Assembly: GCA_030849075.1 (NCBI GenBank)
Contig: JASAOO010003451.1
Span: forward strand, 1-64,000
DNA: 64,000 nt
Direction: 5' to 3'
DNA from: Zelonia costaricensis
Taxonomy: Eukaryota; Euglenozoa; Kinetoplastea; Trypanosomatida; Trypanosomatidae
Part shown: one piece after another, positions 1-64,000 of the stretch
Position numbering within the stretch: position 1 is the first letter of the stretch
How the letters are laid out: every line of letters starts with the position of its first letter
Position numbers and translations under genes: made by a program
The notes under the pieces: generated by a model
The model's input: the letters and a program-made list of their open reading frames with translations, nothing else
The model's database searches: none
Told to the model about the DNA's origin: nothing

Positions 1-658
1 TGTTGCTCACCTTTTTCGCTACGCCGTTCGTCCAGTGCGCCGTCAGCTCAATCTTGAACTCAGCCGACTGGACCCCAAACAGCTTCAGCAGCTGCGCGGC
101 CTCGGCGCTGAGCGTGTCGCCTGGCTCGCAGACGGTGGTGTCCTGCAGCAGCACAATCACGCCACGGTCCAGCTTGATGGGCAGACCCAGCTTGGCAAGG
201 TGGTCGAACATGCTGTGCGGGAACTGCGGCAGCGGGCCAGCCTTGAGCACCAGCGAGTCCGTTGCGGTCTGGCCCGTGCGCGCGTACACGGCGGCGCCGA
301 CAGTGCCGAAGTACTCCTTCACGTCCTTCTTGCTGAGGTTCGTGAAGAGGAGGCCGCAGAGGCCGCTGAGGAACGGCGCCAGCTTGTGCAGGTTCTCCTT
401 CTGCGCGCTCTCCTCATCGCGGCCGAGGGCGATCATCATGAGCTTGTTGTTGCCGAGGAACAGGCGACTGTCACCGGCCCGCTCCTCGCGGATCTGCTGC
501 AGAATGTTGGTGCGGATGTTGTGCAGCTGGAAGGTGTAGATGTCGGAGTAGTCCTCGAGCGCCTCGCGGATGCGCTCGATGAGCTTATCCTTGTCCCCAC
601 GCGTCTTCGCCTGCGTCTTCGTGAGCGGCACAATCTTAGCGCGCTTAGACTTCGGCAT
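1..658 (-). CDS. MRT4: MRT4-like ribosome assembly factor, 3' end cut by window edge
   Basis: The frame opens at ATG 658 with MPKSKRAKIVPLTKT and stays open to the left edge (219 codons visible, no stop). The basic N-terminus matches MRT4 (mRNA turnover protein 4), the nucleolar relative of ribosomal stalk protein P0. In other eukaryotes MRT4 occupies the P0 site on pre-60S particles and is later exchanged for P0. The visible part has the L10/P0-type fold: a helical start (KLIERIREALEDYSDIYTFQ), then a segment with FLGNNKLMMIALGRDEE, then the MRT4/P0 extra domain. P0 itself is less likely because of the MPKSKRAK start; the missing C-terminus, where P0 carries its acidic stalk tail, would settle it. 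It is the last gene of the polycistronic unit seen here. Confidence 0.85.
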   Translation of the reverse strand, partial: MPKSKRAKIVPLTKTQAKTRGDKDKLIERIREALEDYSDIYTFQLHNIRTNILQQIREERAGDSRLFLGNNKLMMIALGRDEESAQKENLHKLAPFLSGLCGLLFTNLSKKDVKEYFGTVGAAVYARTGQTATDSLVLKAGPLPQFPHSMFDHLAKLGLPIKLDRGVIVLLQDTTVCEPGDTLSAEAAQLLKLFGVQSAEFKIELTAHWTNGVAKKVSN

Positions 659-1734
659 TGCTGGTGCGGTGTGTGGGTGTGTGTGGGTGTATGTGTGTGT
701 GTGTGCGTGTGCACGTGCGTGCGATACTACTCCTTGGTGTTTTCTTTACTTGTGAGTGGTTGTGTGCACGCGGTGAGCGCATAGTAAGTACGGTTGTGGC
801 AAGGGATCGTGAAGACAAAAGAGTGCAGAGTCGATGCAATCGAACTGCGATGCCCATCTATGCGTCACAGCCGGGGCGAGGGCTCACACACCACAGCTCG
901 CGGATACACCACCGTACCTCGAGCAGCCGTCCAGACATCCCACGACTAAGAAAAGGGACGCTTTTCCAAGGTGGCAAAAAGCAGCTCTCGCATTCACGCT
1001 TTCCTTCACCTTCAATGCGCTCACGAGGTGTGGGGGGGGGGGGGAGGGTGCCGTCGATGGTCTGCGCGTGCATTCGTGGTGATGCTGGGCGAGTAGCGGC
1101 AGGCCCCATACTCCAGCGGCGACGACCTCGACAGGCCTTGTGTGGATTCGCCGGTGTCCTCTACTCTGCGCTTCACTGGCCGCATCTTTGTTGCCGCCAC
1201 CGCTGGCTTCTTTTTCTTGTTTTTCCCCCACCTTCTCCCCGGCGAGGCCTTGCCGAGAGAGCGAAGCCTTTTTGCTGATTTATGCCAAGCTGGCGAAAAA
1301 AAGGCGGAGATGCGATGAACGTCAAACGCGCGTGGACAGGCCGCGCCCACTGCTGAATGCCCAGGCGAGAGACGCGAAACATATAAAGCCTGGGCGCACG
1401 CTCGAGGCGATGCAAGCAAATTCACAAGCATAAAACAGACGCACAGAAACGCAAACTTAAAAAAAAAAAAAAAACACCCGAAGAGTTTGGCGAAAAGGGG
1501 GCGGGATCAGGGCGGCGCACGGGAGAGGTCAGGAAGGGGGGTGGGGGGTAGGACTGTCAGTGGTCGGTGGGGAGGGGAGGGAAGCGAGAAGGAGAATCAA
1601 GCAAGAGACTCTGCAGGTGTGTGTGTGTGTGTGTATGGGAGAGGCGGGAAGGGCGGTCTTGTCGTTCCCATGAGCTCGACACGTCGCTTCTTCTCTCCCT
1701 CAGCGTCACACAGAAACACGAACAGAGTCCCTGC
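659..1734. other. Intergenic region between esterase and MRT4
   Basis: No supported gene. It holds a GT-rich microsatellite at about 664-722 directly upstream of the MRT4 start (CA-rich on the coding strand, probably in its 5' UTR), a G run at 1032-1044, a 16-base A run at 1459-1474 and a short TG repeat at 1617-1634. It should contain the MRT4 trans-splice site and the esterase polyadenylation site, but I could not fix either one. Confidence 0.6.
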
Positions 1735-3522
1735 CTAGTTGTAGCGGCCGAAGACGCGACCACCAAAAAGGTAGATGTAGTCCGTCGTCGAGAACTCCTT
1801 GTCCTCTGGCCAGCTGTGGCCGCCGTCCTTCACTTGCACCAGCTCCACTTGACTTGCCCCGTCCGCGTAACGCCGAATGACAAAGTCTGTGGCCGGTGCC
1901 ACGAGCGGCCGCTTCGGCGCTGGGCTAGGCGAAGCCCCGTGCTTGTGACCGCGGTGCTTGCGGTCGTGGGCGTGCGAGTGATTGCCGTACTTGTCACCGT
2001 GCTTGTGTCCCCCTTTGTGGCCGTGCTTGAAGCCGTGGCCGCGGTGCTTGCGTGTCCTCCTTCCGTGGTGGTCGTGGTGCACCTCATCTTCAGCGCGCTC
2101 ACCCTCTTCCCCGGCCTCGCGGGTGTCCTCCTCGACCTCGTCGTCGTCGTGCTTCTTGTGCTTCTTCTCGCGCTTGTGCCTCCACCGCTTGTGGCCGCGC
2201 TTATGATCGTCACCGTCCATCACTTCGTCGGCACTCCCCCTCAACTCCTTCACCAACGCTTGCCGGACGCTTTGCATGCTGACGGGGCGATGCAAATCGC
2301 GCTGGATAGGGAAGTCAAGGTCGGTGCGCGACACGTTCGGCGGCGGGTTGCCCCTTGGCGAGGCACCGTTTGCGGTGGGTGGCGTGTCGTCCGTTTTCTC
2401 GGGACACACCTCCACCCCAGGCGGCGGGCCCGCCGGGCCGTCGCCGCCCTTGCACGTCTGGTAGAGGGTGTTGGTGTACTTCGGGGTGGAGATGGTGGTC
2501 GTCGGCTCGCCGGCGCACCCGTTGCGCTCACTCCAGGCCTGCACGTTGTCCGTCACGGACGGGAATCCGAGGAGCTTGTTGCCGCCCCACGGCACCATCA
2601 CATCGGCGGTGCCGTGCACCATCAGCACGCTTGTGCGCGACGGCGTCCCCGCGTTTTGCATCGCTGCCGTGCACTTGGCGAGGCCGTCGGCGTTGCCAGG
2701 GCGGAGCTCGACGACGCCGCCGATGGAGGCGGCGGCGCGAAAGACGTCTGGCGCATCGCACGCAAGCACCTCGGCGAGCATGGCGCCGTTGCTGAAGCCC
2801 ACCGCCATGACTCGGTCCGCGTCGATGGCGTAGGCCTGCGACACCTCGCGAACCACCTGCTTTGCGAGCCCCACGTCGTTGGGCTTGTCACCCGAAAAGC
2901 CGCAGCACGTGCCCGAGTTCCAGGCGGTGCCGAGGTAGCCGAGAGAGCCGCAGACGCTGGCAATCACGAACCCGTCGCGGTCGGCGTACGGCACGAAGCC
3001 GGTGGCGTCAAGGAAGTGCTTGCAGTTGTCGTTGAGCCCGTGGAAGAGCACCATCATGGCCACCCGGTTCCACGGCTGGGGGTTGTAGCTCTCGGGGACG
3101 TAGATGACGGCCTCGCGCTCGGTGCCCTCCTCCGTCTTGAAGGTCACCACCGTCTGGTTGCCCTTGCGCAGCGACACGGCGCCCTTGTGTACGTCGTGCA
3201 TGTAAATCTGCTGCCCGTCGGGGTTGAGTTGCCGCATGAGGTCATGCGTGTCGACGCGGACGCCAGAAGGGCTGAGGACGGACACGGGGCGACGCACCGC
3301 GTCCGGGGTCTCCGCCCCGCGCTTGTGCAAGTACGCGGACACGACCAGGAAGAGGATGAAGACGAGCACGAGGAGGCTCAGCCACCGCGTGCTCACGCGC
3401 GCACGATGAGGCAGCACCACCGCGACGGCCGCCTCCTTGCTCGGCGCCGCGTCCTCCTCCCCCTGCGGAACCGCCTCCATCACGGCCGCCGGGACCTCCT
3501 TGAAGACGACCTCCTCTGACAT
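1735..3522 (-). CDS. Membrane-anchored PHB-depolymerase/LpqC-like esterase with His/Lys-rich insert
   Basis: A 595-residue alpha/beta hydrolase of the esterase/PHB-depolymerase (feruloyl-esterase-like) group. A single hydrophobic segment at residues 46-64 after a short cytosolic tail predicts a type II membrane protein with the enzyme outside or in the lumen. The catalytic core runs from about 135: an oxyanion-type HG at 161-162, nucleophile Ser244 in GFSNG, probable acid Asp307 in HGTADVMVPW, and probable base His569 in GGHSWP. Between the acid and the base lies a long insert. Its part at about 439-530 is packed with His, Lys, Arg, Asp and Glu (repeats such as HKHG and HGHKGG), which could bind metal or polyanions. 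The natural substrate is unknown. ATG 3522 is the first ATG in frame and is preceded by a plausible trans-splice site near 3575. Confidence 0.85.
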   Translation of the reverse strand: MSEEVVFKEVPAAVMEAVPQGEEDAAPSKEAAVAVVLPHRARVSTRWLSLLVLVFILFLVVSAYLHKRGAETPDAVRRPVSVLSPSGVRVDTHDLMRQLNPDGQQIYMHDVHKGAVSLRKGNQTVVTFKTEEGTEREAVIYVPESYNPQPWNRVAMMVLFHGLNDNCKHFLDATGFVPYADRDGFVIASVCGSLGYLGTAWNSGTCCGFSGDKPNDVGLAKQVVREVSQAYAIDADRVMAVGFSNGAMLAEVLACDAPDVFRAAASIGGVVELRPGNADGLAKCTAAMQNAGTPSRTSVLMVHGTADVMVPWGGNKLLGFPSVTDNVQAWSERNGCAGEPTTTISTPKYTNTLYQTCKGGDGPAGPPPGVEVCPEKTDDTPPTANGASPRGNPPPNVSRTDLDFPIQRDLHRPVSMQSVRQALVKELRGSADEVMDGDDHKRGHKRWRHKREKKHKKHDDDEVEEDTREAGEEGERAEDEVHHDHHGRRTRKHRGHGFKHGHKGGHKHGDKYGNHSHAHDRKHRGHKHGASPSPAPKRPLVAPATDFVIRRYADGASQVELVQVKDGGHSWPEDKEFSTTDYIYLFGGRVFGRYN

Positions 3523-3574
3523 GACAAGAGACGGGTTGCACGTGCGGCGGGTTTGGTGAAAAAAAAAAACGAAA

Positions 3575-3640
3575 CTGCGGGGACACGGTCACGGAGAGGG
3601 AAACAAGGGAAGGGAAAGCAGACAAAAAAAAAAGATCGGG
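3575..3640 (-). promoter_or_regulatory. Putative trans-splice acceptor of the esterase gene
   Basis: Read on the minus strand, a pyrimidine-rich stretch (about 3640 to 3592, including a run of ten T) is followed by the first AG at 3576-3575, 53 bases before the ATG. This is the usual layout for spliced-leader addition in trypanosomatids. A second T run closer to the gene (about 3560-3570) has no AG between it and the ATG. Confidence 0.45.
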
Positions 3641-6600
3641 CAATGGAAACCAGAACAGCGGAATCAGGAGGCCAAAATGCGCAAGCAGAGACGCTTGTTT
3701 TGCGTGGCGAGTTCACGGTGAAGCGCGATGTGGCGGATGGGTGAGGTTGATGATGTGGCGGTGGGAGTGCGCGCCAGAGGCCAGGGCGAGTTGCACGAGT
3801 TGTCCGTCGTGAGAGACACAGAAAGAGAGAAGCGCGGAAGGAGCAATGTGAGGAACCAAGTGAGCAAGGGGAAGCACGGTGGTTGACAGAGACTGGCGGG
3901 CCCGCCACATACTCGCAAGCCGGGTTACCAGGCATGGCCCCCCGTCGCCCGTCTTCCCTGTCTTAGCGCGTACGCGTGGGTCCTTTGCGCCGTATTCCGT
4001 GACCAACGAGATTCGCCGCAGAGCGGCGTTGCTGTGACTGGCGGAACTGCAGCAGACTGCTTTGAGATGCAGTACATCATCTCCGCGGCTGCCGCGTTTT
4101 TTTTTTTTCGCAGAGCGGGGAACTCGCGTCGACCACTCTTGTGCCTAGGGCAGCTCTACTTCTTGACCAGAAGTCGAAAATCACGAGACTTCCCTATAGC
4201 TTTCATTTTTTAGGGAGCGTTGTGTGCTTTGCTTGCGACCTTACGGGGTGGGGGGAGTGGTGCGGAGGAGGGTAAATTCTGAGCTTCCAGATGGTAGCGA
4301 AGTGGAAGATAGCCTCTTGATTAGAAAAAAGGAGGCGAAAAAAAAGAAAAACTTACACTAGCTTACACGCGATCACACGTATGCAAGGTCGCACAACAGA
4401 TGGGCACGCCAGGATAAAGTCACTGGGCTGCAAGCATATGAACTTTGTTGCCGGAGGCAAGGCTGGAAAGGAACCGGTTGTACACACACACACACAAGAG
4501 AAGCAAGGGAGAAAGAGAAGCGACGGCAGCGGCGATGCGTCGGCTCTGCTCACCGTCGCGCACCGCCGTGGGTCGCCGCCTGCGTTGTCCGCTTGTTCTC
4601 TGCAGACAGGAATGGGGGAGGGAGACGGGGAGCAGCCACTTCGAGCTTGTGCGCTAAGGGATCCTCAAGTGCGGTCTGGAAGTCTGCCCGGCAGCACGCA
4701 CTTCAACTCGAACTCCTTTTGCCCATACCAACGCACCCCTTTGCGAGCCTACCGTGCGTGGGAACGGAGTAGCGGCGAGGCAAGCGTGCGCACCGGAAAG
4801 AGGCGACAGCACGAGAGTGCACGCACTTGGGACCGCACCCACACGACTGGGGCGTGCGACGACGAAACGTGAGAGGAGAAATACGTCAAAACGGGGGAAG
4901 GAAGTGAAATTGGCGGGCACGGTCGAGAGCGGGGACGCACAAGCGGAGTGGGGGGGCACAAGGACTGGTGGAGAACCAAATGTATACACCATACATGACA
5001 GAAACAAAACGAAGAGAAACAAAGCAGGAAAACCGGGTGAGAGAGGGGGCGAGAAGGCGGGGGGAAGGGGTGAATGAGGGGTCATTGTCTGTCCTCTCTT
5101 GTGTTGATGCAGCGAAGTCCTTCCGCGCGGGGTAGGAGGAGGTGAGGGGCACGTGAATGCAGTTTTCCTCTCTTAGTTTTTGGGAGGCTAAACGAGAAGA
5201 GAGAAAAAGGGAGGCTTGAGAGGCGTCGCAGGCATGGGGCTGCTTCGCATCAAGGGAGTGCGACACCTTTCATCCTTTACTGTCGTTTGGGGGAAGGGGA
5301 ATGGCGCGGCGGGCTAATGACAGGGAGGGGCGCCCTTTTCATCTTCGTGATTTGTGACGAGAAGAAGTGTGACGGCTCCAGCGGGCTTTGTATTCTAACA
5401 GAGCTGCGGAGAGTCGTACATGTGTGTGTGTGTGTGAGTGAAGCCGAGGAAGTCGGCGGCGGGTGACTGTGACGAGAAGATGAGGAGCTTGATGCAGACA
5501 AGACGTCGCATAGCAACGCGTCTGGAACGAGCCAGTGAAAAGACGGGGGGAGAGGGGGGGAGGGCGGACATCGGCACGAGCCGCTGCCTCTCCCCCTTGC
5601 GTGACGTAGCAATGCCACAAACGGCGCGCACCCGGGACGGAAAACCGCAGTGCTTTCTGGGACTGCTAGGCCCAACACATCGCACTCCGTGAAGACCGAT
5701 CGTGGGGGCCTCCACGGAGAGCAAGACGCGTTGGGACGAGCAGCGGAATGCACATGCAGCTACCACGACACAAGCATTGCCCTCGAGGGTTCTCAACGTA
5801 CAGAGCCATGCGGTGCGAAAGCAGCGTGGTTATGTCGCACCGCGTGAACGTCCGCTCACAGAGAAACCCGTTCGAAGGCGCACGCTCGGGGCACGCGTGT
5901 TTGTGAGTGTGTATGTAAGGGAGAGGAGCAGGGGAGCCTAGACGCGCCAAAGATAGGTCAAAGTGCACTGAGAGTCTCGAGACGAGATGTTCGCACAAGG
6001 AGAAGCGCGAGAAGGGGAGAACAAAAAATGGGGGCGGAAGAGGGGGCGTAAAGTGACAATTCTCAGAAAAATGAAGAACACGCGATGAGGAAAAATGGAG
6101 AGGCCCAGCGTGAAGAAGGAGAAAAAAGGCAAAGGGAGCAGCGCACCGACAACGTCGAAGAGCATCACGCACCGTGGAAGGTGCCTTCGCAATCTTTGTG
6201 GCAGGTTTGCAGATGCTCAGGCTAATCAGTTCTCTTTGTTTGCACTTCTGCAGTGCGCGTATGAAGAGGCGTGCGGCAAGGAGGCCATGTCGAGCGAGCG
6301 GCTGCTTCATCGCGGCGCCCTCTGCAATTGACGGCAGCCGCCACGGTGGAGCACCCACGCGCGTCCCGCCGGCGCTGCAGTCTCGGCACGCGGGGAGAGG
6401 CACTGCACAGACGGCAGCTGCTCGCCATCACAGCACAAAAGAAAACATGAAAGACTCTACTTTAAGGTTAAGGAACGGGTGTGAAAGGAGACCTGAGAGG
6501 AAAAGAAGAAGGAAACGGACTGGAAGAAGTATTTACTTGCCCTCGCCACGCGACGGCACGCGCACACACAAACTCGAACACAAAGGAAAAGAGAGACGAA

Positions 6601-7625
6601 GCAAACTGATAATGCATCCGCAAACGACGAACAGGTCATACAATATCACACAAGCGGCACACACAAGCACACAGGAAAAACAAGAAAGGGTAGAGATAAC
6701 ACACACACACGCACGCTCACACGGGGGAAATTATGAGCTGGGGAGAAGTCATGCAAAACCTAAAAAAAAGACGGGGGAGAAAGAACCGCAACGTGGAGCA
6801 CAGAATACAAACGAACAGCACGCCCCAAAAACAAGCAAACAAGAAAAGAGAATGAAAGGAAGACCGGCGGGAAAAATCCGCGGGGCAGCATCAACTCTCC
6901 TGCGCTCGCACTGCATCTTGCGTGTGTTTCTTTGTTGGTTGTAAGGTAGATGCAGATCAGAGGGCAGTGTCGAACGTTTCTTTTTTTTTTTCCATTGCGG
7001 TCTGAAGCGCTTGAAGGGAAAAGAGCGTTGTGCTGCAGCGCACACAAGGCAGGGAGAGGTGAAGGGGGGAGAGGAAGAGGGGGGAGATGACTGTACTTGT
7101 GACTGGTCCTTCTTTCAGCAACACAGCCATTAAAAGATAGGAGGAAAAGCAAACAAACCGAGCACAGGAGACCGAGGAGGTGGGCCGAGCAGAAGAAATC
7201 CAAAACAAAAAGTAAGGTAAGGGGCATCCAAATTGCGAAGCAGACGAGAGAAAAGTGAAGACAAGAACAGAAACAGCAAAGTAGAATCAGAAAAAGTCCG
7301 CGGAAGTGAGCGGTGGGGTGGGGGAAGGTGGGGAAAAAAGGGGGGAGGCATCGCTCGCGCGCTCAGGAGAACACACGGCGGCCGCAGACAAGGCAATGAG
7401 AAGGAAAGAGGGGGCAGGAGGAGACAGAAACACCGACGGACACGGCACGATGATGGCGAAAAGTGCGTTTTCGAAAGCACCTGTCAGATCGCCCTTGTCG
7501 TGAGAAGGGAAGCAAAGAAATACCATGAGAAGAAGAAAAAGTCGACCCAGATGAAAACCAGACAGCAAAAGAAGCAGAGCTGCTGCGCCAATTTAAGCAT
7601 AAAAAGCGGTGACCAACGGGACAGT

Positions 7626-7817
7626 TCAGAGTGCGAGGACGTAGAAGAAGGTGACAGCGTCGATGTGCACGCAGTTGTCCTCTGGAATCAAGGCGCCGTC
7701 GCCATGGAAACCGTTGCAGTGGACTGCTTCCTGTTTTACCTTGGGCCTCGGCCCTTTTTCTTGGCCCAGCCATCGGTGGCGTCGCCACACCAGGCAACGG
7801 AGCCACCAAGCGCACAC
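7626..7817 (-). pseudogene. Coding-like fragment, possible gene relic
   Basis: A minus-strand frame of 63 codons whose last 35 or so codons strongly prefer G/C at the third position. The C-terminal end is soluble-looking, with HCNGFHGDG and IPEDNCVHIDAV, and stops with TGA at 7626. The upstream half has weaker bias and no convincing start signal. I do not recognise the family. It could be the 3' remnant of a lost gene or a chance open frame; adjacent frames upstream also stay open, which would fit decay by frameshift. Confidence 0.22.
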
Positions 7818-9224
7818 GCCGAGCGAGGAAAGAGAGCACTATGCATTTACATCGCAAACCAAGCTGTGCATCCGCTCTCTTCGCCCAACACGGCAAGCGG
7901 GTGGGGGAGGGATCGAAGACGCCAGGACAAGTGTCGTCTGCAACTGCGGCAGGCGGCGAGCACGAAACCCGTGAAGAACAAAAGTCACGATGGATGTCAC
8001 ACGCAAAGGGGGTAGGGGGGCCTGAAATCAGAAAACACAACAGAATCAAGAGAGTCGTTTTCATTTTGGAGGGGGCGGGGGCGAGCTGAAATGCCAGCGA
8101 AGACGTTTTGCCGTGATGGCTCGTTTTTTTTTTTCGTCTGAAGAGGAAGGACCATTTCGATTTTTTCTCCATGTGTGTGTATGAAAGAGAGTCGCACGCG
8201 AGCGCTTCGTTTTCTGAAATGTGAGAATTTCACCAAAGCACTACGAGAGAGGTTGGTGAGCGGGTGCTCCAGGGCAGAAGGCACTCGCGGTGGTACGCAT
8301 TCTCGACGGAGCAGCAAACTCATTCGATCGGTGAGCAGAAGAGCACAAGAAGGGGGGGACACGAAGCTCCTCTTTTGTTTTTTTCCTTCTCATCAGCGAT
8401 ATCCTCGCGAATACAGGGCAGGAGCTCACGCAGCGGTGACACGGAAGTGGACGCTCTCCTGTTTGTCTATATCGAACGTGACCACAAGCGCTGCAGCAAA
8501 AGCATGAGCGAAAAAAAAAAATCGAGTGTGACCTTAACGAAGCCCGCCGCGCACACGCGCAGGAGAACAAACTCAGAAAGAGGCGTGTGAGGAAGCTATT
8601 TGAAAACCGGACAAGACGAGTTTGTGTATCTGCTCGCGCGCACCTTCCTGGAAACACACACATACACAGACAAAAGAAAAACAAAAGAAGAACATCCACA
8701 CAAAAGCAAACGAGGAGAAGTGGGAAGGGGAGCTAGAGAGAAGAAAAAACAGCAACACATATTTGCAATCAGCAAGAATACGCACAGGAATACACACCAC
8801 ACTTGAAAGCGAAAAAGGGGGAAAAAAAAGAGAACACGCATACACGCGCATCGCCGAACAACACAGAAACGTGAAGCAGCAGAACCGAGCAGACGTTTTT
8901 TCGGGGTTCCTTTGTTTCTCTCTGTCGTGGGATAACATGCGCTGTGACCACGCAAGCGGAAAACAAAAAAGGAGGAAAAAACAGAGTGAGGACGTCGTGG
9001 ACGCTCAACAATGGACTCTACGCGAGTGTCGAAGACTGAGGCGCCGTGACGCAGACAATGGGGATCCGGCACTTGTGGGAAGGAGTCGGTGAGAGACACA
9101 CCTGAGCAAGACGAGTCGCACACATCAAGGCGAGGCAGAAGACCAGGGGTGAAAGCTACACGAATCGTTTTCACACGCGCTGAGGAGAAACGAAGATGCA
9201 ACGCGCTTGTGAAACTGCAGCGCC

Positions 9225-9404
9225 ACGCTGGCAACCGAGCGGCAGCCGCCCAGGTGTTCCACGCTGCGGACAGCAGGACAAGGATGGCGCCAACGGTGGC
9301 CCATAGTACTTCTCGCCTTGACGGGGCACCTCAGGGAAGTATACAAGCCAAGCATTTTGCGTCTTCACCAGGGAGTCGGTGTAGATGCCGCGGGACCTAG
9401 CAGG
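9225..9404 (-). pseudogene. Possible frameshifted small membrane protein gene
   Basis: Two consecutive minus-strand segments in different frames each look coding. The first (about 9404 to 9315) reads GIYTDSLVKTQNAW and then FPEVPRQGEKYY. The second, overlapping it at about 9318 and running to about 9226, reads a hydrophobic helix, WATVGAILVLLSAAWNTWAAAA. Joined by a frame change near 9315-9320 they would give a small single-span membrane protein. There is no ATG in the first frame after the upstream acceptor tract (9423-9436). This may be a decayed gene, or a real gene broken by a base-calling error. Family not recognised. Confidence 0.3.
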
Positions 9405-9421
9405 AGGTTCGCCGAGGAGGC

Positions 9422-9440
9422 GCTAAAAAAAAAAAAGTAG
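9422..9440 (-). promoter_or_regulatory. T-run plus AG, possible trans-splice acceptor
   Basis: On the minus strand a run of twelve T is followed directly by AG and then GC-rich, coding-like sequence. It sits 20 to 30 bases before the frameshifted island at 9225-9404, which supports the idea that the island was, or is, transcribed as a gene. Confidence 0.35.
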
Positions 9441-10539
9441 AGGTGCTATGCAAGGGCAGCGAGCAGCCGAATTGTGCAGCGCGGAATAGACGGAGGGGGG
9501 CAGGGGGAGGAGGTGACGAAGACGTTGTGGCTCCAAGGACACGCGCAAACAGACACACATGCAAAGGACACACAGGGACACGAGCACGCACAGGGGCCGC
9601 GAGCATTGCAATGGTAGCGAGCACGGCAGAGGAGAAGGGAATCAATATCGGCATCGCGAAGTGAACCACGCACGCGCATGTACAGACAAAGCACAACAAC
9701 GTGACACCGCTTTGTTTGGACATGCATGACGTCAAGCATCTGCTAACCGTGAACGTACTCACTCAAACAAACAGACACACACACAGACAGACACACTTAC
9801 ATCTACAGGCGCGTGCAGGCCGTATGGAGACACGGTGAGCAGTGCCCGCCTCTACGGCTCGGAAGCGAGCAAGACGAGTCGGAAGCCAAGATCACGAGGA
9901 AAGAGAAAAAAAAAACAAGGTGGAGGAGTCGATGACGTGGGCAAGACAGGGGAATCACAAAGCGGACAGAGGGCAGCCCAGTGAGAGAGTGGTATACGAA
10001 GACGTCGAGCGTAGCTACTGGTGTCGTTTTCCGTTGAGCTGCAGCACGAATGGAAACGAAAAGGAGCTGAAGTGTCACCGGGTCCTCCACCACCACCCTC
10101 CCCCCCCTCCTTTGCTTTTCTTTGCTGCCCTTTCCTACGCGGCAGACGCCACGTTCGGCGCGGTGGGACGACAGTGGGAGGAGAACGACCCGCCGATTCC
10201 ATCGAAATGGGCCGAAAACGCAGCGCGCCGGGGCCGCCGTGGTGGAAGCGGTGTGCACAAATGCACTCGCTAGCGCTTGCACATCCAGTATCGCCCGCAC
10301 CGGCTGCTCGTTTCTCCACGTGCCGGCGCTGCGTGCGGGGGGGAGGGGGAGGGGGGGGGGCACAAGGACAAAGGGTAGAGGAAAGACGCATGAAGGCGAG
10401 GAAGGGAGGGAAGGGGGAGGGGGGCACGTCTCCATCAGCCGACCCCGCTGCGTTCTTTGCCAGTGGCACAGAGGCCCCGCACGGCGTCGCGTGTCGCGAC
10501 CAGCGCGTAGGTGCCTGCCTCTTGGCTTGCAGTTTCTCC

Positions 10540-10857
10540 TCATGCAACCGAAAGGACCAGCGGCGGTGGCCGGCACGCCTCGAGTGGCTTGACACGCTGG
10601 GGTGGGTGAATCGAGTGGACGACGACGCTGCAGTGCAGAGAGGCGTCCATGCGCTTGTACACGTAGCACCCTGTCGCCGTGTACGCCACCTCCTCGGAGT
10701 CGCTGCTGAGACTGGAGGAGCAGCTCTGCTGCGGGGGTGTCGCGGTCGGCTCGCTGCGACGGCGCTCTCGGAGCTCTGCCCGGCGCACCTCCGTCAGCGT
10801 ACGCGCCCGCGGGGCCCGCGGGGCCTTGACCTTGCTGATCTTTGTGCACGAGAACAT
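10540..10857 (-). CDS. Small basic/serine-rich protein of unknown function
   Basis: A 105-residue frame with strong third-position G/C preference across its length, unlike the sequence around it. It opens MFSCTKISKVKAPRAPRART, continues through a charged segment rich in Arg and Glu (about 20-36), then a Ser-rich acidic stretch (SSSLSSDSEE, about 44-53), and ends with VACYVYK-like and proline-containing segments. No membrane segment or known domain is visible. The frame stays open upstream of this ATG, but codon bias collapses there, so the start at 10857 is preferred. It is the only convincing gene between 3.5 and 13.5 kb. Function not recognised. Confidence 0.6.
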   Translation of the reverse strand: MFSCTKISKVKAPRAPRARTLTEVRRAELRERRRSEPTATPPQQSCSSSLSSDSEEVAYTATGCYVYKRMDASLHCSVVVHSIHPPQRVKPLEACRPPPLVLSVA

Positions 10858-13495
10858 CTCGCCGACTGGCTGAGGGAGCTGGTGGAAGAAGTCAAGAAAA
10901 AAACGGGAACGTCTGCGGCTACAGGGCGACTCCCGCAAACCTCCTCTAAAAGGCAAGGGGGGGGAAGCTCACACAGCTCTGAAACACCCGTGTGTGCTGA
11001 CAGGCGAGCGCCGGCTTGCGCAACCGCCGGCCAAAGATGTGTCGAGGAGGTTTAGTACAACAAGCGCGTGGCGAGACAGAGACAGTGGCGGAGAGGAGCA
11101 CACTCACGTACACACACACTCACTCACGCAAACACACACAGGCGCTGACTTGAAATTGGTGAAGCGAGATCGGAGGAGCGGAATGCCCGCGAGTGGGGAA
11201 GAAGAGCAGAAAAAAAAGGGGGGAAGATCGCGGGCGCGCAAAGAAGAAAAGAACGAAGGAGAGGGAGGAGGGGGGGGGACGGCAAAAGTGGGAAAGACAA
11301 GGCTGAGGGAAAAGGAAGGGGAGGGGGTGACTCAAGAGAAACGTGATAGCTCCACACAGGCGCACACAGAGAAGGAGAACTCCAAAGCAAAAGCAAAAGG
11401 AAGGAAGGGGGGGGGACGGCGGATCAGAAGTGCAATGGCGTGCTCGGCAAAGTGGGGGAGAGCGAGAGCGAGAGGGAGAGACACCGAGACTGTGAAGGCG
11501 GACCAGAGAAAGTCAGATGGTGTGGTTGAGGATGCGAGTGCCTTCGACGTCTGTGCCGGCGAGAAGAAATGGGTGAGGTGAAGGGGAGAAGGCGGTGGGG
11601 GAGGGGGAAGGGTAGACTGTGACGGTGAAGGGGACGTGACGAGACGAGATACAGGGGCTACGAAGAGAGAAGATGAGAACTGGGACAAGACGTTTTCTTT
11701 TTCTTTTCTTGGCTCGAGCAAGGCGATCGTGAATGGAGATGAGAACAACAACAACAACAACAAAACAGGAACAGGAGCACGGGGATGGCAAACAAAACAA
11801 AAACGAGGGAAGATGAGGTTATGAGGCAAGCGTAGTGCGCATACGCAAAACCACACAAATATACCACTGCTCAACACACACACACACACACGAGAAATGA
11901 GAAAAACAGAGAAGAGGGATTGCAAGAGTATGCACCAAGACGCACACCAGCACTTCATAAACGGCAGAGGGGGTGGGGAGGAGACAGCGCGAGAAGTGCA
12001 CTTCACTTTCTTGATTATCGGTTTCCTGCGATCTTCTGTGGCACTCAAAGAGCAGAGACGCGGACTCAGTCAACGTCTCTTGAACAGGTCACGCCGCGTC
12101 GTACAAAGCTCTGAAAACGCGACTTCCTTGCTCCCCTCTTCTTCTTTCTTTTCACGTTCTTCTCTTTGTGCGTCGACCTCAGGGACCAAAGGGTCGCCAC
12201 CGAGGCGCGGGCTTTTGAAGGCAAGCCTCACACAAAACAAACGTAAGCGAGTCAGTACGTTCACAACCGTAACAGGGTATAGAGGAAGGCAGGGAAACGG
12301 ACGAAAACGGCGAGGGAGACACAATGGCGCGCACTTGGGCTAGGTGAACAGTGGACGGCTACACCCGTTTCTTGAGGTTTGAGTGAAGCCTGGGCGATCA
12401 AGCAGTCACGCACACAGACACGCAGGCAAACACACACACACAAGGGCGCACAAAGTCCTAGAAAGAGATGCAGGCAGACGCGCGGCTGGAAGAAGACGCG
12501 GAGGATGAGGAAGAGGAAGAGAAACGAAGGAGGCGAGGCGAGAAGAGGCCAGAGCGCAAACGTCCACAACGCACAGACACTCAAGCACACACGTGTGTGT
12601 GTGTGTCTGTACGGACAAACAGCAAGAGACTGAATGGCAGAACAAAACAAAAAAAGAGAGGAAGAGGCGGCACACGTGCACGCACGCACGCCTAGGGGAG
12701 GGGGTAAGTGAGAACTGGGGAGGCAGGGCGAAGAGAACGGAATAGTGGAGGGACGGAACCCGAGGGAGGGGAGGGAGGGGGGGGTGGCGGCAGAACACGC
12801 ACGTGTGCACGACAAGGCGGGAGGTGGCTGACCAAGCAGGACGCACTCAATAAGACTCGAAGCCAGCACAAAAAAAAAAAAGACAGACACACACACACAA
12901 AAAAGGCGGAGGAGGGGGAGACAAAGAGGAGGAGACACAGAGAGAGAGAGGAGGAGCTTTAGAGGGGGTTGAGAGCTGCAGCGGCACGCGTCGTGCGTCG
13001 CGTTTTGTGCATGAAGCCATCGCAGCATGCGAGTCGGGTTGTGTGGGTCACGTGAGACGGGAAAAGATGGGCGTGATGGGGGGGGGGGGGAAGGGAGGGT
13101 AAACGTCGAGCCGTGAAGAATAGAGGGTTGAACGGGTGATGGTATTCGTCGTGTGTGCGATGCGTCCTGCGACCGTGACACCACGTTGCGATTCATGCAG
13201 ATGAGGCGTCACGCCACACAGGTGCGCTTGAACAGCACTCGCGCGCGCGAGTGCAAGCGCACCAATTAGCGCAAATGCGGCCGCATGACACTCAGGCCCT
13301 CGTCCGGTTTGTTTTTTGTATCTTTCCAAGTCGCTCGGCTCCGTCCAGCCCGGCTGTTGCACCTCCAGCATAGGAGAAACCGCCGCTGTCCACAGTAAAA
13401 CCACCTACACCGGCATACGCGGCTCCGCAAAAAAAAAAAAAAAAGCAAAACAGTTCGACGTGGCACTTTCGTGCACTGTAACAGGACCCACTTTG
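10858..13495. other. Intergenic region with purine-rich tracts and microsatellites
   Basis: No supported gene. Long GA-rich stretches on the plus strand (about 11160-11480, 12680-12960 and 13070-13100) would be polypyrimidine tracts in the transcript, so the trans-splice site of the 10.5-kb gene may lie here. Also present are an ACA/AAC triplet repeat at about 11743-11764, a CA repeat near 11876-11890, and a 16-base A run at 13429-13444 just downstream of the ITPase stop. Confidence 0.55.
11743..11764. repeat. ACA/AAC triplet microsatellite
   Basis: Seven or so uninterrupted triplets in the 10.9-13.5 kb spacer. Confidence 0.8.
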
Positions 13496-14206
13496 TCAAG
13501 GCAGCAGCGGGGAGGCTTTGAGGTACTCCGTCAGCATCGCAAGTGCCTTGGCGCGGTGCGAGAGAGTGTTCTTCTCCTCCACCGACATCTCCGCAAACGT
13601 CTTGGCGTACGCCGGCGACTGCGCCTCGGGGGCGAAGATGGAGTCCCACCCAAAACCAACGCTTCCGCGCGGCGCAGTCGGCAGCGCGCCGCGGCACACC
13701 CCGCGGAACTGTTGCACCAGCGGCGCGCCCGTCGCCTCGTCGACACCGTGGCAGAGCGAGATGATGCAGACAGCGTCGGCGCGGCGGTGAGCCGGCACCG
13801 TCGCGGTCGGACCGGCCTCCCCACCCTCCCCACCCTCACCCTCGTCCCCTGGCGCAGCGAAACCCGTCACCATCTTCAGCAGCCCCGCCGTGCCGAGGCG
13901 GTCGAGGAACCACTTGATGTACGGCCCCGGCAGCCCGCCGAGCGCGTTGAATTCGAGCGAGGTGTCATCGACGATGACGGCTGTCCCACCGTGGCGCAGG
14001 GGCTCGCCAACGGGAATGCCATTCACGACCCGGTACGCTTCGACCGCCTTGTCCCAGCTAATCTTCTCGGCCGAGGAGTTCTGCGTCTCGGTGAGGTCAA
14101 TCTTTACCGCCTCGACGGTGATGTTGGCCTGGGTGAGGTAGTGCTGCACCTCCACCAGCTTTCCCTTGTTGCCCGACACAAGGTAGACCTTGCTGCCGGC
14201 TGACAT
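13496..14206 (-). CDS. ITPA: Inosine triphosphate pyrophosphatase (HAM1 family)
   Basis: A 236-residue HAM1/ITPase that hydrolyses ITP, dITP and XTP to the monophosphate and pyrophosphate, keeping deaminated purines out of nucleic acids. Family motifs are present: SGNKGKLVEV at 11-20 (the phosphate-binding S/T-x-N-x-x-K loop), VDDTSLEFNALGGLPGPYIKWF (substrate and metal site), GFGWDSIFAP and a late KNTLSHRAKAL with the SHR base-binding motif. Length is near the family norm except for an acidic/Gly-rich insert (GDEGEGGEGGEAG, about residues 120-135). The start at ATG 14206 places the fold directly at the N-terminus, and a good splice-acceptor tract lies just upstream. Confidence 0.95.
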   Translation of the reverse strand: MSAGSKVYLVSGNKGKLVEVQHYLTQANITVEAVKIDLTETQNSSAEKISWDKAVEAYRVVNGIPVGEPLRHGGTAVIVDDTSLEFNALGGLPGPYIKWFLDRLGTAGLLKMVTGFAAPGDEGEGGEGGEAGPTATVPAHRRADAVCIISLCHGVDEATGAPLVQQFRGVCRGALPTAPRGSVGFGWDSIFAPEAQSPAYAKTFAEMSVEEKNTLSHRAKALAMLTEYLKASPLLP

Positions 14207-14974
14207 GGCTCGACAGTGTGCGTGACTGTGTGGTGAGAGCGGGGGGAGGAGGGGGGGAGAGAAGAGAAGCGAATTGCGAGGGAGCGTCTCTTTTGAGTGC
14301 TTGGGCACGGGCTGGAGTGACGACCGCAAGGTCTGATGCCGCGTTGAAGGAGAGCAAGAAAAAAAACAAAGGAAAGTAGGAACCAGTGGAAACGCAACGG
14401 AGACGCAGTGTAAATGCCCGCGCACACTTACACACACACACACACACGCACAAACGCACAAACGCACAGCTCTGGGGAATAGATGCCGGAGATCAGTCAA
14501 GTGCCGGATCGAGAGCGCCGTCAACCACGCGTCCGCTCAGGCTCCGTAATAGAACAACAGACTCTCAATACCTCTTGCCTCGCTGTGACCGCTCCTCAGC
14601 GTCGCAACAACTCATTCGGCAAATCCTTGCTTCGTCTCTCCACCTCAACGCTGCCTGTGTGGAAGACGAGGAGAAAAGATGTGCGATCATGTGCCGCCTG
14701 ACGGCATCAGCCACGCCCACTATTATCCGATTTTTGCTTTGTCTTCCTCCGTCTTCTCTTTTTTTCTTCTGGCGCACGAGTGCATTACGTGAAACTGTAG
14801 ACAACGCGTCGCGGAAAAACGTCAAGGTGGTCAGCAAACGCGGCGGCGTCTGTTATGCAGGGCGCCACGACCGAAGCACGCTGCCTTCTCGCGCACACAC
14901 TAAAAAAAAAAACATGTGCGCTCCACCGCGCCGCCCCCGCCCCACTCGCTCTCCACGACCCTCAACTCTCCTGC
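14207..14974. other. Intergenic region between helical-repeat gene and ITPase
   Basis: Apart from the acceptor near 14226, it holds a CA repeat at about 14430-14465 and A runs, but no supported gene. Confidence 0.55.
14226..14268 (-). promoter_or_regulatory. Putative trans-splice acceptor of the ITPase gene
   Basis: Minus-strand reading: about 35 bases of nearly pure C/T, then CACCACACAG with AG at 14227-14226, about 19 bases before the ATG. First AG after the tract. Confidence 0.55.
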
Positions 14975-17900
14975 TCACTGTGGACTTGCCTCCGCCTTGA
15001 CGGCTTGCGGCGGCTCGTCATCGCCGTCTGCCTTCGCCTTGCTGGCGTCCCGCGCGGCGTCCCAGGAGATGTCGAGGAGCTCCGGAAAGCGCTCGTTCAA
15101 CGCGTCGATGCACCCCTGCGGCGCCACGCACAGCATCGCGTAGGCCTCGAGCAGCTTGCGGGCCTCCGCCGCAGTGAAGGCGTGCGCGCGGCGCACCGCC
15201 TGCTCGGATGTTGCCTTGCACACCGGCGGGCACTTGATGTCGAGCTGCGCGTAGCTGTCCACAATCGCCGCCAGGTCGGACGGCTCGAGCAAGTGCACGA
15301 GTGTCTGGATGCGCGGCCCAAACTCTGTGAAGAGGCGGTCGTACCGCATGCGCACCATCGCAAACGCCTCTAGCACTGCCACCATCTCAGCCACACGAAA
15401 GTCGGCTCGAAGCTGCACTGCCCTGTCCGCGAGGCGCGAGAAGAGCTTGTAGTGCCACAGGCTCACACGGGCGTACGCGCTCACCACGTTCGCCAAATCG
15501 CGCGGCGTGCCGTACGTCGCGACCTGGCGCACGCGTGGGATGACCTCAATGAAGAGACGGTCGTTGCGCACCCCCGCCTTCGCAAACGAAGCCAGCACGC
15601 TGGCGATCGTGACAGCCGCGATCTCGTGCCGCATCGCGACGGTGCGGTCAGCCACGAGGGTGAAAAGCTCCGTGTCCTCACCGCGGCCGGCCAAGGCGTA
15701 GGCCTCCACCACCTGCGCCATGACGCGCGGCGAGATGCGCGGCAGCATGCCCAGCGTGCGTACCTTGAGACCCTCGAAGGCAGGCGAGCGGCCCTTGCCG
15801 AGACGGCTGAGAGAGAGCAGCACCTCGGCCACCTCCTCGGCGCGCAGGCTGCTCGCGTGCGGGACGATGCAGGCCACGAGCGCCTCGGTGACCGCGTCGT
15901 CGAGTTGCGCGGTGGACGGCTGCAGGTGCAGGCGTGACACGATGGAAAGGTGTATCACCATGTCCTGCACTGCCGCAAGCCCTACCGCGGCCTCAGTCGT
16001 CCCGCTCGACGGCGCCGAAACGTACGCCCGGGTCACCTCAGCGTAGAAGCGCGTGGTCAAGGCTGGCATTGCCGTGTCCATGCGCAGCAGCGCCAGCTGC
16101 GCGGTCGCCAGGTGCCCCAGCGTCACCTCACCCGGCGGGGCCGCCGTGATGCGCATCGCCAGAGCCCGCAGTACCGGATAGTTCCAGATGAGCATCTTTG
16201 CGTACGCCGCGATGAGTTGTGTGCACTCCTCCACCGTGCCCTCCCCGTTCACCAGCGCGGTGAGGACGAACGGCCCGGCGTCGAAGAAGGGCTTCGGCTG
16301 CCGCGTCTCGGTGAGAGCGAGCGACCGCAGCAGCCGCGTCACGTGCGCGAGCGTCACCCCGTACGACACGGTCCTACTCGCGGCGGCGGCAGTCGCACCC
16401 ACAGCAGGGGCGGCGTCCGCACCGCGCGCCCCGTGTGGCGACGCCACTGTCGACTCGTTTTTGATGGAGCTCTTGCCAATGATGAACGGCGGCGCAATGT
16501 AGTCGTGCTCCTGCATCGCGTCCAGCGGGGTGGCCCGCAGCAGCGTCGACAAGCGCTCCGCGACGACCTCGCAGAAATCGTCGTTGCGCACCTGAGCAGC
16601 GCCGTAGCACTCCACCAGGTCGGCCAGCTGCGCCGGAGACGCCTTCACGGCGTAGCCACACAAGAGGCGGCCCGAGTCGCGCAGCACCGCCAGCGACTCG
16701 GCCCCGCCAGCCCGGCCGCCGTGCGCAGCAACCTCGCCAAAAAAGTAAAGCGCCTCCGACACTGTCCACCGCGCCAGCGACGCCTTCACCGCGTCAATGA
16801 CGCCCTTCTTCTCCTCAGCGAGCAACGTAGGTGTGAAGAAGGCGAGCAGGTCAAGCGGGAGACGGCGCTCCCCACCTTGCGCGCGCGTCTGCAGCTGCGC
16901 GTACCACCGGCGAGCAAGCGCGAGTGCCTGCTGTCGGTGCGTGGCTTCGCTGCTGTGCCCCAGCGCAACCACCACGTCGCGCACCAACGCGGCCGTCCAC
17001 GAGATGCTTGGCGCGTCAAGCTCGGTCGCGATGCCCGCCAGCAACGCCTGCACCACGGACCCCGGCATCACCTCGGCAAAGTTCACAAAGGCGTCCGCCG
17101 CCGTGGTGTCATCGCCTGGCGTTGTTGCGGTGTTGGCGTCCACGATCTCAGGGACGCGTGCCACGGCGACGGCCACCACCTCGCAGCACATGATCGCCGC
17201 GACGCGCTGCACGGCGAGGTTCGTTGGGTCAGCCGAGCAGCGTGCCTCGATCAACCCGAGCAGCGCACTCCGCAGCTCGCGCAGCGCCGTCTCGTACGCG
17301 TCGTCGCCGTCGGTCGCGGACAAACACCGGGCCCACACCGCCTGCACGTCGCGCAAGGTCCACGTTGCCGGCAGGACGTCTGTGGCCCCCGTGGCGTCGT
17401 CCGCCCTCACCCGTGCTAGGCTCGTCTCCTCGGCAAGGCGGTGCACCAGCGCCACTGACAGCGTCGCGTGTGCGCTCGTGAGCGGCGCCTCCACCGATGC
17501 GGCGCCCACACTCGAATGCCCTCGCCAGCGCTGCAGCTCATCGAGTGCGGCGACAACGTCGCGCAGCAGCAGTGCACTGCACGCTTCTGGCGCGGCGAGA
17601 GCTTGGCAGGTCGCCGCCTCGAGCGCCACCCACCTCGCCGCCGCGTCGGTGCGGTACAGGTTGGCGTTGCGGCACTTAAATGTCCACAAACCGCGCAGCA
17701 GCCGCTCGAGTTGCAGCGGCGAAACCGACTGGAACTCCGCCGCCGCGCAGTAGTCGCCCAAGCTCCGCACGGCGAGGCCAATGGACGCCGTCGCGGAGCT
17801 CATATCCGTCCGCCACTGCGAGCCCGCTATGGTGCCGTCACGCTCCTGCTTGCCAAGCTGAGCCACCGGCAGGAGAGCCGCCAGCAGCAGCATCGAGCGC

Positions 17901-18676
17901 GAGGTGGACTGCACGCCGACCGAGAAGAGGTCGGTCCGCTGCAGCAGTGAGACAGCAAGCTGGGACGCCGCGGGGGCGCTCATGAACAGAAGGTGCTCCA
18001 TCGCGCTCACCAGCACCGTCGGCTGCAGACTCGGCGCGTGCAGCGTGAGCCAGTTTGCGACATCTTGCATGACAGGCGCCTGCTCATCCATGTCCGCGAG
18101 GCGCAGCGCCTGTACGAGAAGGGACACGGCGCTGCCGTCGAGGCCGCGGATGGCGGGTAGCACCACCTTGGCGAGCTCCGCCTGTGCCAGCACGCGAACT
18201 CCTGTGTGCCGATTCTGCCGCAGCAGGCTGATGTGCCGCTGCAGAAACGAGGTCAGCTCCGCCATGGTCGTCACCTCGCGCGTGGCGCGTAGGCGCGTGT
18301 GCGCGATGGGGGCAATCGTTGCCCAGTCATGGCTGAAGAGCGCGGCGGTGTCGTCCGCCTCGGCGCTCTGATCTGTGGCGGTTGTGGAGTCGCCAGGCGC
18401 GGCGGAGCTGGTGGAGCGGACAAAGCGGGTGCTGCGGGGTTTCGCCGAGGGTGTCGCGGCGGCTGCCTTGGCGCTGGTAGCGTCAGACTGCCCCTCACGC
18501 TTGCCGGCGCCAGCCGAGGTGCTGCCTTGATGGCGCGCTTGCAGGGCAAGGGCGGGCGAGCAGCCGTCAGGTGTGCTGGGGAGGCCGGGTATGGCGAGAG
18601 CAGCGCAGCGGAGAAGTCGAAGGGGGGCGCCGTCGGGGCCCAACACTGCGCAACGCCGTGTCGCCTGCCTCAGCAT
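14975..18676 (-). CDS. Mitochondrial helical-repeat (OPR/heptatricopeptide-like) protein
   Basis: A 1,233-residue protein. The N-terminus, MLRQATRRCAVLGPDGAPLRLLRC, is Arg-rich and lacks acidic residues, as in a mitochondrial import signal. The C-terminal third contains at least six tandem 37-38-residue helical repeats, each with a core like VxxYAxxxxxxxxLFxxLxxR (for example IASVLASFAKAGVRNDRLF, LANVVSAYARVSLWHYKLF, MVAVLEAFAMVRMRYDRLF, LAAIVDSYAQL). This resembles the octotricopeptide, heptatricopeptide and FAST/RAP group of organellar RNA-binding proteins. A role in mitochondrial RNA processing or ribosome assembly is inferred. The middle is also helical; residues 40-110 are low complexity. 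The frame stays open 25 codons further upstream but contains no ATG there. Confidence 0.8.
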   Translation of the reverse strand: MLRQATRRCAVLGPDGAPLRLLRCAALAIPGLPSTPDGCSPALALQARHQGSTSAGAGKREGQSDATSAKAAAATPSAKPRSTRFVRSTSSAAPGDSTTATDQSAEADDTAALFSHDWATIAPIAHTRLRATREVTTMAELTSFLQRHISLLRQNRHTGVRVLAQAELAKVVLPAIRGLDGSAVSLLVQALRLADMDEQAPVMQDVANWLTLHAPSLQPTVLVSAMEHLLFMSAPAASQLAVSLLQRTDLFSVGVQSTSRSMLLLAALLPVAQLGKQERDGTIAGSQWRTDMSSATASIGLAVRSLGDYCAAAEFQSVSPLQLERLLRGLWTFKCRNANLYRTDAAARWVALEAATCQALAAPEACSALLLRDVVAALDELQRWRGHSSVGAASVEAPLTSAHATLSVALVHRLAEETSLARVRADDATGATDVLPATWTLRDVQAVWARCLSATDGDDAYETALRELRSALLGLIEARCSADPTNLAVQRVAAIMCCEVVAVAVARVPEIVDANTATTPGDDTTAADAFVNFAEVMPGSVVQALLAGIATELDAPSISWTAALVRDVVVALGHSSEATHRQQALALARRWYAQLQTRAQGGERRLPLDLLAFFTPTLLAEEKKGVIDAVKASLARWTVSEALYFFGEVAAHGGRAGGAESLAVLRDSGRLLCGYAVKASPAQLADLVECYGAAQVRNDDFCEVVAERLSTLLRATPLDAMQEHDYIAPPFIIGKSSIKNESTVASPHGARGADAAPAVGATAAAASRTVSYGVTLAHVTRLLRSLALTETRQPKPFFDAGPFVLTALVNGEGTVEECTQLIAAYAKMLIWNYPVLRALAMRITAAPPGEVTLGHLATAQLALLRMDTAMPALTTRFYAEVTRAYVSAPSSGTTEAAVGLAAVQDMVIHLSIVSRLHLQPSTAQLDDAVTEALVACIVPHASSLRAEEVAEVLLSLSRLGKGRSPAFEGLKVRTLGMLPRISPRVMAQVVEAYALAGRGEDTELFTLVADRTVAMRHEIAAVTIASVLASFAKAGVRNDRLFIEVIPRVRQVATYGTPRDLANVVSAYARVSLWHYKLFSRLADRAVQLRADFRVAEMVAVLEAFAMVRMRYDRLFTEFGPRIQTLVHLLEPSDLAAIVDSYAQLDIKCPPVCKATSEQAVRRAHAFTAAEARKLLEAYAMLCVAPQGCIDALNERFPELLDISWDAARDASKAKADGDDEPPQAVKAEASPQ

Positions 18677-19697
18677 CGTGACGACGGGTGATCTGCCGGC
18701 ACGAGAGACGTGGAGAGACGAGAAGGAAGCTGCGGAAAGCCCAGCTTGCACGCGTGCGGGTGTGTGCGAGACAGTGGAGAAAGGGGGAGAGGAAGGGAGG
18801 GTTGCGTGCTTGCACTCTGGTGCCCTATTCTGTGCTCGCCCAGAGATGCTGCCCTACTAGACGAGATGGACACCGCAATACCAGCCAAAAGCAAAGCTAA
18901 TGTGAAGAACGGCGAGTGCGCCACGCTGTAAAACGTGGCGCCTGTGGGCACTTCCGATTGTGAGTGGTCCAAAAGACTCGTGTGGAGTATCCCCTGCCCG
19001 GTAGCGGTGCGTGACGGGTCTATAATGCCCACGTCTCTTCTCTGCCAAGGTGGACGATGTGATACAGAGCCACAGGGCGGTGGCTGGCCAGCGGGGGAGG
19101 GTGGGAGCATCAAGCGCACCCACCGCGGAGGTGTGCACGGATGCCGGGAGAGGGACGAGCAACAAAAGAAAAAAGTGCAGCGTTGATGGCAGTGCAGGTA
19201 AAAGAGGCAGACGTGTGTAGGGTTTTTTTTCGGAAGCCCGCGGACTCCCCAAGAGGTACACAAGCCCGCGGCACACAATTGCGCCACAGATGTGGATGGG
19301 GTGGCACATCCGCCAGATCCGTCGCAGACATGTTTGCAGCGACATGCTTTCCGTTTTGAAGCCCAGATGGGGGCTTGGGATACAAAGAGCAGGTGAAGTC
19401 CGCAGTTGTTCTCTCCCAGGTGCATGTGCTGCTCCTCGATTCCACTGCCGGTGCTGAAAGTCGTCTCTTCCCTTCTTGATGTTTTCGTCGGCTCACCAGC
19501 AAAGAAATAGTGGCGCACAGAAGAAAGCGTGGCAAATGCGGCGGTGGCGGCGGCGCGGTCGACAAGCGTGTGGCACACACGCCCGGAAACGCACACTCAC
19601 AGAGCCACGCAAAGCCCATCGTCGAGTGCACCTCCAGCTCAGCGGCATCCTCTCCCCTCCCTGTCCGCTGCGTCGCGCACCTGCCACTCCGATACGC
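18677..19697. other. Intergenic region between SNARE gene and helical-repeat gene
   Basis: About 1 kb, more even in composition than the other spacers, with few microsatellites. The section at about 18930-19140 is GC-rich and could be a degenerate repeat, but I cannot match it to a known retroposon such as SIDER. No gene supported. Confidence 0.5.
18745..18801 (-). promoter_or_regulatory. Putative trans-splice acceptor of the helical-repeat gene
   Basis: A C/T tract on the minus strand (about 18801 to 18774) is followed by the first convincing AG at 18746-18745, about 70 bases before the ATG at 18676. This supports the choice of the shorter ATG start. Confidence 0.4.
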
Positions 19698-21095
19698 TCA
19701 CCGCGCAGCCCAGTTGACGGTGAGGAGCAGGGCCATGCATGCCCACAGAAGCGCGACGAGCTGCCGCGTCGGGTTCCAGAAGGCCTGCAGCGGCTTGGCC
19801 ACCTCGCCGACGGCCTTCTTCACGTTTGTCTGCGCCGCCTCCGCGTTCTTGACGAGCAGCGAGAACTGCTCCGTCTGCTGCACAACCTGCTCGTTCATGA
19901 GCGAGGTGAGCTGCGAGAGTTCGCGGATGGATGCCTCCACCGCCTTCGCGTCCTGGGCTGTGGCCGCTTGCTGTTCCAGCAGCAGCGCCGCGTTCTGCTC
20001 GCGCAGGTGCGCCTCCTCCGTCGCGCCGCGCACACAGAACGGCTCGAGTTGCGGCAGCGGCACCAGCACCCCCAAGCCCCGACCACCGACTCCATGACTG
20101 AGCTGAGTACGGCGGGCTCGGCCATTCGCGTCAGCGCTGCCGCCTCCACTGCCGCCATCCCCAGCGGAGCTCGCGCTGCCGGCGGCACCTGTCCCCGTGA
20201 AGGCGAGGAGCTCGTCCACCGAGGTGGTGCCCGCCTGCAGCAGCTGCCGCGCGGCAGCGTGGCCACCCGTCAGGGCCACCTGCAGGGCCGAGTCGGCGTG
20301 GCTGCCGGCCGCTTTGACCGTCCGCGCCGCCTTCTGCATCATCCCGTCGACCACACGAAATGTGGTGCCGAAGCCGGAGCGGCCCGTTGGCGGCACCTTG
20401 TGCGGGCCCTGCAGCACCCCATGAACCTCGTGCAGCGCCGAGTCAGCGTCCCGCCGGGACAGCGCTTCGGTCCCAGGAGACTCGTGCGTCACGGCATCGC
20501 GGCAGCGCAGCAGCTTCGCAGCCACCTCGTCGGAGCACGAGAGCACGCCGCAGTGGCCGTACAAGGTGAGCTCGGACTTGTACAGTGCCAGCTCCTCCTT
20601 GGCCAGGGCAACCCGAAGCCGCTTCGCGGCGATGCGCTGCTCGAGAATGGAGACGGTGCATTGCAGGTGGGCCACGACGCCGCTCCCGCTGCGGGAACGG
20701 CCTTCCCCGTCTGGTGCTGCGGTGTCGGTCGGGTCCAGCCTCGCCCCGCCCGCCTTGACGAGGGACTCGGCAAAGGCCTTGAGCGAGCTGCCCACGGAAA
20801 GGAGCTCGGCATCGGACAGAAGAAGACAGTTCTGCAGCGCCGCCGTCGAGCTCGGCGTCGCGGCGTCGACGGCGGCGACGACTGCGGCGATGTGCGCTGA
20901 TGCGCGGTAAATCGCCTCAACCGCCGCGTTGCTCAATGCGTGTGACGTCGTCAGCAGAGACTTGGTTGCCTGCACCTCAGTCGATGCCAGCTTGCGTGCG
21001 TGCGGTGCCTTCCTCACAGCCACGGCAGCAGGAGCGGCCCTGGTGCGTGCACGTGTCTGGTCCACCAGCGACCAAAGCTCGTGCGAGATGTCCAT
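19698..21095 (-). CDS. Tail-anchored Qa-SNARE, syntaxin-18-like
   Basis: A 465-residue protein with the layout of a syntaxin. The first 240 residues are helical and Ala-rich and may form the regulatory helices. A disordered Gly/Ser linker follows at about 295-325. Near the C-terminus is a SNARE-type heptad segment (about 375-430) containing RELSQLTSLMNEQVVQQTEQ, where the central Gln fits a Q-SNARE zero layer. A single hydrophobic anchor (LVALLWACMALLLTVNW) ends two residues before the stop. The E-x-S-x-L start and the V-x-Q-x-E pattern resemble syntaxin 18/Ufe1, the ER SNARE for retrograde Golgi traffic; that assignment is inferred. ATG at 21095. Confidence 0.7.
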   Translation of the reverse strand: MDISHELWSLVDQTRARTRAAPAAVAVRKAPHARKLASTEVQATKSLLTTSHALSNAAVEAIYRASAHIAAVVAAVDAATPSSTAALQNCLLLSDAELLSVGSSLKAFAESLVKAGGARLDPTDTAAPDGEGRSRSGSGVVAHLQCTVSILEQRIAAKRLRVALAKEELALYKSELTLYGHCGVLSCSDEVAAKLLRCRDAVTHESPGTEALSRRDADSALHEVHGVLQGPHKVPPTGRSGFGTTFRVVDGMMQKAARTVKAAGSHADSALQVALTGGHAAARQLLQAGTTSVDELLAFTGTGAAGSASSAGDGGSGGGSADANGRARRTQLSHGVGGRGLGVLVPLPQLEPFCVRGATEEAHLREQNAALLLEQQAATAQDAKAVEASIRELSQLTSLMNEQVVQQTEQFSLLVKNAEAAQTNVKKAVGEVAKPLQAFWNPTRQLVALLWACMALLLTVNWAAR

Positions 21096-21747
21096 CACTC
21101 GGACAAGAGAGAAGGCAGCGGTCGTGCTTGTATGTGGTGAGCAGGATAAACAAAAGCACGCTCCTGGTGGGGAACGGGTGTTCTCGTGTAAACCGTTCCG
21201 AAAAGCTGTGACGTGCGCGTGCAGCGCGAGGCACCTTCACAATCGGCGCATCCGATGTTGGTGCGCCGTCGGTGGTCGCGAGAAATACAAGAGAGTGAGT
21301 GAAATTTAGAGATGCAAAACTGCACTGCGGCGCAGAGCGCAGCCGCGCATGGAAGAAGGCAAAATAACTCACAATCGAACGTGTCACCTACACAAGTGAC
21401 GCCACAGACCGTGCACTTGCGGCGTCGCAGCGAGCGCTCTGCACCTTGGTTCATTCTCATCTCTTTTTTTCTCTTTTCGCTGATTCTTGAAGAATCACGT
21501 AGACAACGAGATCCCGCCGCTGCTGCCGGTGAGCAAAAGCACCATGGCGTGCCGTGTCTGCGTGTGCGTGTGGATGTGTGTGTGTATGTGTAGATGTATG
21601 TACGAGTCTAGAACATGCACGCACAAAGAAAAAAAAAAGCGGCGGCAGCGTGAGCGGCCCCGAGGCGCAGGGGAAACCCAGGAAGAGGAGCGCGACTTGA
21701 CGCACCATGCTCACGAGAGCACGTCGAACTCTCTTGACCTCCCGCTG
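21096..21747. other. Intergenic region between TMEM17-like and SNARE genes
   Basis: Short spacer with a GT-rich stretch at about 21560-21605 and an A run at about 21630. Nothing else recognised. Confidence 0.55.
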
Positions 21748-22227
21748 TCAGCAGTACGGCGAGCCGAGGAAAACGTAAAAGTCCACGGCGTTGTTGCGGG
21801 AGATGCGAAGGAGCAGGTTCGCCGCAGCAGCGCACTCCAGCACGAGGAGAATGATCTGCGTCACGCAGACACTCAGTTCGAGGTCGTTGCGGTTGGGCAG
21901 GAGGCCGAGGAGGATGCACACAAGCAGGAGCTGCGGCACCATGCACATGCACAAGAACGCGATGAGCTCACCAAAGAGCGCCTGCTTGTTGGCAAGTCGC
22001 CCAAGGTACAGCCGCACCACCTCGGCTAGGAACCAGATGACGAGCACGCATATCATCCACTGGCGCTCCTCCGTCGTCGTCGTCGCCTTGTTCCAGCGAA
22101 TGCCCAGATAGGTGAACCAGACCGGCGCGGTGTAGCAGATGGAGAAGATGATGTGGAGGGCGAGCAGGCCGTGAAGCGCGGGGCTGTTGCGCTGCACAGC
22201 CTGCTTGTGGTACGACCGAACCCGCAT
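21748..22227 (-). CDS. TMEM17/TMEM216-family transition zone membrane protein
   Basis: A 159-residue protein with four hydrophobic spans at about 18-40, 57-78, 86-110 and 117-142 and short loops. The layout and the second-helix motif WFLAEVVRLYLG, with its conserved E..R and Y, match the TMEM17/TMEM216 family. These proteins belong to the tectonic/MKS module at the ciliary transition zone and control entry of membrane proteins into the cilium. In a kinetoplastid the site would be the base of the flagellum. Length is a little below human TMEM17, with short termini. ATG at 22227. Confidence 0.75.
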   Translation of the reverse strand: MRVRSYHKQAVQRNSPALHGLLALHIIFSICYTAPVWFTYLGIRWNKATTTTEERQWMICVLVIWFLAEVVRLYLGRLANKQALFGELIAFLCMCMVPQLLLVCILLGLLPNRNDLELSVCVTQIILLVLECAAAANLLLRISRNNAVDFYVFLGSPYC

Positions 22228-23066
22228 TCAGCCTTGTCACAAACTTCTTTCGTCCTTTTTTTTCCCCCTTTGTGTCAGGCTCATGTGAGCAAAGAGAAGA
22301 ACGCGAAATTGGCGCGCCGTTCTATGAAATTGTGAGGAGTTTTGCGTGTCTCACTTTTGTGTTCTGCGGCGTGCGAGGTGGGCTCGTGCCTGTGGAGTCG
22401 CGTGTGAATTTATCTCTCTTTCTCTCTTTCCCTCGCTTGGGACTGCGAAGCGAGGGCGCCGCTGACGACGCCAACCCCGCTTGTTGTCGTCGTTTCTTTC
22501 TTTTTTTGGCTTTCCGGGTTGCGGAGGTGCAGCCGCGTGACGCACTTCCTACACAGGACGGACATCACCCAGGAAAGTGGGCAAGGGGGAAAAAAAAGGG
22601 CGCAACAGGATCAGGGGGGGGGGCGTGCCATAGATAGCCACGCAGAGTGCAGTCAACAACCGCAGATGGCGTGTAGCAGCCCAAAACAACACCAAAGACG
22701 AGAGCACTGCCGCTGCACCTGCCAAGCCCAGCCCGCTGCGGATCTGTAGCTCAACTAGGGAAGCTCATTCACAGCTACAGACGTGTGGCCAGCTTTCCGT
22801 AGACCCCACCCGGCGTTTGCGCTGGAAAACAGCTCAAGGTTGGTTGTTGTTTTCTTCTCTGAGGTAACGGTGCGCCACAGCACAGAACGCTGCGCGCAAT
22901 TTGTTCACGAGAACGCAGGTGTCGCTTACACCTGCGCACTCCACGCCTCCCGACTAGCCAAACGACACCAAAAAGAGACTTGTCCACACCGACCGCGTCC
23001 GTGCTCGTCGAATGTGAGGAGTATGCAGCTCGGCATGACTGCCCGTCGCACGACTGACCACAGACC
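22228..23066. other. Intergenic region between PHD gene and TMEM17-like gene
   Basis: No supported gene. A C/T-rich plus-strand stretch at about 22410-22515 (purine-rich in the transcript) and a G run near 22612-22622 are the only obvious features. Confidence 0.55.
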
Positions 23067-25571
23067 CTACTTCGTGTCCCACCCGCTGAGGAGCCGAAGA
23101 GCGGAGAGCTCCTGCTCGACGCTGCTGCGCCGCAGCCGGCACTGCTCCTTCATCGCCTCGGCCACACGGCACAGCACGTCAAGCTGCTTGGCCGCCAGGC
23201 TCATCTTGTCGTACAAACTGCGCGTGTTGCCGGAGCGGCGGGTGTGGGCGACTTTGCGGTACTTCTGGACGTCGTCGTACTCCTCGTCCGGCAGCGGCAG
23301 CTCGCCCTCAACGATGGCGACGAGGCGCCACTGCCACTCCGGCACGAGACTCAGGAAATGCGAGAGCCGCACCTTTGCGGAGCTGATCTTCACAATCTCA
23401 AGCCGCAGCGACGCCTCGACGATGGGGCGCAGACGCGCGTTGATCTCGCTCACGAGCTGCGCCGACGCCTGCCGGCGCTGCTCGCGGCGCTCAACCCAGT
23501 AGGCCCGCAGCTGTCCAATAAGTGCCCGCTCCGCCTCCCGTTGCTGCACCAGCGCGACGGGTGGCCGGCCACGGCCCCGCTTGCGCACCAGCGGCGACGT
23601 GACGCCGTCCCCGCCGGTGAGGATGCCGGTCAGATCCAGCGAGAGGGCCTCCGCCTCCGCCTTGTCGCCCAGCGCGGCGGAGCCGACGGAGTTGCTCACC
23701 GTGTAGCCGTAGTGCTTGCGGCAGTACGGGGAGCAGCTCGCCCACCCGCCCGACGTGGACGGCGGCGCGGTCGGGGTGAAGGAGCGGGCGCCCGCATCAA
23801 AGGACACGGAGCCTGGCGTGGCGAGGGTGCTGGTCGGTGACGCGGCCCACGCCGTGCCGCTCCCGCCCGGACTCGACGCCGTCGGCGAAAAGGGCGACGC
23901 AGTGTGGCAGTCCACCGTGTGTGCGTCCGCCGCGCACGAGGCGTGCATAGCCTCGAAGCAGTGCGGGTGGGAACACTGCACGCAGCGACCCGTGCCGTGC
24001 TGGCAGAACTCGCAGTTCATGGCGTACTTGTGCTTCCCAACCCGCCGCAGGGCGTACACGTACGGCCGCTGGTGCATGTCCACGAGCCCGTTGCGGCGCA
24101 CCACCGTCTCCTGCGGGTGGATGGCCAGCTCCGGCATGCTGAGAGCGCAGACAGCGTGGCAGACCATGTCCGACAGCGCAACGACAGAGGAGGTGCTGCT
24201 CAGCTCGGCCGCCACGCTCGCACATAGTGGCGCCGGCTGCGGCTCGGCAGGGGCGTCGGCGTCATCGCGCAGATTCGACGAGACGTAAGGCAGCAGGACG
24301 CCGCCGGGTCGGCCGCACATGCAGCACACCCCCGCACTGCGCTTGCGGTGCTGTGCGTAGTTGGTGCACCCGTCGCACACCCACAGCTCCGGCTGCCGCG
24401 GCGGCTCCGAGAGGAACCAGCAGCGGAGGTGCGCCGTGACACCGCAGTCGCCGCACCGCAGACCTCTCTGCTGCGCGTCGTGGGACGGGAAAGCCGTCGG
24501 CCTAGCGGCATTTCGAAGCTTGCCGCTGCTGGCCGCCGACGACGCGGTGTAGCTGCGACTTCCGTTCCCGTTGCCTCCCCCATTGCGGCGCGCGGCAGCA
24601 CCGGGCGCAGCGGCGCCTCCCTGGTGGTGGCGCTGGTGCTGGTGCTCGGCGGCATTCGTTGCGGTGGCCTCGCCAACCAGCTGCACCGGCTTCGAGCACA
24701 ACCCGCACACACACGCTGCCGCCTCCGCGCCAGCCGCGCCAGCCTTGTCGCTGCCGCCGTGTCGCCGCGTTGCCGGTCGCCGCACGTTAGCGGTGCCGTT
24801 GCCTGTCCCAGTGCCACCAGTCGCGCCACCAGCGTCTGACGACGCGGCGGCGCCGCAGCCGTTTCCGTTAGGGCCTGCGCCACCTTTGCTGGAACCGAAC
24901 GGCGCACCCTCAGCGTCGGCGTCCGTGCCTGACCGCGAGGGCGTTCGTGCGAGGTGGGGCGTGGCGGCCCGGAGCAGCGAAGACACGTAAGCCCACTCGA
25001 GGTACGTCATGCCACGCTGCAGACTCTCCGCCGCCACACCGTGGGCGTCGCACCACTCGTAGTCGACGTCGTCGAGGACGTACCGCACCCGCGTCTCCAG
25101 GTCGTGCGAGCGCAGCAGCTGATAAGGCCGAGTCACCGCAAGGTGCTCGGCTGCCCATCCCGGGCGACATGGACGCGTGAACACGGCGAGCGCGTCGTCG
25201 GCTTCTCGGTCGTTGTCGTCGTCAGTGTTTGCCTCGGACTTGACGGCGTGCAACTTGGACAACTTGATCGGAGTGCGAGAGCGCTTGCGAGTGCCGCGCG
25301 CGAAGCCGCGCTCTGCCTCCACGCTCTCCTTTTCCGCTGCAATTGCGTTGGAGCTCGCTAATCGACCTGGCTCTGGTGTGTCGACGTCGTCCAGCGGGTT
25401 CGGCCCGTCGATAATGTCGTACGGCTTGCACTTCTCGATGAAGTCGCTGCGGTCCTCCAGCACCGAGACCGGAAACGCCGTGTCATAGCTGATTTTACTC
25501 GGAATGTAGTCCACGGTGTTTTTTTTGGGTGCCGGGGCCTTTGACGGTTGAGCGGCGCCGCCCGACTCCAT
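23067..25571 (-). CDS. PHD plus extended-PHD protein, Jade/BRPF/EPL1-like chromatin factor
   Basis: An 834-residue nuclear-type protein. Near residue 165 it has VRYVLDDVDYEW, close to the D-x-D-x-x-W motif of Enhancer-of-polycomb, Jade and BRPF proteins. A first PHD finger begins at CVCGLC (about 287) and finishes at CGDCGVTAHLRCWF...WVCDGC (about 373-402), interrupted by an insert of about 80 residues rich in His, Gly, Ala and Asn. It is followed at once by a zinc knuckle (CCMCGRPGG, about 416) and an extended PHD (CEFCQHGTGRCVQCSHPHCFEAMHASC, about 520-546). An AT-hook-like KRGRGRPP lies nearer the C-terminus, which is helical. Relatives read histone tails and scaffold MYST acetyltransferases; such a role here is inferred. 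ATG 25571; the open extension upstream has no ATG. Confidence 0.8.
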   Translation of the reverse strand: MESGGAAQPSKAPAPKKNTVDYIPSKISYDTAFPVSVLEDRSDFIEKCKPYDIIDGPNPLDDVDTPEPGRLASSNAIAAEKESVEAERGFARGTRKRSRTPIKLSKLHAVKSEANTDDDNDREADDALAVFTRPCRPGWAAEHLAVTRPYQLLRSHDLETRVRYVLDDVDYEWCDAHGVAAESLQRGMTYLEWAYVSSLLRAATPHLARTPSRSGTDADAEGAPFGSSKGGAGPNGNGCGAAASSDAGGATGGTGTGNGTANVRRPATRRHGGSDKAGAAGAEAAACVCGLCSKPVQLVGEATATNAAEHQHQRHHQGGAAAPGAAARRNGGGNGNGSRSYTASSAASSGKLRNAARPTAFPSHDAQQRGLRCGDCGVTAHLRCWFLSEPPRQPELWVCDGCTNYAQHRKRSAGVCCMCGRPGGVLLPYVSSNLRDDADAPAEPQPAPLCASVAAELSSTSSVVALSDMVCHAVCALSMPELAIHPQETVVRRNGLVDMHQRPYVYALRRVGKHKYAMNCEFCQHGTGRCVQCSHPHCFEAMHASCAADAHTVDCHTASPFSPTASSPGGSGTAWAASPTSTLATPGSVSFDAGARSFTPTAPPSTSGGWASCSPYCRKHYGYTVSNSVGSAALGDKAEAEALSLDLTGILTGGDGVTSPLVRKRGRGRPPVALVQQREAERALIGQLRAYWVERREQRRQASAQLVSEINARLRPIVEASLRLEIVKISSAKVRLSHFLSLVPEWQWRLVAIVEGELPLPDEEYDDVQKYRKVAHTRRSGNTRSLYDKMSLAAKQLDVLCRVAEAMKEQCRLRRSSVEQELSALRLLSGWDTK

Positions 25572-26664
25572 CCTTTCCTTTTTTCTTTTTGCTTTTTGCG
25601 GGAGAGTCGCCGGCAACGACCGTTTCCCGCCCCCCCCCTTCCCCTTGATAAGCTACAACACAAGCCACCGCACGCAAGTTTGAATCCCCCAGCTTCTGCG
25701 GGATTTCCTCTCTTTTTGTGTTGTGTGTCTGTGTGTGTGTGGGTGTGATAGGGGGGGGGGACAAGAGGCAGCAGTTACGCGCCAGGTGTGCCACGGTGCT
25801 TGGGTGTGTAGGTGGGTGCCGCTTGGCGCATTTCGAGCGCGCGGAACGCGTACACGCGTGGAGAGACAGGGAGAGGAGGAGGAAGGAGCGTGATTTCTTA
25901 AGGAAGAGAGAGTACCAGGTGCACAGCCAGTTCCGGAGAGGGGGGGGAGGACGCTGTTGAGGGGCAGGGACGCTGGCATTCGCGCCCCAGTGGTCGGGAA
26001 GTAACGCCAACAGCGACAGCGTTGAGGTTGGCTTAGCCGTGAGTGCAACACCAGACGCGAGCTGTTCCGCCGTTGCTGGGGTGCCTGCGGGCGACTTTCT
26101 TGTTTCCTGCAACAGCGCTGCCACGCCGTAAAGGCCGCCGCCCTCCCTCTTACCCCCTCCCTCTTCCTGCTTGGGGAATGCAGTGACGACCGTGTCCGAC
26201 GGCAAGCACACACGTCCAGCGGTCGAATGAACCGCGGGAGTTCCTGTCTTATCAAAACGGCGCCGTCGAAGACGATCTGGCAGAGGACGCAGGCGCTCAG
26301 GCATGCATCCTGCGCGGTCGCTTCGCTCGAGAGTCACCTTTGTTTGGGCTCCGCTTGGGTTTTGCCTTTTTTGTTGTTGTTTAGCTGTCAGAGAACTGCG
26401 GCGCAACGCATTATTGCGTGCACCGTCACGGCTCGTCGATTACGCGTGAAAAACAAAAGGGGGGAGACACCAAGTAGACATGACAACACCACCCAGCGTG
26501 TTCGCTGAGGTCTCACACTTGAGCTCGCTCGTGAGTCACATGGCGAGCCCGACGCTACACCAGCGGCAGACGCGCCTTCTCACGAGCTTCTCCTCGGCGA
26601 GCACCAACCGACGACAACGTCACCCTCCGTCCGAGCGCAGGCTGCGACGGATTCGCGGTGCCGC
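25572..26664. other. Intergenic region between UTP18 and PHD gene
   Basis: No supported gene. Contains a GT-rich stretch near 25720-25745, a G run at about 25750-25760 and purine-rich plus-strand tracts at about 25860-25960 that may include the PHD gene's splice acceptor. Confidence 0.5.
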
Positions 26665-27993
26665 TCACAGGGCGTAGTTGGTGACCTTCTGCCGCTCGCC
26701 AACGGAGAGAATAGGCAGCGTCGGTGCAATCGCAAGGCTCTGCACAAAGCCGTGCCGCGCAGAGACGGCCGGGAAGGATGGCACCACGTTCAGCTCCGGC
26801 ATGCGGGCAAGACGGAACCCGCCCTTCTGCCCATGCGTCGAGAAGGCCATCACGGCATCCCCTTGGCTGTCCTCCCCAAAGCACACGACAGAGATGGGCG
26901 TCACCAGCTGCTTGAGCTCCTTCAGCAGCTTCGGTCGTGTCTCCGGTGCTGCTGTACCGGCAGCGCGCAGCGAGGCGCTGTCGTACACGCTCACGACGCC
27001 GCTGGCTGAGCCGATGGCCATGGCGCGGGAGCGGCCGGCAGCCGAGAAGGCGCACGCGGTAATGTCGACCGCAGCGTCGTCTGTCAGCTCGCGCGTGAAG
27101 CGGCTCAGCTTGCGCACGTCGTACAGGAGCACCTTGTTCCTCGTGGCGATGGCCAGCTCCGTCGTCGAGATGAATGCCACGTCCATAACGGCGCTGTCGG
27201 TCGTGATGCGGCTCTGGACGCTTCCCGAGGAGAGGGAGGCCAGCGTGACGGTCGAGCCGCATGCGACGGCGACGCCGCGGCTCACGGGGTCGTTCGGCCT
27301 GCACACGAGCTTCGAAATGTAGAACTCGGTTCGAACGTTGTCGCGGCGGCCGTTGCGGTGCACCGCCGTGTCGCGTGTGTCGAGAAAGGTGAGCGGCGTG
27401 ATCTGCTCCGTGGCGATGGACAGCAGCTGCGGCGCGTACGCTTCGTGGGCGGCAATGAGCACCTCCTCCCCGCTGTCGGACAGCGCCGTCGTCTCCACGC
27501 GCTGGCGGATGTCCACCTTGGACAGCTGCTCCACAAAGCCGCCCGCCGCGTGGAAGGTGTAGATGTGGTGATTGCCCCCCACGACGGCGAGCTGGCCGTT
27601 GCGGTGCCAGTGCACCGTGCGGGCCGAGTCACGCGGCAGCGGGAGCACAGAGAGCACCTTGGGCACGGCGCTGTGCGGTCGGTCGTGCTTCGACGACAGC
27701 AGCGGCTCCTTGCGCGAGAGCAGCGCGTCAAGGTCCTCGCTGCGAAAGCGCTTGCGGGCGAGCGACTCGGCAGCGCGGCCCTGCTGCGGCGACGCCTCGG
27801 CGTCGACGTCGTTGTCGGCGCGAGCCGCATCGCTGATGGCCCACGCCGGCTTTGCGTGGCTCTCCTTGAGGAAGGCGGGGGCCTCGTGCTCCACCGTCGC
27901 GTCCTCGTCATCCACCCACGCCCGCCGCCCCGTCGATGAGCCAGCGGCGGCGGCGGCGGACGGGGCCTGCTGCAGTGACTCCTGGTCCGACAT
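26665..27993 (-). CDS. UTP18: UTP18-like WD-repeat protein of the SSU processome
   Basis: A 442-residue WD40 protein. The N-terminal 100 residues are charged and disordered and include RKRFRSEDLDALLSR, similar to the tail of UTP18 that precedes its propeller. The propeller starts near 120 with VHWHRNGQLAVVGGNHHIYTFH and carries degenerate blades (for example AVMDVAFISTTELAIATRNKVLLYDVRKL and ITACAFSAAGRSRAMAIGSASGVVSVYD). The last blade ends SVGERQKVTNYAL. UTP18 is a U3 snoRNP/UtpB component needed for 18S rRNA maturation in the nucleolus. ATG 27993, with a good acceptor tract 13 bases upstream. Confidence 0.85.
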   Translation of the reverse strand: MSDQESLQQAPSAAAAAGSSTGRRAWVDDEDATVEHEAPAFLKESHAKPAWAISDAARADNDVDAEASPQQGRAAESLARKRFRSEDLDALLSRKEPLLSSKHDRPHSAVPKVLSVLPLPRDSARTVHWHRNGQLAVVGGNHHIYTFHAAGGFVEQLSKVDIRQRVETTALSDSGEEVLIAAHEAYAPQLLSIATEQITPLTFLDTRDTAVHRNGRRDNVRTEFYISKLVCRPNDPVSRGVAVACGSTVTLASLSSGSVQSRITTDSAVMDVAFISTTELAIATRNKVLLYDVRKLSRFTRELTDDAAVDITACAFSAAGRSRAMAIGSASGVVSVYDSASLRAAGTAAPETRPKLLKELKQLVTPISVVCFGEDSQGDAVMAFSTHGQKGGFRLARMPELNVVPSFPAVSARHGFVQSLAIAPTLPILSVGERQKVTNYAL

Positions 27994-28965
27994 GGGAAGT
28001 GAGTCACTGGGAGAGGAATGACAAGAGAATAAGAGAGCGACTCTGCAGTTCAGCGGGGGGGGGCAAGGGACCTGCGAATGAAGCTCGGAGAAGGGGGAGG
28101 AGGAGGGGGGGGGGTCAGCAGCGCTGCACCAGGAAGCGCGTCAAGCAAAGGCACCTGAACGTATTTGCGTGTGATGGACGTGTGGGTAGTCGTAGAGAGG
28201 AACCAGAGAGGGCGGGTGGAAATGGCGTCAGGAGCGCGAAAAAGAAATAGATGCAGGGCGAAGTGAAAACAAAACCGATGCGGCAGCAGCAGGGCTGCCC
28301 TCTAGTGGTGACCGGTCGCTGTTCCTTTCGGTCTGAGAGGGGGGGGGGCCTGCGCAGCGGACGAGGCCTGCGTGCGCGCCATCGCGGTTGTCCTGCAAAA
28401 GCCGCTCTGTTGACAGTTACAGCCGGTACATCCTGCTTCGCGATGCAGCTCCTCCACCGTTTCGGGTCCTACTGCTCTACAGCACCACAAGCACTACCGG
28501 GAAAAAGACTATTCCCTTCTCAGTGCATCCGCCGGAGCCGTGAAACTCGCATCGCAAAAGTGGTTGGTTGCCTTGTTCTTCTTGTTGTCTTTTGATTAAC
28601 GGTGATATGATTCCAATGCGCCCCTTTGCCGCTGGAAAGGCGGGAGACAAGAGGGGGGGGGAGGCATCACACAGTAGCAGCATTCGGAAAACAGAGCCCG
28701 AAAGGGGGCTGCGTAGAAGTACGAGGCGCGTCCCACTTCCTTGCATACTCTTCTCGCCCTTAGTCTCTCACGTGGTTGCACGCCACTGGGGCTCTTTTTT
28801 TTATTTTCTTTGTACATCACATCAAGCGGAATCTGCACCACGTCGCTGGCGTACCACAACTCGTTGACCACAGCGTCGTGCACACGTCAGAGAACAGGCA
28901 ACGCCTCCCTCCCCCCCCCCCTTGCCGGCCGCGATGGGCATCTCGTGCAGAGTAGCTTTCCGCTG
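27994..28965. other. Intergenic region upstream of UTP18
   Basis: Apart from the acceptor, it holds G runs near 28108-28117, 28341-28349 and 28653-28661 and a C run at about 28911-28920. No gene supported. Confidence 0.55.
28006..28046 (-). promoter_or_regulatory. Putative trans-splice acceptor of UTP18
   Basis: On the minus strand a C/T-rich stretch (GCTCTCTTATTCTCTTG and on to CCTCTCCC) is followed by AG at 28007-28006, 13 bases before the ATG. Confidence 0.5.
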
Positions 28966-29868
28966 CTACGGCTCAGGCTCCTCCGTCAAGCTGACGTAGT
29001 GCCACACATCCGCAAAGTCCTTCGTGACCAACGTCTCGAGCGACTCGACAATGGCGGGAGTGAGGTGACGCGGACACACGCACGCGTAGCTGCCGATGCG
29101 GGCTGCTGCCGTGAGAGACTCCCAGTCCACAAAAACGCATGTGGGGCTCTTGCGAGCCGACAAGGGCGACGCGGTGTCCAGGTCTATCGGGCACGCGGGT
29201 CGCACACGCCAGCCCGCGCCCCACCCGTGCAGCGCGTCCCGCAGCGTGTAGAACCTCTCGAGGAATGCGGGTTTCAGCGGCCCCTCCAGGTGCTCCTTCC
29301 AGACGGTTGCGAGGTGACGCTGGATGGCGCGGGTGTCCTCGCTGCCGGCTGGCGCAGCCGAGGCCAGGCTCAGGTGCAGCTGCAGCTCCAGCAGCGTCGC
29401 CAGAGCGGGCCACTGCTTGGACTTGCGCCATCGGGCTGGCTCGGACACATCGCCGTCACGCACCGCCCGCTCCACAGCGTCTCTCAGCATCGTGTGCACC
29501 ACCTGCTCCTCAAAGACGCGCAGCCGACACAGCCACGAGACGCAGGACCTGCGGAACGTGATGAACGCCGGGCAGGGGAGGTGGCGCTGGAGCTCCGCCC
29601 AGTCGCGGCGACCTTGCCGGACCGCGAGCTCTAGTGCATCGTGACGAGGGACCAGCTCGTCCTCAATCGTGCGACGCAGGTGCGCCGCCTTCGCCAGGAG
29701 GCGCTCCTCTTCAGAGACAAAGGATGACACCGACCCGCCCTCGCTGGCTCGTGTGGTCGCACTCGCGTCGAAGGCGGAAATGTCGTCGCTGGCCTCTCCG
29801 CGGATGTCCTTGCTGGTGAAGCCCAGCCCAGCCGAGAAGGCGGACATCCGCTTCACCGCGGCCTCCAT
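28966..29868 (-). CDS. Conserved-looking helical protein, function unknown
   Basis: A 300-residue frame with strong coding bias. After a short Ser/Ala-rich start it is mostly alpha-helical, with an amphipathic segment (EEERLLAKAAHLRRTIEDE, about 52-70) that may form a coiled coil. It contains several Trp and Cys residues in a central helical region (FRRSCVSWLCRLRVFEEQV). No signal peptide, membrane span or known motif was seen. I do not recognise the family. The frame is open 23 codons further upstream, but the first ATG is at 29868. Confidence 0.75.
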   Translation of the reverse strand: MEAAVKRMSAFSAGLGFTSKDIRGEASDDISAFDASATTRASEGGSVSSFVSEEERLLAKAAHLRRTIEDELVPRHDALELAVRQGRRDWAELQRHLPCPAFITFRRSCVSWLCRLRVFEEQVVHTMLRDAVERAVRDGDVSEPARWRKSKQWPALATLLELQLHLSLASAAPAGSEDTRAIQRHLATVWKEHLEGPLKPAFLERFYTLRDALHGWGAGWRVRPACPIDLDTASPLSARKSPTCVFVDWESLTAAARIGSYACVCPRHLTPAIVESLETLVTKDFADVWHYVSLTEEPEP

Positions 29869-32396
29869 GACGGCTCCAGCTCCGTGTGAGGGGTGTCGTG
29901 TATGTGAGTGCGTCTGTTTCCAGTGCGAGGCGCTCACTAGAAGAAAAGGACGGGGAATCAGTCGTTCCCGTTAATCGAACAACACAAAGAAGGAGGAGAG
30001 ACGGTGGAGTAGGGGAAAAGGCGCTCTACACCTGTGGACGACATTGCACAGTGCTGCTGACGAGGAAGGAGGCAGGTTGGCAGTGCTGGAACGCGTTCGC
30101 GACTATTCAAAAGCGGTGGCTTTCGCTAACAGTTAGTGTCAGACGGCGTAGCGCGTCCCTTGTGGTGTCAATTGCAGTCCGCCTGCCCCACAACTAGGGT
30201 GCAGCTCCCGCAATCGCTAAGCGAGTACTCGCACATGCCGCACACTGCGTTGTCATCTTCATTCCAGGCACACCGAGGCCCATCGAGAGAGAGAGAGACG
30301 GAGTGACAGCGCAAGACGGCCATAACGGTGGACAGAAAGCGCTTCTCTGTACACCCTCCTGGCACCTGCAGTTTGATCTCCTTGTTGTTTTGCCTGTGCA
30401 CTTCTCATAAGCGCTGTCATATGCGCCAAGAACGGCGCGACATCGTGCCGTCTTACTTGGTGTCGTCTGTCCGGCTCTTTTGTCTCCGTCCAAGTCCAGG
30501 AGAGGCGCGGGGGGGGGGTAGGGGTAGGGGAGGGTGAGGGAGTGAATCACGCATAGGGAAAAAATGGTGTGTACGATCAAAGAGAACAACGCGACGGCAG
30601 CCCACGCAAGATTAACACAAGTAAATACACAAACAGCGGCAGGAAACTCGCTGCGGGCGGTCGTCTGGGGAACGGAGAGCAAAAAAAAAAAGGCAAAAGG
30701 TGGTTGTGTGGGTGCGGGTGTTTGCGAGAGTGCATCCGCAAAATGTGCCGTGTCATCTCGCGCACTTTATCGGAGCCCGCCTCCTACGCGTCACGGTGAG
30801 CCCGGGTACTCTCTAGCCGGAGTGCCCGATGATGCACAACATACGCACACACACACACACGCACACACAAACACACAAACACACAAACAGACAAAACACA
30901 TCTTAAAGCGGCTTTCTATTGCTTTGCATGGGCAGCCTTCTCCGCCCTCCACACATCGCACCTCATGCGGAAGCGCACGGAGCGACCGGCGGAGCTGCGA
31001 ACATGCAGCGTGCCGCGGTGAAAGGCAAGCAACAAATGGATCGGCTAGAGAAAGAGAGAAGGACCAGCGGGTGCTGGGAAGAGGTGGGGGAGCACGCATT
31101 CCGATTGGCAAGAGCGAGAGAAAAATGCCGTGTAGAGGAGGAGTGTGCAGGCGCGGGAAAGAGGTCCAGCGAGAAGGCCAGACGGCGAGCTCGATGAAAT
31201 TGGCTTGGCTCCGGGGTTGTTTGCACTACGTATATCACTTCGCCCCCCCCCTCCTAAAATAGAACAACGTCGAATGTGCGCCTCCGAGAAAAATAGAAAG
31301 GGAGCAAACACAAGAATGCGCGTGCAAAAGAGGGAGCAGGGCTTTCGTCGCGCGTCCCATTCGAGGAGGAGAAAGAAAAAGAAAACGAGAAAACACAGCA
31401 ACACAACGGGAGCGCTGACGCTGCCACAACTCACATGCAACACGGACCAGAACAACAACAACAACGAACCTCTGCGGGTGTGCACGACGCCCCTCTTCTC
31501 ACACGCAAAAAGATGGAGTGAAACAGAAAAGAGCAACCGTCGCAGCATATCGTCGACCCGAGTGCACCCCCTTCCCCCTTCTACCCCCTCTCCTTGTTTC
31601 TTCTGATCTGCAAAGGCAACATGATCGAAAGCCGCTGCTCTCAGCACGTGGAGAACGGCAAGCAGGTGGGTAGGCGTGGGTGCCTACACAGGGAGCGCGA
31701 CACGCCGATGCGCGGGGTAGGCGAGGTCGTGAGAGCCTGCGTGTCGAGGAGAGGGAGGGGAAGCGGAGTCGAGACCTGGATACGTATCTATTCCAACACA
31801 AAAAAAGAGCGTCATAGGTAGAGGTCGAGGTGGACACCACGGCCAGCGCTACACCGTGGAACAGGGAAAAGGAAAACGGCGACGCAAAGCAAATGGCTGC
31901 ACTGAACACACACAAGCAATCAAAAAGGAGGCACAGAGCCTTCCGAGCACGGAGCCGGGGAAAAGAATGCAACGCAAGCCTGCCATCTGCTGACGGTTAC
32001 AGCGGCATTGCATCTCTTTCCCATACCCCCCTCCCTCCCTCCCTCCCTTCCTACTCTCCTTCGCGTTCTTGCTTATCGACATCAATGCCAGAGACGCAGA
32101 AGAAGTCACCAAACAGCACCGCGGCCTTCACAACAGCACCATTAGCCCTGCAAAGAAAAGTCACGAAGCAGTGCCTAGACCGAATCGCGTGACGACTGCC
32201 TGCAGAGAAATGGAAAGCCCACGCTGCAAACGCTGATTCGGTAAGCTGCGCTACATCCGTTTGTGTTGCCGGCGAATAGAAGCCGCAGTAGCGTCCGCTT
32301 AGTTCTCTGTGTAGCGTGTACCTCTGTTGGCACTCGGATGAAGACGCGGAGAGAGAGAGAGGGGGGAGGGAGGGCAGGCGACGGAGAGACGCTCCC
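29869..32396. other. 2.5-kb intergenic region upstream of the unknown helical gene
   Basis: No supported gene. It has a CA array at about 30842-30900, an AAC repeat at about 31451-31466, and C/T-rich plus-strand stretches near 32020-32060. A 51-codon Cys-containing minus-strand frame at 30168-30323 was considered too weak to call. Confidence 0.5.
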
Positions 32397-34184
32397 CTAC
32401 GCGTCGACCAGCTCCATCCAAATACGCGCGCGGAACGTCTTGTACAGGTGCCGCACGAGCTCGCGGAAGTCCATGCGCTGCTGCGCCTCGTAGAAAAAGG
32501 TGAGCTTCTTTTTGTCGAACTGGTACTCGGCATCGACAATGACCATCGGCAGCGAGTGGTCCAGCACCAGCTGCGCACACACGTCGATGGCGCGACGCTC
32601 GAGCTCCGCCTGCGTGCCCAGCAGCTGCTGGACGTCCGTCTCCGTCGCGAGCCGCAAGACGGTGCCGTTGCCCACGCCGAGGTTGCGCGGCAGCTTGCTG
32701 TCGGTCAGCCCGACACCCACCACGCGGCGCTTGCGTCCGCCCGGCGTCGACTTGTCCGTTGCCCCGCCGCCATTGCCGTCAGAGGCGACCTCGCACCAAA
32801 CATACACCACCACGCCGAGGTCCTCGCCGCGGTCGCCGCCGACGACGACGTAGCTGCCCGGCGCCACGTACTGGTGCGACTCGTACTGCAGCACGCGCTT
32901 CCGCTTGAACTCCACCAGCACCTCGCACGGGCTGCGCGGGTCGATACCCAGTCGCTCCGGCGTGTCCGGCGAGCCGCCCGCGACCTTCACCACCTTCGGC
33001 CGTCCCCGCTCGTACGCAGAGCGCACGCTCGTCGTCAAGTGCTGGTCGTGCAGCGCGCGCAGCGTGTCGACCGGGATGCTGTTCCGTGCAACGGTGCCGC
33101 CGCCAAAGCCGTTCGCCTCTGGCGAGTGGTCGCCGCTGTGGTCCTGGTGGCGCTCGTAGGGCGATGACTGTGCCTGGCGGGTTTGCGCGGTCGAGAAGGC
33201 GTGGAGAGGGCTTTCGGTGTACTCCACCGGGCTCTGCGAGGACTCCTCCGGCCCGCTCCCGCCAGTGAGCTGCTCGTAGAGCGAGTCGAAGTTGAAAGCG
33301 GAGGCCGCCGTCGTGTTTGCCGGGGCGGAGGACATGTGGAAGCGCTCGATGAGGTCCTCCAGCGACAGCTTCTGCGTGGCCTGCGGCGAGGCCATGAGGG
33401 AGTCGTGCTGGCTGCGGTTGCTGTTCCGGTTAGGTGCCGTGGAGAAGTACTCGCCGCTGACGCCGTCGTCGAGCGCGGCGAGAGTGCTCAGCGCCGCTGG
33501 CAGGTGTGACTGCGGCATGCTCGGGCTCTTGCTCGCCGGCTGAGAGAGCGCCAGCTGCTTGTTCGGTGGTGTGACGGCGTCCGTCTTGAAGGCGCGCAAG
33601 CCACCCGCACCGACGCCACCGCTAGCGCTGCCGCTGCTCGTCCCCGCCGTAAACTTGGTGCCGTTCAGTGCGCTGCTCAAGTAGCCGCCGATGCCGCCGT
33701 TGTTGCGGGCGTTTTCGGAGAGGGCGTCCGCCATGGACAGCGAGGCCGTCTGGCCGTTGAGACTGCTCATGAGGGAGCGGGTGGCGACGCCCGGGTTGGA
33801 GCGGAGCGGGGTGGCGTTCATGGCGTTGGCGGCGCTGGGCGTCATGGCGGCGTTGCCCACCACGCCGGTGTTGGACGTGGGCAGCCCCATCAAGTCAGCG
33901 TTCGGCATGCTGTGCACGGTGGAGAAGGGCGACGCGTTCATGCTGCTGTAGCCGCCGTTGGCCGAGTGCAGCGGACTGAGCTGCTGCTGTTGCTGCTGAT
34001 GCTGCTGCTGCTGCACGCGCATTCGGAGTTGCTCGATGCGGCTGTTCAGCTCCGCGTACGAAAGCTGCAGCGTCTTCTGCTGCTGCGCAAAGAAGTCGTC
34101 GGCGTCTATAACGAGCCGACGCACCACGCTCGCGAGCTGTTCGCGCTCCATGGACTGGTGAGACATGTTCGATAGCGGCATCAT
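32397..34184 (-). CDS. PSP1-domain RNA-binding-type protein (RBP45/RBP33-like)
   Basis: A 595-residue protein whose last 176 residues (from about 420) form a PSP1 C-terminal domain: VEFKRKRVLQYES, then GSYVVVGGDRGEDLGVVVYV, and a final block DHSLPMVIVDAEYQFDKKKLTF and FRELVRHLYKTFRARIWMELV. In Crithidia, PSP1-domain proteins RBP33 and RBP45 are subunits of a complex that binds cycling-sequence elements in S-phase mRNAs, so a role in mRNA regulation is likely. The N-terminal part is disordered, with a short coiled coil and poly-Gln (about 50-69), then Ser/Ala/Asn-rich sequence. Two ATGs stand together at the start (34184 and 34181). A T-tract/AG lies upstream at 34214. Confidence 0.8.
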   Translation of the reverse strand: MMPLSNMSHQSMEREQLASVVRRLVIDADDFFAQQQKTLQLSYAELNSRIEQLRMRVQQQQHQQQQQQLSPLHSANGGYSSMNASPFSTVHSMPNADLMGLPTSNTGVVGNAAMTPSAANAMNATPLRSNPGVATRSLMSSLNGQTASLSMADALSENARNNGGIGGYLSSALNGTKFTAGTSSGSASGGVGAGGLRAFKTDAVTPPNKQLALSQPASKSPSMPQSHLPAALSTLAALDDGVSGEYFSTAPNRNSNRSQHDSLMASPQATQKLSLEDLIERFHMSSAPANTTAASAFNFDSLYEQLTGGSGPEESSQSPVEYTESPLHAFSTAQTRQAQSSPYERHQDHSGDHSPEANGFGGGTVARNSIPVDTLRALHDQHLTTSVRSAYERGRPKVVKVAGGSPDTPERLGIDPRSPCEVLVEFKRKRVLQYESHQYVAPGSYVVVGGDRGEDLGVVVYVWCEVASDGNGGGATDKSTPGGRKRRVVGVGLTDSKLPRNLGVGNGTVLRLATETDVQQLLGTQAELERRAIDVCAQLVLDHSLPMVIVDAEYQFDKKKLTFFYEAQQRMDFRELVRHLYKTFRARIWMELVDA

Positions 34185-34213
34185 GCAAATGAGTGGCAGT
34201 CAAACGGGTGCAC

Positions 34214-34233
34214 CTCACGAAAAAAAAAAAAAG
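34214..34233 (-). promoter_or_regulatory. Putative trans-splice acceptor of the PSP1-domain gene
   Basis: A run of about twelve T on the minus strand is followed by CGTGAG, with AG at 34215-34214, about 30 bases upstream of the first ATG. Confidence 0.5.
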
Positions 34234-36129
34234 CCCGGGAGCACGAGACGCGCGAAAACAAACAACCCGAGTGTGTCGGCCAGCACAAGCAAAGCAGAAG
34301 AACAAAGCGCTGAGCACAAACAGTGGAGCTTGGAGAAACAGAGCAGCCACCTTATCAGTCCGACAGCACACGGCACAAAACTGACTGTACCCTTATTTGT
34401 TCAAACTCCTTACTTTTCCTCGGTCAGCTTTTCTTGCTCTTTTCTTTAGAGCTCCGGTATGGTGGCTGGTCAGTGTCTCTGTGCCTCCTTCCGTCGGTCG
34501 CAGTGGTTTTCTTTTTCTTCTTTTCTCAGCCCCTCTGTGACTGAAGAAAAAGCAGATAGATCCGGGGAGGGGGTGCCAATTCTGGAGGAGTGAAGGAGGT
34601 AAGGGCGGGAGAAGTGCCTGTTCTGTGCTATGGAAAGGGAGAAGAAGGTGGAAATCTAGACGCGAAACTCAATCGCCTCCGCAATAAAAGACAACAACAA
34701 CAAAAAAAAAAAGGCGTGCCTCGCACCGGCAACACTTGGCAATCACTTTTGACTGTGCTCTCGCGTAGTCTCCTTGCTGTTCTTCTTTTCCTGTTGGATT
34801 TCCCGTCGGCGCAGTCTCTTGCCCGTCTCGCAGAACGCACTCGCTCCCCTCGACAGTCCGCGGGTTGTGGCCTGCACCGAAGGCAAGCAGTTCTAGCGCG
34901 CCAAGAACAGAAGTGAGCGGGGGGGAGGGTGAGCGAAATGCACGTAAGCCTCGCAGACAAGAGCGGCAGAAGCGGCACCTACAACAACAACAAAAACGGG
35001 ATTCACAGCGGATGCACTGTGCGAAACGGTCTGTGAGAAGCGAAGACAGAGGGACAGAGAGGAAGAGAGGTTGGCGTATGTGTGTGTGTGTGTTTGTGTG
35101 TGCCGTCTAGGGTGTGAGAAGTAGAGAGGAGGGGGTAAGGTGATGGAGAAGTACCGGAAGGGTGGGTGGGAGGGAGTGGGCGATACACGCGTTTCGTCGC
35201 CCACCTGCGTGCTAGCCAGAGAGAGGGGGAGAGAGTGAGGAGGGACGCAGACGAAACACCTGGAGAGGAAGGAAGAAAAAGAAAAAGAAAAAAAGCACAA
35301 CGTGGGGTGAAGGAAGAAAGATGTACGAGCGCTGCAGGCTCGTCCGTGCAAATGTGTGACCTTGAGTTCTGACCGTCCTTATTTCTTTCTTCTTTTTTTG
35401 TTGTTGTAGCTGCGATATCTACTTGACAAGTGCGAGTGGCGGTGACGCGCGTCGCTTGGAAACAGCACAGTGCGTGGAAGCCCAAAAACCGGCGCGATGA
35501 GAGACGCACGACGACGTTTGGTCGTGGGTCTGCCGTGGCAGCGGGTCGCGTCGCGTCTAAAGCACCTGTGGAACTTCACGTGTGTCCCAGCAACTCGCAC
35601 GTCTATCCGCAACACCTATACCGAACAGAGCAACGCACCGCGGTGGCAACCCACAGTCAGCACTCCTACAGGCAGTGACTTCTTCTGCAGACAACGGCAG
35701 CGAGGCAGAGAAACAAGAAAAACAAAAAAATGCGCGCGCGGTACCGTAGCGATGACCAAGACAAACCAGACAAGCAAAACAGAGATCAGGAGCTGCAGCA
35801 CGTGTAATTGCGCAGTGTGCAAGCAGAGGTGCAAGGGTGAGGAAGTGGTGGTGGAGTGGGGGCGTCGCAATACAGGAGGGGGAGGGGGCGACACACACGC
35901 GCACGCACGTGTGTTGTGCGAAAAGGTGAGGCAGAGGTTTCGAGAAAACCAAAAGTGCGGAGTGGATGAGCGACAGTAGAGATGAGATGCAAAGCACACG
36001 TGAAGTGGGACACTAGGGGAGACGAAGAGACAAGCCACCGCAATGCGGAGCAGAACGAGATGTCCGCTTTTGAAGTCACAAGCTGGTCGCGTGTCCAGAA
36101 GCGGGTGCCATGTTCTCCGTTTTGGCCTC

Positions 36130-36444
36130 TCGAGACTGCCGAGGTCGAGCGCATGAGTACAAGTCGACCCCGCGACGGCGTGGTGCACCGCGTTTGGCCC
36201 GAGTGCGGTGCGGTACAGGCGCGGCAAAAGGCGCTCAAAGCCGTGCGCCACGCCGCCCAACGCTGACTTCTCCTCCGAGGCGCGCGGCAATCATGAACGC
36301 CGCCGTCAGGCATCCAGCGCCCGCATACATGGAGACGCCGCTCCCGAAACCTGCGTGGGAGAGGGCGTATTCGTGGGCCGCGTTACACCCCACTTTTGTC
36401 GCCTGAGTCACTTCGTGGTGTTTCGCTCGTTTTCTGTCGACCAT
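36130..36444 (-). pseudogene. Possible frameshifted small gene with a Gly/Ala-rich membrane segment
   Basis: An ATG at 36444 opens a 69-codon frame (stop 36235) with good codon bias after its first 15 codons, including HEYALSHAGFGSGVSMYAG and the hydrophobic AGCLTAAFMIAARLGG. Near 36280 the coding-like signal appears to move to a neighbouring frame, which continues ALGGVAHGFERLLPRLYR and NAVHHAVAGSTCTHAL down to about 36130. The two parts together would make a small membrane protein of roughly 100 residues or more. The Gly-rich pattern is vaguely like Tim17/OEP16-type proteins, but this is a guess. Either a pseudogene, or a real gene with an assembly indel. Confidence 0.35.
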
Positions 36445-38106
36445 ATTCGGGTATGTAGGCGTGTGCGCGCGTTCACTGGAGAACGAGAAGGAGGCGTGAA
36501 CACAAAGCCCACACAGGCAAAGACACATACACAAGCAACGTGCGCGGCAGACAAAGGAGCAAACGACGTCGGCGGATGCTCTTCTACGAGTCCACTCCCT
36601 CTTGCCGCACCAGACCGTGGAAGGTGCAGAACCTAGCGGGAGAAGCTGCCTCGTGGAAGGGCAGAGGACGACGATCCACGCAGCGGAACGTCTATCCAGC
36701 CGAACCCATCCACGCACAACAAACACGTACCTCCGCAGCTTCTGCCCAGCTCGCCCACCGACCCTACTCACATGGATCTCCCACCTCCTGCTTCACCAGT
36801 GCTGTGCATCTGCGCCAGCATGGCAGCTGCCGCGTCTCGCTGCTTGGACTGCCCTGTTGCCCGCAAGGAGGGTCGCACACCTGGCGGTGCACATCTCATA
36901 CCACCCGCACGCCCGTTCAGGCGAGCCGCAAGCACACCCGTGGAAGTGCAAGCGCCGACAGGCCCGAGCACACACGCACTCACACACAAACAGACACCTG
37001 CGTAGCCGAGACCGTGGCGCACCGCAGCGGAAAAGAAGAGAAGAACAAAAAAAAGGTCGAGTGAACGGCAGACTTTACACGCATCTGGCAACATCAAAGA
37101 CAACAACACACGAGCAACAAGAAGGCTTCCGCCAGTGAAACAGAGCCAAGAAGGAGATGGGGAGGTGAAGGGAGGGGAGGGTAACGCGGCGCAGCGGGAC
37201 AGAGGCATCATCCCCCATTCGCAGAGGAGCTTCGGAAAGGGGGGGGTGGTGAAAAAGGGCGGGAGTGAGGGCAGGGAGCACGAGGCACATAGGAATGCAA
37301 CTATTGTCCAACCTCCGCTAAGGGGTCGGGAAACGAGATGTGAAAGAGCAAGCGACCGTGAGAGAGTCACGGAGGTCACGTGGGGAACGGAAAAGGAAGA
37401 AAAAGGGTCGGCGGATCGTACACGTACCAGCGCAGGTAACCTCCGCGAAGGCAGGGAGCGGGGAAGAGCAACATGGAGTCACACATGAAGCTGGCAGGAG
37501 AAGAGGAGTACGAAGCACATCCACAGACCCACTCGTGTGAAGGGGTCACCTCTGTACGCAACGTACACACACCGCCGCGAACACGGAGAGAGAGGAAAAG
37601 CAAGACGCAACCAAAATTACGAGAAGAGGGACACCGAAGCGCAGCACTCCACCACGGCCCTCTGCAAACCCGAACAAAAATGAGGCAAGAGGCGAACAGG
37701 CAGCGGCAGTGGCGCCAGAGCCGACGACACATCACCTCCTGTGTGTGTGTGTGTATTTTTATTCACGCACACACACGAAAAACACCTTCCAGCGAAGATG
37801 GCAACACTGCACTCCTACACTCGCACAGAGAGAGAGAGAGCATTGCGCTTGCCAACGGAGTTGTGACGGAGCTGTCGAGGGGAGCGTACATGCGCGTACA
37901 CACGGATTGCGGACGTGCACGTGGTGCAAGGAAGGCGATGAGACAAAGACAATGGGGCGTCAACGAGAGCGCGGCCGCCGTCAGCGCCACGTCAACCGGC
38001 GTGCTGTCCGGTGCCGCGAAGAAGTGCGGCGGCGAGCCTCTCCCCCCCCCACCCTCCCCCACTCCTTCCCTCCGCCTAGTTCCGTCGCCGCTCGCTGCCT
38101 CTGGCA

Positions 38107-39120
38107 CTAATCCGTCAGCTGCGAAACCTTCAGTGCGTACTCGATCCGCTCCGCCTCGGACATCTGATCCAGCGGCTTCGTCAGCGGCACCAGGTCGCGC
38201 AGACGCACCGGGTTTTGGCTCTGCAGCTGTGCGCGCAGTCCGAGGTACGGGTTAGACTGGCGTTCACGGGCGGTGGAGCTGGGTAGGTGCGCACTCACCG
38301 GCTGAAGGCCGAGGGCGCGGCACATTTCGTTGCACTCATGCTTCTCGACCCACTTGTCGATGCCCTCCTGACCCATGTTGCCCATCCCAAGTCCCTTGCC
38401 GTCCTCCGTGTGGATCTGCGGGTCTGTCAGAAAGTCGTTGACGCCCTGCAGATCGCACAGCAGCATCGAGCCGCCACTCTCCACCAGCGTGAAGTGCGAG
38501 AAGGCCTCGGCCGCCTCGAAGATCTCCGTGCGCCGCTTCGCTTGCGTCGACGTCAGCGCCGCCTTCTTGTCATCGCGGTAGGTCTCGCCGTAGTTGCTGT
38601 TGTACTTGGTGAAGCGGCCGTTTAGCATTGGCTCCATCACGAACATGACCTCACGTGTGTCCTGCGTCTTGTAGGAGAAGAAGCCTGTGCGCTTCTCCTG
38701 GTACGGCTCCGGGATGTTGCGGCGTGGAATGCGGACTACATAGCACTGCAGGAAAGAGATGTTCGGCTTGTGAGCAGCGGTCAGGTGAATGCGGTTGAAG
38801 TTGTTTGCAAACTCCTCGCACATGCACTGCGCCTCGCCCTCGTTGAAGTAGTCCTTCTCTACCACGTCGCTGATGTTGCGGCGGAACATCTTGGCCACCA
38901 TCGGCGTGCCGGCGCCCTCCTCATCAACGTCCTCGACCTCGTAGCAGACGCGCATACCGCCGTGGCCGATGCCCTTGTGCGGACGCGGAATTCGGATGAG
39001 GCAGTCGATCTCTTTCCACACGTACGAGCGGAGATCGAAGATGTACTTCTTTGCAGGACACACCACCGGCGGCTCCTCCTCCGTCCGCGCCGCGTCACGG
39101 GCAGTAGCAGCAGCAGCCAT
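38107..39120 (-). CDS. Alpha-kinase (MHCK/eEF2K family), single domain
   Basis: A 337-residue atypical serine/threonine kinase, essentially one alpha-kinase domain (about 25-275) plus a short tail. All hallmark residues are present: Lys77 in MVAKMFRR (ATP), Glu163 in VMEP (hinge), Asp223 and Gln225 in CDLQGV (catalytic loop), Asp233 in LTDPQ, the Gly-rich loop GKGLGMGNMG (241-250), and zinc ligands His209, His261, Cys263 and Cys267 (H-x-C-x3-C). It should be active; the substrate is unknown. The tail PLTKPLDQMSEAERIEYAL recurs in the kinase gene at 53.6 kb. ATG 39120. Confidence 0.93.
   Translation of the reverse strand: MAAAATARDAARTEEEPPVVCPAKKYIFDLRSYVWKEIDCLIRIPRPHKGIGHGGMRVCYEVEDVDEEGAGTPMVAKMFRRNISDVVEKDYFNEGEAQCMCEEFANNFNRIHLTAAHKPNISFLQCYVVRIPRRNIPEPYQEKRTGFFSYKTQDTREVMFVMEPMLNGRFTKYNSNYGETYRDDKKAALTSTQAKRRTEIFEAAEAFSHFTLVESGGSMLLCDLQGVNDFLTDPQIHTEDGKGLGMGNMGQEGIDKWVEKHECNEMCRALGLQPVSAHLPSSTARERQSNPYLGLRAQLQSQNPVRLRDLVPLTKPLDQMSEAERIEYALKVSQLTD
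38350..38459 (-). repeat. 110-bp block identical to 53885-53994
   Basis: Inside the first alpha-kinase gene, over the catalytic loop and Gly-rich loop codons. Base-for-base identical to 53885-53994 in the third alpha-kinase gene, synonymous positions included, with clear divergence on both sides. Direct paralogous repeat, probably a gene conversion tract. Confidence 0.9.
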
Positions 39121-39167
39121 TTTTGGTGCACTGCACTACGCTTGTATTGTGTGTTGCTATACGGTGT

Positions 39168-39190
39168 CTCGTTACAGGGAAAAAAAAAAG
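39168..39190 (-). promoter_or_regulatory. Putative trans-splice acceptor of the first alpha-kinase gene
   Basis: Ten T followed by CCCTGTAACGAG on the minus strand; AG at 39169-39168, about 48 bases before the ATG. Confidence 0.45.
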
Positions 39191-39883
39191 CAGCAGCGCA
39201 GCCTCCTCTATCGCGATCGCAGGCTTCTGCGTATAGATGGGAGAGTGCCGCGACTTGCTTGCAGTGGGTGGGGGAGGAGCGGAAAGCAGTAAAGAGACAC
39301 TGGAGCGACAACAAGGCTGTGTGTGCTGGTCAGCTGAGCTTTTGGTTCGCTGAGTGTGACTTCTCGTTTCTTCCTGTTCCGTTTCTCCGGTGTGCGAGAG
39401 GCTGGACTGGAGTGTCAACAAGCTAGCCGTCCGCGGCAGGCCCAACGAGCAAGCGGCCGACTTGAGGGGGAGACGTGCTTTGATGAAACTAGTGCCAAGG
39501 AAACTCACGAAAAGTAACCCAGCGACAGAGACGCAACGCAGCGGACGACTCAACGTAATCGTTCCACCAGTCGGAGCGAGAGCAAGCAAGGTAAGAGTGA
39601 ACGGACGCGCAAAAAAAACACAGAAAGGGGAAAGCTAGGCAATGGACGAGCCGAGCTGGTCGGAGCGAGGCACGCGAACGATGAGACGAGGGTGGTGTCG
39701 TGTGTGCCGAACCAGACGGAGTTAGAGAGAGGGAGAAGAGCAGAGGATGAAGGGCGGCGGAGCAGTCAACAAGGCTCGTGTGGGAGCGTGCTATGTGCTA
39801 TGTGCTGTGTGTCGGTGTAGGCGTGCAAGGTGACAATCAAGATTGAAGCCGTGATGCGGACAGAGAGTGCCGTGGCGCGCGCG

Positions 39884-40315
39884 TCAGGTGGGGGTATTGC
39901 ACGCGTGTTGACCAGTCATGGTCGGCGTATCAGTACGTAACGGAGAGGGAAAGAGGGGTGCAGAAGAAAGGTCCAGGGGGAGAGTAGCATGGGCGTCGCC
40001 GGAGACGCGGCCTGCGACTAGTTCTCCCTTTTTCGCTTGTTGTCTGTCCGCGTGCCCCTGAGCGCAGGCAGATGGCGCCTCATAGCACGGTGTGTGCTCG
40101 CGAACATGGTGGTTGCGAGGATGCCCCTCCCCTCCCCATTTCCCAGCACTGACAACGTGACAGCCAAAGCAGACGCCCTCAAAACTCGGTGGCGTAGAAG
40201 GGTGTCGTGCGTGAGAAGAGCGAGCTGCAAGAGCGGGCCCGCAGGCGTTGTCGGCCCACCGCACGCGTCGCGGGGCGCCTTTCTTGAGCCGCTCCGCGGC
40301 AATTGGGCTGAACAT
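39884..40315 (-). CDS. Weak small ORF with RVRW motif
   Basis: From ATG 40315 the frame gives 143 residues beginning MFSPIAAERLKKGAPRRVRW. The first 34 codons have typical coding bias and the same bias runs about 20 codons upstream of the ATG (KYLCKLLVARLG) without an ATG. The rest is less convincing and rich in His, Pro and Ser. RVRWADN resembles the RVxF/W dock for protein phosphatase 1, which is suggestive only. It could be a real small gene, the remnant of a longer one, or chance. Confidence 0.28.
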   Translation of the reverse strand: MFSPIAAERLKKGAPRRVRWADNACGPALAARSSHARHPSTPPSFEGVCFGCHVVSAGKWGGEGHPRNHHVREHTPCYEAPSACAQGHADRQQAKKGELVAGRVSGDAHATLPLDLSSAPLFPSPLRTDTPTMTGQHACNTPT

Positions 40316-40529
40316 CGCCTGTGTTGCAGACAATACACAACCCAAGCGTGCCACCAGTAGCTTGCACAGATACTTGCGCCCGCATCTTGATGTGCGCCAG
40401 GCCGCAGAAACTCTGGGTTTTGTGTCTCTTTCTTTGTAGGCCTCTTGGCCCCTTCGAAAGAGCCGCCCCACGGGGCACTCATTGCAACGTCAACCCGCGA
40501 AGAGACGCGGAAGGAGAGATGATGCACAC

Positions 40530-40660
40530 AAGCACACACACACACACACATACACACACAATGCGAGAGGAGGAAGCACGACCAACACGCCACGCACACA
40601 TTCGCGTACACCACACAAGCGCACGCACACCCATACACACACACACACACACTCACACTT
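40530..40660. repeat. Two adjacent CA microsatellite arrays
   Basis: CA-rich runs at about 40530-40565 and 40615-40660 separated by unrelated sequence; GT-rich in transcript orientation. Confidence 0.8.
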
Positions 40661-43603
40661 ACTGGCAGTGTTGCATGACTGCGAAAAAAGAGAAGAGAAA
40701 AACAGACAACCTGACGAGGGGGACGAGGCAGCTCAGCACGCCGAGAGGCAAAACGAGAGAAAAAAATGGGGACCGGAGCCGACGACGTTTGCGCGCTCGC
40801 ACACACCTGGAGGCTCAACTAACACCGCCGTAAAACCAGCCAGGAAAAAAAAAAGTGGTTAGAGGAACGCCTCACGGTGGAGACGGCTTCCACCAAAGTC
40901 AGGAGGAGCAGCAAGAGATAGAGATAAAGAAGAGGAGTAGCGTTCGATCCGTGAGGAAGAGCAAGCAAGGCATGCATAGCACGACAACTAAACCACCAAC
41001 AAGACACGCACGCCCAACACGAACACCGTCGACCTCACCAATGTACAGGCCCCGCCCGGCACCCCCCCCCCCTCAACCACCTCGTGAGACCGATGGAGGC
41101 ATCGGAGGAACGACGGGGGGCAGGGGGGGGATGGGGTCGGGAAGACGCAGGACAACAACAAAAAGACAACGCGCGAAGCAAAAAGAATGCAGAAATGGCG
41201 AACCACAGGAAAAATCAGCCGAAAGGGGGGCGAGGGAGGACAGAGGGGGGCTCGTGGGCAAAGCCGGAGGAGGGCGGAGGAGGGAGGCGAACCAAAGAGT
41301 GCTGGGACGACAACGGAGCAGGGCGGGAGGGAGAAACGGCCTTGGATACGAAAAATGGTCAGAGGAGAAGCAGAAAATGGACCACTGTGAAGGAAGAATA
41401 TGACGCGTGGGGGGGGGAGGCGGCGTTGTGTGGCGGGGGAGGGAGGGGGCACTGCTACCGACTACTACTCGCTGAGTCTGTCGCGCCAACCTTCCTCCAC
41501 TCCTCCCGCGGTCGCGGTTCAGAAGTGGAGTAGTTGAGGAGCTGGCTTTTCTTTTCTCTCGCTCCTCTGCCGCTCACCGGTTCACAGCAACGGCGTTCGA
41601 ATTGTGCGCCGTGAAAACGAACTGCGACAGCGTCACGTAGACAACCTCCCACAGCACGGCACACGCGGGAAGTCAAGCGAAGTAGTGAGAAGGTGGGCGT
41701 GGTGCCGGCAGTACACAGAGCCACCACGACGCTGGTCCACTACGGCCGGCCAAGGCTGAAGCGAAACGGCCGTGAGGCTCTACCAAAGCAACAGGCCCTC
41801 ATCTTTCTTTTTGCATGCGGACGCACCAGATCACAAACACACAAAGACACACACACCACACATACTGACGCGAAAATCAGCAAAAACCAAGTAGCGGGAG
41901 CTACTCGCTCACGCTCAGACGCAAAGAGAAAATGCACGCACGCCGGCAGCGACACACGTGAGCAGCAAGACACTGTCATTCAAACGCACACGCCCGCACA
42001 CATACGGACACGCACTCAATGAGAGGAACCCAATGAAGAGGAGAAGCATGCGTGGCACTCGGAGCGGCAGCGAGAATCAGAACACAAAAGCGCACGAAGA
42101 AAGCGAGAGAGAGAGAAAGAATGACGCACTCCACGCATCACGCGCAGCAGGAGTACAAAAAACACGGCGAGGAAAGAGAAAACCAGAAGAAGGTGGGCCA
42201 AAAAGCCACAAGAAAAAAAAGCCGAGGCTTCTATTCGAGGTGAAGAGGAACCGGAAAGAAAAAAGACAGAACGAAAGGGAATGCCCCGGAGCGCACGGTC
42301 GTGTGTGTCGGGGAGGACACGCGTGCCACCACAAGAGAGACAACCGAAGCTTGGTGAACAGAGTTCACTTCAACACAGCAGAGGACCTCCAGCACTACTC
42401 AGACAAAAGGAGAAAAACACACAGGAGAAGCGGATGGAAGCACCAGGGGCACACACTACGAGACAAACAAAGGTCAAAGAAGAGAGCAGCAGCCCAAAAC
42501 AGTGGCACGTTGCTGCGGTGCACGAGAGGCAGCTGGGTGACAGAGGAGCACAGCGCAAGGGAGAGAAACAGGTAGCAAAAAGGCAACAAAAGAAGTAAAA
42601 GTGGAGGCCCACACAGTGCCTCGATTTCCATTCAAGCACACCTCAGCGATACGGCGCTGTCTGCGGACGGTAGGCTCTGCCGGTGCGGCGAGTGGCACGC
42701 GGACAAAAAAAAAAAGCAGTCGACGCTCGTCGCGAGCGGCGCGTCGAGGCAATCGCAGGCCGTAACCAACAAAGAACACCTCTGAGTGCGTGTGTGTGTG
42801 TGTGCGTGTGTCTGTGCGTTTGGATGTGTTTGCGGGGGGGGGGGAGGGGTGAACGTAACAATGGTGTTTATCGGTGCAGTCGGCTGAGGTGCAGGAGCGA
42901 CGAGACAAGCCTCCGAGTCCATGTGAAGACAAAAACGCAAAAAAAGGGAAGCGTGAAGTACCCATTCAACGGGGAAAGAGAAAGAGAGAAAGCTAAAAAG
43001 TGAGGGAAGCGGAGTGCCGTGTTGGAAGCCAGGTCCAATCTGTGTCTTCTACCCGCAGCAGTCTCGCCGAAGCTCAGCTTCCAGCTCCGTGCAGGGTAGA
43101 GGAAGGCGGAAACGCGGCACTGCGTGTAAAACAAACTCGTTGCGTCAGGAGCAGAAACAAGCGTCAAAGCAAAGGCAGAAAGAAAAAAAAATGACGAAGC
43201 GAAGCGCAAAAGGAGACAATGGTGAAAGGAAGAAAAGAAAGAAGAACTGCAGAGCAGCGGGCAAACGACGCACACGTACACTCACAGGGAGAACGTGTCA
43301 TCAAGGAATAAGAAAGAGAAATGGAGGCGATGTCGGCGCAGTGTCATTGCTGCCGTGTACAATGGCGGAGCAGCTAGAGGAACACGGTATAAAGGAAAAA
43401 GAGAGATGGCAGGAAAAAGCGGCACAGCTTGGCAGCGGAGCCGTGCAGCACGAGAAAAGGAGCGTTGCCGTAGCACTGCCGTCATCTACTTACGCTCTCC
43501 TCCTCCCCCCAGTCTCCCCCCGGTACTTTCACGAGCACACGCGCCCACCAACACACCAATATCCGCACACACACACACACACCAGCGGACCACGAGCGCT
43601 GCG

Positions 43604-46600
43604 TCACTTTGCCTCGTCGATTTCCTTGCTGCGCTCGAAGATGGCGACGAAGCGGTTGTTCTTTTTTATGGCCTCCGTGACACCAACGCGCTGCTCGGTC
43701 AGCAGCTCGAGGTTCAGCGCCTTGCACACGCTGTTGCAGCGGTGGCGCTGAGCAAATTTCTGGATGCCGCGTGCACCGAAGTTGCCGACGCCGAGGCCCT
43801 GCCCGTCGTACGTGTGAACCTCGAGGTCGGTGAGGTCGCTACCGACGCCCTGCATATCGCACAGCAGCAGCCCGCCCTCACTCTTCTGCAGCGAGTAGTG
43901 CGACAGCGCCTCCACCGCCTCGAACACAAGCGTGCGCTCGCGGGTGGCCGCCGGTGTCTGGCGGGACTCGTTGGTGGGGTAGGCCTCCCCCATGTTGCCG
44001 TTGTACTTGGTGAAGCGGCCGACCAGCTTCGCCTCGACCGTGAACATGAGGCGCTGCGAGTCGCAGGTGCGGTAGGAGAAGAACCCGGTCCGCTTCGCCA
44101 GCAGTTCGGGCGACAGGTCGGCCCGGTCAATCGCGATGACGGCCCCGTCCAGCACGTTGACGCGCACGGCGTTGCCCTCGCGCTTCTCTTTGTTGAAATC
44201 CGCGGCGAAGAGCACAGACAACTTCTGCACCGTGACGCTGGTGAAGTAGTCCTTCTCCACAACGTCCTTGATGGTGCGGCGGTACATCTTGGCCACCATG
44301 ACGGACTCCTCGCCAAGCTCGGGGTCGACATCGGCTACCTCGAAGCAGACGCGCATGCCGCCCTGGCCAATGCCGCGGTCCGGGTTCGAGATGCGCACAA
44401 AAATGCGCCGCGCCGTCCAGGAGAGGGTGTCGATGTCGAGGTCGTACCGGGTGGCCGGGAAGAGATACGTCGTGTCGATCTTCTTCGCCGCAAGCCGCGA
44501 CTGCTCGGCCTGCGTAAGCGCTCGGCGGGACGGCACCCCCTTGCGCCCGGCAGCCCACGGACGAAGCATGAGATCGCCGGCAGGCTTCATGGGGTCCGGT
44601 GCCGGTGCCGCCGGCGTGGCCGAAGCGGCCTTGGTCGGCTCCTCGCGGGTGCGGTTGACGCTCGCCGCAGCGGAGGAGGCCGGGTCCGTGTAGCGGCGCG
44701 GCGTCGCAAAGGCAAGCCGCTCGTTCACGGCCATGGTGTGCTGCTGCACGTAGTTGACGTACTTCATGAGCTGACTCGACGAGATGTTGTACAGCTTCAG
44801 CCGCGGCGGAAGCGGCTCCATGCCGAGCACACCACACAGCTCGTTGCACTTGTGCGAGTGCACCCACGCGTCGATGCCCGCCTGCCCGCGGTTGATCGTC
44901 TCGAAGCCGCACCCGTTCGAGGTGTTGACCTGCGGGTGCATGAGGAGGCCGTACTTGCACTGGAAGTTGCACACCAGCATGTGATTGCCCGACTTGTGCA
45001 GCGTGAAGTGGGAGAAGGCGTCGACGACTTGGCGCAGCACGAGATCGTCGAAGCCGTAAGCGTCGCGCTTCATGCCGCCCGCCGCCGCCGGACGCTGCTG
45101 CGCGTCGCTGTGGAACTCCGGCTCGACAACGAACATGACGTCGCCAGAGTCCGCCGAGGTACGGGCGAAGAAGTTGGAATCGCGCATGTGCGCCTTTACA
45201 CTGTCCGGAATGTTCTCGCGCGCGACGCGGACCGCGTAGGCGGAGTAGAAGTCGAGCTCTCGCTCAAAGACGCCCTTCTTGCGGTACGACCGGAAGACCT
45301 GCCCGAGCGCGACGCAGACGCAGTAGGCGTCACCAATGTGGTAGTAGTCCGCGTCGAAGGTGTTCTCGCGCATGATGAAGCGCGCCCGCATCGGGACGCC
45401 GCGGCCGCCATCCAGTTCCTCCTCCACGGCGAAGCAGGCGTACTTGCCCTCCACCAACTCCGGCGACGACGGCGCGCAGACGGTGAGTCGCATGGGCACC
45501 TCCGACCACTTCGCGCTGCTCGGCATGAAAACGTACTTGGTCGCATCCACCGTCACCTTGGTAGATGGCAGCTCGACCGGCGCCGGCAGCGACGCGACCC
45601 CCGTCGAGGTCACGACGGAGCTCTCGGAGACGGCGTCGTAGATCGCGTCGCAGTTCGCGTCGAGCTCCTCGCCAGAGCCACCGATGCGGACGACGTGCCG
45701 CATTTGCCGGATGCTGCGCAGAAAGTCGGTGTAGTAATTGTCCTGGGCATCGAGCGGGTTGATGAAGACCGGCTTCTTGGGCTGCAGCCGGCCCTGGGCG
45801 TCGAAGATCGAGATGCCGAGGGCGCGGCAGGTGTCGCCGCAGCGGTGGGTATGCGCCCACGCCTGAATGGCCGCCTTGCCGCCGTCGCCCATGCGGAATC
45901 CCTCGCGCTCTGTGGTGTGAAACAGCGGGTCGAGCAGGTAGCCGTTGCTGCGGTAGAAGCCGTGGACGACCATGCGCTCGCGGCTCTTGACGTACGTGAA
46001 GTGCGATAACCCGTCGGCGATGTCGTGGTAGATCTCACGCACCCATGACGGGTCGCCAGGGGGGTACACGTGCCCGTTGTCCACCTCCGGCGACGCGAAG
46101 GACGCGTCGACAGAGGCGCAGGCAAGCGAGTTGGGCTCCATGAAGAACATCATCTCACGAGTGTCCTGGGTGCGGTACGAGAAGAAGCCCTTGCGCGACT
46201 CGCGAATCGCAGGGTCGTAGATGGACTCCATGTGGAGGCGCACCACCACCCGGTTCGTCAGCAGCGGGAGGTGGAACTTGACGTAGCCGGGGCGGGACTC
46301 GGAGGAGGTGTAGTCACGCGCAAACTCCTCGCAAAGGGTCTGAGCTTGGCCAAGGCTGAAGTAGTCCGCCTCAGCCACGTCGGCGATGTTGTGCCGGTAC
46401 ATCTTCGCGAACATCGGCGCCGCCTGCTTCACCGGGTCCAGCAGTTCCACAGCAAAGGTGGCGTAGTAGTCGTCCTGGGCGACGCCTCGGTTGTAGTGTA
46501 GCACCCGGATAGACACCGAGTGCGTCATCCAGCGCGACAGGCGGCGGTCGTACACGTACTTGACGCCCTTCACGATGACCGGCGGCGAGTCGCCGACCCG

Positions 46601-47017
46601 GTGGGTGAGCATGTAGCGGGTCACGGCGGCCGGCGGTGGCATTCTCTTCTGCGCTGCTGCGACAGACTCCTTCGCGGAGGCGATGTCGTCGCCGGCGTAG
46701 TTGGCGTCGCTGCCCGGCTCCCACAGCAGCGATGTCGCATCATTCCGCACGTGGTCCTGATCGATATCGGTGTAGATCTGCGGGCGGCTCAGTGAGCTGG
46801 AGTTGGCGCGGTTGCGGGACGGGCTCGCCGCGGAGGTCACCGTCTCCGTATCCGCCTTGCTCTGCGTCTCGGTGATGTGCATCGTCATCGTGTTCGCGTT
46901 GGAGGTGCTGGGGTTGAGCTTTGCCTTCGCCTTTGCCTTATCGTTGCTCGTCTCCTTCTCCGCCCGGTCCTTGCGCGGCGGCGACCGCGGCTCCTTGTCC
47001 ATCACCGTCTTGCCCAT
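43604..47017 (-). CDS. Triple alpha-kinase-domain protein with two pseudokinase modules
   Basis: A 1,137-residue protein made of three alpha-kinase modules after a 130-residue disordered head. Module 1 (about 150-405) keeps Lys205, Glu294, Asp363 (LLDP) and the zinc set His339, His391, Cys393, Cys397, but VHGFYRS replaces the catalytic DLQG and the Gly loop reads REGFRMGDGG. Module 2 (about 493-735) has Arg546 for Lys, Asn684 for the catalytic Asp (CNFQC), His694 for the second Asp and no Gly loop (GCGFETINRG), yet keeps the zinc ligands His670, His722, Cys724 and Cys728. Module 3 (about 846-1105) is intact: Lys910, Glu995, Asp1054/Gln1056, Asp1064, GQGLGVGNFG and H-x-C-x3-C at 1092-1098. Linkers are Ala/Pro/Ser-rich. 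Probably one active kinase joined to two regulatory or scaffold pseudokinases. Substrate unknown. Confidence 0.93.
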   Translation of the reverse strand: MGKTVMDKEPRSPPRKDRAEKETSNDKAKAKAKLNPSTSNANTMTMHITETQSKADTETVTSAASPSRNRANSSSLSRPQIYTDIDQDHVRNDATSLLWEPGSDANYAGDDIASAKESVAAAQKRMPPPAAVTRYMLTHRVGDSPPVIVKGVKYVYDRRLSRWMTHSVSIRVLHYNRGVAQDDYYATFAVELLDPVKQAAPMFAKMYRHNIADVAEADYFSLGQAQTLCEEFARDYTSSESRPGYVKFHLPLLTNRVVVRLHMESIYDPAIRESRKGFFSYRTQDTREMMFFMEPNSLACASVDASFASPEVDNGHVYPPGDPSWVREIYHDIADGLSHFTYVKSRERMVVHGFYRSNGYLLDPLFHTTEREGFRMGDGGKAAIQAWAHTHRCGDTCRALGISIFDAQGRLQPKKPVFINPLDAQDNYYTDFLRSIRQMRHVVRIGGSGEELDANCDAIYDAVSESSVVTSTGVASLPAPVELPSTKVTVDATKYVFMPSSAKWSEVPMRLTVCAPSSPELVEGKYACFAVEEELDGGRGVPMRARFIMRENTFDADYYHIGDAYCVCVALGQVFRSYRKKGVFERELDFYSAYAVRVARENIPDSVKAHMRDSNFFARTSADSGDVMFVVEPEFHSDAQQRPAAAGGMKRDAYGFDDLVLRQVVDAFSHFTLHKSGNHMLVCNFQCKYGLLMHPQVNTSNGCGFETINRGQAGIDAWVHSHKCNELCGVLGMEPLPPRLKLYNISSSQLMKYVNYVQQHTMAVNERLAFATPRRYTDPASSAAASVNRTREEPTKAASATPAAPAPDPMKPAGDLMLRPWAAGRKGVPSRRALTQAEQSRLAAKKIDTTYLFPATRYDLDIDTLSWTARRIFVRISNPDRGIGQGGMRVCFEVADVDPELGEESVMVAKMYRRTIKDVVEKDYFTSVTVQKLSVLFAADFNKEKREGNAVRVNVLDGAVIAIDRADLSPELLAKRTGFFSYRTCDSQRLMFTVEAKLVGRFTKYNGNMGEAYPTNESRQTPAATRERTLVFEAVEALSHYSLQKSEGGLLLCDMQGVGSDLTDLEVHTYDGQGLGVGNFGARGIQKFAQRHRCNSVCKALNLELLTEQRVGVTEAIKKNNRFVAIFERSKEIDEAK

Positions 47018-47046
47018 AGTGGCCGCACAAGATGCTTGTCACACCC

Positions 47047-47110
47047 CTTCGATAGAAAAACCAAGTGGGGAAGAAAAAGACAAGAAAACAAAGACGAGAA
47101 GGTCAAAGGC
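47047..47110 (-). promoter_or_regulatory. Putative trans-splice acceptor of the triple alpha-kinase gene
   Basis: A T/C-rich stretch on the minus strand (about 47110 to 47053) is followed by CGAAG, with AG at 47048-47047, 30 bases before the ATG. Confidence 0.5.
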
Positions 47111-50100
47111 ACAGAGAAGAAAAGGAAAAAAGAAGGCAGAGACGCAAGTGCAGTCCCACACTCCGCTCTTTGCTGTTGGAGGTTGTGGCGAGCAAAGAAG
47201 GAGAAAAAAGGGGCGGGAGGATGGGAGATGAATGGAAACCGAAGCAACAGCAAACGAAAAAATGAAGCACAATGCGGCGCAGACGACAGAACAAGACACA
47301 GGCAAAACAAACAAAAAAGAGGCCCAACAAGACAAGGAAAGATGACGGAAAAACGAAGAGGAGATAATGAGCGTTGGAGGCACCCTTGTTAAGCAGTGGT
47401 TGTGCGTTTTTTTCTTTGTTCAGTGTGTGAGTGTGTCTGCGTGTGGGGGGGGGGCGGGGACCTCTCTTGATGGGGTTGAGGGGGAGGGGGTAAGGAAGGA
47501 ATTGGATGCGTCCGAAACCGCACACACACACTCCACGAAACAACACAGGGAGAGGCAGCGATGACGTGCGCCTTCGCCGTGGGTGTCGGTGGAGGAAGGA
47601 AAAGCTTCCTTTTTTTTTTTTGCGGAGCACTGAGGCCGCTGAAAGGGTGAGAAAAAAAGAATGGCAAAATGAGGAGGGGATGGAGCCGGGTGATTGTCGA
47701 CGGGGCGTCGCGTACGTGTTGGGAGGGGGAGGGGAGGGGAGGTACAAGTTAACGCGTCGGCCGCAGCAGCACGCGCACACGCACATGCACACGCAGAAAG
47801 TAAACAGAAGAAGAGAGGGAAGCGAGGAAAACGGGAGAGAGACGGCGAGAGCACGGCCAGTGCCTCGGGGACACAGAGAGCGAGGTCGGAGCAATAGGCA
47901 GAGAGAGAAAGGAGAAGGGATGCGGCGAGGCTCTTGCGGCAGGGAAGAAAGCGAAAAAAAAGAAGCAGCGAGGCCGAACGTGAAAGTGACACACTCAAGA
48001 CAGTGGCGTCAAGGCAAAGTGCCCAGTTTAACCGTGTGTGTCTGGGGGGGGGGGGGCACGGAGCACGGAGACACGCGCGTGCACAAAGAAAAAAACGTGG
48101 AACAGCGCCGGCGCTGAGAAAGATCGGACAATGGGATCGTATCCGTGTGAGTGTAGAAAAGAGCGGACGTGAGAGCAGTAGCTTGGCGAGCGACAATCAG
48201 CTTCGACACGTACAAGTGCACAAGAGAGTACACGCCTCTCGTTGTGTATTCGTGTTTTTTTTTTTTCGCAGACGTCGGATCGCACACACGTGTGGTGGCA
48301 CTTCGCCGGCTTTTCCCCTGGGGCGCTTATACCGTCTTTGGGGTCCTCCGTCCGGAGACGATGCACGTGCGTCAGAGAGAGAAGACAAAAAAAGAAAGTG
48401 CGCGAGGGATGGTGTATGCGCCAGCGCGTTTTTCTTGCCGGAGCGCTGCCAACTGAAGATGTTCAGCAGATCCGAGAGGGCAAGGGGGGGGGGCTCGTAC
48501 AGAGAGAGGGGGAGCGGTGCCTAACGACAAATCGCGCAAGATATGAGCGAGTGGTGGGAATTGGGGGGGGAAGGAGAGACGGGCAGCGGAATCACCCGCA
48601 GGACTGTATGTGGTGCTTGAATGTGGCGGGGGAAGGGGGGGGGGGCTCGCTTCCTCCAACAACGCAAAAGTGGTACGGAGAGGAACGGTGGCAAGTGTTC
48701 GGATTGGCACCCGGTCAGTATGGCAAAGCACGCAGAAACCTGCTGATATGTTGAAACGGAGACAGAAAGAGAAGTAGGGCACACCGACGGAGTGAAGAGG
48801 CTGAAGGGTGGTGGGGTGACGGGGTCGGAAAAGAAGTGCTGAACGCCGGGGGTCGGAAAACAACAGCAAAGACGCGCACCGTAGTGCACAGCACACACAG
48901 TCAGCGAGCGGGAGGCTCCACGAACGCTGCGTACGAGAGGCTCGAGGCCGGTGGGGGGAGGGGGGGAAGGGATAGTGGCAAAGCAGAAGTGAGCGAGCAA
49001 GTGGAAACGTCGACGTAGCTCTCACAGACACGTGCGAGCAGCAGAAGAAGGGAAGTGAAAGGCGAGGTAGAGGATGTCCGCTGAGCTGCCGCGAGTGCGG
49101 GCCTTGGTAAGAGAGAAACAAAAGATGAGCAAAAGAGAGTTCGACTCGCCTAATGTGTTGGGGGTTTTTCGAGCTTTGTACTTGCTGTAGCGCCTGACTC
49201 GATTGTCGTCAACTTCACTCGATCAAACAGTAGTCGAGTGAGTGGGAGGGGGAAGGGGAAAAAAAGGCCGCGTTCGGCGGTACGAGTAGCGAATGAGATG
49301 AAAGCCCGAAGTCACCGAGAGACCGTGACGCTGATGCTCTTTGTTTCCGCTCTGCCTTGTCACACACAGCCGACACAGGTTCAGTTTCGTGGTGAAAAGA
49401 GTGGGAGATGGAAGTGGGGGGGAACAAAAAGCGGCTTAACGTAGGATGGGGAAAGTTTCGCCAGGCAGCGGGGCTGAGCGGCAGTGGAACCTGGCTTTCG
49501 CGCACTTTCTTTCGTACGAACTGGGCAGTAGACGTGCTAGCGCAAAAACAAACAAGAGCCGGAGTGAAAAGGAAAAAAAGCACGTGAAAGCTCGACGCGG
49601 TCAGATGACGGCGACGCGCGGCAGCACGCGAGACAGAGAGAGTGGCACGAGTGGAGAAGTACGAGAACGGGGGGGGAGGGACGTGGGGACGCGCACACTG
49701 CTACTGTATGGAACAACTAACACCGATCGAGAAGGGGGGAGAAGGGGCAGAGGAGCCGGAAGCGCAAAAGACGTCCACGAAGCTGGATCCGCGGCGAGGG
49801 TGACGGCGGGCGGCGGTGAACGGAGGCCGGGCAGTCAAGTTCGGTGGTGAGCAGAACGGATCCGCTGTCTCCGTGCTTCTCGCGGACTTCTGCTGCTTTG
49901 GACACGATTTCTTTTTTCTTGTAGGTGTGTGGCGCCGACGTGGTGACGGGAGTCAACGTGGAAAGAGTGAGAGAAGGGTGAATACGGTGAAGGGGGGAGA
50001 GGAGGACACGAGTGAGAGAGAGTGGTAGAGAGGAAAGGCAGGGCTCGCACACGATCGACCGAAAGGCAGGGCCGCGGGGCATTCGATTGCAGGCCCACTC

Positions 50101-52383
50101 GGCACGATGTCGTTGGTGTCCACGTCGACGGCTTCGCTGAACCTTCCGCTGCCAGCGGTGAGCCGTGTCTTCTATATGTTGCATTCAGAAGCCACGCGAA
50201 GAGCTGCTGTTGCGTTGCTGTGAAATGGGGCGAGCACAGACAACGTGGAAAGAGGCGCTGTGTGCTTGACGGAGTTGGAGAGCACCACGTTGCAGGGACG
50301 GCTGGGTCGAAAGCCCGACCAAGCGCTGTGTAGAAGTCATCTTCTTTTTCCATTTTTTTGTATGTTGCCTTGGTCTGTATCACTTGCTTTTTTTTTCTCC
50401 GGCTGGCACCATGCGGCGTGTATGTGTGTGTGTGGGTGGGTGGGTGAGTGGTTGGGTACATGCACGAAACGAAGCGGTGCCGATCCCACAAACGACGCAT
50501 CTCCTTGCTGCCTCAACGCGTGTCCACGTGTTTGGGTCCGTGTGTCTCTGCGGTGCCAGATTTAGGCGTCACGCTGCTGGGAGTGACCTACACGGGAGTA
50601 GAGCGGCGGCCGCAGCGACGACCGGGGTCACAAGAAACGCGTAGAAGGGTGCTCAAAAACACTTCCACGAACGACGCGCGCAAGCCCAGACACGAAGGTG
50701 CATCGAGAACGGCGTTGCAGTCTCTTTTGTTTTTTTGTTTTTGAGGGGAAGGTCGCCTCACGTATGCTCTCCCACGGCAAAAAAAAAAAAAGAGAAAGAG
50801 GCCACGCGACTGGAGACTGAACACGCGCGCGCACAAACGCACAGATATCAACACACACGAGAACCACACCACCACCCCAAAACAGAGAGCCGTGAATCAC
50901 TCACGCACGCACATATCTTTTCATTTAAAGCAGCGAGAAAGTAGAAGAGGAACAAAAGATGAGGAGGAATGGGTAGCGGACAAGCACCAAGTATGTACAG
51001 AACTCCTCCCCTTTTTGCGTCTGCTCATCGTGACGGCGCTGTCCGGGGCTTTTCTACTGGGTAAGCGGGCGACAGAGTGGCGCAAGTTCGTGTAGATTAT
51101 CGCACCCGCCGCAAAGGAGCCGTAGTGAGCGGGTTCTCACGCAGTGTGGGCGCGCAAGAGCAGGAGGAAGGCGAGCAGTGAAGAGGACGGGTACTGACGT
51201 CGACGAGCATGGGCATGTAGGGAGAGTGAGAAGGCCCCTAGAGCGGAGCGTCTGCACGTGCCGACACTGCTACGAAGAAGTTCACAGTAGTGTTGGACAC
51301 ACAGACACACCAGCAAACCCAGCCGCGCGCATCGCAAAAAGAAGAAAAAAGAATGTAAGAAAGAAAGCACAAGCATGTCGCAGCACGTTTCGGAAAAGAA
51401 ACGGAAATACGAAAATGAGCGTGAAAAAAGGGGGAAAGAAGAACACGATTCTCTAAAGGCAACAAACCAACGCGAAAGGAGGGCGACAGACGGAAAGAAC
51501 AGAAACATCGGTCAGAAAGAGCGGAGGCGCACACACAAACACACACATACACGCGTAGAGACACCCAGGCACACGACGCAGGTGTCTCAATGAAGGTCAA
51601 AGACGCGAAAGAAAAAAAACGAAGTACAAAAGCGAGAAGATCAAAAGACGCACAGAAATACAGAAACACGAGGTCGAGAGGGAGGAGAGATGGGGGGGCC
51701 GGGGGTTAGCGGCAGCGAGAGAGTGGGTCACAAGCACAGGTGCGTCCATAGCAATACATGCGTCTGCGCCAAACACAACAGAAACGACGCGCTTGGCGAG
51801 AGCGCACAGAGCTCCTCCCCGCTTGCGCAGGCGGAGGTGGCGCAGTTTCGAAAAACGCGAGCCTGCGTGACAGCCGACGCCCGCATCGCCGCCGCAACAC
51901 CCCACACGGTACCCGTGTGTCCGTCAGCGCCGCAACGCAGGTGCGAAAGTGAGCCGGGGCCCGTCTCGAGAGCGACAACATCAAAAAAAGAAATGAGAGC
52001 AGGGAGAGAACAGAAACGGGCACAGGCGCCTCCGCCAGGAAGAGAGAAAGGGAGTGCGTTCGCTTGTATGAGAGGGAAAGAGAAATCAAACAACAAGGAA
52101 AGGGGGAGGGAGGGGGGCGAGGTTGCACCTACCCCAGTCGAGGCAGTGAAGGCACTTTTTTTTTTGTAAAACAGCACGGAGAAACACGTTTTGTCCGTTA
52201 GATGGCCAAAGGCGGGGCGCGCGTGCACAACACACCCACCGCCACGTCCATGCGGGCATGCGTCCGCGCACCGCGCGCAGACGCCAAGGATGCGGCCTTG
52301 TGCATGCCTTCAACGCGCTCGGCAGGTCACAAAGCGGAGATCGCGGTACAGCTGTAGAGCGGCAGACACGGATGCAACGGAAA

Positions 52384-52428
52384 AACACACGCACACACAC
52401 ACACACATCCACACACACACACACAGGT
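52384..52428. repeat. CA microsatellite
   Basis: Nearly uninterrupted CA repeat with one short break, in the spacer downstream (in transcript order) of the third alpha-kinase gene. Confidence 0.85.
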
Positions 52429-53629
52429 ATCAAATGAAAGCCCGGCTAGGACGGATGCACGACTTCGCGAGAGGGAGGCATCACAGAGGAAAATGGGAAG
52501 AAACCTTGACTCCCGGCAGCGTCCATCAAACACATCTCGATGACAGGGAGGGGAGGGGGGGGGCAGCGCTGAAGTGCTTCAACAGAAACAACAACAAAAA
52601 AGACAGGGGAAAGGCGGAGGGGATGGGAAAGGTGGCGGTCTGGGGAGCACCCAGAGACAACAGTAGCGAAGTCAAGAGAGAGGAGGAGAGAGGGCCAAGC
52701 GGAAGGGCTTGTGCGCACGCAAGCACCCTCTCCCCCACTCAAAGCTGAATACCAGAGTCAACGCCGCGAGCAGTGAACCGGAGGGGGGAGAGTGGGTGAG
52801 GAGGAGTCGAACTCCATAGGAGGAGCTTCAAATGAATCGCCGATGCGACGGGGATGCAAAAGTGGGGACAAAGAGAACTTATGGCACCGAAGCGCACGGC
52901 GGGACACAACGCACGCAACAGAGATGGAAAAGCAGCACCAGCCAATAAAAACAAAGAAGAAAGAAGTGCTGATGCGCGCCTCTCGACGCGAAACTCGCAC
53001 ATCATCGCACGCGCAAAGGGAAAAAGACACACGGAAGAAAAACAAAACAAGAAGCGAAGTGTGAAGCTGTTTGCCCTTGCTCAGAACAGAGGGCGGACTC
53101 AAACACGCAACACTCAATACTTGTTAAAGGGGTGTGCAGAGATACGGAGAAGGTGGTAGACGGCATCGGTGGCTGCCCGACCAAGTGTAGGAACAACCCG
53201 TGCCATGCCGTGGCGCTTCACGGCAGCGCCCATACGACATTACGGAGTCGAGGCGGGCGAGGGGGGAGGGGGAATGCGCGCACGGGGTGAGGGAAGCAGC
53301 GCCGCAGCAGGAGAGGCTGAAAGTAGCACCTCTACCAGCCAACACACTCTAGATTCAGCTGGTAGTCGGCTACGCAGACGCACAGTGCTCGCAATGCTGC
53401 ACGCAAACGAATGCACGCACACACGCACACACAAACACACACCGGCGCACAAGACGCAAGCGTCGCTGGACGAAAGCGGGAATCAACGAAACGGTGGGGA
53501 AGAAGCACAGCAAAGCAAAAAGACTGAGATCCAGTATCAACCATTCTCAGCTCACCACAAAGGACAGCACACACACACACACACATACACACACCGAGAG
53601 AGACCACAAACGAAGAGCAGAGAAAGATC

Positions 53630-55483
53630 TCAGCTGGAAAGCAGCGAAGACAGCCGAATTGCGTAGTCTAGCCGCTCCTCGTCTGTCATCTCCGACAGCG
53701 GCTTCGTCAGCGGCACCAGGTCCTCTGGACGCACCGGGCCCTGACTGCGCAGCTTGGCGCGCAGCACTTGGTAGTAGCTGACTCGCGTCTCGTTCTCGAC
53801 GGTGCGAGGGAAGCAGCTCTGGCCCTTGTCCAGCGGCTTTAGCTTCATGGCACGGCACACCTCATTGCAGGTGTGCGTCTGGATCCACTTGTCGATGCCC
53901 TCCTGACCCATGTTGCCCATCCCAAGTCCCTTGCCGTCCTCCGTGTGGATCTGCGGGTCTGTCAGAAAGTCGTTGACGCCCTGCAGATCGCACACAAGCA
54001 TCGAGCCACCGCTGTCCGTGAGTGTAAAGTGCGAGAAGGCCTCGACGGCGAGCAGCACGTTGTGGCGCTTCCGCTCCTCCTCGGAGCTGAGGCGCTTCTC
54101 AAAGCCCTCGTACACGCCGCCGAAGTTGTTCGTGTACTTGGTGAAGTTCCCCCTGAGGCGCGGCTCCATGGTGAAGAGAATGTCGCCAGAGTCGGTCGGA
54201 CGGTACGAGAAGAAGCCGGAGCGCTTGGACTGGTAGGCAGCCGGCAGGTCCTTTCGCCGGATGCGCACCGTCTCGCACTGCAAGAACGACACCACACGAC
54301 GCTGAAAGCCCGGTACAAGCGGGACCTTGTTGAACTTGTCCGCAAAGACGCCGCAGATGCACTGCGCCTCACCCTCGTTGAAGTAGTCGTTCTCGACGAT
54401 GCCGGTGATGTTGTGGCGGAACATCTTGGCCACCATCGGCGTGCTGAAGCCCGTCTCGTCGACGTCCTCGACCACGAAGCAAACCCGCATCGCGCCCTGG
54501 CTCACGCCGCGGTTGGGGTGCAGCACCCGAATCATCGTGTCCACCTCCTTCCACGCGCACGTCTTCACGTCATAAACAAACTTGCGCGCTGGCACGAGCA
54601 GGTCGGGCTCATCGGTGGGCAGGTGCTCCGGGCTGTCGTGTGTGTGCATCGGCGCTACATACGCCTTGTGGGGCGGCGGCGAGGCCGGTGCACGACGCTC
54701 GCCGTGTGCAGGTGCGGCCGGCTTCGACATGGCCGCCGCCGCCGCCACCGCCGCCGGCTGGGGGGACGAAACCGCGCGACTGCGCTGCGGTGCGTCGGCA
54801 GCGACCGGCTGCGGCTGAGGTGGGACAGCCGGTGAGACGCCGAGAGAGTTGCTGCCGCTCTTCGTCATCGGTTTCTTATTAGCAACGACGACGGGATGCA
54901 GAGGGGCACCACCACGCTGCGCCGGCCCTGGCGACATTGCTGCGCGTTGAGGCGCCTGGGCGGCGGCTGGTGCGGCAGCGGCAACGGCAGCCGACGCGGC
55001 GCGCCGCCGGGGCGCGGGGTGGGTGGCGTTCGGGTCCGCGTGCAGCGGCATTGCCAGCGGCGATGAACTGCCGGGGGTGAAGGAGACATCGGCCTCGGCG
55101 GAGTAGGGAGTCGTGGTGCGGCCCGCCGCGGCGCGCTGTCGGGCAGCTGCGGGCAGCCGCTCCGGCATCGGTGAGCCGACAGAAAAGGCGATGGAGCCTG
55201 GGGTGCTGTCTGCGGTGAGGTTGAGCGTGCTGGCCAGAGACTCCCACGCAGGGGAGGTGCTGCCGCTCACTTTGCCAGGGCCAGTGGCTGCCGATGCGGC
55301 GCTGCGCGCCGTCGGTGGGGACCGGGGCTCGCCGTGACCGCTGCCAGCCTGACCATGGGTGGGCTCGATGCTGATCTCGTTGCTGCTGCCCGTCTTTGAG
55401 CTGTCGTTCGACTGCTGCTTCGACTTCGGCTTCGCATTCGCCTTCTTCCCGTCCAGCTGCGGGGCGCTGCGAGCGGGCTTCAT
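53630..55483 (-). CDS. Alpha-kinase with long disordered N-terminal region
   Basis: A 617-residue protein. The first 300 or so residues are low complexity, rich in Ala, Pro, Ser and Lys, without visible domains. The C-terminal half is an alpha-kinase close to the one at 38.1 kb, with ATP Lys in MVAKMFRHN, hinge Glu in TMEP, catalytic CDLQGV, LTDPQ, Gly loop GKGLGMGNMG and zinc motif THTCNEVC. All key residues are intact. It ends with the same type of tail (VPLTKPLSEMTDEERLDYAI), so the two genes are recent paralogues. The head probably directs localisation or regulation. The first in-frame ATG is 55483; the frame is open further upstream only from a GTG. Confidence 0.92.
   Translation of the reverse strand: MKPARSAPQLDGKKANAKPKSKQQSNDSSKTGSSNEISIEPTHGQAGSGHGEPRSPPTARSAASAATGPGKVSGSTSPAWESLASTLNLTADSTPGSIAFSVGSPMPERLPAAARQRAAAGRTTTPYSAEADVSFTPGSSSPLAMPLHADPNATHPAPRRRAASAAVAAAAPAAAQAPQRAAMSPGPAQRGGAPLHPVVVANKKPMTKSGSNSLGVSPAVPPQPQPVAADAPQRSRAVSSPQPAAVAAAAAMSKPAAPAHGERRAPASPPPHKAYVAPMHTHDSPEHLPTDEPDLLVPARKFVYDVKTCAWKEVDTMIRVLHPNRGVSQGAMRVCFVVEDVDETGFSTPMVAKMFRHNITGIVENDYFNEGEAQCICGVFADKFNKVPLVPGFQRRVVSFLQCETVRIRRKDLPAAYQSKRSGFFSYRPTDSGDILFTMEPRLRGNFTKYTNNFGGVYEGFEKRLSSEEERKRHNVLLAVEAFSHFTLTDSGGSMLVCDLQGVNDFLTDPQIHTEDGKGLGMGNMGQEGIDKWIQTHTCNEVCRAMKLKPLDKGQSCFPRTVENETRVSYYQVLRAKLRSQGPVRPEDLVPLTKPLSEMTDEERLDYAIRLSSLLSS
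53885..53994 (-). repeat. 110-bp block identical to 38350-38459
   Basis: Second copy of the perfectly conserved catalytic-loop block shared with the first alpha-kinase gene, in the same orientation and reading frame. Confidence 0.9.
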
Positions 55484-57842
55484 GCTGACGGCTAGCACCG
55501 GCGGTGGGGGCGGCGAGGGGGGCGTGGGAGGGGAGGGGCTCAATTGAAGTGGAAAGGAGGGGGTGAAGGCCAAGCAGACAGAGTGCGTCACTGATCTGCC
55601 ACACCGAGAACAAGAGTAGCTGATCTGGCAATAGAGAGAGAGAGAGACAGGGAAAAACGAAAAAAAAAAAACAGTGAAGCAAGGGGAAGCACACAGGGAC
55701 ACAAACAGGTGTCTGCAAGGATGATGCACTTCACAAAAACAAAAAAGACGCGTCGCCGCTACGACAGCAGCGCCAAGGTCAGCCGCGCCTACCTAAATCT
55801 CAGTTGACGCACCAAAATGGAAACACGAGCACCAGATTCGCACTTGCGCGAAGAAGGCAGAGAGGGCGGAGGTGAGAAGGCCCAGCAAACAACTAAAGGG
55901 GGAGCAGACGAGTACGCAAAGACGTATGCACGAGCCTGAAGCAATCAAGAAAGGGGGAGGAAAGAAAACAGCGGTGAGGACGAGCAAGTAAAGGCGAAGG
56001 AAGGGAAGGTGGCAATGTTAGAAGTCACGAGGGTGGAGAGGAGAAGAAAAGACCAAAAGAAAGCGAGATGCAGCCGACCACAATGAGGGCGGAACGGCGC
56101 CGACGCGAAAAAACCTCGGCGAGCGAGAGCGGCTGGTGCGGCTCCTGAGCAAGGTTGAAAGGGAGGGGAGAAGCAATGAGGGGAGCACTACGTCAACGCA
56201 CACGCTGCTGGGGAGACGAAACCAACAAACAGACAAAAAAAAAGAAGAACCAGAGAGAGCAACCACAATACTCAACGAAACCCGACAAGAGCGCCGGTGG
56301 ACGGAGAACACGAGGAGCGGGGAGCGCCAGAGAGACACGCAAAAGCCAAGGAAATAGAAAGATGAATCGAGAAGACGAAGTGGGAGAGTGGCGGAAGGGG
56401 CTTTTCGTTTCTGCGTATGCTTGTGTGTGTGTGTGTATCAGGTTGGTAGGGAGAAGCGTGGGTTGACGAAGGGGGGGGGGGAAGAGGCGTGAGGAGATGG
56501 GAGGCACACGAAAAGAGGGGGCAGGAGAGGAAGAACAAAAATGGGAAGGAGGCTGCGGCGGGTCGCTGTCCTCACGGAGGGCAGCACGCAAATAACAGAT
56601 GTGTGAATGGAAGGGCGAATGTGCGCGCTCACTACGGGCGGACCGTTTGCAGACAGAAAGAGACAGTGAGAGAGATGGGGGAAGAGAGGGGAGGAAAGGG
56701 GGGGGGGCTGCACGAAAAGGAGCACGCTGGTGGGAAAGGAGAAGGATGAGGGCAACACTGCGCGACAGCTGAGGTGCACGATCGGGTGAGTCGACTGCGG
56801 GGGCGCCAATTCCAACTAGTGTTGACTGGTATAGTTGTGGGTTGATCTTGGTCAGGATGGTGAAGTGGCGTGACTGGTTCGTTTGTGAGCTTTCTTTCTT
56901 GCGGGTTGCGGTGTGTGCACTTCAACGGTCACCGCCGCCGCAAAAAAGTGTGCGATCCGCGCGTATACGTGTGAGGACGATTGGGAAAAGAGACGGCAGA
57001 TACGGGGCGGAAAGTGCAAGGAAGAGAAAAGGAACGGGGACAAAAGGGAAGGGGTCATGGAATGCTACACACCCAGCGGAATTCGTTTTTGTAAATCAGG
57101 GTGACGTGGCACAGAACGCGCGCAGCTGCTCTGCGTGGTCCATTTCATTCGCACACAAAAACCGCGATGACACCCTCCCCTACATGTGCGGCCCTCGTTG
57201 ACACCGGTGTCACTTTCCGGCCTTCTCTGTCGACAAGCGACCTACACGGCCGTCGTTGTTCTCCGTCCACTGCCGTCAGCACACGTCCTTGCCGTTTCGT
57301 TGCTGTGTTTGCTCGTCTGTTCTCTCTTCTACTCATTTGTGTTGTTGTTGTTGTTTTTTGATCACACGCGCCTCGCTGCGCAAGGAGACGTAATGCGGGG
57401 TGCCTTCCTCGGCAATCACCGCCGGAAAGAACCGAAGTGGAGTGTGTGAGTGAGTTGGCGCACCAGCTGCGCAGACACTATAGGAAACAAAAACACACAA
57501 AAAGCGCCTGCCCATACCAGACGACAGGAGAGCGAGAAAGGAAGAAAAAAACAGGTGCACGCAACCACTCTTCTTTCCCCTTCGCTCACTGACCCTCTCT
57601 GTTGCCTTGTGGCAGCGTGGATCCGATGCAACTTGGAAACACACACTCACTCACACACGCTGGTAGAAGAAGTGCGATCGTGAAAGGGAGAGAAATAAAA
57701 AAGCGCAAGGGATGCGTCGGTGAGGGATCACCCCGGTACCACTACCTCGGTCATTCCAGCCCCCCCCCCACACACACACACACACAACCCCTCTCCTCGT
57801 TCACACGCTGCCCTGTGTCTCCCCTTCATCCTCCTCTTTCCT
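55484..57842. other. 2.4-kb intergenic region between COQ8-like gene and third alpha-kinase
   Basis: Pyrimidine-rich sequence in transcript orientation lies just upstream of the kinase ATG (about 55500-55570), so its splice site is probably there. G runs near 56470-56480 and 56699-56708, a GT repeat near 56423-56437, a CA repeat at 57769-57786. No gene supported. Confidence 0.5.
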
Positions 57843-59432
57843 TTACTTGCGCAGTGCGTCGTGGATGTTCCAGAAGAGGCTTCCGCTGTGAATGGTGGCC
57901 TTGAACTTGGTGGCGAGGAGGATGGTGCCGCTGAGACGCCGGTGCAGGGAGTACACCGGGGTCGGCGGGGGGCGCAGTCGCAGCTTCACCATCGTCGGCA
58001 CATTCGCCTGAATCATCGAGGGCAGGTTCTCGGCGGCGAAGTCGAAGGGCTGTTCGCGGTGCTGGAACGGCTTGCCGAGCAGCACGACGCTGTTGCAGTG
58101 TGCGTCCAGCATCTCCTTAACTTCCCGCCCGGTGAGAAAGCCAAGCTTGATGCTCTTCGCAATGATCGTCTCCCGGTCTCCTGTGGCAGCCGCTGCCACG
58201 ACATCGAGGTAGTCGGCCAAGAAGTCGCTGTCGTACTCGCGCGAGGCACCAAAGTCGAGGAGGTACACCTTCTGCTCCTTCCCGTTGTACAAAAAGTTGG
58301 AGAAGTTGGGGTCGGTCTGCATGAAGCGCCACACGAACAGCTCCTTCAGCGTCAGGTCCATGAACCTCTCGGCGATGTAGTTGCGCAGCTCCTGGGGAAT
58401 GTCGCGCCGCTTGCCCAGCTGGTCAATCGTGACGCCGTGCACGTACTCGCTCACGAGGACCTGGTCGGTAGAAATGGACTCGAACACCTGAGGGACGTAG
58501 AAGAGCCCAGCGAGCGAGGCGTCGGCCGCGACCAGCTCGCGGTAGCGCATCTGCTTTGCCGCCTCAAGCTTGTACTGGCACTCGGCGCTGAGCTCGCTGC
58601 GCAGCTCCTGCAAGATCTTCTCCACGAACATGCCCGGCGGCAGCACGCCGACGGACATGAGCATCTTCAGGTTTGCCACGTCGGAGTCGATGCTCTGCGC
58701 CACGCCAGGGTACTGCACCTTCACCGCCACCTCTTGCGGTGGCTGCGACGGGTCTGTTCCGGCGGCGCCGGGCCTCAGCGTCGCGCGGTGCACCTGCCCG
58801 ATGCTTGCCGCCGCGACCGGCGTGTCGTCAAAGGACGCGAACAGCTCCTGGCGCCACTGCGCGCTGCCGAACTCCTTGGCCAGCGTGCGATCCAGCTGGG
58901 CCGGCGGCATGGCGAAGGCCTGGTCCCGCACCCGCTCGAAGAGCGCCGTCACGTGCGGCGGGACGGTGTTCTCGTCCTGAATGCTGAGCATCTGCCCGAG
59001 CTTCAGCACCGCGCCCCGCATGCGGCAGAGCGTGTCAACGATGTGCTGGTGTCCGCGCTCGGACAGCAGGCCGCCGGCCGGCGTGCTGCCGACGACCTTC
59101 TCCCAGCCGAGCTGCATGAAGAGGGAGGCGAAGCCGGCAGCGCGGCCGACGCGCGTCGAGGGGACGTGGCGATACCGCACCGCTCCCGCCGCCGTCGGCT
59201 TGGAGAGGTCCTCGGCCAGCGCACTCGGCAGTGTCAGCGAGGAGGCTGCGTGGCGGGGCGGAGCCGCGGCAGACGCAGCCGTTTGCCGGACATCCTCAGA
59301 CTCAGCCGCAGTGGACGCGGCGGTGGTGGCCCCGGCCAAGCCCGCGTTGGAAAGGGCGGCTGCGGCAATGCGCTGGAGGCCGCGTGCGATGTTGCACAGC
59401 GGGGTGTCGCGCCGCACCCGCGATACACGCAT
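57843..59432 (-). CDS. COQ8: COQ8/ADCK (ABC1/UbiB) atypical kinase, mitochondrial
   Basis: A 529-residue member of the ABC1/UbiB family closest in layout to COQ8/ADCK3, which supports coenzyme Q biosynthesis in mitochondria. The Arg-rich, Ala-rich N-terminus (MRVSRVRRDTPLCNIARGLQR) fits a mitochondrial import signal. Family motifs are in order: KxGQ at 144-147 (LKLGQMLSIQDE), the Ala-rich loop AAAS at 207-210 followed by IGQVH, ATP Lys238 in AVKVQYPG, a conserved ECQY at about 284-287, catalytic DPNFSN at 374-379, and DFG at 393-395 (LLDFGASREY). All signature residues are present. ATG 59432; the frame is open for 20 more codons upstream, with an Asn-rich stretch, but only from GTG. Confidence 0.92.
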   Translation of the reverse strand: MRVSRVRRDTPLCNIARGLQRIAAAALSNAGLAGATTAASTAAESEDVRQTAASAAAPPRHAASSLTLPSALAEDLSKPTAAGAVRYRHVPSTRVGRAAGFASLFMQLGWEKVVGSTPAGGLLSERGHQHIVDTLCRMRGAVLKLGQMLSIQDENTVPPHVTALFERVRDQAFAMPPAQLDRTLAKEFGSAQWRQELFASFDDTPVAAASIGQVHRATLRPGAAGTDPSQPPQEVAVKVQYPGVAQSIDSDVANLKMLMSVGVLPPGMFVEKILQELRSELSAECQYKLEAAKQMRYRELVAADASLAGLFYVPQVFESISTDQVLVSEYVHGVTIDQLGKRRDIPQELRNYIAERFMDLTLKELFVWRFMQTDPNFSNFLYNGKEQKVYLLDFGASREYDSDFLADYLDVVAAAATGDRETIIAKSIKLGFLTGREVKEMLDAHCNSVVLLGKPFQHREQPFDFAAENLPSMIQANVPTMVKLRLRPPPTPVYSLHRRLSGTILLATKFKATIHSGSLFWNIHDALRK

Positions 59433-60790
59433 CGTGCTTTTGTTGCTGTTGTTGTTGCTGAAAGTTGGCTGGCACAACGCAGGGTGGTGCACAATTCAAC
59501 TGTTTTCCTTTCTTTTTGGGCACCGGGTGCTTCCTTTCCGATTGAGCTTTCAGGCGACAGAGACGACTTTACCAGTAACGCAGTGAGAGGCAAAGGCAGA
59601 GAGTCGACGAGGTTTGTCGCCGGAATAAGGATGCCGCTGCTGTCGAGTCGCGTCGTCGCTCCTGCAAGAGTGGGTACTGTTCGATATGACGAAGTCAATG
59701 GAGGAGGCGCAGGCAGGCGCTGCGCTGTGCGGCTGTCGAGGAAGGGCAGACAGGAGTTGTGTTGGAATAGTTGTGAGGCGGTCGAGGAGAAAACGAGGAG
59801 GGCACTCGCTCTACATTTGGGAGAGCGGCCACGCCTCTGCGCGAGAGCGACGGTGCCCGTGACACGCAATGCACATGAAGTCCAGAACGGCCCTAATCAA
59901 AAACGAAGAATTCTCCACGGACGCAAATACGCGGAGCCCCCCCCCCCCCGAAGAAAAAAGGAAAGGCAGCGCGCGATGTATTCGCTTTCATTTCTTTTCT
60001 TCCGCTTTGGGACTCGACAGGCTGCTCTTGGTGATGCTCACCATGTCCGGGGGACCCGTTTCGATGAAGTGCTCACGGCGCTCGAAACAGGAGCAAACGC
60101 GCGTTTTGCAGACAACCGTAACGAGCAACAGAAAAGAGAACGCCCCATAAGCAGGTGCTCAACACAACGCCGAGACAGTGTGACACACGAAAAAAGTCTC
60201 AACACATCCGCCGACACACCAACGCACACACACACACACACACACACTGACGGAGACACATTGACGTCAATGAGTCGTTCTTTTGATGAAGATCCGGGGT
60301 GGCACTATCCCTGCACACCCACAATGATCGCCTTCAGACGAGTTCGCACAAACCCAGACGCGCACGGCGCCGCTCGACCACACATCACACAGTTATTGTG
60401 GTTGAGTCGCAGCGCCACCGCGGTTCTGCAGGCTGTGGAAGACACAGCGTCCGAGGCAGATGAATAGAAGGAAAGCACTCACAACAACGCATTGACCGGC
60501 TCCTCAGGTCGTGCGTGGGACACGACAGCCAATCGCATACATACCCACATACACACACATACAATTCCTGTCGAGACGCGCAAAAAAAAAAAAAGCAATA
60601 CGGGATTGGGGGAGTAGGGGACACCGACAAGACTTACCAAGGCAAGCCGCGCCGGGTTACCCAGCGCCCCGTGCGTACCTCACAACAACACACATGCATA
60701 AATCAAAGGCCTGCGCAAGGAAACCACAACGCTGTCAGTACACACCCGAACTGCAGCGGAAGGGGGGGGAGGGGTGGCCCCCGCGCCCGT
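59433..60790. other. Intergenic region upstream of COQ8
   Basis: An AAC-type repeat on the coding strand (about 59438-59458) lies just before the start. A C run sits at 59937-59949, a CA array at about 60224-60248 and an A run at about 60582-60594. No supported gene. Confidence 0.55.
60224..60248. repeat. CA microsatellite
   Basis: About eleven CA units in the spacer upstream of COQ8. Confidence 0.85.
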
Positions 60791-63700
60791 TTACAGCTTC
60801 GAGTGCTTGCCGTAGTTCTGCTCCTGAATCCGCTTGTTCATCTTCAGGAACCACTCTGCGATGCCCACCTTCGACGGTCCCTGAACGGTGTCCACGACGG
60901 CGCTGACGTATTTGAGGAACTGGAACTGCACGCTGCCAGATCCACGCAGGTGCTCCACCTCGATGGCCTCGATCGAGGCGCACACCCGCTGCAGCACCGG
61001 CGTGCTCGTGCACTGGAGCAGGTTGCACAACCCAGAGAAGTACGCCATGAAGAGATCCTGCGCGACCTTCACGTAGCCAGGCGTGCTGTTCCACAGCAAG
61101 CACAGCCGGTCGAAGAGGGCAGAGACGACGAGCAGCACGGCGTTGGTCGGGGTGAGGCCGCGCAGGGCGGTGCGCTGGGCCGGAGACAGCTTGGCCATGT
61201 ACGCTGCCGCGGCGCTCATCGACCGTGGCAGCGCCGCCTCGCCGTCAGCCCCGCCATCGTCCTCGATCAGCCGCGCCAGGGCCGTGGAGTCGCAGCGCTC
61301 GATGCCGTGGCACGCCGCACGAACCATGCGCGCAAAGTGCTGCGTCACCGCCACGGACAGCGGCGGGTACGGCGAGGTGGTCGCCACGCTGCCGCTGCTG
61401 GTCGAAAGCTCCACGGCGGGGATGTAGAGGGCGACGTACGTGGGCACAAAGAGCGGGCTGACGTACTTCTCGGCCCGGAAGGCGGCGATCAGGAAGTCGT
61501 GGCCGGCGTTGGCGAGGGCGGCGCTGTAGCGGTTGGTGATGGCAGGCACCGCGACATCGACCCAGTGCTGCACCATCAGCTCATCTGTCACGGCGTTCGC
61601 AGCGCTCGCCGTCGCCATGGCGCGGAGGTGCGCCTCGAAGTAGGCGAGCTGCAGACGGTTCGTCTGGCCCGCCGTCATGCTCATCGGCACCAAGCTCCTG
61701 CACAGCAGCTGGTTCACCGTCGGCGCCGTCATCTCCTGCGGGAGCAGGGCGAGCGTGTTCTGCATCAGCGCCAGCAGCTGCCGCGCCGCCCGCCGCTCCG
61801 CCTCGGTGGGGGATGGGGAGAGGGGGTAGTAGGCCCGCAAGGCGTACAGCTGGGCCACCACGGGGAGCAGGTCTGTCGGTGCGATGTGGTGGAAGAGGTC
61901 CGCGGTCGTGAGTGCCATGAAGAGAAAGCGCGCCGTCGTCATCGTCATGGCGCGGAAGCCCTCGGGGAAGTTCTTGGCTCGCACCTGCGCCGCCTCCGGC
62001 GTGTGCAGCAGGAGATCCTCGTTGCCGTTGAAGAGAAGCGACGCGTCGCGACGGATGAGGTGAAACAGCGCCGTCATCGGGGTCGGCGGCTTCGGCAGGG
62101 TGAGCGCCGGCACCGTCGCCGCCGTCGCCAGCACGTCCGGCTTAGCGGGCGAGACCGGGGGAAGCGGGAGAGGGCCGGTGACGGCGGCGGCGCTGGCACC
62201 GGCCTTGACGGCGGCCGCCCCTCCAGCCGCAGCCGCCGCAGCTGCCGTGACACCGCTCTCCGCCGGGGCCCGCGCGGCGGCGGCGGCCTCCTCTGCGGGC
62301 CCCGGCAGCACCCCCTCCGCGAGCTCCCGCTCATCCTCGCGGGTGTTCTCGATGGCGCTCCAGACGCAGAGGTCGACCAGCGTCTCGGTGCGCACCCCGG
62401 CAGTCGCGAAGAGCTGATTCACCTCAGGGGCGGACGCCGCCGCCGCACACAGGGGCACCTGGAAGATGTGCTTCGAAAGCGACTCGTACAGCGCCAGCGT
62501 GGACGCGGTGGAGAGGAGGGCGTGCGGCACTTCCGACTTGCCGGAGGAGGGCACGGTGTAGCAACACGCGAGCAGCAGGCGCAGGAACGAGGGGGTCAGC
62601 ACCTCCGGCTCGGCCGACAGCTTTGTTTGCTCGGCGCGGCGCAGCAGCTCCGCCTCTTTCGTGAGGTCCGCTGCCGGCATCCCCTCCAGCGCGGCGAGCA
62701 CGAGCAGCTCGTAGTACGACAGCAGCCGCGGCGCCGCGCCGGCGGCTGTAGCCGCCGCGCTCGGCTCCAGCCACGCGCGCTGCACCCTTGTCGCAAGGGC
62801 CTTGCGCAGCGCCCGCACCGTGGCCGCGTCCTCGGCGCTGTCACGGCGATCGACCGTGAGGCACGCCTGCAGGGCGCGTTGCAGGCGGCGGAAGACGAGG
62901 AGCTGGCCAAACGCGCTGCTGCCCTGCCGGTCCTCTGCCGTGTGCACGTCGCGGGCGCCAACGTCCTGCACGCTGAAGTACAGCAGGCGGAATGCGCGCC
63001 ACTGGTACGGTGGCCTCGCGGCGAGCCGCTGCAGTAGCAGCTGGGCTGCCACGTCCTCCACGTTGTCGAAGTCGCGGCGGCGCTGGAAGAGGGCGAAAAC
63101 CACCTGCCGAATGGCGGAGCAGTAGCTGTCCGTGACGAGCAGGCCCGCCGCGCTGGCCCTCCACGCGTCGACGCCGTGGAAGAGGCGGAGGATGGGTCCG
63201 GCGTCGCTGCCGGGGCGTGCGGCAAGCGAGGCGAGCAGCAGCATCGCGGCGCTGAGGGCGCTCTCTGTGGTGCGGAAGAGGTGATGCCCAACGTTGGTGT
63301 ATGCCGCCGTCACGTTCAGCGCGCCAGCCTCGCGCAACGGTGTGCTCGACGGCTCGCCGGCCTCGCTCAGGAGGAGATGCACCAGCAGTCCTGCGAGGCG
63401 GGCCACCACATCGATGTCAACCTGGGCGATGCGCCGCGCAGCCCGCACGTCGGGCAGGGCGTCGTGGTTTTCAAACGCGCGCAGCAGCGACGCGACGCGG
63501 AAGACCTGGATGAGGTGCGGGTAGATGGCGGTGTAGAGACTTGCAACGCTCGCGGTCACTGACGTCCGCGGCGGGGTGTTGGCGGCGGCAGACGACAGCG
63601 GTGGCGCCGAGGAGGCTTCTCTTGGCGTCGCGGCACTGCCCTTCACGGTGTCACCCGTGCCGCTGGCCGCGGCATCGACTGCGGTGTAGGCACGCAGCAC

Positions 63701-63937
63701 CTTTTCGATGTGGCGCTCGGCGGTCTGTGTCATGCCCCACAAGATGCCGGTGAAGGCACGGACGTCGTACTGCAGGTCTCTGTGCGTCGCCAGGATGTCG
63801 GCGTGCGCCAGCAGGAAGACGAGATCGCGCTGCGAGATGAGGTGGATGGACTCGGGGTGGGCGTAGATGTGCGGCGACCCACGCACCTCGGCCACGCCGC
63901 ACGCGGCCAGTACCGACTTGATGCGCTGCAGGTCCAT
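60791..63937 (-). CDS. Large helical protein with C-terminal SKL (PTS1), function unknown
   Basis: A 1,048-residue protein from ATG 63937 (MDLQRIKSVLAACG). It is mostly alpha-helical and Ala/Leu-rich, with an Ala-rich low-complexity linker at about 535-590, and no membrane span or catalytic motif that I can see. Helical repeats of an ARM/HEAT kind are possible. The last residues are YGKHSKL: the SKL end is a canonical PTS1, which in trypanosomatids would direct the protein to glycosomes if exposed. The frame stays open from this ATG to the right edge, so a more upstream start outside the window cannot be excluded. The large size is unusual for a glycosomal matrix protein. Confidence 0.8.
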   Translation of the reverse strand: MDLQRIKSVLAACGVAEVRGSPHIYAHPESIHLISQRDLVFLLAHADILATHRDLQYDVRAFTGILWGMTQTAERHIEKVLRAYTAVDAAASGTGDTVKGSAATPREASSAPPLSSAAANTPPRTSVTASVASLYTAIYPHLIQVFRVASLLRAFENHDALPDVRAARRIAQVDIDVVARLAGLLVHLLLSEAGEPSSTPLREAGALNVTAAYTNVGHHLFRTTESALSAAMLLLASLAARPGSDAGPILRLFHGVDAWRASAAGLLVTDSYCSAIRQVVFALFQRRRDFDNVEDVAAQLLLQRLAARPPYQWRAFRLLYFSVQDVGARDVHTAEDRQGSSAFGQLLVFRRLQRALQACLTVDRRDSAEDAATVRALRKALATRVQRAWLEPSAAATAAGAAPRLLSYYELLVLAALEGMPAADLTKEAELLRRAEQTKLSAEPEVLTPSFLRLLLACCYTVPSSGKSEVPHALLSTASTLALYESLSKHIFQVPLCAAAASAPEVNQLFATAGVRTETLVDLCVWSAIENTREDERELAEGVLPGPAEEAAAAARAPAESGVTAAAAAAAGGAAAVKAGASAAAVTGPLPLPPVSPAKPDVLATAATVPALTLPKPPTPMTALFHLIRRDASLLFNGNEDLLLHTPEAAQVRAKNFPEGFRAMTMTTARFLFMALTTADLFHHIAPTDLLPVVAQLYALRAYYPLSPSPTEAERRAARQLLALMQNTLALLPQEMTAPTVNQLLCRSLVPMSMTAGQTNRLQLAYFEAHLRAMATASAANAVTDELMVQHWVDVAVPAITNRYSAALANAGHDFLIAAFRAEKYVSPLFVPTYVALYIPAVELSTSSGSVATTSPYPPLSVAVTQHFARMVRAACHGIERCDSTALARLIEDDGGADGEAALPRSMSAAAAYMAKLSPAQRTALRGLTPTNAVLLVVSALFDRLCLLWNSTPGYVKVAQDLFMAYFSGLCNLLQCTSTPVLQRVCASIEAIEVEHLRGSGSVQFQFLKYVSAVVDTVQGPSKVGIAEWFLKMNKRIQEQNYGKHSKL

Positions 63938-64000
63938 GGCACTGACGCGCTCGGTGCTGGCTGCAGCGCCGCCAAAGAGCAAACTACGCGGTGCAGTCAG

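What the first reader, a model, noticed from the sequence alone, without database searches (positions are those of the whole stretch)
43604..47017. One chain with three alpha-kinase modules, two of them pseudokinases
The sequence directly shows three complete alpha-kinase-like modules in tandem. Module 3 has every hallmark residue. Module 1 has lost the catalytic Asp and Gln and most of the Gly loop but keeps the ATP Lys. Module 2 has lost the Lys, both Asp residues and the Gly loop. Yet all three keep the His/His-x-Cys-x3-Cys zinc site that holds the fold together, so the first two were probably kept for a non-catalytic job such as substrate docking or allosteric control. Alpha-kinases normally carry one kinase domain; a pseudokinase-pseudokinase-kinase layout is, to my knowledge, not a described architecture. 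That novelty claim is inference.
Basis: partly seen in the sequence, partly recalled or inferred. Interest (0 to 1): 0.85.

Follow-up and report, generated by a model that had tools for sequence, protein, structure and literature searches.

The report
Three-module kinase with two dead modules
A single protein of a Leishmania-like parasite strings together three copies of an unusual (alpha) kinase fold, of which only the last keeps the machinery for catalysis, and relatives in related parasites keep the same dead-dead-live layout, so the dead copies may steer the live one.

Summary

It is no oddity of one genome: 14 homologues were found, in Leishmania, Leptomonas, Lotmaria, Novymonas and four of unnamed origin; motifs align in every module they cover. 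Of 26 sites fixed in active relatives, the 4 zinc ligands survive in every dead module counted, against 4 of 22 (module 1) and 3 of 22 (module 2) others. Two single-domain alpha-kinase genes flank it. L. major's large alpha-kinases were counted in 2005; my open-access searches turned up no description of this architecture, though databases hold the proteins under generic kinase names.

Most likely: one active kinase regulated or targeted in cis by two pseudokinase modules. That role is inferred, untested.

The parts
43604..47017 (-). whole gene, 1137 aa, three alpha-kinase modules
46610..47017 (-). N-terminal tail, residues 1-136, low confidence in the model (probably disordered), poorly conserved
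   Evidence: pLDDT under 50; residues 1-134 mean pairwise identity 26% among 11 close proteins, the window's included
45803..46570 (-). module 1 (residues 150-405): pseudokinase; keeps Lys (K205) and second Asp (D363), lost P-loop Arg, Asp756 (G353) and Gln758 (Y355) equivalents
   Evidence: Pfam 6.6e-21; residues; model
45827..45847 (-). module 1 zinc motif H391-x-C393-x3-C397
44813..45541 (-). module 2 (residues 493-735): pseudokinase; Lys to R546, Asp756 to N684, Asp766 to H694, P-loop Arg lost
   Evidence: Pfam 1.1e-18; residues; fold
44834..44854 (-). module 2 zinc motif H722-x-C724-x3-C728
43703..44482 (-). module 3 (residues 846-1105): the seven tested catalytic residues present (R889, K910, F1002, K1004, D1054, Q1056, D1064)
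43724..43744 (-). module 3 zinc motif H1092-x-C1094-x3-C1098
38107..39120 (-). neighbouring single-domain alpha-kinase gene, 337 aa, with relatives in many trypanosomatids including Trypanosoma
   Evidence: Pfam 5.6e-55; homologues
53630..55483 (-). neighbouring single-domain alpha-kinase gene, 617 aa
   Evidence: Pfam 1.7e-48

Best explanation
The protein is one probably active alpha-kinase (module 3) carrying two pseudokinase alpha-kinase modules in front of it. Shown by sequence: three alpha-kinase modules; the tested catalytic residues complete only in module 3; the same layout in the homologues; zinc ligands kept in every module. Inferred: the dead modules act in cis, holding module 3 in a regulated state and presenting it to its partner or substrate, in the manner of pseudokinase-kinase pairs such as JAK JH2-JH1 (recalled). 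Module 1, which keeps Lys645 in most homologues and Asp766 in all, is the better candidate for a nucleotide-sensing regulator; module 2, which has lost the site most thoroughly, is the better candidate for pure docking. The gene probably arose in a local alpha-kinase cluster by duplication and fusion, modules 1 and 2 perhaps sharing an ancestor apart from module 3.
Against: I found no biochemical, genetic or interaction data; activity of M3 is itself inferred. In M3 the second Gly of the C-lobe glycine motif (G1076 here) is Asp or Ser in 5 of 15 homologues, though Gly in 66 of 67 single-domain rows, so M3 is not fully canonical everywhere. The full-length model has pTM 0.37, so no contact between M1/M2 and M3 can be claimed. 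Long branches (M2 above all) weaken the joint origin of M1 and M2; the tree program warned of this. M3 was not a single clade (one clade in 12% of bootstrap trees); Strigomonas P0067 lies with it. M1 keeps Lys and Asp766, so residual activity cannot be excluded. Alignment near F720/K722 is uncertain in M1, which has an insertion there (F720 aligned as Phe in 13 of 14, K722 as Lys in 0 of 14). Four of 15 M2 sequences have Lys rather than Arg. Orthologue DNA was not on hand, so selection was judged by protein conservation, not dN/dS.
Confidence: 0.55

Rival explanations
1. The two dead modules are only a scaffold: they bind substrate or a subcellular structure and have no allosteric effect on module 3, as the ALPK3 pseudokinase organises myomesins in muscle.
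For: ALPK3 shows that an inactive alpha-kinase protein can serve as a non-catalytic organiser (PMC9698156, abstract and passages). The linkers of about 85-110 residues are poorly conserved and of low model confidence in part, which suits independent beads.
Against: Nothing specific; the fixed Asp766 and mostly fixed Lys and Gly353 of M1 are more than a bare scaffold seems to need.
Confidence: 0.3
2. Module 1 is not dead: it keeps Lys645 and Asp766 equivalents and does a different chemistry (weak phosphotransfer, ATPase or another nucleotide transfer).
For: D766 equivalent 14 of 14, K645 12 of 14, hinge Glu 14 of 14. Asp766 is the residue phosphorylated in several MHCK-A crystals (PMC4876393, passages).
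Against: D756 and R592 equivalents absent in 14 of 14, Gln758 in 11 of 14; the D756A mutant of MHCK-A is called inactive in its PDB title (4zs4).
Confidence: 0.1
3. Modules 1 and 2 are decaying relics of tandem duplication without function.
For: The D756 position of M2 varies between species (His 8, Asn 3, Arg, Gln, Glu and Asp 1 each, of 15).
Against: Open frame; 72 and 67% mean identity against 26-43% in N-terminus and linkers; zinc site kept in 29 of 29; same architecture over 15 proteins.
Confidence: 0.03
4. It is the trypanosomatid eEF2 kinase, as the database name says.
For: Database names 'related to elongation factor-2 kinase efk-1b isoform-like'; similarity of M3 to eEF2K chains in the PDB (E 1.5e-14).
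Against: MHCK-A chains match slightly better (E 2.6e-15); no Pfam family besides PF02816 listed at E up to 10, so no Sel1-like repeats as in eEF2K (that definition is recalled).
Confidence: 0.02

Closest known systems
Alpha-kinase family (PF02816; MHCK-A, eEF2K, TRPM6/7, ALPK1-3)
   Same: fold, zinc site, and in module 3 the tested catalytic residues
   Different: each of the 9 PDB sequences matched matches in one stretch only; here one chain has three modules, two without a normal active site
L. major large alpha-kinases and chromosome 36 alpha-kinase cluster (PMC1266030)
   Same: an L. major orthologue was found (P0005, 64% identity); P0005, P0018 and P0036, the L. major counterparts of the three window genes, list the same longest contig length (2748001), as expected of one cluster
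   Different: that paper, in the passages seen, gives size and clustering, not three modules or loss of catalytic residues
ALPK3 (human muscle alpha-pseudokinase)
   Same: alpha-kinase domain that lost conserved residues; called the first pseudokinase of the family (PMC9698156)
   Different: the passages seen speak of one alpha-kinase domain; no active partner in tandem was mentioned
JAK kinases (JH2 pseudokinase before JH1 kinase; recalled)
   Same: pseudokinase upstream of an active kinase of the same family in one chain
   Different: conventional protein kinases, one pseudokinase; no evidence here of similar contacts

Membership tests
Alpha-kinase family (PF02816) | profile match over the curated cut-off in each module | tested here: met
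   75.7, 68.4, 139.7 bits against 21.3
Alpha-kinase family (PF02816) | zinc ligands His / His-x-Cys-x3-Cys (identity of ligands recalled) | tested here: met
   all three modules; 44 of 44 modules
Alpha-kinase family (PF02816) | alpha-kinase fold by structure | tested here: met
Active alpha-kinase: module 3 | P-loop Arg, Lys645, Asp756, Gln758, Asp766 (MHCK-A numbering) | tested here: met
   15 of 15; activity itself not testable here
Active alpha-kinase: modules 1 and 2 | P-loop Arg, Lys645, Asp756, Gln758, Asp766 (MHCK-A numbering) | tested here: not met
   Arg 0 of 14 and 0 of 15; Asp756 0 of 14 and 1 of 15
eEF2 kinase | C-terminal Sel1-like repeats (recalled definition) | tested here: not met
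   no Pfam family besides PF02816 listed at E up to 10
Myosin heavy chain kinase (Dictyostelium type) | WD40 repeats beside the kinase domain (recalled definition) | tested here: not met
TRPM6/7 channel-kinase; VWA-kinase | ion channel or VWA domain | tested here: not met
Regulatory pseudokinase in cis (JAK-like working) | pseudokinase changes activity of the linked kinase | not testable with these tools
   no interface predicted (pTM 0.37)
Pi-pocket regulated alpha-kinase (MHCK-A, eEF2K) | Lys684, Arg734, Thr736 phosphothreonine pocket | tested here: inconclusive
   R1019 (Arg 14, Lys 1 of 15) and T1021 (Ser 10, Thr 4, Asn 1 of 15) of M3 align with Arg734 and Thr736; no clear Lys684 equivalent

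The most novel reading that the evidence does not exclude
The first alpha-kinase in which an active domain is controlled in cis by two tandem pseudokinase domains, with module 1 a nucleotide-binding switch (Lys mostly and Asp766 always kept, Asp756 nearly always Gly) and module 2 a docking bead: a JAK-like logic evolved independently in another kinase family, all named carriers found here being Leishmania and its close kin.
Probability: 0.35. Interest if true: 0.75.

Novelty: new variant of a known kind. Interest (0 to 1): 0.55.

Why it matters
In the alpha-kinase family ALPK3 was called the first pseudokinase in 2022 (PMC9698156, passages). A conserved dead-dead-live alpha-kinase would give a second, independent case and a test of whether cis control by a dead copy is a general outcome of kinase duplication. 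It is present in Leishmania and lay outside the L. mexicana kinase deletion screen, which covered 193 conventional kinases and 11 PIKKs (PMC7902614, passages). Database names ('elongation factor-2 kinase-like') hide the architecture.

Tried and rejected
Assembly fusion or chance: rejected, since Leishmania assemblies with contigs of about 2.7 Mb encode the same protein. eEF2K or MHCK orthology by name: rejected on domain content. Triplication of one module as a single clade: rejected by AU test, p 0.0015, with long-branch caveats. Module contacts from the full-length model: not usable (pTM 0.37). Profile search with the homologue alignment gave 12 proteins, all found before; P0014 and P0015, members of that alignment, did not reappear, so the search (7993 candidates scored) was limited and says nothing on absence elsewhere. 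NCBIfam gave nothing. A Pi-pocket reading of module 3 stayed inconclusive. Papers with 'two alpha-kinase domains' or 'multiple alpha-kinase domains' concern dimers of TRPM7 (PMC4197629, passage) and oligomers of MHCK-A (PMC4876393, passages); the other papers of that list were seen as listing only, apart from PMC9698156.

Rows dropped: P0012 (861 aa as annotated) starts inside module 1, so it was left out of the M1 counts (n = 14); its remaining part agrees (Gly at D756, Val at Q758, Asp at D766, zinc ligands). In some searches, 8 of 67 single-domain rows were left out (P0027, P0030, P0068, P0069, P0075 short or broken; P0078, P0079, P0080 distant), leaving 59. With all 67 rows Lys645 is K in 62, R in 2, gap in 3; the zinc ligands are 66, 66, 66 and 67 of 67, the exceptions being one row (P0068). 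Trees used 40 of 67 singles with all 44 modules, then 28 of 67 singles and 27 of 44 modules. Pfam was run on 8 of 14 homologues.

Full report
What is there. The minus-strand ORF 43604-47017 is intact, 1137 aa. Pfam lists the alpha-kinase domain and nothing else at E up to 10, in three stretches; each module alone is far over the cut-off. A six-frame search of the window's own genome (28.7 Mb, 755 contigs) finds six alpha-kinase matches: three in this ORF, one on each side of it in the window (ORFs 38107-39120 and 53630-55483), and one on another contig in an ORF of 1860 aa from its first ATG. The stretch before the start codon is rich in pyrimidine runs, as expected before a trans-spliced trypanosomatid gene (the expectation is recalled).

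Which modules can work. Arg592, Lys645, Phe720, Lys722, Asp756, Asp766 and the structural zinc are taken from passages of PMC4876393; Gln758 and the identity of the zinc ligands are recalled. Module 3 has all seven catalytic residues tested. Module 1 has K205 and D363 (Lys645, Asp766) but G353 and Y355 in place of Asp756 and Gln758, and no P-loop Arg. Module 2 has R546, N684 and H694 in place of Lys645, Asp756 and Asp766. Over the homologues: M3 has the seven residues in 15 of 15, though the second Gly of its C-lobe glycine motif is Asp or Ser in 5 of 15. M1 lacks Asp756 in 14 of 14 (Gly 13, Lys 1) yet keeps Asp766 in 14 of 14 and Lys in 12 of 14; Gln758 survives in 3 of 14, the three most distant (P0013-P0015). 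M2 lacks the P-loop Arg in 15 of 15, has Lys in 4 of 15, Asp756 in 1 of 15, Asp766 in 2 of 15. The simplest reading is stepwise decay: Asp756 of M1 went before these lineages split, Gln758 later.

How widespread and how old. The protein search gave 14 homologues: named ones in Leishmania (donovani, major, sp. Namibia, guyanensis, tarentolae, mexicana), Leptomonas (pyrrhocoris, seymouri), Lotmaria and Novymonas, and four without a named organism (P0003, P0013, P0014, P0015). The 8 scanned have three alpha-kinase stretches each. Mean pairwise identity among 11 close proteins is 71.9, 66.7 and 76.5% for M1, M2 and M3, 26-43% for N-terminus and linkers, 53% for the short C-terminal tail. In the careful tree M1 is one clade (100/98), M2 is one clade (100/99) and the two group together (98/95); holding all three modules together is rejected (p-AU 0.0015), with the warning that long branches are involved. 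A 321-aa single-domain protein of Strigomonas (P0067) lies next to or within M3, so module 3 may descend from, or have given rise to, a free-standing gene. The Trypanosoma proteins are 210-381 aa and so single-domain, but that search could return only proteins up to 1.75 times 337 aa; the search that could return long ones listed none from Trypanosoma, with only the 7992 best candidates scored.

Mechanism. The best-supported reading is one active alpha-kinase with two pseudokinase modules acting in cis. That M1 and M2 lack a normal active site and are conserved is shown by sequence; that they regulate or target M3 is inference from analogy. Rivals are a pure scaffold role and residual chemistry in M1.

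What is known. Parsons et al. 2005 (PMC1266030, passages) reported four alpha-kinases in L. major, two of them over 1000 aa, three of the four on 12 kb of chromosome 36. An L. infantum gene with the orthologues' database name appears in an expression table as LINF_360054800 (PMC9323391, passage). ALPK3 was called the first alpha-kinase pseudokinase in 2022 (PMC9698156, abstract and passages). The L. mexicana deletion study covers 193 conventional kinases and 11 PIKKs (PMC7902614, passages). Listings of ten searches of open-access full text, and passages from eleven papers, showed me no description of tandem alpha-pseudokinases. Verdict: real, conserved, a new variant of a known kind, with its regulatory function still to be tested.

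Noticed in passing
window 38107-39120 and 53630-55483, minus strand: Two more, single-domain, alpha-kinase genes flank the finding, so the window holds a three-gene alpha-kinase cluster like that reported for L. major chromosome 36.
   Followed up: yes
L007 17-5599 (own genome, contig C577): Fourth alpha-kinase, 1860 aa, one alpha-kinase match in long low-complexity sequence; it has PPKK and RWTPQAFSHF, resembling by eye the Pi-pocket residues Lys684, Arg734 and Thr736 of MHCK-A.
   Followed up: partly
window 44723-45565, module 2: The Lys645 position is Arg in 11 of 15 module 2 sequences, the three most distant included, but Lys in P0003, P0006, P0007 and P0010, which looks like a reversal in the Leptomonas/Lotmaria branch.
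   Followed up: no
window 57843-59432, minus strand: ABC1-type atypical kinase gene (PF03109, E 4.1e-61), a second kind of atypical kinase within 20 kb.
   Followed up: no
window 43406-46009, plus strand: 867-aa antisense ORF overlapping the finding; the sense gene has GC3 of 0.86-0.91 by segment, so it is most likely a shadow ORF.
   Followed up: no
window 32397-34184, minus strand: Protein with a PSP1 C-terminal region (PF04468).
   Followed up: no
P0012 (L. mexicana): The annotated protein starts inside module 1 (861 aa), possibly a wrong start or a broken gene model.
   Followed up: no
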